From Desulfovibrio sp. (GTDB taxonomy: Bacteria; Bacillota; Dethiobacteria; DTU022; UBA8154), in the NCBI GenBank assembly GCA_020060185.1, contig JAGVAS010000151.1, forward strand, positions 1 through 41,955: a stretch of DNA of 41,955 bases, given 5' to 3'. Shown one piece after another: positions 1 to 41,955 of the stretch. The notes under the pieces were generated by a model. That model was not told the DNA's origin, did no database searches, and saw only the letters and a program-made list of their open reading frames with translations. How positions within the stretch are numbered: the first letter of the stretch is position 1; the number at the start of each line of letters is the position of its first letter. Both the position numbers and the translations under genes were made by a program.

Positions 1-92
1 ATCTTATCCGGTACAATTTGATTATTTGGCACATTAAAGCCGAAATTGTGCCCCGTATAGCGCGAAAAAAAGAGTATGGTTTATTTTGAAAG

Positions 93-314
93 ATGACAAT
101 TGACTTCTACATGCATTTAAAGAAGTGTGATTCATTAACAACGGCCCGAGAACTAGCCCGGAGGTGTAATATCCCCTGGGAAGAAAACGAAACTCCCGAG
201 GCCCGGAAGCAGCGGGAGCAGGAAGAAGAAAGACAAAATAGAATTCAACAGGCAGTTAATTACTGGAAGAAAAACCTTCGGCCAGAGGACAAGGAACACT
301 TGCTCTGCCGGTAA
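93..314 (+). CDS. Small hypothetical protein, mobile-element cargo
   Basis: This encodes 73 residues with a short N-terminal part followed by a highly charged, Glu/Arg/Gln-rich helix (about residues 30-55) that could be a coiled coil. There are no membrane segments. I do not recognise the family. The segment MHLKKCDSLTTARELA is loosely like the start of small phage or plasmid replication-associated proteins, but that is only an impression. The ribosome site is weak (GAAAG just before the ATG). It lies at the outer part of the integrated element, so it is probably cargo. Codon use and charged composition look protein-like, which is the main reason for listing it. Confidence 0.4.
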   Translation: MTIDFYMHLKKCDSLTTARELARRCNIPWEENETPEARKQREQEEERQNRIQQAVNYWKKNLRPEDKEHLLCR

Positions 315-566
315 AAGTTTCACGGTGGAAACGGTGTCGGCCTTCTTCCCGGCAGGAGAAATATATCAATTCACCAGGCTAACCGCTAATGTGTCGTTTT
401 ATACGAAAAAGAACTTCAGCCATAAGATGCTAATTATCATGGAAAGGGCCGGAAGTGAGGACAGCGATTATTCTATTCGCAGTTTTATTACTGTATTCCC
501 ATGGGGATTTTGGGATTTTAGCCATAAACCTGCTAATAAAGGGGGAAAGAAAACTCCCAAAGAGGT

Positions 567-818
567 TTGGGGATTAAAACCTGCCGGAAGCTAAGCGAGA
601 TATACGTTGACGGCACTACTCCATTTATTGAAGGAAGATATAAGGGGCTGGCAAACCAGATAGCACAAAGCGAGGAAAAAATGAACGAGCTATGGGGCCG
701 GGACTTGGAGAGTTTCAAGGCCGAGCTGAGGAGGTATTATACTTTGAACGAGCGGGCTATCCGGCTCTATAAGCAAAGCCCAGATTACAAATTGCGAAGG
801 GAGGCTGAAAAGCAATAA
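567..818 (+). CDS. Small hypothetical protein, charged helical
   Basis: This is an 83-residue frame opening at TTG, with a purine-rich AGAGG stretch just upstream. Residues 20-80 are rich in Glu, Arg, Lys and Tyr with regular hydrophobic spacing, which suggests a mainly helical soluble protein. No motif is recognised. The true start could be further in, because the first residues overlap another open frame. It belongs to the same small-gene stretch of the integrated element as its neighbours. Existence is plausible and function is unknown. Confidence 0.35.
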   Translation: MGIKTCRKLSEIYVDGTTPFIEGRYKGLANQIAQSEEKMNELWGRDLESFKAELRRYYTLNERAIRLYKQSPDYKLRREAEKQ

Positions 819-970
819 CCTGGTACCTGCCTGTTGTAATTCTCTGCCTTGTATTTATGCATGCGGAAGGACAGGCGTTTTTGCTCTGCTGAAAGAGGAA
901 GGAAGAAATAAACAGCAACACGGCTATACGTAATGCTGCTTGCCTTTACACGTATTACCCCTCTTTACGT

Positions 971-1159
971 ATGTATATAAAATGTCTTCCAAAGGCAGGA
1001 ATATCAAAACACTTGTGGAAATATTACCATAGGCGATTAGCAAACAAGACAAGACTGGCAGGCCGTCTCCAGCGGGACGGCAAAAAAATGGCCAGAAGGG
1101 CCGGCAGAAGGGCAGCTGGCAAGGCTACGGGGAGGGCGTTTAGGGGGCTGTTTAGGTGA
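971..1159 (+). CDS. Doubtful small very basic ORF
   Basis: This is a 62-residue frame ending in an Arg/Lys/Ala/Gly-rich tail; an internal ATG at 1088 would give only that tail. The composition could fit a nucleic-acid-binding peptide, but it could equally be a chance frame through a GC-rich purine stretch. It has no strong ribosome site and no recognised family. It is listed because nothing else explains this segment of the element. Confidence 0.2.
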   Translation: MYIKCLPKAGISKHLWKYYHRRLANKTRLAGRLQRDGKKMARRAGRRAAGKATGRAFRGLFR

Positions 1160-1201
1160 AACATAATTTTGATATGATGAAAAAATCTGAGGGAGACGAC
1201 T

Positions 1202-1531
1202 ATGAGTGTAATAGCAAAAACTGTTGACTTTCTGATTAAAAAAGCAAAGCAGAAAGGGTTTGCTACATATACGGAAGTAGCAGACTATCTTGGAATACGC
1301 CCACAAGGCGTTGGTAGAATTTTATGTCTAATTTCTGCCCTCTGTTTCAAAAATAATTTGCATCCATTAACCGCGATAGTAGTTAGGGCAAATTCTTATA
1401 ACCCTGGGGAAGGGTTTTGGGCAATGTACCCAGAGGTTAAGGAAAATGAGAAAGAAATAAAGTGGGCCGAAATGACCGAGGAAGTGTTTCTGTTCGACTG
1501 GGAAACGGTACCCAGGAAGTTATTTGATTAG
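1202..1531 (+). CDS. Small winged-helix-like protein beside the methylase genes
   Basis: This is a 109-residue soluble protein with a clear ribosome site (GAGGGAG, 6-8 bases before the ATG). Residues 20-55 (ATYTEVADYLGIRPQGVGRI) look like a winged helix of the kind found in the DNA-binding part of alkylguanine transferase-like proteins: a Tyr-x-Glu-Val-Ala helix, then a Gly-Ile-x-x-x-x-Val-Gly turn. The Pro-Cys-His-Arg active site of alkyltransferases is absent, so repair activity is not expected. The next gene is a methylase remnant six bases after the stop, so it may have been an accessory or control protein of a modification system. The exact role is unknown. Confidence 0.6.
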   Translation: MSVIAKTVDFLIKKAKQKGFATYTEVADYLGIRPQGVGRILCLISALCFKNNLHPLTAIVVRANSYNPGEGFWAMYPEVKENEKEIKWAEMTEEVFLFDWETVPRKLFD

Positions 1532-1536
1532 TGGGG

Positions 1537-1629
1537 ATGAAAATGATGGTTGACACCTGGAAAAACAAGCTCTACTTTAGGGACAACCTAGGCATGATGC
1601 AGGAGCATATTCTTGTAAAAAGGAGGTAG
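1537..1629 (+). pseudogene. 5' stub of a DNA methyltransferase gene
   Basis: The 30-codon frame begins ATG at 1537, six bases after the previous stop, and reads MKMMVDTWKNKLYFRDNLGM before ending at 1629. The segment WKNKLYFxDNL is typical of the N-terminus of site-specific adenine methylases of the Mod / N6_N4_Mtase type, where it is normally followed by the catalytic Asp-Pro-Pro-Tyr region. Here the frame stops and the next intact methylase begins nine bases later. I infer that an older methylase was replaced or deleted, leaving its start. Its last codons overlap the ribosome site (AAAGGAGG) of the downstream gene, so it could also now act as a short leader ORF. Confidence 0.5.
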
Positions 1630-1638
1630 GGAAGAAAG

Positions 1639-2550
1639 ATGATGAAAAGGGATGTTGTAAATAATAATCTTTTAGAACAAACTATCGAGTATTTGAATAT
1701 TAATTATAAAAAACTGTGTCAATGTCCTTCAAATCATATAAATTGCATGACCGCTAAAGAGTGGATGAAAGCCCAGATTGGTGTTTGGCAGTTTTATTAT
1801 GAAGGCAGGGATATAAGGGATAAAGAGCTACATCCAGCAACCTATCCTATATCACTGGCAAAGAAATGTATAGAACTTTTTACTCACCAAGGCGAACTAG
1901 TAATAGACCCCTTTGTAGGTTCAGGAACAACACTAGTCGCTGCAAGGGATATTAACAGGAACGCAGTAGGGTTTGATTTACACAAGAAATATATTGATTT
2001 ATCCAAAAACCGTTTATCTCAGCAGACGATTTTTTCGGAAACACAACAGATTGCAATATGTGATGATGCTAGAAATATTCCTAATTATTTTAAACCTGAA
2101 ACTGTAAGTTTGTTTTTAACTTCCCCTCCCTATGCTAATTTGCTTGATAGAAAAAGAAAAAATAAAAGTCGCCGTAGTGAGCAAAGAAAAAACAGTCAAT
2201 ATGACAAAATAGAGCAATATAGCCAAGACCCAAGGGACATAGGTACTCTTTTCTTAGAAAAATATAGTAATGAAATTGGGGAGATTTTTAGGAAACTATT
2301 TCCATTATTAAAAGTAAAAGGACATTGTGTTATAAATGTTCCGGATATGTGGTGGGAAAACGAAAGAATAACAATTCATATATCTATTGTAGAAGCATTA
2401 CGAAAGGTTGGATACGAATTACGGAATATAATTATTTGGGATAGAACTAACATTGTGAACAGGATAGGTATTTTCGGCTGGCCTTCTAATTATATTACAA
2501 TGGGAGTTACATTTGAGTATCTTCTTCATTTTTGGAGGCCGCCAGCATGA
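1639..2550 (+). CDS. Type II DNA methyltransferase (probable N4-cytosine)
   Basis: The protein is 303 residues, the usual size for a type II modification methylase that transfers a methyl group from S-adenosylmethionine to DNA. The SAM-binding motif I is DPFVGSGTT (residues 91-98). The catalytic motif IV is TSPPY (161-165). Ser-Pro-Pro-Tyr is typical of N4-cytosine enzymes, although N6-adenine activity cannot be excluded. Motif I precedes motif IV, with the likely target-recognition region C-terminal. A strong AAAGGAGG lies upstream. The stop overlaps the start of the endonuclease gene (ATGA), so the pair is translationally coupled. The gene is much more AT-rich than the core genes of the window, which fits recent transfer with the element. 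Confidence 0.9.
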   Translation: MMKRDVVNNNLLEQTIEYLNINYKKLCQCPSNHINCMTAKEWMKAQIGVWQFYYEGRDIRDKELHPATYPISLAKKCIELFTHQGELVIDPFVGSGTTLVAARDINRNAVGFDLHKKYIDLSKNRLSQQTIFSETQQIAICDDARNIPNYFKPETVSLFLTSPPYANLLDRKRKNKSRRSEQRKNSQYDKIEQYSQDPRDIGTLFLEKYSNEIGEIFRKLFPLLKVKGHCVINVPDMWWENERITIHISIVEALRKVGYELRNIIIWDRTNIVNRIGIFGWPSNYITMGVTFEYLLHFWRPPA

Positions 2551-3335
2551 AAGAAAGATTAAAAAAGCTTATGAAACGTGTTCGTAAAAAAGGAGGTCTT
2601 CCATCTTCTTCTAGGATTGTTGATGAAACTTTTGAGCGACTTGGTTACACTCCTGGAAACATACAACAAAATGATATTTTAGAAAACTTCAATGATATTC
2701 TTAGGGAAATATGGGAAGAGACTTTAGTTACATTAGAAGAGTACGAAGAACGAAGTTATGCTACCGGTATTGTTGAACAATTAATAGAGGAATTTCCTGA
2801 AGATTATAAGGAAGCAGAAAGAGTATCTCAAGACCAGGGTTTTAAAAGCGGAGTTTTAACGCTTTTCAATAAGTGGTATCTTTATTTACGACTTGCATTT
2901 TTAAGTGTTGGTCAAAGTAGAAAACAGCGTGGAGGTAAAGATTTTGAGTTACAAGTAGAAAAGCTTTTAGATATTGCAGAAATACCATATATTAAGCAAG
3001 AAAGACAAAACCGAACAGACCTTGTTTTACCTGATGTAGAAACTTTTAACCGAAATCGTAATATAGCAGTTGTCGTTTCTTTAAAACGAACACTTAGAGA
3101 GCGTTGGGCTGAAGTTGCAGAAGAACTTTTCAATCTTCGGTCACCGAATATATTCTTGTTTACAGCCGATGAAAACGTTACAGGAAACCATGTTAATAGA
3201 ATTTGCGGGCAATATAATATACATTTAGTTGTTTGGGATTCAGTTAAAGAAGAAAAATTTCAAGATAGGGCTTTAGTCTTAGGTTATACTGAATGGGCTA
3301 CAAAGCGTTTACCGATATTAATGGCTAATTGGTAG
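2547..3335 (+). CDS. Type II restriction endonuclease, PD-(D/E)XK fold
   Basis: The start chosen is the ATG overlapping the methylase stop, with GGAGG nine bases before it; an upstream in-frame start at 2532 lacks such a site. The product is 262 residues. The N-terminal 120 residues are helical and charged. The C-terminal half carries SRKQRGGKDFE (124-134), Asp158 and SLKRTLRERW (178-187). That spacing (conserved Glu, Asp, then Ser-x-Lys with Arg-x-Arg-Trp) resembles the catalytic core of the EcoRII / PspGI / SsoII group of endonucleases, which cut at CC-rich pentanucleotide sites. The assignment follows from the motif and from the coupled methylase. The recognition sequence cannot be read from the gene. 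Confidence 0.78.
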   Translation: MKERLKKLMKRVRKKGGLPSSSRIVDETFERLGYTPGNIQQNDILENFNDILREIWEETLVTLEEYEERSYATGIVEQLIEEFPEDYKEAERVSQDQGFKSGVLTLFNKWYLYLRLAFLSVGQSRKQRGGKDFELQVEKLLDIAEIPYIKQERQNRTDLVLPDVETFNRNRNIAVVVSLKRTLRERWAEVAEELFNLRSPNIFLFTADENVTGNHVNRICGQYNIHLVVWDSVKEEKFQDRALVLGYTEWATKRLPILMANW

Positions 3336-3915
3336 TGATAATATTATTAGAGAAGTAGGCAGTTGGAATGTTCTCTGGTAGCTCCGGAGGTTACCTTCAA
3401 TAGTGCCGAGCGAAAGAGTAAGGACAGGCAACCGGAGCAGGAGCGGCTCATCTGATGAGGTAGACGGCAAGCCCGGGCCCGGCGCCGGGCTCTTATTCCA
3501 CCCATCCAGCCCCCAGCGGCTATTTCTGGCCATCCTTTCCGGCCTGCCCACGGGCCTATTAACATGCATGTATTCATGTTTCGTACTTGTTTAAGTATTG
3601 TACACAAAAGCGTGCCATGGCCTTGAAAAATAGCCTGTTTTTGGGCCTTTTTTTGCACTTTTTTGGCCTTTTCTGGCAGGATCTCTTATGGATCTCCCAA
3701 GTAAGTCAGAGGTATCTTAATTAACCCTTTCCGGCCGGTGGCGGAGACCTGCTTCTTGACCGAGCAGGGGAATTGGCAGGGGCGGGAAGGCTGATTTTCT
3801 CAAGTTTGAAGCTAAACAGAGAAGAATATCCGTTGTAAAAAAGATGGAAAAACAAGCTCCTGGCCTTCTGAAGAATTTTTAGGGCAGAATGCAGAGCCAA
3901 GCTTGCAGAAGATAG
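3336..3915. other. Gene-free stretch between restriction gene and convergent unknown gene
   Basis: No convincing gene is seen in this 580-base stretch; open frames on both strands are short and have low-complexity translations. It is markedly more GC-rich than the restriction genes to its left. It includes a perfect 14-base palindrome, GCCCGGCGCCGGGC, near 3476-3490, followed shortly by TCTTATT, which might act as a weak terminator for the endonuclease gene. The rest looks like degraded sequence. Confidence 0.5.
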
Positions 3916-4476
3916 TTAATCTCCAATTCTTCTATATATTGCAATGGGATAAACAGTAATATTTGGATATCGAGAAAAGCGTACAAATTTCTCAAAACTT
4001 TCCATACTATCGAAAATAGCTCTAAAACCTTTTTCAAAGGAAACCTCATCAGTTATTCTTTCTCCAAAAAATGAGTATTCTTTATCTAAATCAAAGCGTT
4101 CTTGATCAAGTGAAGGCATTGAAGTAATTAGTCCAAAAACCTCTAGTTTAATATTAGGTCTTGAACTATATGCAAAAAGAATATTTTCAATATCAGTATC
4201 TACAAAAAACTCCCTTTTTAAATTAGATAAAATTTGCAGATGGGGGAACTCATTAAAAGGATATATTCTAAGATTAATCTTATTTGAAATAAACGTATCA
4301 ATAAAATAAATAATTCCATTTAAAAGCCATTCTTCAACTCCTTGAAACCCTACCTTTTGTTTGATCTGTTCCATAATTTGTTGCTCTTTGTTTTCTCTTT
4401 CTTTTTCCTTTTTTTTCCTACTTTGCTTATTGCTAATTTCTTTCGCTTTTTCCTTTTCATTTTTAATATTATTCAT
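3916..4476 (-). CDS. Hypothetical protein with lysine-rich coiled N-terminus
   Basis: The 186-residue product starts at an ATG preceded by AGGGAG on the minus strand. Residues 1-40 are almost entirely Lys, Glu, Asn and Gln and probably form a solvent-exposed helix. The remainder is a compact mixed fold with many Phe, Ile and Tyr and a short segment, VFGLITSMPS, that resembles a beta strand and turn. There is no signal peptide or membrane span and no enzyme motif I can name. It is AT-rich like the restriction genes and convergent to them, so it probably arrived with the element. A role in defence or element maintenance is possible by position only. Confidence 0.6.
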   Translation of the reverse strand: MNNIKNEKEKAKEISNKQSRKKKEKERENKEQQIMEQIKQKVGFQGVEEWLLNGIIYFIDTFISNKINLRIYPFNEFPHLQILSNLKREFFVDTDIENILFAYSSRPNIKLEVFGLITSMPSLDQERFDLDKEYSFFGERITDEVSFEKGFRAIFDSMESFEKFVRFSRYPNITVYPIAIYRRIGD

Positions 4477-4798
4477 AAGCTCCCTATATTTTTGTTGCTC
4501 TTCACATTATAAATGAACTCCTTTGCCAGCTTATTTTCAAACTTCTCCATCCCTGTCGCAAATCCCTGCCAGTTTTTGCATATTCTACAAACTTTTTTTC
4601 CCTGCTGTCTCTGCACGTTTACACGGGCAGGTGCGTATGTCCATACGTATAAGTGAACAATGCATATGTGAGCAAACTGGACATTACCAGGCAAGCCTAA
4701 GTATTTTCTGGCCTACCCGGTTATATGAGACACATTAATAATTTCACCCACACTTGTAATAAACCCCTCTCCTGAGGGCGTTTTTTCTGGGAAAAGCC
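4477..4798. other. Intergenic stretch before the integrase gene
   Basis: This 322-base region separates the minus-strand unknown gene from the integrase. Short frames on both strands are not convincing. The last 40 bases hold a small hairpin with a T-run (listed separately). The region could contain the integrase promoter and recombinase binding sites, but no canonical promoter stands out. Confidence 0.4.
4765..4786 (+). terminator. Possible intrinsic terminator directly ahead of integrase
   Basis: A CCCTC / GAGGG stem (4765-4769 with 4774-4778, loop TCCT) is followed after CG by six T residues. It ends 12 bases before the integrase ATG, so it would stop read-through into the recombinase gene or attenuate it. 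The stem is only five base pairs, so this is tentative. Confidence 0.4.
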
Positions 4799-5938
4799 AT
4801 GGGCAAAGAAATTAACTCGGGTAGTTGTGTAGTGGGTTATGATGAAAACGGCAAGGCCCGGCGTAAATATTTCTACGGGAAATCAAGGGATGAAGTCAAG
4901 GAAAAGATTGACGAGGCAATGAATATTGTTAAAGCCACAGGCAGCTATGAAGAGAAAAGGAACATGACCGTTGCCGAATGGCTTACTGAGTGGTTACAAA
5001 ACTATAAAAAGCATTCGCTTAGGCCTACTACTTGGGAATCTTATGAGATGAACGTTAAGAAGCATATCAACCCGGTAATCGGAGGTATTAAGCTATCTAA
5101 ACTTACCACATCGGATATTCAGAGGCTTTACAATATTAAATTAAGCCCTGGTGGCAGGGTTGATGGTAAAGAAGAAGCATTATCCTTAAGGAGCGTCAAG
5201 TATATCCATACCATTTTGAAACAGGCCCTGGAACAAGTCAGGAAACAGCATTTAATACTGCATAACCCGGCTGAGGCTACAGTTATTCGGAAGGAAGAGG
5301 AAAAGAAAGACATTAAATTCCTGGATACCGAGGGAGTCAAAAAACTCCTTGGAAGAGTTAAAGACTCAAAACATTACCCCGCTTACCTGCTGGAACTGGC
5401 TACTGGCTTAAGGCGTGGAGAGCTGCTGGGCCTGCGGTGGAAGGACGTTGATCTGGAGAATGGGACTGTTAGCGTTAACCAGAATCTTGTCAGGACTAAG
5501 GAACAGGGTTTTATTTTCCAGCCTCCCAAAACGAAATACGGTAAACGAATAATAGAAATACCCGAGGGCGTTGTTAAGGAGCTGAAAAAGCACAAGGCGA
5601 AGCAGAACGAGTATAAAATGTTGTTGGGAGAGGCATACCAGAAACATGACCTGGTTTTCTGCAAGGAAGATGGTAGCCCTTACTGTCCCCGGACTTTTGC
5701 TAGGCAATTCGAGATTTTTGCGGCGAAAGCAGGGTTTGAAGGACTATCGTTCCATTGTCTGCGCCATTCTTTTGCCACTTTGAGCTTACAGGAAGGCATT
5801 GACATTCGAACCATTCAAGAAAACCTGGGACACCATGATTCGGCCTTTACGTTAAACGTGTACAGCAATGCCACAAAGAAAATGAAGAAGGAGGCCACAA
5901 GTAAGATCGGGGCCTTGTTAGCCTCCTGCACAGAATAA
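4799..5938 (+). CDS. int: Tyrosine recombinase / phage-type integrase
   Basis: The 379-residue protein cuts and joins DNA at attachment sites, forming a 3'-phosphotyrosine link. A SAM-like core-binding domain spans about 55-150 (TVAEWLTEWL onward) and the catalytic domain about 175-370. The catalytic residues are visible: Arg205 in ATGLRRGEL, the HCLRH box, the His of LGHHD and the nucleophile Tyr in LNVYS. The N-terminus is short: the usual arm-binding start of this family appears trimmed, an in-frame stop lies 39 bases upstream, and no clear ribosome site precedes the ATG. The gene points toward tRNA-Arg(CCU), 137 bases downstream, the usual layout for an element integrated at a tRNA 3' end. 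Confidence 0.95.
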   Translation: MGKEINSGSCVVGYDENGKARRKYFYGKSRDEVKEKIDEAMNIVKATGSYEEKRNMTVAEWLTEWLQNYKKHSLRPTTWESYEMNVKKHINPVIGGIKLSKLTTSDIQRLYNIKLSPGGRVDGKEEALSLRSVKYIHTILKQALEQVRKQHLILHNPAEATVIRKEEEKKDIKFLDTEGVKKLLGRVKDSKHYPAYLLELATGLRRGELLGLRWKDVDLENGTVSVNQNLVRTKEQGFIFQPPKTKYGKRIIEIPEGVVKELKKHKAKQNEYKMLLGEAYQKHDLVFCKEDGSPYCPRTFARQFEIFAAKAGFEGLSFHCLRHSFATLSLQEGIDIRTIQENLGHHDSAFTLNVYSNATKKMKKEATSKIGALLASCTE

Positions 5939-5953
5939 ATATACTGCTGATAG

Positions 5954-5984
5954 CCGGGAGCTGCTACTCCTGGTTTTTTATTTT
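5954..5984 (+). terminator. Intrinsic terminator after integrase
   Basis: CCGGGAG pairs with CTCCTGG (one G-T pair) across a six-base loop and is followed by TTTTTTATTTT. It lies 15 bases after the integrase stop and prevents transcription from running into the opposing tRNA gene. Confidence 0.8.
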
Positions 5985-5990
5985 GCGTTC

Positions 5991-6013
5991 AAAAGTGTGT
6001 CAAAAAGTGTGTA
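5991..6013. repeat. Direct repeat, candidate integrase arm-type site
   Basis: AAAAGTGTGT is repeated after one or two bases (AAAAGTGTGT C AAAAAGTGTGT), between the integrase terminator and the tRNA. Short direct repeats here are typical of arm-type binding sites of tyrosine recombinases. The assignment rests on position and repetition only. Confidence 0.4.
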
Positions 6014-6074
6014 CCTGGCTAATTTTAAAAGATATTATGTTAACAGCACTTTTTACGGATGCCGATATAATCCA

Positions 6075-6150
6075 TGGTGCGCCTGGCAGGGATCGAACCT
6101 GCGGCACCCGGATTAGGAATCCGGTGCTCTATCCACTGAGCTACAGGCGC
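6075..6150 (-). tRNA. tRNA-Arg (anticodon CCU)
   Basis: The minus strand folds as a full cloverleaf: acceptor GCGCCTG / CAGGCGC, D arm from AGCTCAGTGG onward, anticodon stem CCGGA / TCCGG with loop TTCCTAA (anticodon CCT, reading AGG), T loop TTCGATC, discriminator A and encoded CCA. The 3' end faces the integrase gene, so this is the likely chromosomal attachment site. The gene remains intact after integration. No second copy of its 3' end was seen in the first 4.8 kb, so the other junction is outside the window or decayed. Confidence 0.95.
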
Positions 6151-6160
6151 ATATATAATC

Positions 6161-6188
6161 ATTATACCATAGAACTACTGATTGTCAA
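6161..6188 (-). promoter_or_regulatory. Promoter of tRNA-Arg(CCU)
   Basis: On the minus strand TTGACA (6188-6183) and TATAAT (6166-6161) are separated by 16 bases, a perfect match to both vegetative sigma hexamers. The -10 box ends about ten bases before the tRNA 5' end. Confidence 0.87.
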
Positions 6189-6225
6189 AACAGTGGACGA
6201 ATTGGGTGCACTTCAAAATTTGAGG

Positions 6226-6745
6226 TTATCGTACAGAGACAGGGCGTACGTTGGCAGTTATGCTGTACGAACCTGTGGACCAGAGGTACGAGCGAGCCAC
6301 GTATCCAAGCTGAGTTCCGGATGCACTAATAGTAACGCTATCACCTTGGGCCTTGAACTTACCAAGGCCCTTTTGCTCGGCATCAAACACGGCTCCGTAA
6401 AGCATATTGACGTGGCTCAGGATTGGATAAACTAGTTTAGGAAACGGCTGAACTTTGTGATCTAAAAAACTACCCGGCTCAAGCATAATAATAACTTCTT
6501 CGGGCTTCTTCGGGTCGAGGAAACCGCTCACCGTAACGTTTCCTGTTCCGGTCACGGAACCAGAGCTGTATTTCCCAAACTGCGGAAACCTGTACTCCCA
6601 CTCCCCAGTCCAATTGACCTCGACATCCACCTTGCCAACCAGAAGTCCTCCTTTGTAGTCCTCTTTTAGAGTAATCTCAAGCGGCGCCGGTCGACACAAG
6701 CAGCACAAATATGGCCGCCAACCCGATAATTGCAAATTTCCTCAC
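6226..6745 (-). pseudogene. Secreted protein gene with out-of-frame signal peptide
   Basis: A GTG at 6745 with a GGGGAG site upstream opens a 22-codon frame that is a textbook signal peptide: MRKF, then a hydrophobic core, then VSTGAA. It stops at TGA (6679-6677). The body continues in another frame from about 6680 to 6226, giving about 150 residues (APLEITLKEDYKGG... to NVRPVSVR) of beta-rich, Gly/Ser/Thr-rich sequence with no motif I recognise. A one-base shift near 6680 would join them into one exported protein. Either the gene is broken by a frameshift, or the reference has a sequencing error. An internal TTG at 6735 could open the body frame but would lose the export signal. Confidence 0.6.
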
Positions 6746-6963
6746 ATTTTTTCACTCCCCTCACAGGTTTAGCATTTTTTAAACCTCGCCACTTCCATTT
6801 TTTAGTACCTATAATTATTTTACACACCCAACGATTTCCTGCGGTAGATTATTTTAAGGCATAATCCATTCTCTGTAGGATTATGAGCAGTTTTTGATTA
6901 AGTTATTTCTTCGTTAACAAATGTGAAAAACCTGCAAGGCAAGATAAAAATCCGCAGACTCAT

Positions 6964-7701
6964 TTAAACTTTTATCTGGTTAAAGTGATTTACTTTGTGA
7001 GTTATGCGTGAGGACCCTCCGTAACTATCCGTAACAGTAATAATATAATTCTTTTTATCTTTTGCTCTATAGAGGGCTTCATCAGCAATTCTAATGAATT
7101 GTTCGGTACCTGCAAACGCCCCTTCTTTTGTTGCGGCTATGCCGATACTCACGGTAATTTTACACGTGATATTATCATACGAAAAAATGTAATTGTCTAC
7201 TATCATTCTAATTCTATCGGCAATTTTAAAAGCTTCGTTGGTATCAGTTTGGGGAAGAATTACCGCAAATTCTTCCCCGCCCCAGCGGGCAATTACATCA
7301 TTCCTTCTAGTATTGCTTTGTAGAATTTCCGCAAATTGTTGGAGTACCTGGTCGCCTGTAATGTGTCCGTATGTATCATTTATATTTTTGAAATTGTCAA
7401 GATCTATCAGAATTAGTGAAACTGGAGCTTTGTTTTGTAGTTCTGATAATTTTTTATAAAAATATTTCCGGTTGCACAGGCCAGTCAGCACATCAGTATG
7501 TACCTGCCGGTACAATTTTTTAATTAAGATGCCACAAATTATGCTTATTACGATCTGAATTATCACAAAGGGCATCCACACCAGACCTTGATTATTGTTG
7601 TAATGTCTATCGATCAAGAATGTAATAAGCAATAAAATTAGCCCACCCGATAATAAAATAACAGGAGCATATTTATACATTTTTTCTTTCGTCGAATCCA
7701 C
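6964..7701 (-). CDS. Membrane-bound diguanylate cyclase (GGDEF)
   Basis: The enzyme joins two GTP into cyclic-di-GMP, a second messenger that usually favours sessile growth. The GTG start at 7701 is preferred because GGAG lies nine bases before it; a TTG at 7749 would add 16 residues. Two hydrophobic spans follow the start (VILLSGGLILLLITFLI and MPFVIIQIVISIICGILI), then a GGDEF domain with DVLTGLCNRKYF, a GGEEF active site and an RRND inhibitory site five residues before it. The catalytic residues look complete. No separate sensor domain is present, so signals may be sensed by the membrane part. It is divergent from the XRE regulator gene. Confidence 0.93.
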   Translation of the reverse strand: MDSTKEKMYKYAPVILLSGGLILLLITFLIDRHYNNNQGLVWMPFVIIQIVISIICGILIKKLYRQVHTDVLTGLCNRKYFYKKLSELQNKAPVSLILIDLDNFKNINDTYGHITGDQVLQQFAEILQSNTRRNDVIARWGGEEFAVILPQTDTNEAFKIADRIRMIVDNYIFSYDNITCKITVSIGIAATKEGAFAGTEQFIRIADEALYRAKDKKNYIITVTDSYGGSSRITHKVNHFNQIKV

Positions 7702-7849
7702 CCTTTTGATCTCCACCTTTACGAAAATACTTAACAATATACGTATCAATTTTTTGACTTTTTTTAGAAGAGCGTCCTTACTTATGCTCTGTTACTCTGT
7801 TCACTTTATGTAAAAAGAACCACAAACATAATTTTACATTAAAAATTGG

Positions 7850-7885
7850 CATATTGCAAATAATAAATATATGCACATTGCAAAT
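7850..7885 (+). promoter_or_regulatory. Candidate operator repeats before the XRE gene
   Basis: CATATTGCAAAT (7850-7861) and CACATTGCAAAT (7874-7885) form a direct repeat with starts 24 bases apart, in the region between the diguanylate cyclase and the XRE regulator. Repeats of this size often bind HTH regulators, so self-control by the adjacent gene is likely, but this is inference. Confidence 0.4.
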
Positions 7886-7938
7886 TAAAATACGGCTTAA
7901 AGTCAGATAAAGTATTAAGAAGTTGGGAGTGAACAAAA

Positions 7939-8325
7939 ATGGAGAAAACAGTGGAGATAGATAATAAAGCCATTGGGCAGAGAATTCGGGAAGAAAGGGA
8001 AAAGCTCCAACTTTCGCGGGAAGAGTTTGCAGAAATCATAGGACTTTCGGACTACTATATCGGGCAACTGGAACGGGGAGAAAGGCAGATGAGTCTCCCC
8101 GTTTTGGTTAAAATTGTCAATTGTTTGCATGTATCTTTAGATTACCTGATTTTCGGAGAAACTGCTCCTAATCTTTATGTTTACGATGCCCCTAATCTTT
8201 ATGATACCTGTGGCCGTAATAAAGAAGGGGAGATAAATCGTTTACTCAACAAGTGCTCGCCGAAAGAATTAGAGTTAGTCAAAAAACTTATAAAAACTAT
8301 TCTTCCTTATGTACGCAAAAGCTAA
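7939..8325 (+). CDS. XRE-family HTH transcriptional regulator
   Basis: The 128-residue protein has a Cro/C1-type helix-turn-helix at about residues 12-68 (IGQRIREEREKLQLSREEFA, then IIGLSDYYIGQLERGERQ). A C-terminal helical tail (KELELVKKLIKTIL) may mediate dimer formation, as in other small Clostridial regulators. A GGGAG site precedes the ATG. Residues 76-89 contain an in-frame duplication (APNLYVYD-APNLYD), a small recent tandem copy in the linker. The nearby TTGCAAAT repeats suggest autoregulation. Its targets are unknown; the divergent diguanylate cyclase gene is one candidate. Confidence 0.9.
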   Translation: MEKTVEIDNKAIGQRIREEREKLQLSREEFAEIIGLSDYYIGQLERGERQMSLPVLVKIVNCLHVSLDYLIFGETAPNLYVYDAPNLYDTCGRNKEGEINRLLNKCSPKELELVKKLIKTILPYVRKS

Positions 8326-8420
8326 AAGAGATATTTTATTCTATTATTGTTTTCGTTTCATTAGAATATTTTTTAACCATATACGGTAATGGAGGCAGCT
8401 CTGTGGCTGAAGAAAAAGCA

Positions 8421-8609
8421 CTAAAAAGTAAACCCGGAGGCCGGCAAAGCGAGCGGGGTATCGGCAGCCTGGCAGTTTTTCCTCTTCTTCAGGGTTAGGG
8501 CCACCATTGCGGCGCCTCCGGCAGCTGCTTCATCTATAAAATTTAGGGCTTTGTCCAGGTTGTCTTTCTCATCTTGGCAGGCATTAATCTGAACTGTGGC
8601 GACTATCAC
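8421..8609 (-). pseudogene. Truncated nitrilase / carbon-nitrogen hydrolase gene
   Basis: From a GTG at 8609 with GGAGGG upstream, the frame reads MIVATVQINACQDEKDNLDK and then AGGAAMVAL at residues 30-38, matching the start of the carbon-nitrogen hydrolase superfamily (first beta strand, then the strand that normally leads to the catalytic Glu). After about residue 38 (near 8496) the sequence becomes unrelated (Lys/Arg-rich) and stops. The catalytic Glu, Lys and Cys are missing, so the product cannot be active. The break point marks a deletion or insertion junction beside tRNA-Arg(CCG). Confidence 0.65.
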
Positions 8610-8635
8610 TGCTATTCCCTCCAGACCTTAATAAT

Positions 8636-8668
8636 AAACGGCTCTTTCCCGAGCCGTTTGATTTTTTT
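8636..8668. terminator. Terminator hairpin behind tRNA-Arg(CCG)
   Basis: AAACGGCTC and GAGCCGTTT form a nine-base-pair stem with loop TTTCCC. On the plus strand it is followed by GATTTTTTT. On the minus strand it follows the tRNA 3' end directly. It can serve as a terminator in both directions, more strongly on the plus strand. Confidence 0.8.
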
Positions 8669-8671
8669 GGG

Positions 8672-8746
8672 TGGTGCGCCCGCAGGGATTCGAACCCCGA
8701 CTTCAGGCTCCGGAGGCCTGCGTGATATCCCTTTCACCACGAGCGC
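8672..8746 (-). tRNA. tRNA-Arg (anticodon CCG)
   Basis: The minus strand folds with acceptor GCGCTCG / CGGGCGC, D stem GTGA / TCAC, anticodon stem CAGGC / GCCTG with loop CTCCGGA (anticodon CCG, reading CGG), T loop TTCGAAT, discriminator A and an encoded CCA. It is complete. It is the second arginine tRNA within 2.6 kb and borders the truncated nitrilase gene, suggesting that this interval has been reshaped by integration or deletion. Confidence 0.94.
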
Positions 8747-8775
8747 GTATTTCAGTGCTGCTGATTAGCAATTCC

Positions 8776-8804
8776 ATGATAGCATCTTCCCCGGGAAAAG
8801 TCAA
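8776..8804 (-). promoter_or_regulatory. Promoter of tRNA-Arg(CCG)
   Basis: On the minus strand TTGACT (8804-8799) and TATCAT (8781-8776) are 17 bases apart, about 30 bases ahead of the tRNA 5' end. This is a good vegetative-type promoter. Confidence 0.7.
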
Positions 8805-8843
8805 ACTACATAAAAACAGCATCTTCAGGAAATTATAAAAGGT

Positions 8844-10022
8844 ATGATCAGGAAAAAATTGCTTTATGTGGCCAGGCCGCAAACGGGGGGCATGTCCAGG
8901 CACCTGCGCACACTGATAACCCATTTTTCCAGGGAATGGGATGTTTGCGTGGCTGCCCCGTCGGCATTGCTAACCCCCGTTGATAGGATGGCCGGTGTGG
9001 TAAAATACGTTAAACTTTCCCTACCGGGACATGCTGCTCCCCTGAGAGATCTTGCCGTTTTGATAAAGCTGGTCGGGATATGCCGGCAGGAAAAAGCCGG
9101 ACTGGTACATGTTCACGGCTACAAGGCAGCCCTTGTAACTTTACCGGCAGCCAGGCTGTTCGGGTGCCCGGTTCTGGTAACCGTACATAACTCCCTGCTG
9201 TATCCTGACAAAAGCATCCTGCCGGAGAGCTGCTTCCACCGTGTTTTAAAGGGGCTTGATCCCCTGGTGGCGCGCTATATTACCGTTTCCGAGGCCTTAC
9301 GGCAGGAGCTTGCCGGTCGGGGTATTAATCCGGGGAAAATAGCAACAATATATAACGGCATAGATACCCGTAAGTTTGCACTAAACATGTTCAACAGTAA
9401 AGCCTGGAATAAAGAGGGGAAAGAGGAATTGTCGCCCTTGCTGGGCTTTCCGGGGTTGAAGGTGGGTACAGCCGGGAGGTTGGTTTTCCACAAAGGTTTG
9501 GATCTGTTTATCAGGGCGGCAGCCAGGGTGGCGCAACATTATCCTGACGTGCGCTTTTTTATCGCCGGCGAAGGCCCGGAAAGGGCCAAACTGGAAAGCC
9601 TCTGCGACATCCTGGGTATGAGGGAGAAGGTCTTTTTCCTTGGGCACGTCAGCCAGATACCGGCTTACCTTTCCTGCCTGGATCTTTTTGTCCTGCCTTC
9701 CCGTAATGAAGGGCTGTCCCTTTCCCTGCTGGAAGCCGGAGCTACAGGCCTGCCTTTGATCGCCAGCGCCGTTGGGGGTATTCCCGAAATTATCCGGCAC
9801 GGTAAGACGGGACTTCTCGTTCCCGCGGAGGATGTAATAGCACTGGAGAAGGCCATGTCCTGGCTTATCAGCCAGCCCCAGAACAGGAAAAAACTGGGCT
9901 TGGAAGCTGCCGGCGATATCAGGAGTCGTTTTGCCGAGGAAAATATGCTAAAAGAAACGGAAAAGATCTATGAAGAGATTTTTAGCCAAAGCACAAAGGA
10001 CAGGGTTGCCTGCCCCCTTTAA
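8844..10022 (+). CDS. GT4-family glycosyltransferase
   Basis: The 392-residue protein has the two-domain GT-B layout of retaining glycosyltransferases that move a sugar from a nucleotide donor to a lipid or polysaccharide acceptor. The N-terminal acceptor domain shows RPQTGGMSRHLRTL (the Gly-Gly loop) and LVHVHGYKAA. The donor domain begins near KVGTAGRLVFHKG and contains the E-x7-E signature in NEGLSLSLLEAG and GIPEIIRHGKTG. It is cytoplasmic, with no signal peptide. Its 3' end overlaps the next gene by 53 bases, so the two are probably made together; that pairing suggests a job in cell-surface glycan synthesis. The donor and acceptor are not known. Confidence 0.93.
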   Translation: MIRKKLLYVARPQTGGMSRHLRTLITHFSREWDVCVAAPSALLTPVDRMAGVVKYVKLSLPGHAAPLRDLAVLIKLVGICRQEKAGLVHVHGYKAALVTLPAARLFGCPVLVTVHNSLLYPDKSILPESCFHRVLKGLDPLVARYITVSEALRQELAGRGINPGKIATIYNGIDTRKFALNMFNSKAWNKEGKEELSPLLGFPGLKVGTAGRLVFHKGLDLFIRAAARVAQHYPDVRFFIAGEGPERAKLESLCDILGMREKVFFLGHVSQIPAYLSCLDLFVLPSRNEGLSLSLLEAGATGLPLIASAVGGIPEIIRHGKTGLLVPAEDVIALEKAMSWLISQPQNRKKLGLEAAGDIRSRFAEENMLKETEKIYEEIFSQSTKDRVACPL

Positions 10023-12492
10023 AAGGCTTAAAAAAATATTATTTCACCAGAAGTCCTGGAAGACTATCCTGCCGGCAATTTTCCTTCTCGCTGCGGGTTT
10101 ATTTCTGCTAAGCAATTTTATGTTTCCCAAGGTGAAAGAGTACAGCTTTGCCGGACAAGATGAGGCGAGAAGTCAAAATGTCAAGCCTGACCCCGGCCAG
10201 GGCAATGAAACAGGCGGCCCGCTGCAGGATTTTAAAGAGACAGACCAGGTACCGGTGGAAGGAGAAACAGTTCCCCGGGTCATTCTTATCACTCTGGATA
10301 AAATAACCTACCAGGATTTGCTTTCCTTTTCTGGCCCTGTCCTTTCTTCCCTCCTGGAAGAAAGCGCCGTAGCGCTCATGAATGTAAATACGGCTGCCGT
10401 ACCAAGTACGGAAAGCGGCTATCTCACCATTGGCTCCGGATCACGCCTGGCAGCCAACTGGACAGCCCGTAAGGCCTTTAACAGGAGGGATTCGTGGCAC
10501 AGCGACGAGGTAGAGGCGCTTTACCGGCGCCATACGGGGAGTACCGATGTGCCGCAAGGGGAGGTGCTGCATCTTTACAGCGGCGTGCTGCGTCGCCTAA
10601 ATGAAAAGCGTCCTTATCCCGCTCTGGTAGGCGCTCTGGGAGAGGCTATCAGCGGAAAGGGACTGGGTGTTGCCGTTCTGGGCAATGCCGATAGCGATAC
10701 TCATAACAGGCAGGTTGTCACTATTGCTATGAACAGGGAAGGTGCGGTTGCGTACGGGGACGTGGGCTCCTCTCTGTTTAAAGAAAAGGATCTTTTTCCT
10801 TTTGGAAAGGGAAGCGATCCCCTGGCCTATCTGAAAGCTCTTGAGCCCCTCTGGAAAAAGGCCGCTTTTATTGTTGTGGAGTGGGGGGACACCAGCCGCA
10901 TAGACGATTACCTGGTGCACCTTCCTTATGAGAGGCGGGGCGAGCTGCTCCGGGCCTCGCTGCAGGAACTGGATCAATTTTTGCTGCGAATCAGGCCGTA
11001 CCTTACCGGGGGAACCAGGTTGATTCTGCTTGCTCCTTCGCTGCCCAACCCTCCTTTTTCGGGGGGGCAGAGGCTTGCTCCGGTAGTATACTATGACCCC
11101 GGTTCGGCCGGGAAGGGGCTTCTTGTATCAGCTACGACCAGGCGGCCGGGGATCATTACCAATATTGATATTGCCCCTACTGTTTTAAGTGCCCTGGGGG
11201 TGGAAACGCCCGTGTTTCTTTTTGGCACCCCCGTCAGGGTTTCGCCGGCTGCAAACCACCTGGAGAAACTCGCTGCCCTCTCCGAACGCATTGTACGTGT
11301 ATACAACCAGCGCCCTGCAGTGATCAAGGGCTATCTTATGGTCCAGATGGTATTGTTGCTGGGAGCGCTGGGGGGATTATTTTTCCGTGTTAGTAAAGTT
11401 AAAGTATTTCGTCCCGGGCTTTACACCCTTTTATTTTTCCCGCCCGCGGCGCTCCTTGCCACGGCTTTTCCCGCATTTCCCGCCTCTTCCCTGTACGCCA
11501 ACGCCTTTTTGCTGGTAGCCCTAACAATCCTTTTGACCCTTTTTGCTGTTTTTCTTTTCCCGAACCTGCTGGCCTTTTTTTCTTTTACGGGGCTGCTTAT
11601 CTTCGGACTTTTAGCCGCCGATCTTTTCAGGGGGGCACCCTGGATGGGGCAGTCCTTCCTGGGTTACGATCCCGTCGGGGGAGCGCGTTTTTACGGCATG
11701 GGTAACGAATATATGGGCATAATGGTGGGTTCCTTTATCCTGGGCTTCGGTTCCCTGATTGCCCTGGTTTTAAAAGAGGGAAAAATGGCCGCGGAAGGAG
11801 AAAAGAAAAAAGCTGCCGCTCAGAGAGCAGTTGCTTACATTGTATGGATATTTATTTTCTGTTCCTTTTTGGTTCTTTTTCTCATGGCTTCGCCGGTGTA
11901 TGGGGCAAATTTTGGAGGAGCCGTTACGGCAGGGGTTGCCCTGGCGGTGACCCTGGGAGGCCTGCTGGCCCTGTTAAAGCAGGAAGGATATTTGCTGCTG
12001 CCCTTTCCCCGACACAGGGCTGCAGGTCAAAAGGTTCCTACCTTCCCCTTTCCTCAAAAGGTGCTGCTGCTTGCTTTTTTTGTGCTGGTGACCGGAGCAT
12101 TTCTATATTTCCTTAATATTCCCAGGTCCGATGCCGCCGTTTCACACCTGGGACGGACCCTGGACCTGGTTCGCAGCGACGGCCTGCAGGAGCTTTGGAA
12201 AATCGCCCTGCGCAAAATGGAAATGAACATGAAGCTGGTCCGCTATTCCTTGTGGAGCAGGGTCCTTTTCATCTTTATATTTCTCATTACTGCTCTTTAT
12301 TTTTACCCGGTTGGTTTGACCAAGAAAATCTTCCAGGATAAACCGGGATTTAAAGCGGCGCTGGGGGGTATCATCGCCGGGAGCTTTACTTCTTTTCTGG
12401 TGAATGATTCCGGGGTAATAACGGCGGCGACAACAATGCTTTATGGCGGGTTGCCCCTCCTTTTATTCTGTTTTAAGGAGGTATTCCCCTGA
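9970..12492 (+). CDS. Alkaline-phosphatase-superfamily domain fused to polytopic membrane domain
   Basis: This is an 840-residue membrane protein. After a short basic tail, one transmembrane span (TILPAIFLLAAGLFLLSNFM) places residues 55-440 outside. That part has features of the alkaline phosphatase / phosphoglycerate mutase fold: VILITLDKITYQDLL, a Ser/Thr-rich nucleophile-like PSTESGYLTIGSG and NIDIAPTVLSALGV. The usual metal-binding His residues are not obvious, so it may be a non-standard enzyme. From about 450 to the end there are roughly ten membrane spans. It overlaps the glycosyltransferase gene; a TTG at 10006 is a possible later start. Transfer or removal of a phosphate-linked group on a surface polymer would fit, but this is inference. 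Confidence 0.75.
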   Translation: MKRFLAKAQRTGLPAPFKRLKKILFHQKSWKTILPAIFLLAAGLFLLSNFMFPKVKEYSFAGQDEARSQNVKPDPGQGNETGGPLQDFKETDQVPVEGETVPRVILITLDKITYQDLLSFSGPVLSSLLEESAVALMNVNTAAVPSTESGYLTIGSGSRLAANWTARKAFNRRDSWHSDEVEALYRRHTGSTDVPQGEVLHLYSGVLRRLNEKRPYPALVGALGEAISGKGLGVAVLGNADSDTHNRQVVTIAMNREGAVAYGDVGSSLFKEKDLFPFGKGSDPLAYLKALEPLWKKAAFIVVEWGDTSRIDDYLVHLPYERRGELLRASLQELDQFLLRIRPYLTGGTRLILLAPSLPNPPFSGGQRLAPVVYYDPGSAGKGLLVSATTRRPGIITNIDIAPTVLSALGVETPVFLFGTPVRVSPAANHLEKLAALSERIVRVYNQRPAVIKGYLMVQMVLLLGALGGLFFRVSKVKVFRPGLYTLLFFPPAALLATAFPAFPASSLYANAFLLVALTILLTLFAVFLFPNLLAFFSFTGLLIFGLLAADLFRGAPWMGQSFLGYDPVGGARFYGMGNEYMGIMVGSFILGFGSLIALVLKEGKMAAEGEKKKAAAQRAVAYIVWIFIFCSFLVLFLMASPVYGANFGGAVTAGVALAVTLGGLLALLKQEGYLLLPFPRHRAAGQKVPTFPFPQKVLLLAFFVLVTGAFLYFLNIPRSDAAVSHLGRTLDLVRSDGLQELWKIALRKMEMNMKLVRYSLWSRVLFIFIFLITALYFYPVGLTKKIFQDKPGFKAALGGIIAGSFTSFLVNDSGVITAATTMLYGGLPLLLFCFKEVFP

Positions 12493-12621
12493 GTAAGGAG
12501 GGAAATTTAAGCACATTCAATAAAAATATTGTTTCTTGCAGGAAATCGGCATTTTGACATGGAAATATAGTGAAACATTAACTATTCCGCAGAAACATGA
12601 AGAAAGGAAGGAAAGTATTCC

Positions 12622-13914
12622 TTGATATCCCTGGACAGTAAAACCCTACCTGCTAACATCAATATTCACCTGTTGCCAACACCGAAATTTAAAACCGTTC
12701 TCGTAACGGTGTTATTGCACCAGGTTTTAGAGAAAAAACTGGCTGCCAAAACAGCCCTTTTACCCGCCGTCCTGGAGCGGGGTACCGGAAAGTACCCCTC
12801 TTTACGTGACCTGAAAATTCGCCTGGAGGAGCTCTATGGTGCGGAGCTGGGTGCCGATGTAATTAAAAAGGGAGAAAGGCAAATCCTCTCCTTTTCTCTG
12901 GAGGTGGTCAACGATAAGTTTGCCCCGGGGGAAAATTTGCTTCGCCAGGGCCTCCTGATACTCAAGGATGTCATCAGCGACCCGTTTCTGGAAAACGGCG
13001 CTTTCAAAAGGGAGTATGTTCATCAGGAGAAAGAGCAGTTGGCCAAGGAGATCCGGGGGCTTATAAACGACAAAGTCAATTATGCCCTGGAGCGCTGTGT
13101 CCAGGAAATGTGCCCCACGGAGCGGTTTGGTGTTTATAAATATGGGAGTATCGAAGAACTGGATCCTGTCTCGGCGGAGGGGCTGTATGAATATTACAAG
13201 GCTCTTCTCAGGGAAAATCCCATGGACATTTTTGTCGTGGGAGAAGTAGATGCGGAAGAAACCTTTGACCTGATCCAGGAGGCCTTTTACTTCTCAAGGA
13301 ACGGCGTACCCGGGGAACTTCCCCCCGTGGAGGTTTACAATATTCCCGGCGAAGTCCGCTACCGGGAAGAGAAGCTTCCCGTTAACCAGGGCAAGCTTAC
13401 CCTGGGTTACCGTACCAATATTTCTTACCAGGATGAAGAGTATGTGGACCTGCTGTTTTATAACGGTATCCTGGGCGGCTTTCCCCATTCCAAGCTTTTT
13501 CAGAATGTAAGGGAAAAGGCCAGCCTTGCTTACTATTCCTTCTCCCGCCTGGAGAAGCATAAGGGTATTCAACTGGTGGGATCGGGCATAGAAGTGGATA
13601 ACTACCGGCAGGCCCTGGAAATTATCCTCGAACAGGTGGAGCTTATCAAGAAGGGAAAGATATCCCGCGAGGAGATGGAGAATACCAGGAGGGCCCTTAT
13701 CAACATGTATAAGGTTGTGGGGGACAGTCCTTATAACCTGGTGAATTTCTACATAGACGGGTTGATCGGGGAAAGAGAAGAGGGAGTTGACTACTTCATC
13801 AATAAAATTGAGGGTATAAAGGAAGAAAACGTGGTGGCGGTAGCCCACAAGGTCTACCTCGATACTATTTATTTTCTCCGCTCGGAAGACGGAGAAGGGG
13901 GCGAACAGAGTTAA
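12622..13914 (+). CDS. yfmF: M16-family non-catalytic subunit, YfmF-like
   Basis: The 430-residue protein has the two-lobe fold of insulinase/processing-peptidase (M16) proteins but lacks the zinc-binding HxxEH motif: the matching region reads LLHQVLEKKLAAK without it. It therefore resembles the inactive partner of M16 heterodimers. TTG at 12622 is the start, after AAGGAAGGAAAG. The active partner follows with no gap. In Bacillus the YfmF-YfmH pair is linked to the 5-aminopentanol modification of elongation factor P and has been named as such in databases; the exact substrate here is inferred from that family. It is cytoplasmic. Confidence 0.85.
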   Translation: MISLDSKTLPANINIHLLPTPKFKTVLVTVLLHQVLEKKLAAKTALLPAVLERGTGKYPSLRDLKIRLEELYGAELGADVIKKGERQILSFSLEVVNDKFAPGENLLRQGLLILKDVISDPFLENGAFKREYVHQEKEQLAKEIRGLINDKVNYALERCVQEMCPTERFGVYKYGSIEELDPVSAEGLYEYYKALLRENPMDIFVVGEVDAEETFDLIQEAFYFSRNGVPGELPPVEVYNIPGEVRYREEKLPVNQGKLTLGYRTNISYQDEEYVDLLFYNGILGGFPHSKLFQNVREKASLAYYSFSRLEKHKGIQLVGSGIEVDNYRQALEIILEQVELIKKGKISREEMENTRRALINMYKVVGDSPYNLVNFYIDGLIGEREEGVDYFINKIEGIKEENVVAVAHKVYLDTIYFLRSEDGEGGEQS

Positions 13915-15213
13915 ATGCAATGGCAGATTAAAGAAAACGAAACTATTGCCGAAAAAATTTACTATGCACCCCTGGATGGAGGACCGGATCTCTATGTCCT
14001 GCCCAGGAAAGGCTACAATAAAAAATACGCCATTTTTTCCACGAGGTTTGGCTCCGTGGATAATTCCTTCCGGGCCGCAGGCAACGGGGAAGAGGAGATA
14101 ACCCTTCCCGATGGTGTGGCTCACTTCCTGGAGCACAAGCTTTTTGATGAAAAAGAAGGCAACGTTTTTGATCGGTTTGCCTCTTATGGTGCTTCACCCA
14201 ATGCCTTTACCAGTTTTACCCATACGACCTACCTTTTTTCCAGTACCGACTTTTTTGCGGAAAACTTGAAGCTGCTGATAAATTTTGTGCAGAGCCCCTA
14301 TTTTACAGAGGAAAGCGTGGCCAAGGAGCAGGGGATTATCCAGCAGGAAATCCGCATGTACCAGGACAATCCCGAGTGGCGGGTTTACTTTAACCTTTTG
14401 AAAGCCCTGTACGAGCATCACCCGGTGCGCAATGACATTGCCGGAACCGTCGAAAGTATCGGTATGATCACGAAGGATATCCTCTACAAGTGTTATGATA
14501 CTTTTTACCACCCCCGCAATATGGCCATTTTTGTAACGGGGGATGTTTCTCCGGCAGAAATCCTGGATCTTGTTGCGGAAAGCCTCTCCAAGCGTACTTT
14601 TCCGCCTTTCAACGAAATGCGGCGCGTTTATCCCCGGGAAAAAGCTGCTGTAAGCGAGAAAAAGGTTACCCAGGAACTGGCTGTCTCCCAACCTGTTTTT
14701 AATATGGGCTTTAAAGATACCTATGCCTACCTGGATGGCAGGGAACTTCTTTCCCGGGAGCTGGCCTCGGAGCTTCTCCTGGAGATGGTTTTCGGCAAGA
14801 GCGAACATCTTTTCACCGACCTCTACGAGGAAGGGCTTATCGATGAACACTTTTCCTCCGGGTATACCGCGGAACGCTCTTACGGGTATACCCTGCTGGG
14901 GGGCAGGACAAAAGATCCTGAAAAACTTCATGAAAAGCTGCTGGAGGGAATCGAAAAAGTTAAAAAAGAAGGACTGGAAAGGGAAAGCTTTGCCAGGCAC
15001 AAGCGCAAGATGAGGGGCGAATTCCTGCGCAGCTTTAATTCACTGGAATTTATCGCCAACAATTACCTGGCGTACCGTTTCCGTGATATTGAGTTTTTTG
15101 ATACGCTTGACGTCCTGGAGGAAATAACGCTGGAAGACATGGAGAAACGCCTGCATGAACATTTAATAGAAGAACTGCACGCCGTTTCCATAGTTTATCC
15201 TTTCAGGCCATAA
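13915..15213 (+). CDS. yfmH: M16-family zinc metallopeptidase, YfmH-like
   Basis: This is the 432-residue catalytic partner of the preceding gene, whose stop codon touches this ATG. The inverted zinc motif is HFLEH (His70, Glu73, His74), with the third ligand probably Glu145 in the downstream QQE segment, as in pitrilysin-type peptidases. The conserved GASPNAFTSFTHTTY substrate-binding stretch follows the motif. The length agrees with YfmH of Bacilli, which is associated with EF-P modification. A terminator directly follows the stop, so the two M16 genes form their own unit. Confidence 0.9.
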   Translation: MQWQIKENETIAEKIYYAPLDGGPDLYVLPRKGYNKKYAIFSTRFGSVDNSFRAAGNGEEEITLPDGVAHFLEHKLFDEKEGNVFDRFASYGASPNAFTSFTHTTYLFSSTDFFAENLKLLINFVQSPYFTEESVAKEQGIIQQEIRMYQDNPEWRVYFNLLKALYEHHPVRNDIAGTVESIGMITKDILYKCYDTFYHPRNMAIFVTGDVSPAEILDLVAESLSKRTFPPFNEMRRVYPREKAAVSEKKVTQELAVSQPVFNMGFKDTYAYLDGRELLSRELASELLLEMVFGKSEHLFTDLYEEGLIDEHFSSGYTAERSYGYTLLGGRTKDPEKLHEKLLEGIEKVKKEGLERESFARHKRKMRGEFLRSFNSLEFIANNYLAYRFRDIEFFDTLDVLEEITLEDMEKRLHEHLIEELHAVSIVYPFRP

Positions 15214-15214
15214 A

Positions 15215-15254
15215 AAAGGCCCGCGTTGTAGTGGGGAGGGTCTTTTATTTTTTA
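15215..15254 (+). terminator. Terminator after the M16 gene pair
   Basis: AAAGGCCC pairs with GGGTCTTT (one G-T pair) and the inner CCGC / GTGG extends the stem. A T-rich tract (TTTTATTTTTTATTT) follows. Confidence 0.65.
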
Positions 15255-15315
15255 TTTCTTTGGGCTATTATTAAGAAAGTATTTACTTTGGCCGGAGTGA
15301 GGAGGTTGCCTGTAG

Positions 15316-16173
15316 ATGAGAAGAATTGGTATTGTAACGGACAGTGTTGCCAACCTGTCACCGGAGGTTGTAGCAGAAAAAAAGATTAAGGTTATACCTC
15401 TTAAGATTATCCTGGGGCGTAAAACTTATCGCGATGGAGTAGAACTTACGGCAGGGGAGTTTTACCAGTTGCTGGAAAAATCTGAGGAGATTCCCGGTGT
15501 CTCTCCTCCTAATTCCGGTGAATTTTTGGAAATGTTTGAAACTCTGCGGGAAGAAGGGTACGAGTCTGCCATTTGCGTCCTTTCCAGCAGCAACATTTCT
15601 CCGGCCTATAACGCAGCCTGTGAGGCGAGAGATCTGGTCCGTCCTTTTCCGGTAATGGTTATTGACAGCCATGCTGCCACTATGAGCCAGGGATTTATGG
15701 TCCTGGAAGCGGTCCGGGGGGCGGAAGAGGGATTGACGATTACCGAGTTGGTGGAAAGAGTCTGGAAGCTGCGCCCCAAGGTTCATTTTTACGGTCTTGT
15801 GGGCATGCTGCATTATCTTGTACGCTTCAAGCGCCTGGGGAAAGTGTCAGCATATTTTCGCGCCTTGTTGAATATAAAGCCGATTATAACCATTGACAAT
15901 GAAGACGGGACTATCCTGTCCGTGGCCAGGGTAAAATCCCGCCAGCAGGGATTTAATTATTTCCTGAAAAAGATTGAGGAGGAGCTTTCCCTGGGTGGAG
16001 AGAACCTGCATGTCGCCGTTGTCCATGCCGATGAAGCCCAGGAGGCAGAGAAACTTTATGAAATGATCTCGCAAAAATTTAAGTGTGAGGAACTTTACCT
16101 CCAGGAACTTACCCCGGTTATCGGCTGCCATACAGGTCCGGGTATAATCGGTGTTAATTTCTTTGTAAGTTAA
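15316..16173 (+). CDS. DegV-family fatty-acid-binding protein
   Basis: The 285-residue protein starts at an ATG preceded by GAGGAGG. It matches the DegV/EDD family throughout: IVTDSVANLSPE at the start, VIPLKIILGRKTYRDGVEL, the PPNSGEF loop, CVLSSSNISPAYNAA, VIDSHAATMSQGF and KPIITIDNEDG. DegV (FakB) proteins hold a fatty acid in a deep pocket and present it to the kinase FakA for activation into phospholipids. The kinase gene is not in this window. It is cytoplasmic, 85 bases after the M16 terminator, and may have its own promoter. Confidence 0.92.
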   Translation: MRRIGIVTDSVANLSPEVVAEKKIKVIPLKIILGRKTYRDGVELTAGEFYQLLEKSEEIPGVSPPNSGEFLEMFETLREEGYESAICVLSSSNISPAYNAACEARDLVRPFPVMVIDSHAATMSQGFMVLEAVRGAEEGLTITELVERVWKLRPKVHFYGLVGMLHYLVRFKRLGKVSAYFRALLNIKPIITIDNEDGTILSVARVKSRQQGFNYFLKKIEEELSLGGENLHVAVVHADEAQEAEKLYEMISQKFKCEELYLQELTPVIGCHTGPGIIGVNFFVS

Positions 16174-16231
16174 AGCGGGGAATCAGGGTTTTGGCCCTTT
16201 ACAGTACATTTTGTCGGGGGAGGTATACCCT

Positions 16232-17629
16232 ATGGGTGAAAGCAAAAAATTGTTTTCAGTTGATGATGCTTTGAGGTTTAACCGTAAAGAGCTCAGGGAG
16301 GCTTATAAAAATTTTGTCAATCCCAGTTGGGCTACCCTTTACGCTCTCCTTGATATGGATGTCAATTTTGTTAAAGCTGAAGGAGGCAGGGTCTGGGATG
16401 AGGATGGCAATGAATACCTTGATTTCGTAGGCGGCTTTGGTTCGCTGAACCTGGGGCACAACCACCCTGCCGTCATAGAGGCCCTGCACAAGGTTGAAAG
16501 TGCTCCTGTGATGCTGCAAGCCTCCCTGGCAAAATTTGCTGCTGTCCTGGCCCACAATCTCGCCCAGATCACGCCCGGGGAACTGCAAAATTGCTGGTTC
16601 TGCAGTTCGGGTACAGAAGCCAATGAAGGGGCTTTAAAGCTGGCGCGCATCTATACGGGGAAAAAGGATTTCATCTACTGCCAGGGAGGTTTTCACGGTA
16701 AAACGATGGGCTCCCTTTCGGTAACGGGCCGGAAAAAGTACCAGGAGCCTTTTGAACCGCTCGTACCCGGCTGTATTCCCGTCCCTTACGGCGATGCCGA
16801 AGCCCTGGAGAAAGCTTTAAAAGAACATGATGCCGCCGCTTTCATTGTGGAGCCCATTTTGGGTGAAGGGGGTATTATCCTGCCCCCTGAGGGTTATTTT
16901 AAGGAAGTGCGGCGCCTGTGCAGCAGCTACAATACCCTTTTAATTTTGGATGAGATCCAGACAGGTTTTGGCCGGACAGGAACCCTTTTTGCCTGCGAAT
17001 ATGAAGGTATTGTCCCTGATGTCCTGGTTTTGGCCAAGTCCCTGGGTGGGGGGATTGTCCCTATCGGAGCTTATATTACCACGGCGCCCATCATGAAAAA
17101 GGCCTATGGCGGCAGCATGGACAGGGGGCTGATGCTCACCTCCACCTTTGGCGGCAACACGCACAGTGCGGCCGCGGCCATTGCCGCTGTGGAGGTTGTT
17201 GTCAGGGACAATCTTGCCCGGCAGGCTGCCGAAAAGGGTGCCTACTTCCTGAACAAATTGCAGGCTTTAAAAGAGAAGTATGATATTATCAAAGAAATCA
17301 GGGGCAGGGGCCTGTTGATTGGAATGGAGCTATCCGATAGCGGCGGGCTGCTGGACTTCCTTACGGCGGGGTCTGTTAACAAGCTCTCCAGGGAATTTCT
17401 TTCTTCCATGATTGCGGCAGAGATGCTGCAAAAATACAGGATTTTAGTCGTGTTTACCTTGAACAACCCCAATGTCATCAGGCTGGAACCGCCCCTGAAC
17501 GTAAGCTATGAACAACTGGATCACGTTGTAGACGCCTTTGATAAACTATTTTCCAGGCATAAAAGCTTTCTCAAGATGGCTGTGCAAAGCGGCAAGAATA
17601 TCGTGTCATCTTTTCTGCGTAAATCTTGA
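16232..17629 (+). CDS. Class III aminotransferase, putrescine/ornithine-type
   Basis: The product has 465 residues from ATG 16232, chosen because GGGGGAGG lies seven bases before it; a TTG at 16211 is upstream. The PLP-dependent fold-I enzyme shows CSSGTEANEGALKLAR (cofactor phosphate loop), GGFHGKTMGSLSVTG, LILDEIQTGFGRTG (Asp to the PLP nitrogen) and AKSLGGGIVPIGA with the Schiff-base Lys. The extra N-terminal 60 residues (NPSWATLYALLDMD) and the C-terminal extension resemble putrescine aminotransferases (YgjG type). Amino-group transfer from a diamine or omega-amino acid to 2-oxoglutarate is therefore likely. It differs from the arginine-operon argD elsewhere in the window. Confidence 0.85.
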   Translation: MGESKKLFSVDDALRFNRKELREAYKNFVNPSWATLYALLDMDVNFVKAEGGRVWDEDGNEYLDFVGGFGSLNLGHNHPAVIEALHKVESAPVMLQASLAKFAAVLAHNLAQITPGELQNCWFCSSGTEANEGALKLARIYTGKKDFIYCQGGFHGKTMGSLSVTGRKKYQEPFEPLVPGCIPVPYGDAEALEKALKEHDAAAFIVEPILGEGGIILPPEGYFKEVRRLCSSYNTLLILDEIQTGFGRTGTLFACEYEGIVPDVLVLAKSLGGGIVPIGAYITTAPIMKKAYGGSMDRGLMLTSTFGGNTHSAAAAIAAVEVVVRDNLARQAAEKGAYFLNKLQALKEKYDIIKEIRGRGLLIGMELSDSGGLLDFLTAGSVNKLSREFLSSMIAAEMLQKYRILVVFTLNNPNVIRLEPPLNVSYEQLDHVVDAFDKLFSRHKSFLKMAVQSGKNIVSSFLRKS

Positions 17630-17640
17630 GCTTTAAAGAA

Positions 17641-17920
17641 GCTAATAGCCACGATACTGCGGCTCACAACAGGAGATGGAAATGGCGCACCAACTCGAGC
17701 AAGCAAACATTTTTCCCGTCCCACAACGAGATGTGCAGCTGGGTTTGTGGGGGCTGCTGGCAGAGCCGAATTGTTTGAGCAGCTAAAAGCTCTTAGCGAA
17801 GCGAGAGTTGAAGGCGGCCCTGCTTACATGGATGCCAGCAGCCGGCAGGCAAAAAGGATGTGAGCTCTGCCGGGGAGGCCGCCCGGAAGCCTGAGATGAG
17901 TCATGGAGCTTTCCGCGACA
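17641..17920 (+). repeat. Dispersed structured repeat, copy A
   Basis: Two blocks match other copies in the window. The 5' block (CCACGA..CTGCGG.TCACAACA..GATG.AAATG, from about 17649) matches the start of copy B. The 3' block (17781-17920) matches copy C at 38211-38345, sharing AGCTAAAAGCTC, GGCCCTGC, CATGGA.GCC.GCAGCC, AGGATGTGA and CGGAAGCCTGAG in the same order. The hairpins carry compensatory differences. It lies just upstream of proS and ends about 65 bases before the chosen start. The divergence from the other copies implies an old element, or RNA structure under selection. Confidence 0.65.
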
Positions 17921-17986
17921 ACACCTGAACGGGCATCATGCACGCTGTTACACATTCTTATCTTAGGAAAGGAGTTCAATATCAAC

Positions 17987-19438
17987 TTGGGCGTTAACGA
18001 GAAGGAATTTGTAAAAGAAGTTACACCGCGTGAGGAAGATTTTTCCCAGTGGTATCTTGACCTGGTCTTAAAAACAGAGATGATGGATTATGCCCCTGTA
18101 AAGGGCTGCATGGCCATCAGGCCCTATGGTTACGCCATCTGGGAAAGCATACAACGGCTCCTGGACAAACGGATTAAAGCCACCGGGCATAAAAATGCCT
18201 ATTTCCCCATCTTTATACCGGAATCACTGCTGCAGAAAGAGGCCGAACATGTGGAGGGATTTGCCCCGGAGGTGGCCCTGGTTACACATGGCGGAAGTGA
18301 AAAACTTGCCGAGCGCCTGGTGGTGAGGCCCACTTCTGAGGCCATTATCTGCAGCATGTATGCCAAGTGGGTACAATCGTGGCGGGATCTTCCTCTCCTC
18401 ATCAACCAGTGGTGCAACGTGGTAAGGTGGGAGAAAAACACCCGTCCCTTCTTAAGGACCTCAGAATTCCTCTGGCAGGAGGGCCATACTGTGCACAGCA
18501 CGGAAGAAGAGGCCGAAGAGGAAGCCTTGAAAATGCTGGGGGTGTACAGGGAATTCGTGGAAAGTGAGCTGGCCATACCGGTAATCAGCGGGCTTAAAAC
18601 GGAAAGGGAAAAGTTTGCCGGGGCCCTGCATACCTATACCATCGAGGCCCTGATGGCCGACGGCAAGGCTTTACAGGCAGGAACTTCCCACAATTTAGGG
18701 CAGCATTTTTCCAGGGTTTTTGATATTCAATTCCTGGATAAGGATAAGCAGCTGAAGTATGCCTGGCAGACATCATGGGGTGTTTCTACCAGGCTCATCG
18801 GTGCCATAATCATGGTTCACGGGGATGACCGGGGACTTAAGCTTCCCCCGCAGGTGGCTCCCGTCCAGGTGGTAGTGGTTCCCATCATAACCAAGAAGCA
18901 GCGGGAAGAGGTACTGCAAAAAGCGCAGGAAATCCTTAAAGAATTTGGTGGGGAAATTCGCATGGAGCTGGACGATCGTGAAGAATACTCCGCGGGCTGG
19001 AAATTTAACGAATGGGAAATGAAAGGCGTCCCCCTGCGCCTGGAAATAGGCCCCAGGGATCTTCAACAGGGTGGGGTATTCGCTGTACGGCGCGATACCG
19101 GGGAAAAAATTTTTATAAGTGCGGAAGAATTGCCACAACGCCTGCCGGCCCTTTTAGGTGATATACAGGCTAACCTCTTTCGCCAGGCCCAGGAATTCAG
19201 GGAAAAAAATACTCACCGGGTTGACAGCTACCAGGAATTCCAGGAAGTTATCCAGGAAAAAAGAGGTTTTGTCCTGGCTTTCTGGTGCGGGGATTCCCGC
19301 TGTGAGGAAGAGATTAAAAATGATACCAAAGCTACTATTCGTTGTATTCCTTTCGAGCAGGAACAGTCTGAGACAGGTCCTTGCCTCTTTTGCGGCAGTA
19401 AGCAGGGTAAAGCGGTTTACTTTGCCCGCTCCTATTAA
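17987..19438 (+). CDS. proS: Prolyl-tRNA synthetase, short archaeal/eukaryote-like type
   Basis: The enzyme charges tRNA-Pro with proline. TTG 17987 is chosen because the conserved start (EKEFVKEVTPREEDFSQWY) follows at once and AGGAAAGGAG precedes it by 12 bases; the ATG at 17903 lies inside repeat copy A. The 483-residue length, absence of the roughly 180-residue editing insertion and Cys-containing C-terminus (CGDSRCEEE and CLFCGS) identify the archaeal/eukaryotic-type ProRS, common in some Clostridia. Class II motifs are visible: RPTSEAI with WCNVVRWE (motif 2), and GTSHNLGQHFSR with WGVSTRLIG (motif 3). No T-box was seen upstream; the leader holds the repeat instead. Confidence 0.95.
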   Translation: MGVNEKEFVKEVTPREEDFSQWYLDLVLKTEMMDYAPVKGCMAIRPYGYAIWESIQRLLDKRIKATGHKNAYFPIFIPESLLQKEAEHVEGFAPEVALVTHGGSEKLAERLVVRPTSEAIICSMYAKWVQSWRDLPLLINQWCNVVRWEKNTRPFLRTSEFLWQEGHTVHSTEEEAEEEALKMLGVYREFVESELAIPVISGLKTEREKFAGALHTYTIEALMADGKALQAGTSHNLGQHFSRVFDIQFLDKDKQLKYAWQTSWGVSTRLIGAIIMVHGDDRGLKLPPQVAPVQVVVVPIITKKQREEVLQKAQEILKEFGGEIRMELDDREEYSAGWKFNEWEMKGVPLRLEIGPRDLQQGGVFAVRRDTGEKIFISAEELPQRLPALLGDIQANLFRQAQEFREKNTHRVDSYQEFQEVIQEKRGFVLAFWCGDSRCEEEIKNDTKATIRCIPFEQEQSETGPCLFCGSKQGKAVYFARSY

Positions 19439-19497
19439 GTTTCTTGGATCCTGGGATTCATCGTTATTTTTATATTGAAGGGAGGTGTTGCCCTGGC

Positions 19498-20634
19498 TTG
19501 GGGTTTGCTCCCGGGCCGGGTTTTATGGCCAGCAAGGTGTTTTTTTTAGAAAGAAGGGCAACTTCCCCGCGTAAGAGTTTACAGGTAAGGCTGGAAAAAC
19601 TTTTTGACCGGGCCGGTTTTAACGAGATCATAAAAAAAGGGGATCTGGCCGCGGTAAAACTTCATTTCGGAGAAAGAGGATTAACAACTTACATTCACCC
19701 TGTTTTTGTGCGCACAATTGTGGACAAGCTTATCCACCTGGGGGCCAAGCCCTTTCTAACCGATACCAATACTTTATATATTGAAGCACGCCACAATGCG
19801 GTGGAACATCTCCAGACCGCCATACTGCACGGTTTTACCTATGCCACAGCAGGCGCTCCCGTGATTATCGCCGACGGGCTGAGAGGACACAGCTCCCGGG
19901 ATGTAGCCGTTCCCGGCAGGCATTTCCGCACCGTAAAGATCGCCCAGGGAATCCTTGACGCCGACAGCATGGTAGTTTTATCCCATGTAAAGGGGCACAT
20001 TGTAACCGGCATGGGAGGCGCCATAAAGAATCTGAGCATGGGCTGCAGCAGCAGGGCCGGGAAGCATATGATGCATGCCTGTATAAAGCCGGAGGTTATC
20101 GCGGAAAAATGCCAGGGTGATGCCCACTGCCAGAAGCATTGCCCGTCCCAGTGTATTACTATAGAGAATAACGTGGCTTTTATCGACGAAAAACTCTGCA
20201 TAGGCTGCGGTGAGTGTATAGCCGCCTGCCCGTATGATTCCATTAAGATTGACTGGGATAACGACGGTGAGCTGCTCCAGGAAAAAATGGCGGAATTTGC
20301 CCTGGGGGCAATTCAGGATAAAAAGGATAAATGCTGTTTTTTAAATTTTCTTATGGATATTACCCCGCACTGTGACTGCCACAGCTGGAGTGACAGCTTT
20401 ATCGTTCCCGATATCGGCATCCTGGCTTCCACTGACCCCGTAGCCATAGATCAGGCTTCAGTAGATTTAATCAACCGCCAGCAGGGGAATGTCGATTCCA
20501 AGCTTAAGGGAAATTACTCCCCCGGTGAGGATAAATTTGTCGGTGTTTATCCCAACTGCAATTATAGTGTCCAACTGCGCTATAGCGAGGAACTGGGGCT
20601 GGGAAGCAGGAGCTACGAACTAATCGAACTTTAG
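19498..20634 (+). CDS. DUF362 protein with two [4Fe-4S] ferredoxin motifs
   Basis: TTG 19498 lies ten bases after AAGGGAGGTG; ATG 19525 is an alternative without a good site. The product of about 378 residues starts with a DUF362 domain (VKLHFGERGLTTYIHPVF, then FLTDTNTLY, then LSHVKGHIVTGMGGAIKNL). It contains the cluster motif CIGCGECIAACP, preceded by a variant Cys-rich half (CQGDAHCQKHCP), and ends with a second DUF362 lobe. These proteins are soluble iron-sulfur proteins thought to act in electron transfer or metal-cofactor work; the precise reaction is not established. It follows proS by 59 bases, perhaps on the same transcript. Confidence 0.85.
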   Translation: MGFAPGPGFMASKVFFLERRATSPRKSLQVRLEKLFDRAGFNEIIKKGDLAAVKLHFGERGLTTYIHPVFVRTIVDKLIHLGAKPFLTDTNTLYIEARHNAVEHLQTAILHGFTYATAGAPVIIADGLRGHSSRDVAVPGRHFRTVKIAQGILDADSMVVLSHVKGHIVTGMGGAIKNLSMGCSSRAGKHMMHACIKPEVIAEKCQGDAHCQKHCPSQCITIENNVAFIDEKLCIGCGECIAACPYDSIKIDWDNDGELLQEKMAEFALGAIQDKKDKCCFLNFLMDITPHCDCHSWSDSFIVPDIGILASTDPVAIDQASVDLINRQQGNVDSKLKGNYSPGEDKFVGVYPNCNYSVQLRYSEELGLGSRSYELIEL

Positions 20635-20691
20635 CCTCTCCATAAGCTGGAAAATTTTTATTCTGTTGGTCTGATTACATTTTTTACCTCT

Positions 20692-20719
20692 TTAGACTAG
20701 GAAAAAAATCAGGTATAAT
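20692..20719 (+). promoter_or_regulatory. Probable promoter
   Basis: TTAGAC (20692-20697) and TATAAT (20714-20719) are 16 bases apart. Transcription would start near 20726 and meet the terminator at 20802-20827. Confidence 0.55.
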
Positions 20720-20725
20720 ATAAGG

Positions 20726-20827
20726 AAATATCCAGGGGTTTGCCTTGTGAATTCTTTTACTTTTTATGCTTAAAATTCTGAAAATAAATTTTAAATATCC
20801 CAGCCCCTCTAAGGGGGCTTTATTTTT
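20726..20827 (+). ncRNA. Candidate small RNA or attenuated leader
   Basis: A predicted start near 20726 and an intrinsic terminator delimit a transcript of about 100 bases with no plausible ORF. Its 5' part (CCAGGGG) can pair with the CCCCT of the terminator stem, so it could switch between terminated and read-through forms ahead of the formate dehydrogenase genes. It matches no RNA family I recognise. Confidence 0.35.
20802..20827 (+). terminator. Intrinsic terminator
   Basis: AGCCCC (20802-20807) pairs with GGGGCT (20814-20819) and is followed by TTTATTTTT. It is far upstream of the next gene, which is why a small RNA or attenuator is suspected. Confidence 0.75.
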
Positions 20828-20852
20828 GACTACCTGATCTGTGGAGGCAACG

Positions 20853-20927
20853 ATGAAAGAAAACGGTTCCAGCTTTTTACAACATTACCGGCGGGGAAAG
20901 CGCTTTCTTTCTGAATGTCGTTATTAA
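20853..20927 (+). CDS. Doubtful 24-codon ORF
   Basis: ATG 20853 follows GTGGAGG by six bases and encodes a basic 24-residue peptide starting MKENGSSFLQHYRRGKRFL. It could be a leader peptide of the formate dehydrogenase operon or a chance frame. No family is recognised. Confidence 0.2.
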   Translation: MKENGSSFLQHYRRGKRFLSECRY

Positions 20928-21101
20928 TTTGGGAAGAGGATTAATTAGCAGCAGCTTTTCCCGATGCGCTATGGTACTTTTTTCTCCATGAACTGCTCAA
21001 AAAAGCAGGATAATGACCCCTGCAAAGAGAATATTTAATAGGTTTTTCTCTTAATTGAAAGATTATTTAAAAAGAAAACGGCGCAAAGGAGGTTATGGGT
21101 T

Positions 21102-21587
21102 TTGAGCGAGGAGACGGCAAAAGCCGCAGAAAAAAGTTTTGATTATGACCGGGTAGAGACGTTATTACAGGAGTTTCTGCATAAAAAAGGAGTAATGGTT
21201 CCCATCTTACAAAAAATTCAGGCTGAATTCGGCTACCTGCCGCGGCCGGCCATGGAGTATGTGGCTAAAAGGCTGCGCATTCCCGTCAGCAAGGTTTTCG
21301 GGGTAGCCACTTTTTATGCCCAGTTTCACCTTCACCCGCGGGGCAAAAATATTGTCAGGGTCTGCCGTGGTACTGCCTGCCATGTCAGGGGAGTATCGAA
21401 GGTGGCGGAGAAAATGCAGGAGATTTTGGGTGTAGGGGTTGGACAGACAACAGAAGATATGAATTTTACCTATGAAGAGGTGGCCTGTATCGGTGCCTGC
21501 GGCCTGGCTCCGGTAATGATGATTAACGACCAGACCTATGGTAAACTGACCCCGGAAAAGTTGAAAGGTATCTTAAAGAATTACTAA
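21102..21587 (+). CDS. NuoE-like [2Fe-2S] subunit of NAD-linked formate dehydrogenase
   Basis: The 161-residue protein starts at TTG after AAAGGAGG. It has the helical N-terminus and thioredoxin-like [2Fe-2S] domain of the complex I 24-kDa subunit (NuoE/HndA/HydC type): GYLPRPAMEYVAKRL, FGVATFYAQFHL, then four cluster cysteines C88, C93 (CRGTAC), C129 and C133 (CIGAC). It passes electrons between the NuoF-like subunit and the rest of the complex. The gene order (NuoE-like, small Cys-rich, NuoF-like, FdhA) points to a cytoplasmic NAD(P)-dependent, possibly bifurcating, formate dehydrogenase, used for CO2 fixation or formate oxidation. Confidence 0.93.
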   Translation: MSEETAKAAEKSFDYDRVETLLQEFLHKKGVMVPILQKIQAEFGYLPRPAMEYVAKRLRIPVSKVFGVATFYAQFHLHPRGKNIVRVCRGTACHVRGVSKVAEKMQEILGVGVGQTTEDMNFTYEEVACIGACGLAPVMMINDQTYGKLTPEKLKGILKNY

Positions 21588-21618
21588 GACCGTGCGGGAG
21601 GAAGGGGAGAAAAAGCTT

Positions 21619-21798
21619 ATGGAGAGATTTATTGATCCGTGCTGCAAGGAATGTTTTAACAGTAAAGAAAACCCCTGTGAACAATTTATAGAGTGCTGCC
21701 TTTCGGGACCCCTGTGCCATGAAAGCGACGAATGTTCAGCCCAGAGAAAGTCTATTATTCAGAAGCTTGCTCATAGCCCCGGTTACCTGAAGCATTAA
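21619..21798 (+). CDS. Small Cys-rich protein in the formate dehydrogenase operon
   Basis: ATG 21619 is chosen over an upstream GTG (21592) because AAGGGGAG precedes it by about nine bases. The 59-residue product has eight cysteines: DPCCKECF, then NPCEQFIECC, then PLCHESDEC. These could bind zinc or an iron-sulfur cluster. It is acidic and soluble, with no signal peptide. It sits between the NuoE-like and NuoF-like genes, 31 bases after the former and 28 before the latter, so it is almost certainly co-transcribed. I recognise no named family. It may be a small assembly factor or accessory subunit. Confidence 0.75.
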   Translation: MERFIDPCCKECFNSKENPCEQFIECCLSGPLCHESDECSAQRKSIIQKLAHSPGYLKH

Positions 21799-21826
21799 AG
21801 GAAGCCCAGTGGAAGGAGGGAAAGAA

Positions 21827-23611
21827 GTGTACGAAAGACATATCCTGATCTGTGCCGGGACAGGTTGTATATCCTCTGGCACCAGGGAAGTTAAGGAAGC
21901 TCTGGAGAATGAACTTATCAAGCACAACCTGCAGGACAAAGTACGCATCATCCTCTCGGGATGTCACGGCTTTTGTGAAAAGGGCCCCATCTTTATCGTT
22001 TACCCGGAGGATATTTTTTACTGTGAAGTGAAAGCGGAAGATATGCCGGAACTGGTGGAGGAATATCTGGTCAAGGGAAATATTGTGGAAAGGCTGCTTT
22101 ATAAAGATCCTACCACCGCCGGTACTGTTACTTCCCATGAGGAAATTCCTTTTTACAGCAGGCAGAAGCGACAGGTCCTGCGCAACTGTGGTGTTATAGA
22201 TCCGGAGAACATCGATGAATATATTATTCGCGGCGGTTATATCGGGCTGAAAAAGGCTTTAGGTATGGAGCCGCTGGAAATCGTTAATACGGTGAAAAGC
22301 TCCGGCCTGCGGGGGCGCGGAGGAGCCGGGTTCCCCACGGGGATGAAATGGGAATTTGCCCACCGCAGCCCGGGCGATAAAAAATATGTGGTTTGTAATG
22401 CCGACGAGGGAGACCCGGGAGCCTTTATGGACCGCAGTGTTCTGGAAGGGGATCCCCATGCAGTCCTGGAGGGTTTGATAATCGCCGGCAGAGCTATCGG
22501 GAGCGATGAAGCTTATATCTACGTGCGCGCGGAGTATCCTCTTGCCGTGCGCCGTTTAAGGACTGCTATTGCCCAGGCCGAGGAATATGGGCTTATCGGC
22601 CAAAACATCCTTAATTCCGGAGCCAATTTCAAGATCAATATTAAAGAGGGTGCGGGAGCCTTTGTTTGCGGTGAAGAAACCGCACTCCTGGCCTCTATTG
22701 AGGGCGAAAGGGGCATGCCCCGGCCGCGCCCGCCGTTTCCCGCTGTCAAGGGCCTATGGGGCAAACCCACGTGTATTAACAACGTGGAAACCCTCGCCAA
22801 CGTTCCCCTGATCCTACGCAACGGAGCCGATTGGTACAGCGCGGTGGGTACGGAAGGCAGCAAGGGGACAAAAATTTTCGCCCTTACCGGAAAAGTTAAC
22901 AATACCGGCCTTTGCGAGGTTCCCATGGGCATTTCCCTCCGGGAAATTGTCTTTGATATCGGTGGAGGGATCAGGGGCGGTAAGAAATATAAAGCGGTGC
23001 AGATCGGGGGGCCTTCGGGTGGGTGTATTCCCGAGAGTTTACTGGACCTGCCCGTTGACTTCGATTCCCTGACCGCTGCCGGGGCCATGATGGGTTCTGG
23101 CGGGATGGTCGTTATGGATGAGGATACCTGCATGGTAGATTTGGCCCGCTATTTTCTAAGCTTTACCCAGCGTGAATCATGCGGCAAATGTACTCCCTGC
23201 CGGGAGGGAACCAAGCGCATGCTGGAGATCCTGGAACGCATTACCAGGGGGAAAGGTGAACCGGAGGATATACCCCGCCTGGAAAAACTGGCGGTAGCCG
23301 TTAAGGACAGTTCTCTCTGCGGCCTGGGGCAGACGGCACCCAACCCGGTCCTGACCACGCTACGCTATTTCCGGGATGAATATGAAGCCCACATCTTTGA
23401 TCGCCGGTGTCCGGCCGGCCTTTGCAGGGATCTGCTGACCTATTATATCGATGCGGAGGTTTGCACCGGCTGCCGCTCCTGTGTAAAAGCCTGCCCTGCT
23501 GAAGCCATCAGCGGTGAAAAGAAAGAGCCCCATGCTATCGACGAAGCAAAATGCATCAGTTGTGGCGCCTGCTTTGATCGCTGTAAATTTGGCGCCGTAA
23601 AAACGAAATAA
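21827..23611 (+). CDS. NuoF-like NAD(P)H-binding flavoprotein subunit
   Basis: GTG 21827 follows AAGGAGGG by six bases and gives 594 residues; an upstream start at 21809 lacks a site. Domains in order: an N-terminal thioredoxin-like [2Fe-2S] domain (CAGTGCISSG, CHGFCEKGP); the FMN/NAD-binding 51-kDa core (GLRGRGGAGFPTG, NADEGDPGAFMDR, GAGAFVCGEETALLASIEG); an SLBB region; the C-terminal [4Fe-4S] motif (SCGKCTPCREG); and a two-cluster ferredoxin (CTGCRSCVKACP and CISCGACFDRC). This is the layout of HndC/HydB-type subunits that exchange electrons with NAD(P). It pairs with the NuoE-like protein and FdhA. Confidence 0.95.
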   Translation: MYERHILICAGTGCISSGTREVKEALENELIKHNLQDKVRIILSGCHGFCEKGPIFIVYPEDIFYCEVKAEDMPELVEEYLVKGNIVERLLYKDPTTAGTVTSHEEIPFYSRQKRQVLRNCGVIDPENIDEYIIRGGYIGLKKALGMEPLEIVNTVKSSGLRGRGGAGFPTGMKWEFAHRSPGDKKYVVCNADEGDPGAFMDRSVLEGDPHAVLEGLIIAGRAIGSDEAYIYVRAEYPLAVRRLRTAIAQAEEYGLIGQNILNSGANFKINIKEGAGAFVCGEETALLASIEGERGMPRPRPPFPAVKGLWGKPTCINNVETLANVPLILRNGADWYSAVGTEGSKGTKIFALTGKVNNTGLCEVPMGISLREIVFDIGGGIRGGKKYKAVQIGGPSGGCIPESLLDLPVDFDSLTAAGAMMGSGGMVVMDEDTCMVDLARYFLSFTQRESCGKCTPCREGTKRMLEILERITRGKGEPEDIPRLEKLAVAVKDSSLCGLGQTAPNPVLTTLRYFRDEYEAHIFDRRCPAGLCRDLLTYYIDAEVCTGCRSCVKACPAEAISGEKKEPHAIDEAKCISCGACFDRCKFGAVKTK

Positions 23612-23632
23612 GGAGTAAGGGAGGGAAGAGAG

Positions 23633-26305
23633 ATGATTTCTTTAACTATAAATGGTCAGAGAGTGGAAGTAGAACCGGAAACAACGATTTTGCAGGCAGC
23701 CGAAAAGCTGGGTATTTTTATCCCTACTTTCTGCTATGACCCGGAACTTACTCTGGTAGGCGCCTGCCGTATGTGCGTGGTCGAGGTGGAAAAGGCCCGC
23801 GCCCTGGTAGCTTCCTGCTGTACCCCGGTAGGAGAGGGCATGGTGGTGCATACTGATACGGAACGGGTTCATGCTGCCCGTAAGGCAAACTTAAATCTCC
23901 TGCTGGCCAACCACCCTCTGGACTGTCTCACCTGTGAAAAGACGGGGAACTGCCGGCTGCAGGACTACTGCTATTTATACGGCGTTTCGGAAAGCGAGTA
24001 CAGCGGGGACCGCAAAAACTACGAACCCGACGCTACCAACCCGTTTTTTGTCAGGAATATGAACAAATGCATCCTCTGCGGCCTGTGTGTGCGCAAGTGC
24101 CATGAAATAAACGGAGCCGGGGCCATTGAATTTATGAACAGGGGCTTTGATTCCAAGGTAACCGCTGCTTTCGATGACCCGCTGGAGAACTCCTCCTGTG
24201 TATTCTGCGGCATGTGCGTGGATGCCTGCCCGGTAGGTGCCCTTACACCGAAACAGGGCCTCCGCAAGGGACGTCCCTGGGAACTTACCGCCGTTAAGAC
24301 TGTCTGTCCCTACTGCGGCACCGGCTGCGGCCTGGAGCTCTATGTTAAGGGTAACGAGATAGTGGGGATAAAAGGAGATGCCTTAAGTCCCGTTAACCGG
24401 GGCCTGACCTGTGTGAAGGGGCATTTTGGCATAGACTTCCTGCAAAGCCCGGAACGCCTTACCAGGCCGTTAATCAGAAAGAACGGCGAGCTGGTGGAGT
24501 CCTCCTGGGAAGAAGCCCTGGAACTTGTTGCCGGAAAATTAAAGGAGGTGAAGGGTACGGAACTGGCCGGGTTATCTTCGGCCCGGGCCACCAACGAGGA
24601 AAATTATCTTTTCCAGAAGCTGCTGCGTTCTCTGGGAACGAATAACATCGATCACTGTGCCCGCCTCTGACACGCTCCTACCGTAGCCGGTCTGGCTACA
24701 GCATTTGGTAGCGGCGCGATGACCAACAGTATCGGGGAAATAGAAAACGCGCAGGCATTGTTTGTGATCGGATCCAATACTACCGAGACCCATCCTGTAA
24801 TCGGCTACAGGGTCAAAATGGCCCAGAAGAAGGGCGCTTCCCTGATCGTAGCCGATCCCAGGCGTATCGAACTGGCCGAATATGCCGATGTGTTTTTACA
24901 GCTCCGCCCGGGAACCAATGAGGCCCTGCTAAACGGGATGATCAACGTCATCATCCAGGAAGGCCTGGCGGATGAAGGGTTTATCAGGGAAAGAACAGAA
25001 GGCTATGAAGAAATGGCCGCAGCCGTACTAAAATATACTCCCGAATATGTAGAAGGGATTACGGGAGTTGCCGCGGAAGATCTTCGCCAGGCAGCCAGGC
25101 TTTATGCCGGGGCTGACAGTGCGGCCATACTTTATACCATGGGCATAACCCAGCATACCAAGGGTACCGACTCCGTGCTGGCTGTAGCCAACCTGGCCAT
25201 GGTAAGCGGCAATATCGGAAAGCCTTGCAGCGGTGTTAACCCCCTGCGGGGACAGAACAATGTCCAGGGGGCCTGTGATATGGGGGCCCTGCCCGTTGTT
25301 TTTACCGGTTACCAGCGAGTGGACAATGAAGATGCCCTCTCCAAATTTAAAAAAGCCTGGGGTGTAAAGCTCAACTCCCAACCCGGATTAACCGTAACGG
25401 AAATTTTTGACAGTATTCTCCAGGGCAAGATAAAAGCCCTCTATGTCATGGGAGAGAATCCTGCCCTCAGTGATGCCAACCTGCATCACGTCATGGAGGC
25501 GCTGGAGAAGCTCGACTTCCTGGTTGTTCAGGATATCTTTTTAACAGAAACAGCGGCCCTTGCCGATGTCGTCCTGCCGGCGGCAGCATTTGCCGAAAAA
25601 CAGGGAACATTTACCAATACGGAGCGCCGGGTGCAGATGGTACGTCAGGCGGTGAATCCTCCCGGTGAAGCCAAACCGGACTGGCTTATTTTACAGGAAC
25701 TGGCCTATAAACTGGGTATCGAATGGCATTATGAAACACCGGAAGATATTTTCCAGGAGATTGCCCTCTTGACCCCCAGCTACGCCGGTATCAGCTACCA
25801 GCGCCTGGAGGAAGAAGGCGGGCTGCAGTGGCCCTGCACCGACGGTGAGCATCCCGGAACGCCTTACCTGCACCAGGGTAAATTCTCCCGGGGGAAAGGC
25901 CTTTTTACCCCTGTGGAATACCGGCCTCCCGCTGAAGAACCTGATGAGGAATACCCGCTGGTGTTGACCACGGGGCGCAACCTCTTCCATTACCATACCG
26001 GTACAATGACCCGCCGCAGCAACGGCATTAATGCCTTCAAGCCGGAAGAGATGGTACAAATCAGTATAGATGATGCTGCCAGGCTGGGAATTAACGAAGG
26101 AGACATGGTGGAAATAACCTCGCGCCGGGGACATGTAAAGGCCAGGGCAGCGGTTACGGAGAAAGTTCCTCCGGGAATAATCTTTATGACTTTCCATTTT
26201 CATGAAGCTGCTGCAAACTTATTGACGAACAACGAGGTGGACCCCGTAGCCAAAATTCCGGAGTTAAAAGTCTGTGCCGTAAAGGTGGAAAAAACAGAAC
26301 CATAG
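23633..26305 (+). CDS. fdhA: Selenocysteine formate dehydrogenase catalytic subunit FdhA
   Basis: The enzyme interconverts formate and CO2. The gene is read through the in-frame TGA at 24668-24670 as selenocysteine (residue 346), giving 890 residues. The flanking residues (NIDHCARL before, HAPTVAGLA after) match the Sec site of this family, and a SECIS hairpin follows. Domains: NuoG-like [2Fe-2S] (C34, C45, C48, C62/63); His-Cys cluster (H94, C98, C101, C107); two [4Fe-4S] clusters (C146-C156 and C189-C199); molybdopterin-enzyme [4Fe-4S] (C225, C228, C232, C260); the molybdenum or tungsten bis-MGD core; and the C-terminal dinucleotide-binding domain ([18 protein letters not shown]). An ATG at 24719 is internal. 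Confidence 0.96.
24668..24711 (+). promoter_or_regulatory. UGA selenocysteine codon with bacterial SECIS hairpin
   Basis: Directly after the TGA, GTAGCC (24683-24688) pairs with GGCTAC (24694-24699) across the loop GGTCT, and CTACC (24678-24682) pairs with GGTAG (24707-24711). The loop matches the GGUCU of the Escherichia coli fdhF SECIS that binds the elongation factor SelB, and the distance from the UGA is right. Confidence 0.92.
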
Positions 26306-26338
26306 TACAGGGTTTGTCTGGAGTTAATTTAAGATAGG

Positions 26339-26367
26339 AATCCCCCTTTTTCAGGGGGATTTTTTTT
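26339..26367 (+). terminator. Terminator after fdhA
   Basis: AATCCCCCT and AGGGGGATT form a nine-base-pair stem with loop TTTTC, followed by T7. It ends the formate dehydrogenase structural operon before fdhD. Confidence 0.92.
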
Positions 26368-26395
26368 GTATTTAAAAGGATTTAATGCTTATAAT
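26366..26395 (+). promoter_or_regulatory. Probable fdhD promoter
   Basis: TTGTAT (26366-26371) and TATAAT (26390-26395) are 18 bases apart, between the fdhA terminator and fdhD. The -10 match is perfect; the -35 overlaps the terminator T-run and is weaker. Confidence 0.55.
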
Positions 26396-26470
26396 ACAGA
26401 AGTAAATGGAAGTTTAAGGTGGAAAAAGGGGTATTACACTTTCCAGCAGAAGGCAGGGACCAGGTGAGAA

Positions 26471-27265
26471 ATGGATGAGTTAAAGAACCGGGGCGTTAGG
26501 GAAATGGAAATTGTTCGTATTAAGAACCGGCAGAGAAGCAGGGAGAAGGATCAGGTTATTACGGAAACGCCCCTGACAATCTTTTTTAATGACAGGGAGT
26601 TTGTTACCTTGTTATGTTCCCCCGGCAAGCCGGATTTCCTGGCGGTAGGTTTTCTTCGTTCGGAAGGCCTCATCAATACGGCTGAAGATCTGGATGATGT
26701 CAGCGTGGATTACCAGAAGGGGATCGTTTTTGTCAGGACAAAAACCCGTACTGATCTGATAGAGAAGCTGTACGGTAAAAGAACCATAACTTCGGGGTGT
26801 GGTAAGGGGACGCTTTTTTTCCATGTCCTCGATTCCCTGCAAAGCAAGCGGATAGAATCTACCCTGCAAATAAGTGCGGAGTTCCTGTTAAAATTAATGA
26901 CCTCCTTACAGGAAAACTCCGTGCTCTTTAAAACTACCGGCGGTGTACACAGCGCCGCCCTTGCCAACAGGGAAGAAATTCTTTTTTACAGCGAAGACAT
27001 TGGCCGCCATAATGCTGTCGATAAGATCGTTGGAGAGTGTATCATAAAAAATATCCCCCTTGACGATAAAATTCTGTTGTCCAGCGGCCGCCTTTCCTCG
27101 GAGATCGTCATTAAAGGTGCTAAGCTGCGCTTGCCGTTCATCGTCTCCAGATCTGCCCCCACCTCCTTAAGCGTGGAACTGGCCGAACAAACGGGAATTA
27201 CCCTGGTAGGCTTTGCCCGCGGCAGGCGGTTAAATATATATTCTCATGATTATAGAATTGTTTGA
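26471..27265 (+). CDS. fdhD: FdhD, sulfur carrier for formate dehydrogenase
   Basis: The 264-residue FdhD protein moves sulfur from a cysteine desulfurase to the molybdopterin cofactor of FdhA, which is needed for activity. Family features: ETPLTIFFND near the start, FLRSEGLI, the SGCGKG motif with catalytic Cys110 (the Clostridial one-Cys form of the CxxC loop), TGGVHSAAL, EDIGRHNAVDKI and LLSSGRLSSEIV. AGGTGA precedes the ATG. It has its own likely promoter after the fdhA terminator, so dosage can differ from the structural genes. Confidence 0.95.
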   Translation: MDELKNRGVREMEIVRIKNRQRSREKDQVITETPLTIFFNDREFVTLLCSPGKPDFLAVGFLRSEGLINTAEDLDDVSVDYQKGIVFVRTKTRTDLIEKLYGKRTITSGCGKGTLFFHVLDSLQSKRIESTLQISAEFLLKLMTSLQENSVLFKTTGGVHSAALANREEILFYSEDIGRHNAVDKIVGECIIKNIPLDDKILLSSGRLSSEIVIKGAKLRLPFIVSRSAPTSLSVELAEQTGITLVGFARGRRLNIYSHDYRIV

Positions 27266-27412
27266 CCGGGATGTTAATATATATTAACAAATAAAAAAAC
27301 GAAATAGAGTGCGCCAGGGTTATTAAGGACAAGATACTGGGGAATAATAACAATCATGCTGTATTAAAAGACAAAGCACATTTCATTTTAGCTGCTAAAG
27401 GCGACAGAATAT

Positions 27413-27441
27413 TTGCAGAATGTAACCGCTTGTGATATAAT
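27413..27441 (+). promoter_or_regulatory. Extended -10 promoter of the minigene/radical SAM unit
   Basis: TATAAT (27436-27441) is preceded by TG at 27433-27434, the extended -10 form, and TTGCAG (27413-27418) lies 17 bases upstream. Transcription would begin near 27448, giving a leader that includes the minigene. Confidence 0.7.
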
Positions 27442-27500
27442 AAATAAATGGATAAGTGTTGTAAGGTGAATTTTTTTCAAAACCAAAGGAGCTGAAGCCT

Positions 27501-27527
27501 ATGAAGAAGATTCCACCTTATTGCTAA
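27501..27527 (+). CDS. Eight-codon minigene MKKIPPYC
   Basis: ATG 27501 follows AAAGGAG (27485-27491) at nine bases and encodes MKKIPPYC, ending TAA. The stop lies 33 bases before the radical SAM gene, which has its own strong site. Eight codons is too short for any family call. The evidence for translation is the ribosome site, the promoter upstream and the position. The terminal Tyr-Cys after Pro-Pro is a possible substrate for peptide modification by the neighbouring enzyme; alternatively it is a regulatory leader peptide. The same stretch can pair with 27462-27471 in RNA (TAAGGTG / CACCTTA). Confidence 0.45.
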   Translation: MKKIPPYC

Positions 27528-27560
27528 AATAATAAATAATTTTTGAAGGGAGGGAAAAAG

Positions 27561-28925
27561 ATGGCTTTTGATTCTGTAAAAAAAATAGCGGCTGAATTTG
27601 CTCTGGACAGGGCCATAAATTATATAACAAAAGATCCGGAAAAAAATTTGTTAACACTCATGGATTTCATAGAAAAGGTAGCCATAGCTCCCGACCACAA
27701 AGATGCAGTAAAGAAGTTAAAAGCTCATTTTAAAAATAATCCCCAAATTATGGAACAGACCCGGCGCATTGCCAGTAATCCCAAAATGCTATACAACCTC
27801 TTTAATTCCTGGGTTATTGATGGCACTTTTCTGGGCAGGCCCAAACGTGAAAAGCTCAGCAGGGAACTTGGTATAAATATTCCCGCATTGATTTTGATAG
27901 ATCCCACTTCTGCCTGTAATTTGCGCTGTCAAGGCTGCTGGGCAGGGGAGTACAGCAAAGCAGATCGTCTTGAACCAGAGTTGTTTAGCCGGATTATCTC
28001 GGAAGCCAAGGAACTGGGAATTCATTGGATTGTTCTTTCAGGGGGCGAGCCTTTCTGTTATCCTCACCTGCTGGATGTGGTGGCCGATCATCCGGAGTCC
28101 GTTTTCATGGTTTACACCAACGGTACACTTATTGATGAAAAAGTAGCCGATCGCCTGGCCGAACTGGCCAATTTATCCCCTGCTTTCAGCCTGGAAGGCT
28201 GGCGCGAGCAGACCGATGCCCGCAGGGGTACTGGCACTTTTGACAAGGTTATGAAGGCTATGGACCTTCTCAGGGAAAGAGGAATATTTTTTGGCGCTTC
28301 CGTAACATCCATGCGCAATAATATCTACGAACTTTTTAGTACTGAATTTATAGATTTCCTTGTAGAAAAAGGTGTAACCTATATGTGGTCTTTCCACTAT
28401 ATTCCTGTAGGGCGCGACCCTAATGTAGAACTAATGCTTACTCCTGAACAGCGGCTCTGGATGCTGGAAAGAGTCAGGGAACTGAGACAGACTAAACCCG
28501 TGTTTATCGCCGATTTTTGGAATGATGGGGAATTTACGAAGGGATGTATTGCCGGTGGCAGGCAGTACTTCCATATTAATGCTGCCGGTGATGTCGAGCC
28601 CTGTGCTTTTGTCCATTTTGCCGTAGATTCCATTAAGGATAAAAGCCTGAAAGAAGTCCTGGGGAACCCCCTGTTCAGGGCGTACCAGAGGGAGCATCCC
28701 TTTAATAAAAACCACCTGGCTCCCTGCCCTATTATAGATTCCCCGGGGGCTCTAAGAAAAATGGTCAGAGAATGTGGTGCTCACCCCACCCATAAGGGAG
28801 CGGAGCAAGTCCTGGACGGAGAAGTGGCTAAATACCTGGACAATAATTCGCAGCGCTGGCTGCAACTGGCCGATGAATATAAAACGGGAACAATTAACAA
28901 AGAAGAGGTTAGTGCTGGAAAATAG
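27561..28925 (+). CDS. Radical SAM enzyme with SPASM-like C-terminus
   Basis: ATG 27561 follows GGGAGGG; the product has 454 residues. An N-terminal helical region of about 105 residues precedes the radical SAM core. The cluster motif is CNLRCQGC (Cys119, 123, 126), followed by LSGGEPF (SAM-binding GGE). The C-terminal part carries further cysteines (CIAGGRQYFHINAAGDVEPC, APCPI, ECGAHP) like a SPASM/Twitch auxiliary-cluster domain. Such enzymes use a 5'-deoxyadenosyl radical to modify peptides or other substrates. The substrate is not known. The MKKIPPYC minigene just upstream, on the same predicted transcript, is the obvious candidate partner. Confidence 0.88.
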   Translation: MAFDSVKKIAAEFALDRAINYITKDPEKNLLTLMDFIEKVAIAPDHKDAVKKLKAHFKNNPQIMEQTRRIASNPKMLYNLFNSWVIDGTFLGRPKREKLSRELGINIPALILIDPTSACNLRCQGCWAGEYSKADRLEPELFSRIISEAKELGIHWIVLSGGEPFCYPHLLDVVADHPESVFMVYTNGTLIDEKVADRLAELANLSPAFSLEGWREQTDARRGTGTFDKVMKAMDLLRERGIFFGASVTSMRNNIYELFSTEFIDFLVEKGVTYMWSFHYIPVGRDPNVELMLTPEQRLWMLERVRELRQTKPVFIADFWNDGEFTKGCIAGGRQYFHINAAGDVEPCAFVHFAVDSIKDKSLKEVLGNPLFRAYQREHPFNKNHLAPCPIIDSPGALRKMVRECGAHPTHKGAEQVLDGEVAKYLDNNSQRWLQLADEYKTGTINKEEVSAGK

Positions 28926-29015
28926 CAGGCAACGAGCTAAATACTTCCCAAAAGACGGTGTATAATGGCTGCAGGAATTCCACTTTAACCATAAATTTTT
29001 GTAATTATATAGAGG

Positions 29016-29055
29016 AACCCTTACTTCTTTCTTTTAAAAGAAGTAAGGGTTTTGT
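29016..29055. terminator. Terminator between convergent genes
   Basis: AACCCTTACTTCTTT (29016-29030) pairs with its exact complement at 29038-29052 and is followed by TTGTT. The 15-base-pair stem ends the radical SAM transcript and may also serve the opposing gene. Confidence 0.85.
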
Positions 29056-29136
29056 TATAAAGATATTGACAAATGTGTCCGGGTAAAGTTACTATATGCA
29101 TATATACTGTTTTAAATATCTTTCCTTAATGTTTTA

Positions 29137-30030
29137 TTAAGCGAAGCTGTCTTCGCTTTTTTCCTTTTTTTTATGAAGTTCAATGTACCTTTGTTTTACA
29201 CGCCTGCTTTCTTCTGCTAAAACGACACGGCGGGCGGAAACGTTAACGTGCCTGAATTGAAATCCGGTAAGGTATTCCAGCCTTTCTTTAACCTGCTTTT
29301 GAATTTCATGTAAGACCTGTGGAATATTAGTACCGTAGATCAAAGTAACATCCAGATTCATCATCATGCCGTTCTTACTGGAGACGATGACAGTTTTTTT
29401 GGCCCTGGCTACCCCTTTAACCTGTTCTGCCACATAAACAGCTATTTGTTCAATGACATTTTCGGAGAGGTAATAATTTCCCAGGGAACTGTACAGCGGA
29501 CGCACTATGGAATGCTCCGCCGTTCGGTAGGGTGAAGCTTTACTTTTACCCAAGAAAAAAGCCTTTAAGGGATCCAGAAAGTAACCAGGAAAATCTTTTT
29601 CGATGGCAAATGTAGGTATGGGTATGACGTGCCTGTTTTCTTTTTCCCTTATTTCCAGCGCCCGGGTAATTTCTTCGTGGGTAGAGACATCTTCTATGCG
29701 TATTATTTTCTCGGGGGCAGGGATTTCCAACCTTTTGGTAATATAACCCACCATGCGTTCGGAAATGCCCAGGATGAGGATGCTCTCAGGATTGACTTCC
29801 TTGATTTTTGTCCGGACTTGTTCAGCGTGTTGTGGATCTATAAAAATGGCCCTTTTAGTGGCCGCCATCCTTGTATTTTCTCTTTTGGCTGAACGGCCGG
29901 CCAGCACCTGGTTGCCTTTAATAAGCAACCCGTCATCGATAATATATTCTATTCCTTCCTGGAAAGCTACCAGCGCACAATGGTGGCTTTTGCCTGTACC
30001 ACTGGGTCCGATTAGGGCATATATCCTCAT
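29137..30030 (-). CDS. P-loop ATPase fused to an Asp23/Gls24 domain
   Basis: The 297-residue protein has a Walker A loop at the start (GPSGTGKSHH) followed by a nucleotide-binding domain to about residue 180 (YIIDDGLLIKG, ILILGISERMV). The last 110 residues form an Asp23/Gls24-type domain (VIEQIAVYVAEQVKGV, then NLDVTLIYGTNIPQVLHEIQ and HVNVSARRVVL). Asp23 proteins stand alone in most Firmicutes and are linked to cell-envelope stress. The fusion suggests an ATP-dependent switch controlling an envelope function, but no activity is known to me. GGAGGG precedes the ATG and a good promoter lies upstream. Confidence 0.8.
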   Translation of the reverse strand: MRIYALIGPSGTGKSHHCALVAFQEGIEYIIDDGLLIKGNQVLAGRSAKRENTRMAATKRAIFIDPQHAEQVRTKIKEVNPESILILGISERMVGYITKRLEIPAPEKIIRIEDVSTHEEITRALEIREKENRHVIPIPTFAIEKDFPGYFLDPLKAFFLGKSKASPYRTAEHSIVRPLYSSLGNYYLSENVIEQIAVYVAEQVKGVARAKKTVIVSSKNGMMMNLDVTLIYGTNIPQVLHEIQKQVKERLEYLTGFQFRHVNVSARRVVLAEESRRVKQRYIELHKKKEKSEDSFA

Positions 30031-30057
30031 TAATTTTCCCTCCTGATTTTCAAACTG

Positions 30058-30086
30058 AGTATATCATAATTAACTGGGGAAGTCGA
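30058..30086 (-). promoter_or_regulatory. Promoter of the P-loop/Asp23 gene
   Basis: On the minus strand TCGACT (30086-30081) and TATACT (30063-30058) are 17 bases apart, about 28 bases before the start codon. Confidence 0.6.
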
Positions 30087-30103
30087 TAAGATAAAAAACT
30101 CAT

Positions 30104-30130
30104 CTGCAAGCAGGATTTGCAGCTTTTTTT
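30104..30130 (+). terminator. Terminator ahead of the carboxyltransferase gene
   Basis: CTGCAA (30104-30109) pairs with TTGCAG (30117-30122) and is followed by C and T7. On the plus strand it would block read-through from the left into the carboxyltransferase promoter. Confidence 0.6.
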
Positions 30131-30164
30131 AACCCCCTGGTTTGGAATTGTTGCGCTTTTCTTA

Positions 30165-30193
30165 TTGAAAAAGACTGGTGATATTGATATACT
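30165..30193 (+). promoter_or_regulatory. Promoter of the carboxyltransferase gene
   Basis: TTGAAA (30165-30170) and TATACT (30188-30193) are separated by 17 bases. It lies about 110 bases before the start codon, leaving a short untranslated leader. Confidence 0.75.
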
Positions 30194-30306
30194 GAAAAAC
30201 GTGGGAGCATGAAGGCAATAAAAGTACGGAGATAATAAGTGCGCCTGAAGGATAATTCAGGCTACAGGGTAGAGATAAAAGCTTAAGAAAAACAGGAGGT
30301 GCTTTT

Positions 30307-31848
30307 ATGGAAGACAAATTAAATTTTTTGCAGCAGAGAAGGAATATTATCCTTCAGGGCGGCGGTGCGGAGCGAATTGAAGACCAGCATAAAAAGGGAA
30401 AGCAAACGGCCAGAGAGAGATTGGAACAATTTTTGGATCCGGGCAGCTTTATGGAAGTAGGTACCTTTGTCCAGGGCGGCCTGGAAGATGCCAGTACAAT
30501 GGACATCCCCCTGCCGGGAGAAGGCGTGGTGACCGGCTATGGGACAGTAGATGGGCGCTTAGTATATGTTTTTGCCCAGGACTTTACCGTTTCCGGGGGC
30601 TCCCTGGGAGAAATGCATGCCGCTAAAATTTGTCGTGTTATGGATTTAGCTGCCCAAAACGGTGCTCCCTTTATCGGTATCAATGACTCCGGAGGGGCAA
30701 GAATCCAGGAAGGCGTTATGTCCCTGGACGGCTATGGTAATATTTTTTATCGTAACACTGTTAATTCCGGGGTAATTCCCCAGATTTCCGTTATAATGGG
30801 ACCCAGTGCCGGGGGGGCGGTCTATTCCCCTGCGCTGACTGATTTTGTTTTCATGGTTGATAATACCAGCTATATGTTTATAACCGGGCCTCAGGTCATC
30901 AAGGCGGTAACCGGTGAAGAGGTTTCACCCGGTAAGCTCGGCGGCGCCGCCACCCATAATGAGGTAAGCGGGGTGGCTCATTTTAGGGCGAAGGACGAGC
31001 AGGAATGTTTCATGTTACTTAAAAAGCTCTTGAGTTACCTGCCTTCCAATAACCTGAATAATGCTCCTGTTATTCCACCCGTGGAACCAACCCTGCCGGC
31101 GGAGGACCTGGTAAACCTGGTACCTGCCGATCCCAACAGGTCCTATGACGTGGTGGATGTTATCAAAAGGGTTGTTGATGGAAGCGAGTTTTTCCAGGTT
31201 CACGAGCATTACGCCAAAAACGCCGTGGTAGGTTTTGCCAGGATTGCCGGTCAATCGGTGGGCATCATCGCCAACCAGCCCAAGTTCCTGGCCGGATGCC
31301 TGGATATAAACAGTTCCGATAAGATTTCCCGTTTTGTCAGGTTTTGCGATTGCTTTAATATTCCCATGGTTACATTTGTGGATGTTCCGGGCTATCTTCC
31401 CGGCGTGCACCAGGAATACGGGGGTATTATCCGCCATGGTGCAAAAATTCTCTATGCTTACTCCGAGGCTACTGTTCCCCAGGTCAGCGTTATTTTACGC
31501 AAGGCTTACGGCGGTGCCTACATTGCCATGAACGCCCGCAGCCTGGGGGCGGACTTTGCCTTCGCCTGGCCCACGGCGGAGATAGCTGTGATGGGACCCG
31601 AAGGAGCGATCAATATCATTAACCGCAGGGAAATAGAAAAGGCTGAGAACCCCGAAGAGGAAAGAAAAAACAAGGTAAATGAATACCGGCAAAAATTCGC
31701 CAACCCTTATATTGCCGCAGCTCGAGGTTGGGTAGATGATGTAATCCATCCTGCGGATACCCGCCGCCATCTCATCAGGGCCCTTGATTCGCTTAAAGAT
31801 AAATTTGAAGACCGGCCCCGTAAAAAACACGGCAATTTCCCCGTTTAA
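30307..31848 (+). CDS. Carboxyltransferase subunit, propionyl-/methylmalonyl-CoA type
   Basis: The 513-residue protein belongs to the biotin-dependent carboxyltransferase family (PccB / MmdA). It moves a carboxyl group between biotin and an acyl-CoA such as propionyl- or methylmalonyl-CoA. Family features: KGKQTARERLEQFLDPGSF, QDFTVSGGSLGEMHAAKI, GINDSGGARIQEG (oxyanion hole of the first crotonase-like domain), GPSAGGAVYSPALTDF, FVDVPGYLPGVHQEYGGIIRHG, and KAYGGAYIAMNAR in the second. The length matches MmdA. No biotin carrier, biotin carboxylase or sodium-pump subunit lies next to it, so a decarboxylase versus carboxylase role cannot be decided. It is cytoplasmic, with AGGAGG seven bases before the ATG. 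Confidence 0.92.
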   Translation: MEDKLNFLQQRRNIILQGGGAERIEDQHKKGKQTARERLEQFLDPGSFMEVGTFVQGGLEDASTMDIPLPGEGVVTGYGTVDGRLVYVFAQDFTVSGGSLGEMHAAKICRVMDLAAQNGAPFIGINDSGGARIQEGVMSLDGYGNIFYRNTVNSGVIPQISVIMGPSAGGAVYSPALTDFVFMVDNTSYMFITGPQVIKAVTGEEVSPGKLGGAATHNEVSGVAHFRAKDEQECFMLLKKLLSYLPSNNLNNAPVIPPVEPTLPAEDLVNLVPADPNRSYDVVDVIKRVVDGSEFFQVHEHYAKNAVVGFARIAGQSVGIIANQPKFLAGCLDINSSDKISRFVRFCDCFNIPMVTFVDVPGYLPGVHQEYGGIIRHGAKILYAYSEATVPQVSVILRKAYGGAYIAMNARSLGADFAFAWPTAEIAVMGPEGAINIINRREIEKAENPEEERKNKVNEYRQKFANPYIAAARGWVDDVIHPADTRRHLIRALDSLKDKFEDRPRKKHGNFPV

Positions 31849-31863
31849 CTGGAAAAAATTACA

Positions 31864-31887
31864 GGGGGGACAGACCCCTTTTGGGGG
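31864..31887. repeat. REP-like G-rich inverted repeat
   Basis: A run of G, then ACAGACCCC, a TTTT loop and GGGGG form a short stem after the carboxyltransferase gene. The GGGGACA..CCCC theme recurs at 37902-38007, suggesting a common REP-type repeat. Confidence 0.5.
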
Positions 31888-31940
31888 AAATTGGAAAATA
31901 CTTAATAAAGCTGTATCTTGGTCCCTTCCCGGGCCAGCAT

Positions 31941-32080
31941 ATTAACTGCCACGACCCTGCGGGTCACAACAATGGATGAAAATGACCGGGTTTAGATCCC
32001 GCCATTGTTCCACAGACGCAGCGTTTTGCTGTTGGCGGAGCGACTTGTGAAGCGAAGCAAAAAGCTCTGCGCTATTTTCA
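31941..32080 (+). repeat. Dispersed structured repeat, copy B (short form)
   Basis: From CCACGACCCTGCGGGTCACA it runs through AACAATGG...CCATTGTT (an eight-base-pair stem enclosing CGGG/CCCG), then the 5' arm GCAGCGTTTTGCTGTTGG and GGAGCGACTTGTGAAGCGAAG, nearly identical to copy C at 38130-38210. It then jumps to the 3' end sequence (AGCAAAAAGCTCTGCGCTATT), so the central hairpins and the 3' arm of copy C are missing. It looks like an internal deletion form. It sits just upstream of the arg T-box leader. Confidence 0.75.
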
Positions 32081-32129
32081 TATTGACTTTTTAACGGCCT
32101 GGTGTTAAGATTTCTTCAAGACAATTGCA

Positions 32130-32427
32130 TAGTATCCGAAGAAGGGGAGAGTAGGAGCAGGAAAAGCCTAAGTGAGCCGGGGCCAGTGCAAACCCGGCGC
32201 TGGAACTGCCCTGAAGCGCACCCCGGAGGCGAAAGCTGAAGCTGGAGGCAGGCCTTTCCTTTGATGAACGGGCTTTTCCCGGTGTGTAGGCTTATCCGGT
32301 TAGATCCGTTAACGTTATGCTGCTGGAATTCCTGCAGCAGCCTTGAGGAGGGCCCCTGAGGGGCCAAAAAAGGTGGTACCGCGAGAATGCCTCTCGTCCT
32401 TTTGGGAAGAGAGGCTCTCTTTATTTA
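32130..32427 (+). promoter_or_regulatory. Arginine T-box riboswitch (specifier CGC)
   Basis: The leader shows the T-box order: GAAGAAGGGGAGAGTAGGAG (with the AGTA bulge) near 32140-32158, the stem I distal loop GCCGGGGCCAGTGCAAACC, and the specifier region GAA-G-CGC-A at 32213-32220, so the codon is CGC (Arg). The conserved T-box sequence AGGTGGTACCGCG is at 32371-32383. A terminator follows: GCCTCTC (32389-32395) with GAGAGGC (32409-32415), extended by GAGA/TCTC, then TTTATTT. Uncharged tRNA-Arg would stabilise the antiterminator and switch on argC onward. The arginine operon downstream supports the assignment. Confidence 0.92.
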
Positions 32428-32441
32428 AGGAGGTTTGTTTG

Positions 32442-33479
32442 ATGCGCGTGGGGATCATTGGTGTTACAGGTTATACGGGAAGCGAGCTTCTAAGACTTTT
32501 ATTTTCGCACAGGGGCGTGGAGCTTACCTATGTCACCTCCCATTCTTTTACGGGAAAACCTTTGCCTGAAGTGCACCCTCACTACCTGGGCATCCTGGAA
32601 CCGGTCTGCCGCCCTTTTTCCGTAGGTGAGGCCGTGGAGAAAACAGACCTGGTTTTTTCCGCCCTGCCTCACGGGGAGTCCATGGAAGCGGTTCCCCTGT
32701 TACGTGAGGCGGGTTTAAAGGTCATCGATTTAAGTGCCGATTTCCGCCTGGCAGATGCCGATCTCTACCTGGAATGGTATAAAAAGGAACACAGTGCGCC
32801 CCCGTACCTGGGGCAGGCCGTGTACGGCCTGCCGGAACTTTACAGGGAGGAAATAAAAAAAGCTTCCCTGGTAGCTAACCCGGGCTGCTACCCGACCTCG
32901 GTTATCCTTGCCCTGGCCCCGCTGGCTGCCCGGGGAGTAGTGGACTGGGATACCCTGGTAGTCGACGCCAAGTCAGGGACTTCCGGGGCCGGCAGGGTTC
33001 CTTCACAGGTCCTGCATTTTCCCGAATGTGCGGAAAATTTTCGGGCTTACCGGGTTGCCGAGCACCAGCATACCCCGGAGATGGAGCAGGAATTAAGCAA
33101 ACTGGCGGGCCGGAAAGTGAGCTTTACCTTTGTGCCGCATTTACTTCCCATGATCAGGGGTATCCTCAGCACAATTTACACGGATTTGACCGTTAAAATG
33201 ACGGAGGAAGAAATCCGGGATATTTACCGGGAATTTTACAGGGGAGAAAAGTTTGTCAGGCTGTTACCGCCACCTTTACTGGTGGAGACAAGAAACGTTT
33301 ATGCCAGCAATTATTGTGATCTCTCCATCAAGTGGGATTCCCGTAAGAACAGGTTAATTGTTCTCTCTGCCCTGGATAACCTGGTTAAAGGAGCTGCCGG
33401 GCAGGCCGTGCAAAATATGAATCTTATGCTGGGCTTCAAGGAGGAAGAGGGACTGGAAATGGTTCCTTTAAGGCCTTGA
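32442..33479 (+). CDS. argC: N-acetyl-gamma-glutamyl-phosphate reductase
   Basis: ATG 32442 is chosen over an upstream frame start (32343) that would run through the T-box, because AAGGAGG precedes it and the family begins MRVGIIGVTGYTGSELLRLL. The 345-residue NADPH-dependent enzyme makes N-acetylglutamate semialdehyde, the third step of arginine synthesis. It shows the Rossmann loop (GVTGYTGSE), the catalytic Cys in VANPGCYPTS and the substrate segment HQHTPEMEQEL. It is the first gene of the arg operon and is controlled by the T-box. Confidence 0.97.
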   Translation: MRVGIIGVTGYTGSELLRLLFSHRGVELTYVTSHSFTGKPLPEVHPHYLGILEPVCRPFSVGEAVEKTDLVFSALPHGESMEAVPLLREAGLKVIDLSADFRLADADLYLEWYKKEHSAPPYLGQAVYGLPELYREEIKKASLVANPGCYPTSVILALAPLAARGVVDWDTLVVDAKSGTSGAGRVPSQVLHFPECAENFRAYRVAEHQHTPEMEQELSKLAGRKVSFTFVPHLLPMIRGILSTIYTDLTVKMTEEEIRDIYREFYRGEKFVRLLPPPLLVETRNVYASNYCDLSIKWDSRKNRLIVLSALDNLVKGAAGQAVQNMNLMLGFKEEEGLEMVPLRP

Positions 33480-33500
33480 TGCTTCCTGGAGGTAGGTAAA

Positions 33501-34718
33501 ATGAGCGCAATTGACGTAAAAATAATTGAAGAGGGAATTACTGCCGTTCCCGGGATTGAGGCTGCCGGGGTACACTGCGGCATAAAGAAAAATGGAGATA
33601 AGGATCTGGCCCTCATCTACAGCAAAAAACCTGCTGTAGCTGCAGGGGTGTTCACCACGAACAAGTTCAAGGCGCCTCCTTTACTGGTTACAGAGCAACA
33701 CATTGCTAACCCTATTCGGGCTATTGTTATTAACAGCGGTATCGCCAATGCCTGTACCGGTGACCAGGGTATGAGGGATGCCCTGGAGATGGCGGAAATT
33801 GCGGCCGAAAAACTGGGAATTGAAAAGGAAGAAGTCCTGGTGGCTTCAACCGGGGTAATCGGCTTTTACCTGCCCATGAAGGAACTCTCCCTCGGTATTG
33901 AAGAAGCTGGGGGGAAGCTTTCTCCAGGAGGGGGAAAAGAGGCGGCCCTGGCGATTATGACTACCGACACGGTCAGTAAGGAAAGCGCCTGCCGGGTGAA
34001 TGTTGAAGGGGGTGATATCTCCTTTACTATTGCCGGGATGGCCAAGGGCTCCGGCATGATTTGCCCTGACATGGCTACGATGCTTGCTTTTATCGCTACC
34101 GATGTAAAAATTGAAAGGGAAACCCTGCAAAAAGCCCTGGTGAAGGCTGTAGCCCATTCTTTTAACCTGGTTACAGTAGACGGTGACACCTCTACCAATG
34201 ATATGGTCATCCTTCTCTCCAACGGAACGGCCGGTGTGGAAGTAACAGAAGATGGCCCCCTGTGGGAAACTTTTAATAAGGCTTTGCTTTACATTTGCCG
34301 GGACCTGGCTTACAAAGTCGTTGCTGACGGTGAAGGGGCCACCAAGGTAATAAAACTTACGGTCAAGGGCGCTCCTGATTACGATACGGGGCGAAAGCTG
34401 GCCCGGGCTATACTGAACTCCTCTCTGGTAAAAACGGCTTTTTTCGGAGAGGACGCCAACTGGGGACGCATAATCACGGCGATGGGCTATACAGATGTCG
34501 AGTTTTATCCGGAACGAGTGGATATTTTTCTCGACCGGGTGCAGGTAACTGCCTCCGGTAAAGGCCTGCTTTTTGACGAGCTTCAGGCCAAAGGTGTTTT
34601 AATGCAGGCAGAGATCCCCGTGGTGGTCGACCTGAACATGGGTCCGGAGGAGGTAACTGCCTGGGGATGTGATCTCAGCTATGAGTATGTTAAAATAAAC
34701 AGCGCTTACAGGAGTTAA
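33501..34718 (+). CDS. argJ: Glutamate/ornithine N-acetyltransferase
   Basis: This is a 405-residue ArgJ. It transfers acetyl from N-acetylornithine to glutamate (the cyclic pathway) and often also uses acetyl-CoA. The self-cleavage site is present in GMICPDMATMLAFIATDV: cutting before the Thr makes the alpha and beta subunits and frees the nucleophile. Other family stretches are GVFTTNKFKAPPLLVTE, SGIANACTG, FNLVTVDGDTSTND and FFGEDANWGRI. It lies 21 bases after argC with GGAGGT before the ATG. No separate argA or argE is in the operon, which fits a recycling role. Confidence 0.97.
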   Translation: MSAIDVKIIEEGITAVPGIEAAGVHCGIKKNGDKDLALIYSKKPAVAAGVFTTNKFKAPPLLVTEQHIANPIRAIVINSGIANACTGDQGMRDALEMAEIAAEKLGIEKEEVLVASTGVIGFYLPMKELSLGIEEAGGKLSPGGGKEAALAIMTTDTVSKESACRVNVEGGDISFTIAGMAKGSGMICPDMATMLAFIATDVKIERETLQKALVKAVAHSFNLVTVDGDTSTNDMVILLSNGTAGVEVTEDGPLWETFNKALLYICRDLAYKVVADGEGATKVIKLTVKGAPDYDTGRKLARAILNSSLVKTAFFGEDANWGRIITAMGYTDVEFYPERVDIFLDRVQVTASGKGLLFDELQAKGVLMQAEIPVVVDLNMGPEEVTAWGCDLSYEYVKINSAYRS

Positions 34719-34734
34719 AAGGAAGGTGACGCTT

Positions 34735-35631
34735 ATGGAAAAATCTATGGAGGCGCTCATCGCCAAGGCCGGGGTTTTAATTGAGGCGCTGCCTTATATC
34801 CGCAACTTTACCGGTAAGACTTTTGTGATCAAGTATGGCGGGCAGGCGATGATCAGCGATGAGCTTAAAAATTCGGTGGCCCAGGACATAGTTTTACTGA
34901 AGTTTATCGGCATAAATCCCATTGTCGTGCACGGCGGAGGCAAGGAAATAACGGCGCTCATGGAGAAAACGGGGAAAAAGGCCCGCTTTGTCGGCGGCCT
35001 GAGGGTCACCGACAAGGAGACCATGGAAGTGGTTGAAATGGTGCTGGTGGGAAAAGTGAACAAGGAGATCGTCACTTTGCTTAACCGGCACGGGGGTAAA
35101 GCGGTGGGGCTTAGCGGTAAAGACAGCAATCTTCTTGTCTGCCGGAAAAGATCTCCCTTCCAGGTGGTCGTGGACGGGAAGGAACAATATGTAGACCTGG
35201 GCTATGTTGGGGATGTGGTGGTAGTAAGCCCCGAGGTAATACATACTCTCAGCCAGAACGGATATATACCTGTAATATCCTCTATCGGCGTCAGCCCGGA
35301 AGGAGAAGGGCTGAATATAAATGCCGATCACGTGGCAGGAGAACTTGCCGCAGCACTGGGGGCGGAGAAATTAATTATCCTGACCGATGTGGAAGGCATC
35401 CTGGCCGACCCGGGAGATAACGGCTCGCTCATCTCTTCCCTCCATCGCCAGAAAGCCCGGGAGATGATTATTTCCGGGGAAATATCTGCCGGGATGATTC
35501 CCAAGGTGGAAGCCTGTGTCAGGGCCCTGAACAATAATGTATCCCGAACCCATATTATCGATGGCCGGCTTAGCCACTCCATGCTCCTGGAAATTTTCAC
35601 GGATAAAGGTATCGGCACAATGGTTGTTTAA
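34735..35631 (+). CDS. argB: Acetylglutamate kinase
   Basis: ATG 34735 follows AAGGAAGGTG by six bases and is preferred to GTG 34726, which is part of that site. The 298-residue kinase phosphorylates N-acetylglutamate. Visible motifs are KYGGQAM (phosphate-binding Lys), VVHGGGKEI (Gly-rich loop), GKDSNLLVC, NINADHVAGELAAAL and KLIILTDVEGI. The extended N-terminal helix (MEALIAKAGVLIEALPYIRNF) is the form usually associated with arginine-inhibited hexameric enzymes, so feedback control is likely. It is spaced 16 bases from argJ. Confidence 0.96.
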   Translation: MEKSMEALIAKAGVLIEALPYIRNFTGKTFVIKYGGQAMISDELKNSVAQDIVLLKFIGINPIVVHGGGKEITALMEKTGKKARFVGGLRVTDKETMEVVEMVLVGKVNKEIVTLLNRHGGKAVGLSGKDSNLLVCRKRSPFQVVVDGKEQYVDLGYVGDVVVVSPEVIHTLSQNGYIPVISSIGVSPEGEGLNINADHVAGELAAALGAEKLIILTDVEGILADPGDNGSLISSLHRQKAREMIISGEISAGMIPKVEACVRALNNNVSRTHIIDGRLSHSMLLEIFTDKGIGTMVV

Positions 35632-35688
35632 TATAAGAATGAGGTGGTGCAAGTTGGTGCATACCTAAAACGGTAAAGGGGGGGGAAA

Positions 35689-36891
35689 ATGTTAAAGGAA
35701 GAGGAGAAGCGTTTTATTATCAATACCTATAACCGCCAGCCGGACTTTACTCTGCTTATTACCAGGGGGAAGGGGACGCTGGTCTGGGATGAGAACGGGA
35801 AAGCATACCTGGATTTTGTCGGGGGGTTGGCTGTAAATGCCCTCGGTCATGCCTGCCCGCATGTCATTAAAGCTGCCTGGGAGCAGATGAACAAAGTTAT
35901 TCATACCTCCAATTTATATTACAGCGAACCCCAGGTTAAGCTGGCCAGATGCCTCACGGAAAATTCTGTAGCAGACAGGGTCTTTTTCTGCAATAGCGGG
36001 GCAGAGGCCAACGAAGCTGCGATTAAACTGGCCCGTAAATACAGCAAATTGCATCTTAACGCCGATAAATTTGAAATTATAACCGCTTTAAATTCTTTTC
36101 ATGGGCGCACCCTGGCAACCATTACGGCCACGGGCCAGGAGAAATTTCAAAAAGGTTTTGAACCTCTTGTCCCCGGTTTCCGTTATGCCCGTTTTAACGA
36201 CCTGGATTCTTTCGAGTCCCAGCTTAACGACTTCACCTGCGCCATCATGGTTGAGCCCGTGCAGGGAGAAGGGGGAGTCCATGTTGCTGCAGCGGATTTC
36301 CTGGTGGGGCTGCGGCGTCTATGCGACGAAAACCGGCTTTTGCTTATTTTTGACGAGGTGCAGTGTGGAACGGGGCGGACCGGCAGGCTCTTTGCCTATG
36401 AACATTATGAAGTTTTGCCTGATATTTTTACCCTGGCCAAAGCGCTGGGAGGGGGTTTCCCTATCGGGGCGATGCTTTGCCGTGAAAAAGTGGCTTCAGG
36501 TTTTTCACCCGGGGACCACGCTTCCACTTTTGGGGGCAACCCTGTTGCCTGTGCCGCAGCCTTTGCTGTAATGGAGGAAATTTTACAGGAGGGTTTTCTG
36601 GAGGATGTTACGGATAAGGGTATTTATTTCCAGGAGAAGCTTCAACTCCTTAAAGGAAAATTTCCCGGTGTTATTTCAGAGATCAGGGGAAAAGGCCTGA
36701 TGATCGGGATGGAGCTGCAGGAAAAAGGTCAGGCAGTACAGCGTTCCTGCCAGGAGAAAGGACTGCTTGTTAATTGCATCGGTGACAGGATTTTACGCTT
36801 TCTCCCCCCCTTGAATGTAAGCCGGGGAGAACTGGATTCGGCCCTGGAAGTGTTACAAAATACATTTACGGAGGTGTTTGGCGGTGAATAG
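35689..36891 (+). CDS. argD: Acetylornithine aminotransferase
   Basis: This is a 400-residue PLP enzyme of the class III family that makes N-acetylornithine from the semialdehyde and glutamate. It shows FCNSGAEANEAAIKLAR, SFHGRTLATITATGQ, LIFDEVQCGTGRTG and AKALGGGFPIGAM with the Schiff-base Lys. It is shorter than the other class III enzyme in the window (16232-17629) and matches the usual ArgD length. GGGGGG precedes the ATG. Its 3' end overlaps argF by eight bases. Confidence 0.95.
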   Translation: MLKEEEKRFIINTYNRQPDFTLLITRGKGTLVWDENGKAYLDFVGGLAVNALGHACPHVIKAAWEQMNKVIHTSNLYYSEPQVKLARCLTENSVADRVFFCNSGAEANEAAIKLARKYSKLHLNADKFEIITALNSFHGRTLATITATGQEKFQKGFEPLVPGFRYARFNDLDSFESQLNDFTCAIMVEPVQGEGGVHVAAADFLVGLRRLCDENRLLLIFDEVQCGTGRTGRLFAYEHYEVLPDIFTLAKALGGGFPIGAMLCREKVASGFSPGDHASTFGGNPVACAAAFAVMEEILQEGFLEDVTDKGIYFQEKLQLLKGKFPGVISEIRGKGLMIGMELQEKGQAVQRSCQEKGLLVNCIGDRILRFLPPLNVSRGELDSALEVLQNTFTEVFGGE

Positions 36892-37837
36892 TCTGCGCGG
36901 CAGGCATTTTTTATCCCTGCAGGATTTTACCTCGACGGAAATCGCGGCTCTGCTACATTTTGCCGGGGAACTTAAGCAGCGGCAAAAAAAAGGCCAACCC
37001 CACCCTTTGCTGGCCGGTAAAACGCTGGGAATGATTTTCCAGAAACCTTCCACGAGAACCAGGGTGTCCTTTGAGGTGGGCATGTGGCAGCTGGGAGGGT
37101 ATGCTCTCTTTTTGAGCATCCAGGAACTGCAGATGGGCAGGGGGGAACCCATCAAAGACACTGCCGCCGTCCTCTCACGCTACGTAGACGGAATCATGAT
37201 CCGCACCTTTAACCATAATGAAGTGGAGGAGCTGGCTTCTTATGCATCTGTTCCCGTCATAAACGGCCTCACGGACCTGCTGCATCCCTGCCAGGCCCTT
37301 GCCGATCTGCTTACTGTTAAAGAAAGACTGGGGAAGCTGGCCGGGCTGAAACTTGCTTATACCGGCGATGGAAATAACGTGGCGCACTCACTGCTGCTGG
37401 GGTGTTCCAAAATGGGTATGAATATTGCCGTAGCGGGGCCCGAAAAATACTGGCCTCTCCCGGAAATAGTGTCAAAAGCAAAGGAGAATGCCCTGGACAG
37501 CGGGTGCAGCGTAGTGATTACTGAAGACCCCCTGGAAGCCGTGAAAGATGCCGATGTGATTTATACAGATGTCTGGGCCAGCATGGGAAAGGAAGCAGAA
37601 AAAAAGGAGAGAAAGAAAATTTTTGCTCCCTACCAGGTCAACGACAACCTGGTTAAAGCGGCCAGGCCCGGGGCGCTGGTAATGCACTGCCTGCCCGCTT
37701 ACAGGGGTGAAGAGATAACTACCGAGGTTCTGGAAGGAGAGCAGTCTGTAGTCCTGGACCAGGCCGAAAACCGCCTCCATGCCCAGAAATCCCTCATGGC
37801 CTTACTGATGGGAGATGAGCCCAAAATCAGAGTCTAA
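36884..37837 (+). CDS. argF: Ornithine carbamoyltransferase
   Basis: GTG 36884 follows GGAGGTG by seven bases; a TTG at 36878 is closer to the site than usual. The 317-residue enzyme joins carbamoyl phosphate and ornithine to citrulline. The carbamoyl-phosphate loop is KPSTRTRVSFE, with the HPCQALADL and MHCLPAYRGEEI motifs. The Cys-Leu-Pro segment marks the ornithine site. It overlaps argD and is translationally coupled. No carbamoyl phosphate synthase genes are in this operon. After argF the operon is interrupted by repeat copy C. Confidence 0.96.
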   Translation: MNSLRGRHFLSLQDFTSTEIAALLHFAGELKQRQKKGQPHPLLAGKTLGMIFQKPSTRTRVSFEVGMWQLGGYALFLSIQELQMGRGEPIKDTAAVLSRYVDGIMIRTFNHNEVEELASYASVPVINGLTDLLHPCQALADLLTVKERLGKLAGLKLAYTGDGNNVAHSLLLGCSKMGMNIAVAGPEKYWPLPEIVSKAKENALDSGCSVVITEDPLEAVKDADVIYTDVWASMGKEAEKKERKKIFAPYQVNDNLVKAARPGALVMHCLPAYRGEEITTEVLEGEQSVVLDQAENRLHAQKSLMALLMGDEPKIRV

Positions 37838-37901
37838 TTACTATAACCTATCGTTTACAATAATGGATGAAAATGATCTTGATAGAAACCGTATTATGAT
37901 C

Positions 37902-38007
37902 GGGGACATTCCCCGACGCTTCACCTCTTAGGTAAGGGGACGCACCTCTTTTCTAAGGTGACGGGACACACCTCTTGCAGAGGAATGTCCCCATGGAATG
38001 TCCCCAT
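37902..38007. repeat. REP-like repeat cluster nested in copy C
   Basis: GGGGACATTCCCC (37902-37914) can pair with GGAATGTCCCCAT, which occurs twice in tandem (37982-37994 and 37995-38007). Between them CACCTCTT occurs three times, twice after GGGAC(G/A)CA. The theme resembles REP sequences moved by IS200-like RAYT transposases, but no such gene is in the window. Confidence 0.6.
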
Positions 38008-38170
38008 ACCTTATTAAGGTGGCGCAAGGCTGTGGCGAGCGACATGTGCATGAGCAGCAAACAGGTTCAGCGATGCGACGGCTTGAGATAGCCCGGCGGA
38101 CATGGAAGTCCGCCGCCGGACAGCGCGAAAAACATGACCGGGGTTTAGATCCCGCCATTGTTCCACAGAT

Positions 38171-38378
38171 GCAGCGTTTTGCTGTTGGTGGAGCGACTTG
38201 TGAAGCGAAGCTAAAAGCTCACGTTGAAGCGAAGGTTGGAGATGGCCCTGCCGGCATGGAAGCCGGCAGCCAGGAGGTGAGTAGGATGTGAACTCTCCTG
38301 GGAAGGTCATCGGAAGCCTGAGCTGAAACGTAGAGCTTTCAGAGCGGAACTTGGAGCTCCGCCAACAGCAAAAGCTGC
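38171..38378 (+). ncRNA. Candidate mobile structured RNA (possibly HEARO/omega-RNA-like)
   Basis: The 5' arm (38171-38194, GCAGCGTTTTGCTGTTGGTGGAGC) pairs almost perfectly with 38356-38378 (GCTCCGCCAACAGC, then AAAAGCTGC), with one bulge and one G-U. It encloses at least three hairpins: GCCGGC-ATGGAA-GCCGGC (38251-38268), AGGAG...CTCCT (38272-38299) and GAGC...GCTC nearby. Copy A keeps the inner hairpins despite base changes. Size, structure, dispersal and lack of an ORF suggest a mobile noncoding RNA. Likeness to HEARO RNAs, the guide RNAs of IscB elements, is my impression only. Confidence 0.5.
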
Positions 38379-38405
38379 GCTATTCTAATTACGCTATTCT
38401 AATTA
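38378..38405. repeat. Exact 14-base tandem duplication
   Basis: CGCTATTCTAATTA occurs twice back to back (38378-38391, 38392-38405) at the right end of copy C, 20 bases before argG. It may be a slippage product or the trace of insertion. Confidence 0.9.
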
Positions 38406-38424
38406 GAGGAAAGGGTGACAATAA

Positions 38425-39648
38425 ATGTCCAAGGTGGTCTTAGCCTATTCGGGAGGACTGGATACCTCCATTATCTTAAAATGGCTCCAAGAGGAGTATG
38501 GTTATGAAGTGATTGCCTTTGCAGCTGACGTGGGGCAGGGCCCCGGCGAGCTGGAAGGGCTGGAAGAAAAAGCCCTGGCCACAGGTGCCTCCAAGGTTTA
38601 TATCCAGGATCTCAGGAAAGAGTTTGTGGAAGAATTTGCCTTTCCCATGCTTAAATCAGGAGCTTACTATGAAAGGAAATATCTCCTGGGTACCGCTATT
38701 GCCAGGCCCCTTATTGCCCGCGCCATGGTCCGGGTTGCCCTGGAAGAAGGAGCCGGAGCTGTTGCTCACGGGGCTACGGGAAAAGGCAATGACCAGGTGC
38801 GCTTTGAGCTGACCGTAAAAGCCCTGGCCCCGCAGTTAAAAATTATCGCTCCCTGGCGGAGCTGGAAAATCCGCTCGCGCCGGGATGCCATAGAGTATGC
38901 CCGGAAATACAACATCCCCGTCCCTGTTACAGTGGAAAAACCTTACAGCATGGACCGCAACCTCTGGCATATAAGCTACGAGGGAGGCATCCTGGAAGAT
39001 CCCGCCCGGGAACCCCTGGAAGATATGTTTTTGTTGACCCGTTCGCCCGAGCAGGCACCAGACAGGCCTGCTATAGTTGAAATTTCCTTTGAAAAAGGGA
39101 TACCCGTAGCTTTAAATGGTACACCCACGGACAGCGTGACCCTCCTTGAATCTCTCAACCGGATTGCCGGCGAGAATGCCATTGGGAGGGTCGACATAGT
39201 AGAAAACCGCCTGGTGGGAATGAAATCCAGGGGCGTTTATGAAACCCCGGGGGGGACGCTGCTTTACTTTGCCCACAGGGAACTGGAACAGCTGACACTG
39301 GACAGGGAGACAATGCGTTACAAGGAAGCGGTGGCCATCAAATACGGTGAGATTATTTACTACGGACTCTGGTATTCTCCCCTGCGCAAGGCCCTCGATG
39401 CCTTTATCCAGAGCACCCAGGAAAATGTAACGGGGGCTATACAGTTAAAACTTTACAAGGGAAACATAAGCGTTGTAAGCCGGCGTTCGCCCTGCTCCCT
39501 CTACCATCCCGACCTGGCCACCTTTGAAGAAGATGAACTCTACAACCAGGCTGATGCCGGTGGGTTTATCAACCTTTTCGGCCTCCCCCTGCAAGTAGAA
39601 GGGTTGTTGAGGGGAACATGGAAAAATGAGGTGGAAAGAAAAAAGTGA
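38425..39648 (+). CDS. argG: Argininosuccinate synthase
   Basis: This 407-residue enzyme joins citrulline and aspartate using ATP. The N-terminal ATP-pyrophosphatase loop is [10 protein letters not shown]. Other family stretches are [43 protein letters not shown] and [10 protein letters not shown]. Its length is normal. AGAGGAAAGGGTGA precedes the ATG. It lies after repeat copy C, 587 bases from argF, so it may have its own start of transcription there. It overlaps argH by four bases. Confidence 0.97.
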
Positions 39649-41069
39649 ACGGGAAAGATAAAAATAACAACCAGGATAAGCCCTGGGGAGGAAGATTCAA
39701 GGAAGACCTGGACAAAAGGGTGGAAGCTTTTACCGCTTCCCTCCCCTTTGACCGCCGCCTGGCGGCGGAGGACATCGTGGGAAGCATGGCCCATGGCCGG
39801 ATGCTGTTGAAGACCGGTATTATTGCACCCCGTGAAGGCGAGATGATTCTTAAAGGGCTGCAGGAAATCGGTGAGGAAATTTCCCGGGGGGAGTTTCCCT
39901 ATGATCTTTCCCTTGAAGATATTCATATGAATATAGAGAAGAGGCTGATTGATAAAATCGGCTCTACGGGAGGGAAGCTGCACACGGCCCGCAGCCGCAA
40001 CGACCAGGTGGCGCTGGATATGCACCTTTATGTCAAAAGGGAGCTCCGGGAAGTTGAAAAACTGATAGCTGAACTCCAGGAGGTTATCCTGGATATGGCG
40101 CACGAAAACCTGGAGGTGATTGTTCCCGGCTACACCCACCTGCAGAGAGCTCAGCCCGTTCTGCTTTCCCATCACCTGATGGCCTATTTCTGGATGCTGC
40201 AGAGAGACAGGGAACGTTTTCTCGACGCTTATAAAAGGGCGGATCTTATGCCCCTTGGAGCCGGGGCGCTTAGCGGAACAAGTTTTCCCATCGACAGGGA
40301 AGAGGTGGCCCGTGAACTCGGTTTCAGTGCTCTATATGAAAACAGTATGGATGCTGTAAGTGACCGTGACTTTGTCCTGGAGTTCCTGAGCTGTTCCTGC
40401 CTTCTTTTAATGCACCTGAGCCGTTTAAGTGAGGAGCTGGTCTTGTGGTCCTCGCATGAATTCTCCTTCCTGGAGCTCGGTGACGCCTTTACGACAGGCA
40501 GCAGTATGATGCCCCAGAAAAAAAATCCCGACGTGCCTGAGCTTGTCCGTGCCAAAACAGGCCGTGTTTACGGGAACCTGATGGCCCTTTTAACCGTGTT
40601 CAAGGGGTTGCCCCTGACCTATAACAAGGATATGCAGGAAGACAAGGAACCCTTATTTGATTCCGTGGATACGGTAAAAAATGTCCTGAACCTTTATGTG
40701 CAGCTTTTAAAAAGCATTGAAGTATGCAGGGAAAAGATTTCCTCGGCTTTACAGGACGACTTTTCCACGGCTACGGAACTGGCCGATTATCTGGCCTGCA
40801 AAGGCGTCTCCTTCAGGGAAGCCCATCATGTTATAGGACGGCTGGTACGGCACTGCCTCGATGAAGGAAAGCTGTTAAAAGATTTATCCTCCGGGGAGCT
40901 TACGGCCTTTCACCCCCTGTTGGGCTCTGTGGAGGCCCTGGCCAGGCTCAGTCCCGGTGAAGCTGTAAAGGCCAAAAAATGCCGCGGGGGAACGGCTCCG
41001 GAAGCTGTAAAGAAGCAGCTCCAGGCGGCCAGGGAAGCATTAAATAAAGCTTTGTTTGAAAAGCGGTAA
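39645..41069 (+). CDS. argH: Argininosuccinate lyase
   Basis: GTG 39645 overlaps the argG stop (GTGA). The 474-residue enzyme splits argininosuccinate into arginine and fumarate, the last step of the pathway. Signatures are [10 protein letters not shown] at the start, [24 protein letters not shown] and [18 protein letters not shown] with the catalytic Ser in the flexible loop. The length is slightly above the usual 460, because of a charged, Asn-rich N-terminal tail. No clear terminator follows. Confidence 0.97.
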
Positions 41070-41160
41070 AAACGGTGCTGCCGAGGAGAATTGACTGTTT
41101 TTCAGCTCCAGGACGGATAAAATTTTATCTGTTATCCCGGGATAGCGTTAAGAAGCTTTG

Positions 41161-41955
41161 TTAATTACACTTTAGACAACGCGCAGTTTGATGGTGAGTA
41201 TAGCTAGGAAAAAGGAGGGGGGAAATGCTCCTTGTTTCTACACCGTTTTGCTCCAGTTGACGACGATACTGGTAAACATGCTCAAGGGTAAGCTTTTTCA
41301 ACTTGATCTCCTTAGATTTTTGGGCAGCATGAAACCCTGCGCGTCGACCAAAGACAAGAATGTCAAGCAGCGAATTTCCCATAAGCCTGTTACGGCCATG
41401 AATTCCTCCGCTATTTTCCCCGGCGGCATAGAGGTTTTCTATACTTGTACGGCTGTATTTGTCAATTAAGAGACCCCCGTTCTGGTAATGGAGGGTCGGG
41501 TAAACCAAGATAGGCTCTTTGCGAATATTAATACCAAACCTGGCGAACTGTCTTAACATGGCTGGGAGCTGTCTTTCGATAGTCCCCTCACCGTGGAGCA
41601 GCTCGATCAGCGGAGAATCAAGCCAGACACCTGTCGAACCGTCAGGAGTGCTTATACCCTTCTTTTTGTAACTGCATTCCCTGATAATAGCAGCAGATTC
41701 CACATCACGGATTTCCAGGTGATAAACAAACTGTTCCCCATCAATATTCAGAGGTGTGGCGCCAAGACCGCGTACTTTTTCCGTCACCAGCAAACCCATG
41801 ATCTGGGAAGGAAAAACAACGCCGGTGGGGTGGTACTGAATGGTATCCATAAAGGTTAACCTGGCTCCCGCACGATAGCCCATGACCAGCCCATCACCAG
41901 TGGCACCATAGTGGTTGGTAGTGGGGAAACCCTGGAAATGAAGCCTCCCGGAGCC
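41161..41955 (-). CDS. Fumarate-reductase/succinate-dehydrogenase-family flavoprotein, 3' part
   Basis: The open frame continues to the right edge, so the N-terminal FAD-binding part is not seen. The visible 265 residues begin in the substrate domain (NHYGATGDGLVMGYRAGA, then FMDTIQYHPTGVV) and include PTLHYQNGGLLID and the FAD-proximal end NLYAAGENSGGIHGRNRLMG. The Arg in the latter stretch matches the proton-donor region of fumarate reductases. The protein ends soon after (ARCLKCN), without the long C-terminal domain of SdhA. It is convergent with the arg operon; the 91 bases between hold no clear terminator. Aspartate oxidase or another fumarate-type flavoenzyme cannot be excluded. Confidence 0.8.
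   Translation of the reverse strand, partial: GSGRLHFQGFPTTNHYGATGDGLVMGYRAGARLTFMDTIQYHPTGVVFPSQIMGLLVTEKVRGLGATPLNIDGEQFVYHLEIRDVESAAIIRECSYKKKGISTPDGSTGVWLDSPLIELLHGEGTIERQLPAMLRQFARFGINIRKEPILVYPTLHYQNGGLLIDKYSRTSIENLYAAGENSGGIHGRNRLMGNSLLDILVFGRRAGFHAAQKSKEIKLKKLTLEHVYQYRRQLEQNGVETRSISPLLFPSYTHHQTARCLKCN

Follow-up and report, generated by a model that had tools for sequence, protein, structure and literature searches.

The structured stretch between argF and argG belongs to a dispersed family of elements whose RNA core is related to the TwoAYGGAY RNA (Rfam RF01731), and we hold this dispersal and kinship with high confidence. The stretch lies in a contig of 41,955 nucleotides, here called the window. 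Our leading explanation, which we regard as moderately probable, is that the family is a high-copy, MITE-like element whose cargo, a TwoAYGGAY-type RNA, would act as a CsrA decoy when transcribed. Within this explanation, the homology, structure, copy number and recent insertion were observed, together with the inverted ends and target duplications of relatives.

The composite element and its copies

The initial annotation described three related places in the window, which we refer to as copies A, B and C. The features of these copies are as follows.

~37833-38405, plus strand: copy C, the whole composite element in the argF-argG gap, read from the sequence
37833-37840, 38384-38391 and again 38398-38405: TCTAATTA flanks of copy C, read from the sequence
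37902-38010, no strand assigned: REP-like pieces GGGGACA ... TGTCCCC, read from the sequence, a separate repeat type
38016-38129, plus strand: second arm, of type X, which shows partial homology to the core and contains hairpin GGCGGACATGGAAGTCCGCC
38131-38384, plus strand: main unit (type Y), in which a leader hairpin precedes the long closing helix, the rod and the apex
38188-38359, plus strand: conserved core of 172 nt, a TwoAYGGAY-like rod and three-way-junction apex, 201 bits with core model R1, with covariation
38248-38269, plus strand: apex hairpin 1, loop AUGGAA, GGA at 38258-38260
38270-38301, plus strand: apex hairpin 2, whose loop contains UAGGAUGU, GGA at 38284-38286
17641-17932, plus strand: copy A, divergent and complete, between an aminotransferase gene and proS
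17760-17932, plus strand: core of copy A, GGA at 17830-17832 and 17856-17858
31941-32086, plus strand: copy B, leader and closing helix without the apex, just upstream of the argC T-box leader

Copy C is a composite in which the REP-like pieces are followed by a related second arm and then by the full unit. The relation of the type X arm to the core is seen in cross-matches between positions 179-292 and 354-434 of the copy C query. The type Y unit starts with a small leader hairpin, GACCCTGCGGGTC, which is followed by the closing helix and a long rod; the fold computed for copy C contains the closing helix that had been described, which exceeds 20 bp. The REP-like repeats are spread over the whole family and order, more widely than the type Y element.

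The kinship of the three places is borne out by the alignments, where copy C matches copy B over 80 nt at 96%, and copy A over two stretches, 98 nt at 74% and 30 nt at 83%. Copy A is a divergent full copy (97.9 bits with model R1, E 2e-24). Copy B gave no match to core model R1. Since its leader and closing helix are kept while the whole apex is gone, it is a deletion derivative. A T-box leader (RF00230, 106 bits) is found directly behind copy B at 32130-32404, upstream of argC. At copy A, the longest proS ORF begins within the element (17903-17983); the true proS start is suggested to lie downstream of it because a ribosome-binding site, aggaaaggag, is located immediately 5' of position 17980.

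The family extends far beyond these three copies. The window's own genome comprises 2.47 Mb in 200 contigs and is 89% complete. A BLAST search of it with copy C, which the initial annotation had proposed as a means to count copies, returned 68 matching stretches, and at least 39 core matches were found. A chance resemblance of the copies is therefore excluded. Many of the matching stretches are located at contig ends; repeats break assemblies, so this location is expected for such an element. Core copies were also numerous elsewhere, with 38 in G003, 21 each in G004, G009 and G016, and 19 in Dethiobacter alkaliphilus (G020); matches that carry names locate the order in the surroundings of Dethiobacter. 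With a model derived from the conserved core, this RNA was detected in 26 of the 71 genomes examined from the order and in 29 of 399 genomes sampled throughout the phylum. No match to the element was found in the plasmid collection. Paired core copies were noticed near each other in several genomes, often inverted (loci L102, L104, L100 and L226).

Insertion sites, ends and movement

The mobility of the element is well supported. In the congeners G003 and G004, argF and argG are separated by about 30 nt and the element is absent, which makes copy C an insertion that took place in the lineage of the window; ArgG of G004 is 97% identical to that of the window. The TCTAATTA flanks of copy C are likely a target duplication. 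The argF stop codon sits inside the left TCTAATTA flank, whereas the stop in G004 occurs earlier, and the C-terminus of argF (window 37810-37840) thus appears to have been altered through the insertion. The window genus, copy C included, shows only these flanks, and no clear inverted terminal repeat was found in it.

The ends are better defined in relatives. In genome G253 the same core sequence occurs in three copies at unrelated sites, all with inverted ends CTGAGTTATCCCC. Two of them are bordered by exact 9-bp target duplications (ATTATTCAT and TACTGCCAC) while those of the third copy match at 8 of 9 positions, and a relative in G341 has a similar duplication. We take the CTGAGTTATCCCC ends and 9-bp duplication to resemble those of IS4-family (IS10-like) transposons. 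The element ends in D. alkaliphilus are CACTACAGCGAAAA (CACTACAGCG), a pattern that occurs 47 times in that genome with up to 2 mismatches, against 4 times for a control pattern. Solo MITEs of about 130 bp in the same genome (L204 and L210) have the ends of the RNA-bearing copies with the apex absent, as in copy B. The ends in G253 and D. alkaliphilus differ, so that a single RNA core is found within more than one type of end sequence, depending on the genome.

The copies in this family are short, ORF-less, intergenic and present in high number, which are the traits of MITEs. In the proposed explanation the element is non-autonomous and would presumably spread through transposases acting in trans, with different end sequences in each lineage. 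Among the listed end pairs of D. alkaliphilus, none frames a transposase-sized stretch of less than 3 kb, and no autonomous parent or mobilising transposase was found among those pairs or, by Y1_Tnp search, in the window's own genome. That search gave a single Y1_Tnp fragment at a contig end. A Y1 mover (RAYT/IS200-type) was rejected for the element since this lone fragment fits the separate REP-like pieces better, and it could be the RAYT-type transposase of those repeats (window 37902-38010; G000:C46:17172-17411).

The initial annotation was correct in describing the element as mobile, noncoding, ORF-less and structured. The class and mover that it had suggested, a HEARO/omega-RNA moved by an IscB-type element, were both contradicted, and we assign this reading a negligible probability. 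The element does share with HEARO RNAs a dispersed, mobile and ORF-less character and an elaborate structure. However, RF02033 matched none of the copies at E<=1 and nothing anywhere in the genome, the search for an IscB-type (RRXRR) protein in this 89% complete genome was empty, and the candidate was rejected at the search sensitivity used. The RNA relative found was RF01731 instead. To our knowledge, IS200/IS605-type movement makes no target duplications, and the duplications of the relatives are therefore a misfit with it.

The RNA core and its TwoAYGGAY relatives

The core forms a rod, at whose tip a three-way junction carries two hairpins. The folding stability of the copy C core (150 nt) corresponds to z = -6.0. 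Beyond what composition explains, the plus strand of the element is the more stable of the two. Among 21 copies, double changes were observed in 25 of 48 predicted pairs. In 70 model-aligned copies, 93% of 2907 cells are paired and double changes occur in 37 of the 48 pairs. The covariation score of these 70 copies is 0.274 compared with 0.112 when shuffled and at most 0.039 with partners slid; the copies come mostly from other genomes. Their alignment was fitted to the model, which biases these figures toward the structure, but the difference from the shuffled and slid values is large. Aligning the family phylum-wide with MAFFT yielded a poor consensus, and we worked from subgroup and model-based alignments instead. 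The compensatory differences that the initial annotation saw in copy A are found across the family too.

Both AYGGAY-type hairpin loops on a common stem are present in the family (ATGGAA/ATGGAT/AGGAT), as in TwoAYGGAY. A permissive Rfam scan placed weak TwoAYGGAY matches exactly at the apex of two different subfamilies. Over the 71 genomes of the order, RF01731 matches coincide with the core copies and reach 47 bits in G068, above the gathering cut-off of 43 bits. Independently, at eight loci from the phylum scan, Rfam calls three TwoAYGGAY sites above the cut-off, with coordinates that nearly coincide with those of our model; these copies, at L226 and L230, match the full model (1-168) at 54.5, 53.5 and 46.2 bits. 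The window copies do not reach the RF01731 threshold, and a copy elsewhere in the same genome (C105) matches the full model at 40 bits, below the cut-off. Since relatives found by the same core model do pass, homology of the element to TwoAYGGAY is well supported even though the window copies alone fall below the cut-off. No group I or II intron, riboswitch or other Rfam family matched the copies over threshold.

TwoAYGGAY, described in 2010 (Weinberg et al., PMC2864571), has no known function; Rfam types it as Cis-reg and lists it in the clan of CsrB (CL00106). The window family has the same rod, three-way junction and two hairpin loops, but differs in being high-copy, recently inserted and provided with transposon-like ends. 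The passages on TwoAYGGAY that we consulted, including those in PMC2864571 and PMC4333381, give no description of it as mobile. A mobile-cargo context, conserved CsrA-type loops and an association with csrA are now added to this RNA.

The Rfam type raises the possibility that the element is a cis-regulatory leader or intercistronic RNA which controls the downstream gene, such as the arginine and proline genes in the window. We consider this improbable. Copies A, B and C are each codirectional with amino-acid or aminoacyl-tRNA genes, as this reading expects, and the same-strand intergenic location given by the initial annotation stands for these three. It fails for the family, where 18 of 61 copies run with both neighbour genes, 22 against both and 19 are mixed, the other 2 being undetermined. 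Family-wide, the orientation toward neighbouring genes is therefore random. This speaks against cis-regulation as a general role, and many copies may be silent. The same argF-argG pair is also found in congeners without the element, and TwoAYGGAY was judged not to be cis-regulatory in the account by Weinberg et al. that treats it (PMC2864571).

GGA loops, CsrA and the role of the cargo

The GGA of the loops is kept in most copies while the stems vary. It is found in loop 1 of 93/98, 64/66 and 28/28 copies in three sets, the last of which is phylum-wide, and in loop 2 of 81/98, 56/66 and 28/28 copies. Both loops together have it in 78/98, 56/66 and 28/28 copies; in some copies of the window's own genome the loop 2 GGA is lost (AGTCA). 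A GGA hairpin at the loop 1 position was observed in 16% of shuffled copies and in none of the reverse complements. With GGA in two hairpin loops, the core has a trait of CsrA-sequestering RNAs, which have at least two such sites. Some loops read ACAAGGAUGU; this corresponds to the central part of the CsrA consensus published for hairpin loops, RUACARGGAUGU (PMC4347634). CsrA binding was also proposed for TwoAYGGAY in a motif survey of Rfam families (PMC4333381). Judged from these loops, binding of CsrA by the two GGA hairpins is predicted with about even confidence.

A csrA gene was found in 14 of 26 carriers of the core and in 10 of 45 non-carriers (p=0.009). When carriers were limited to at least 3 copies and genomes to at least 90% completeness, it was found in 6/6 carriers against 8/28 non-carriers (p=0.002); both tests ignore the kinship of the genomes. 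No csrA match was obtained in G016 (21 copies, 87% complete) or in the 89% complete window genome, which has flagellar genes and fliW. In the latter, contig C169 terminates inside an ABC ATPase gene, and the same gene directly precedes csrA in G004 and G002. The missing csrA is likely an assembly gap because its syntenic position falls past the end of C169, and a true absence was set aside for the same reason.

In the preferred explanation, the cargo consists of the long rod and the three-way junction with two GGA-loop hairpins. A copy would usually be transcribed by read-through from the host operon, and its two hairpins would then bind one CsrA dimer, so that the RNA titrates CsrA as a decoy. 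A copy in the sense orientation, as in the arg operon, would place a CsrA site into the host mRNA. Given the random orientation, and since copy C yielded no promoter-like site, many copies may lack transcription of the right strand. The element resembles the CsrA-sequestering RNAs of the CsrB/RsmZ type (CL00106) in having GGA in hairpin loops, and differs from them in its two putative sites per RNA, its many dispersed copies and the lack of a visible dedicated promoter.

A rival reading is a plain MITE, whose hairpin or cruciform would serve at the DNA level in excision, replication or host-factor binding; TwoAYGGAY would then be a mistaken MITE family and the GGA unrelated to CsrA. We consider this unlikely, though a serious competitor. 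The random orientation, the inverted ends with target duplications and the missing promoter-like site are all consistent with it. Furthermore, helices derived without G.U showed no strand-specific wobble excess, with a weak asymmetry of 42 G.U to 37 A.C. In model-aligned copies a G.U excess was seen instead (89 vs 55 and 35 vs 24), and wobble asymmetry gives no clear distinction between a role as RNA and one as DNA hairpin. Against the plain MITE, the GGA loops and covarying stems persist across the phylum despite differing ends and duplication lengths, and loop bases would not stay conserved for a DNA hairpin alone. The excess stability of the plus strand and the G.U excess of the model-aligned copies also speak against it.

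Bacterial MITEs and dispersed repeats such as bcr1, ERIC and BOX are short, ORF-less, high-copy, intergenic and modular and are confined to narrow lineages. The element has all of these features except the last, since its RNA core with protein-site-like loops recurs phylum-wide inside different ends. We tentatively suggest, at somewhat less than even confidence, that several unrelated MITE families, found across the Bacillota, carry a CsrA-binding RNA decoy, which may set the number of CsrA sites and seed them into operons. If true, the spread of transposons in Gram-positive bacteria would be tied to a rewired network of a global RNA regulator. Three CsrA-family genes were observed on one contig of D. 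alkaliphilus (C22:146340, 153739 and 155550), and three are also present in G007, G011, G015 and G017.
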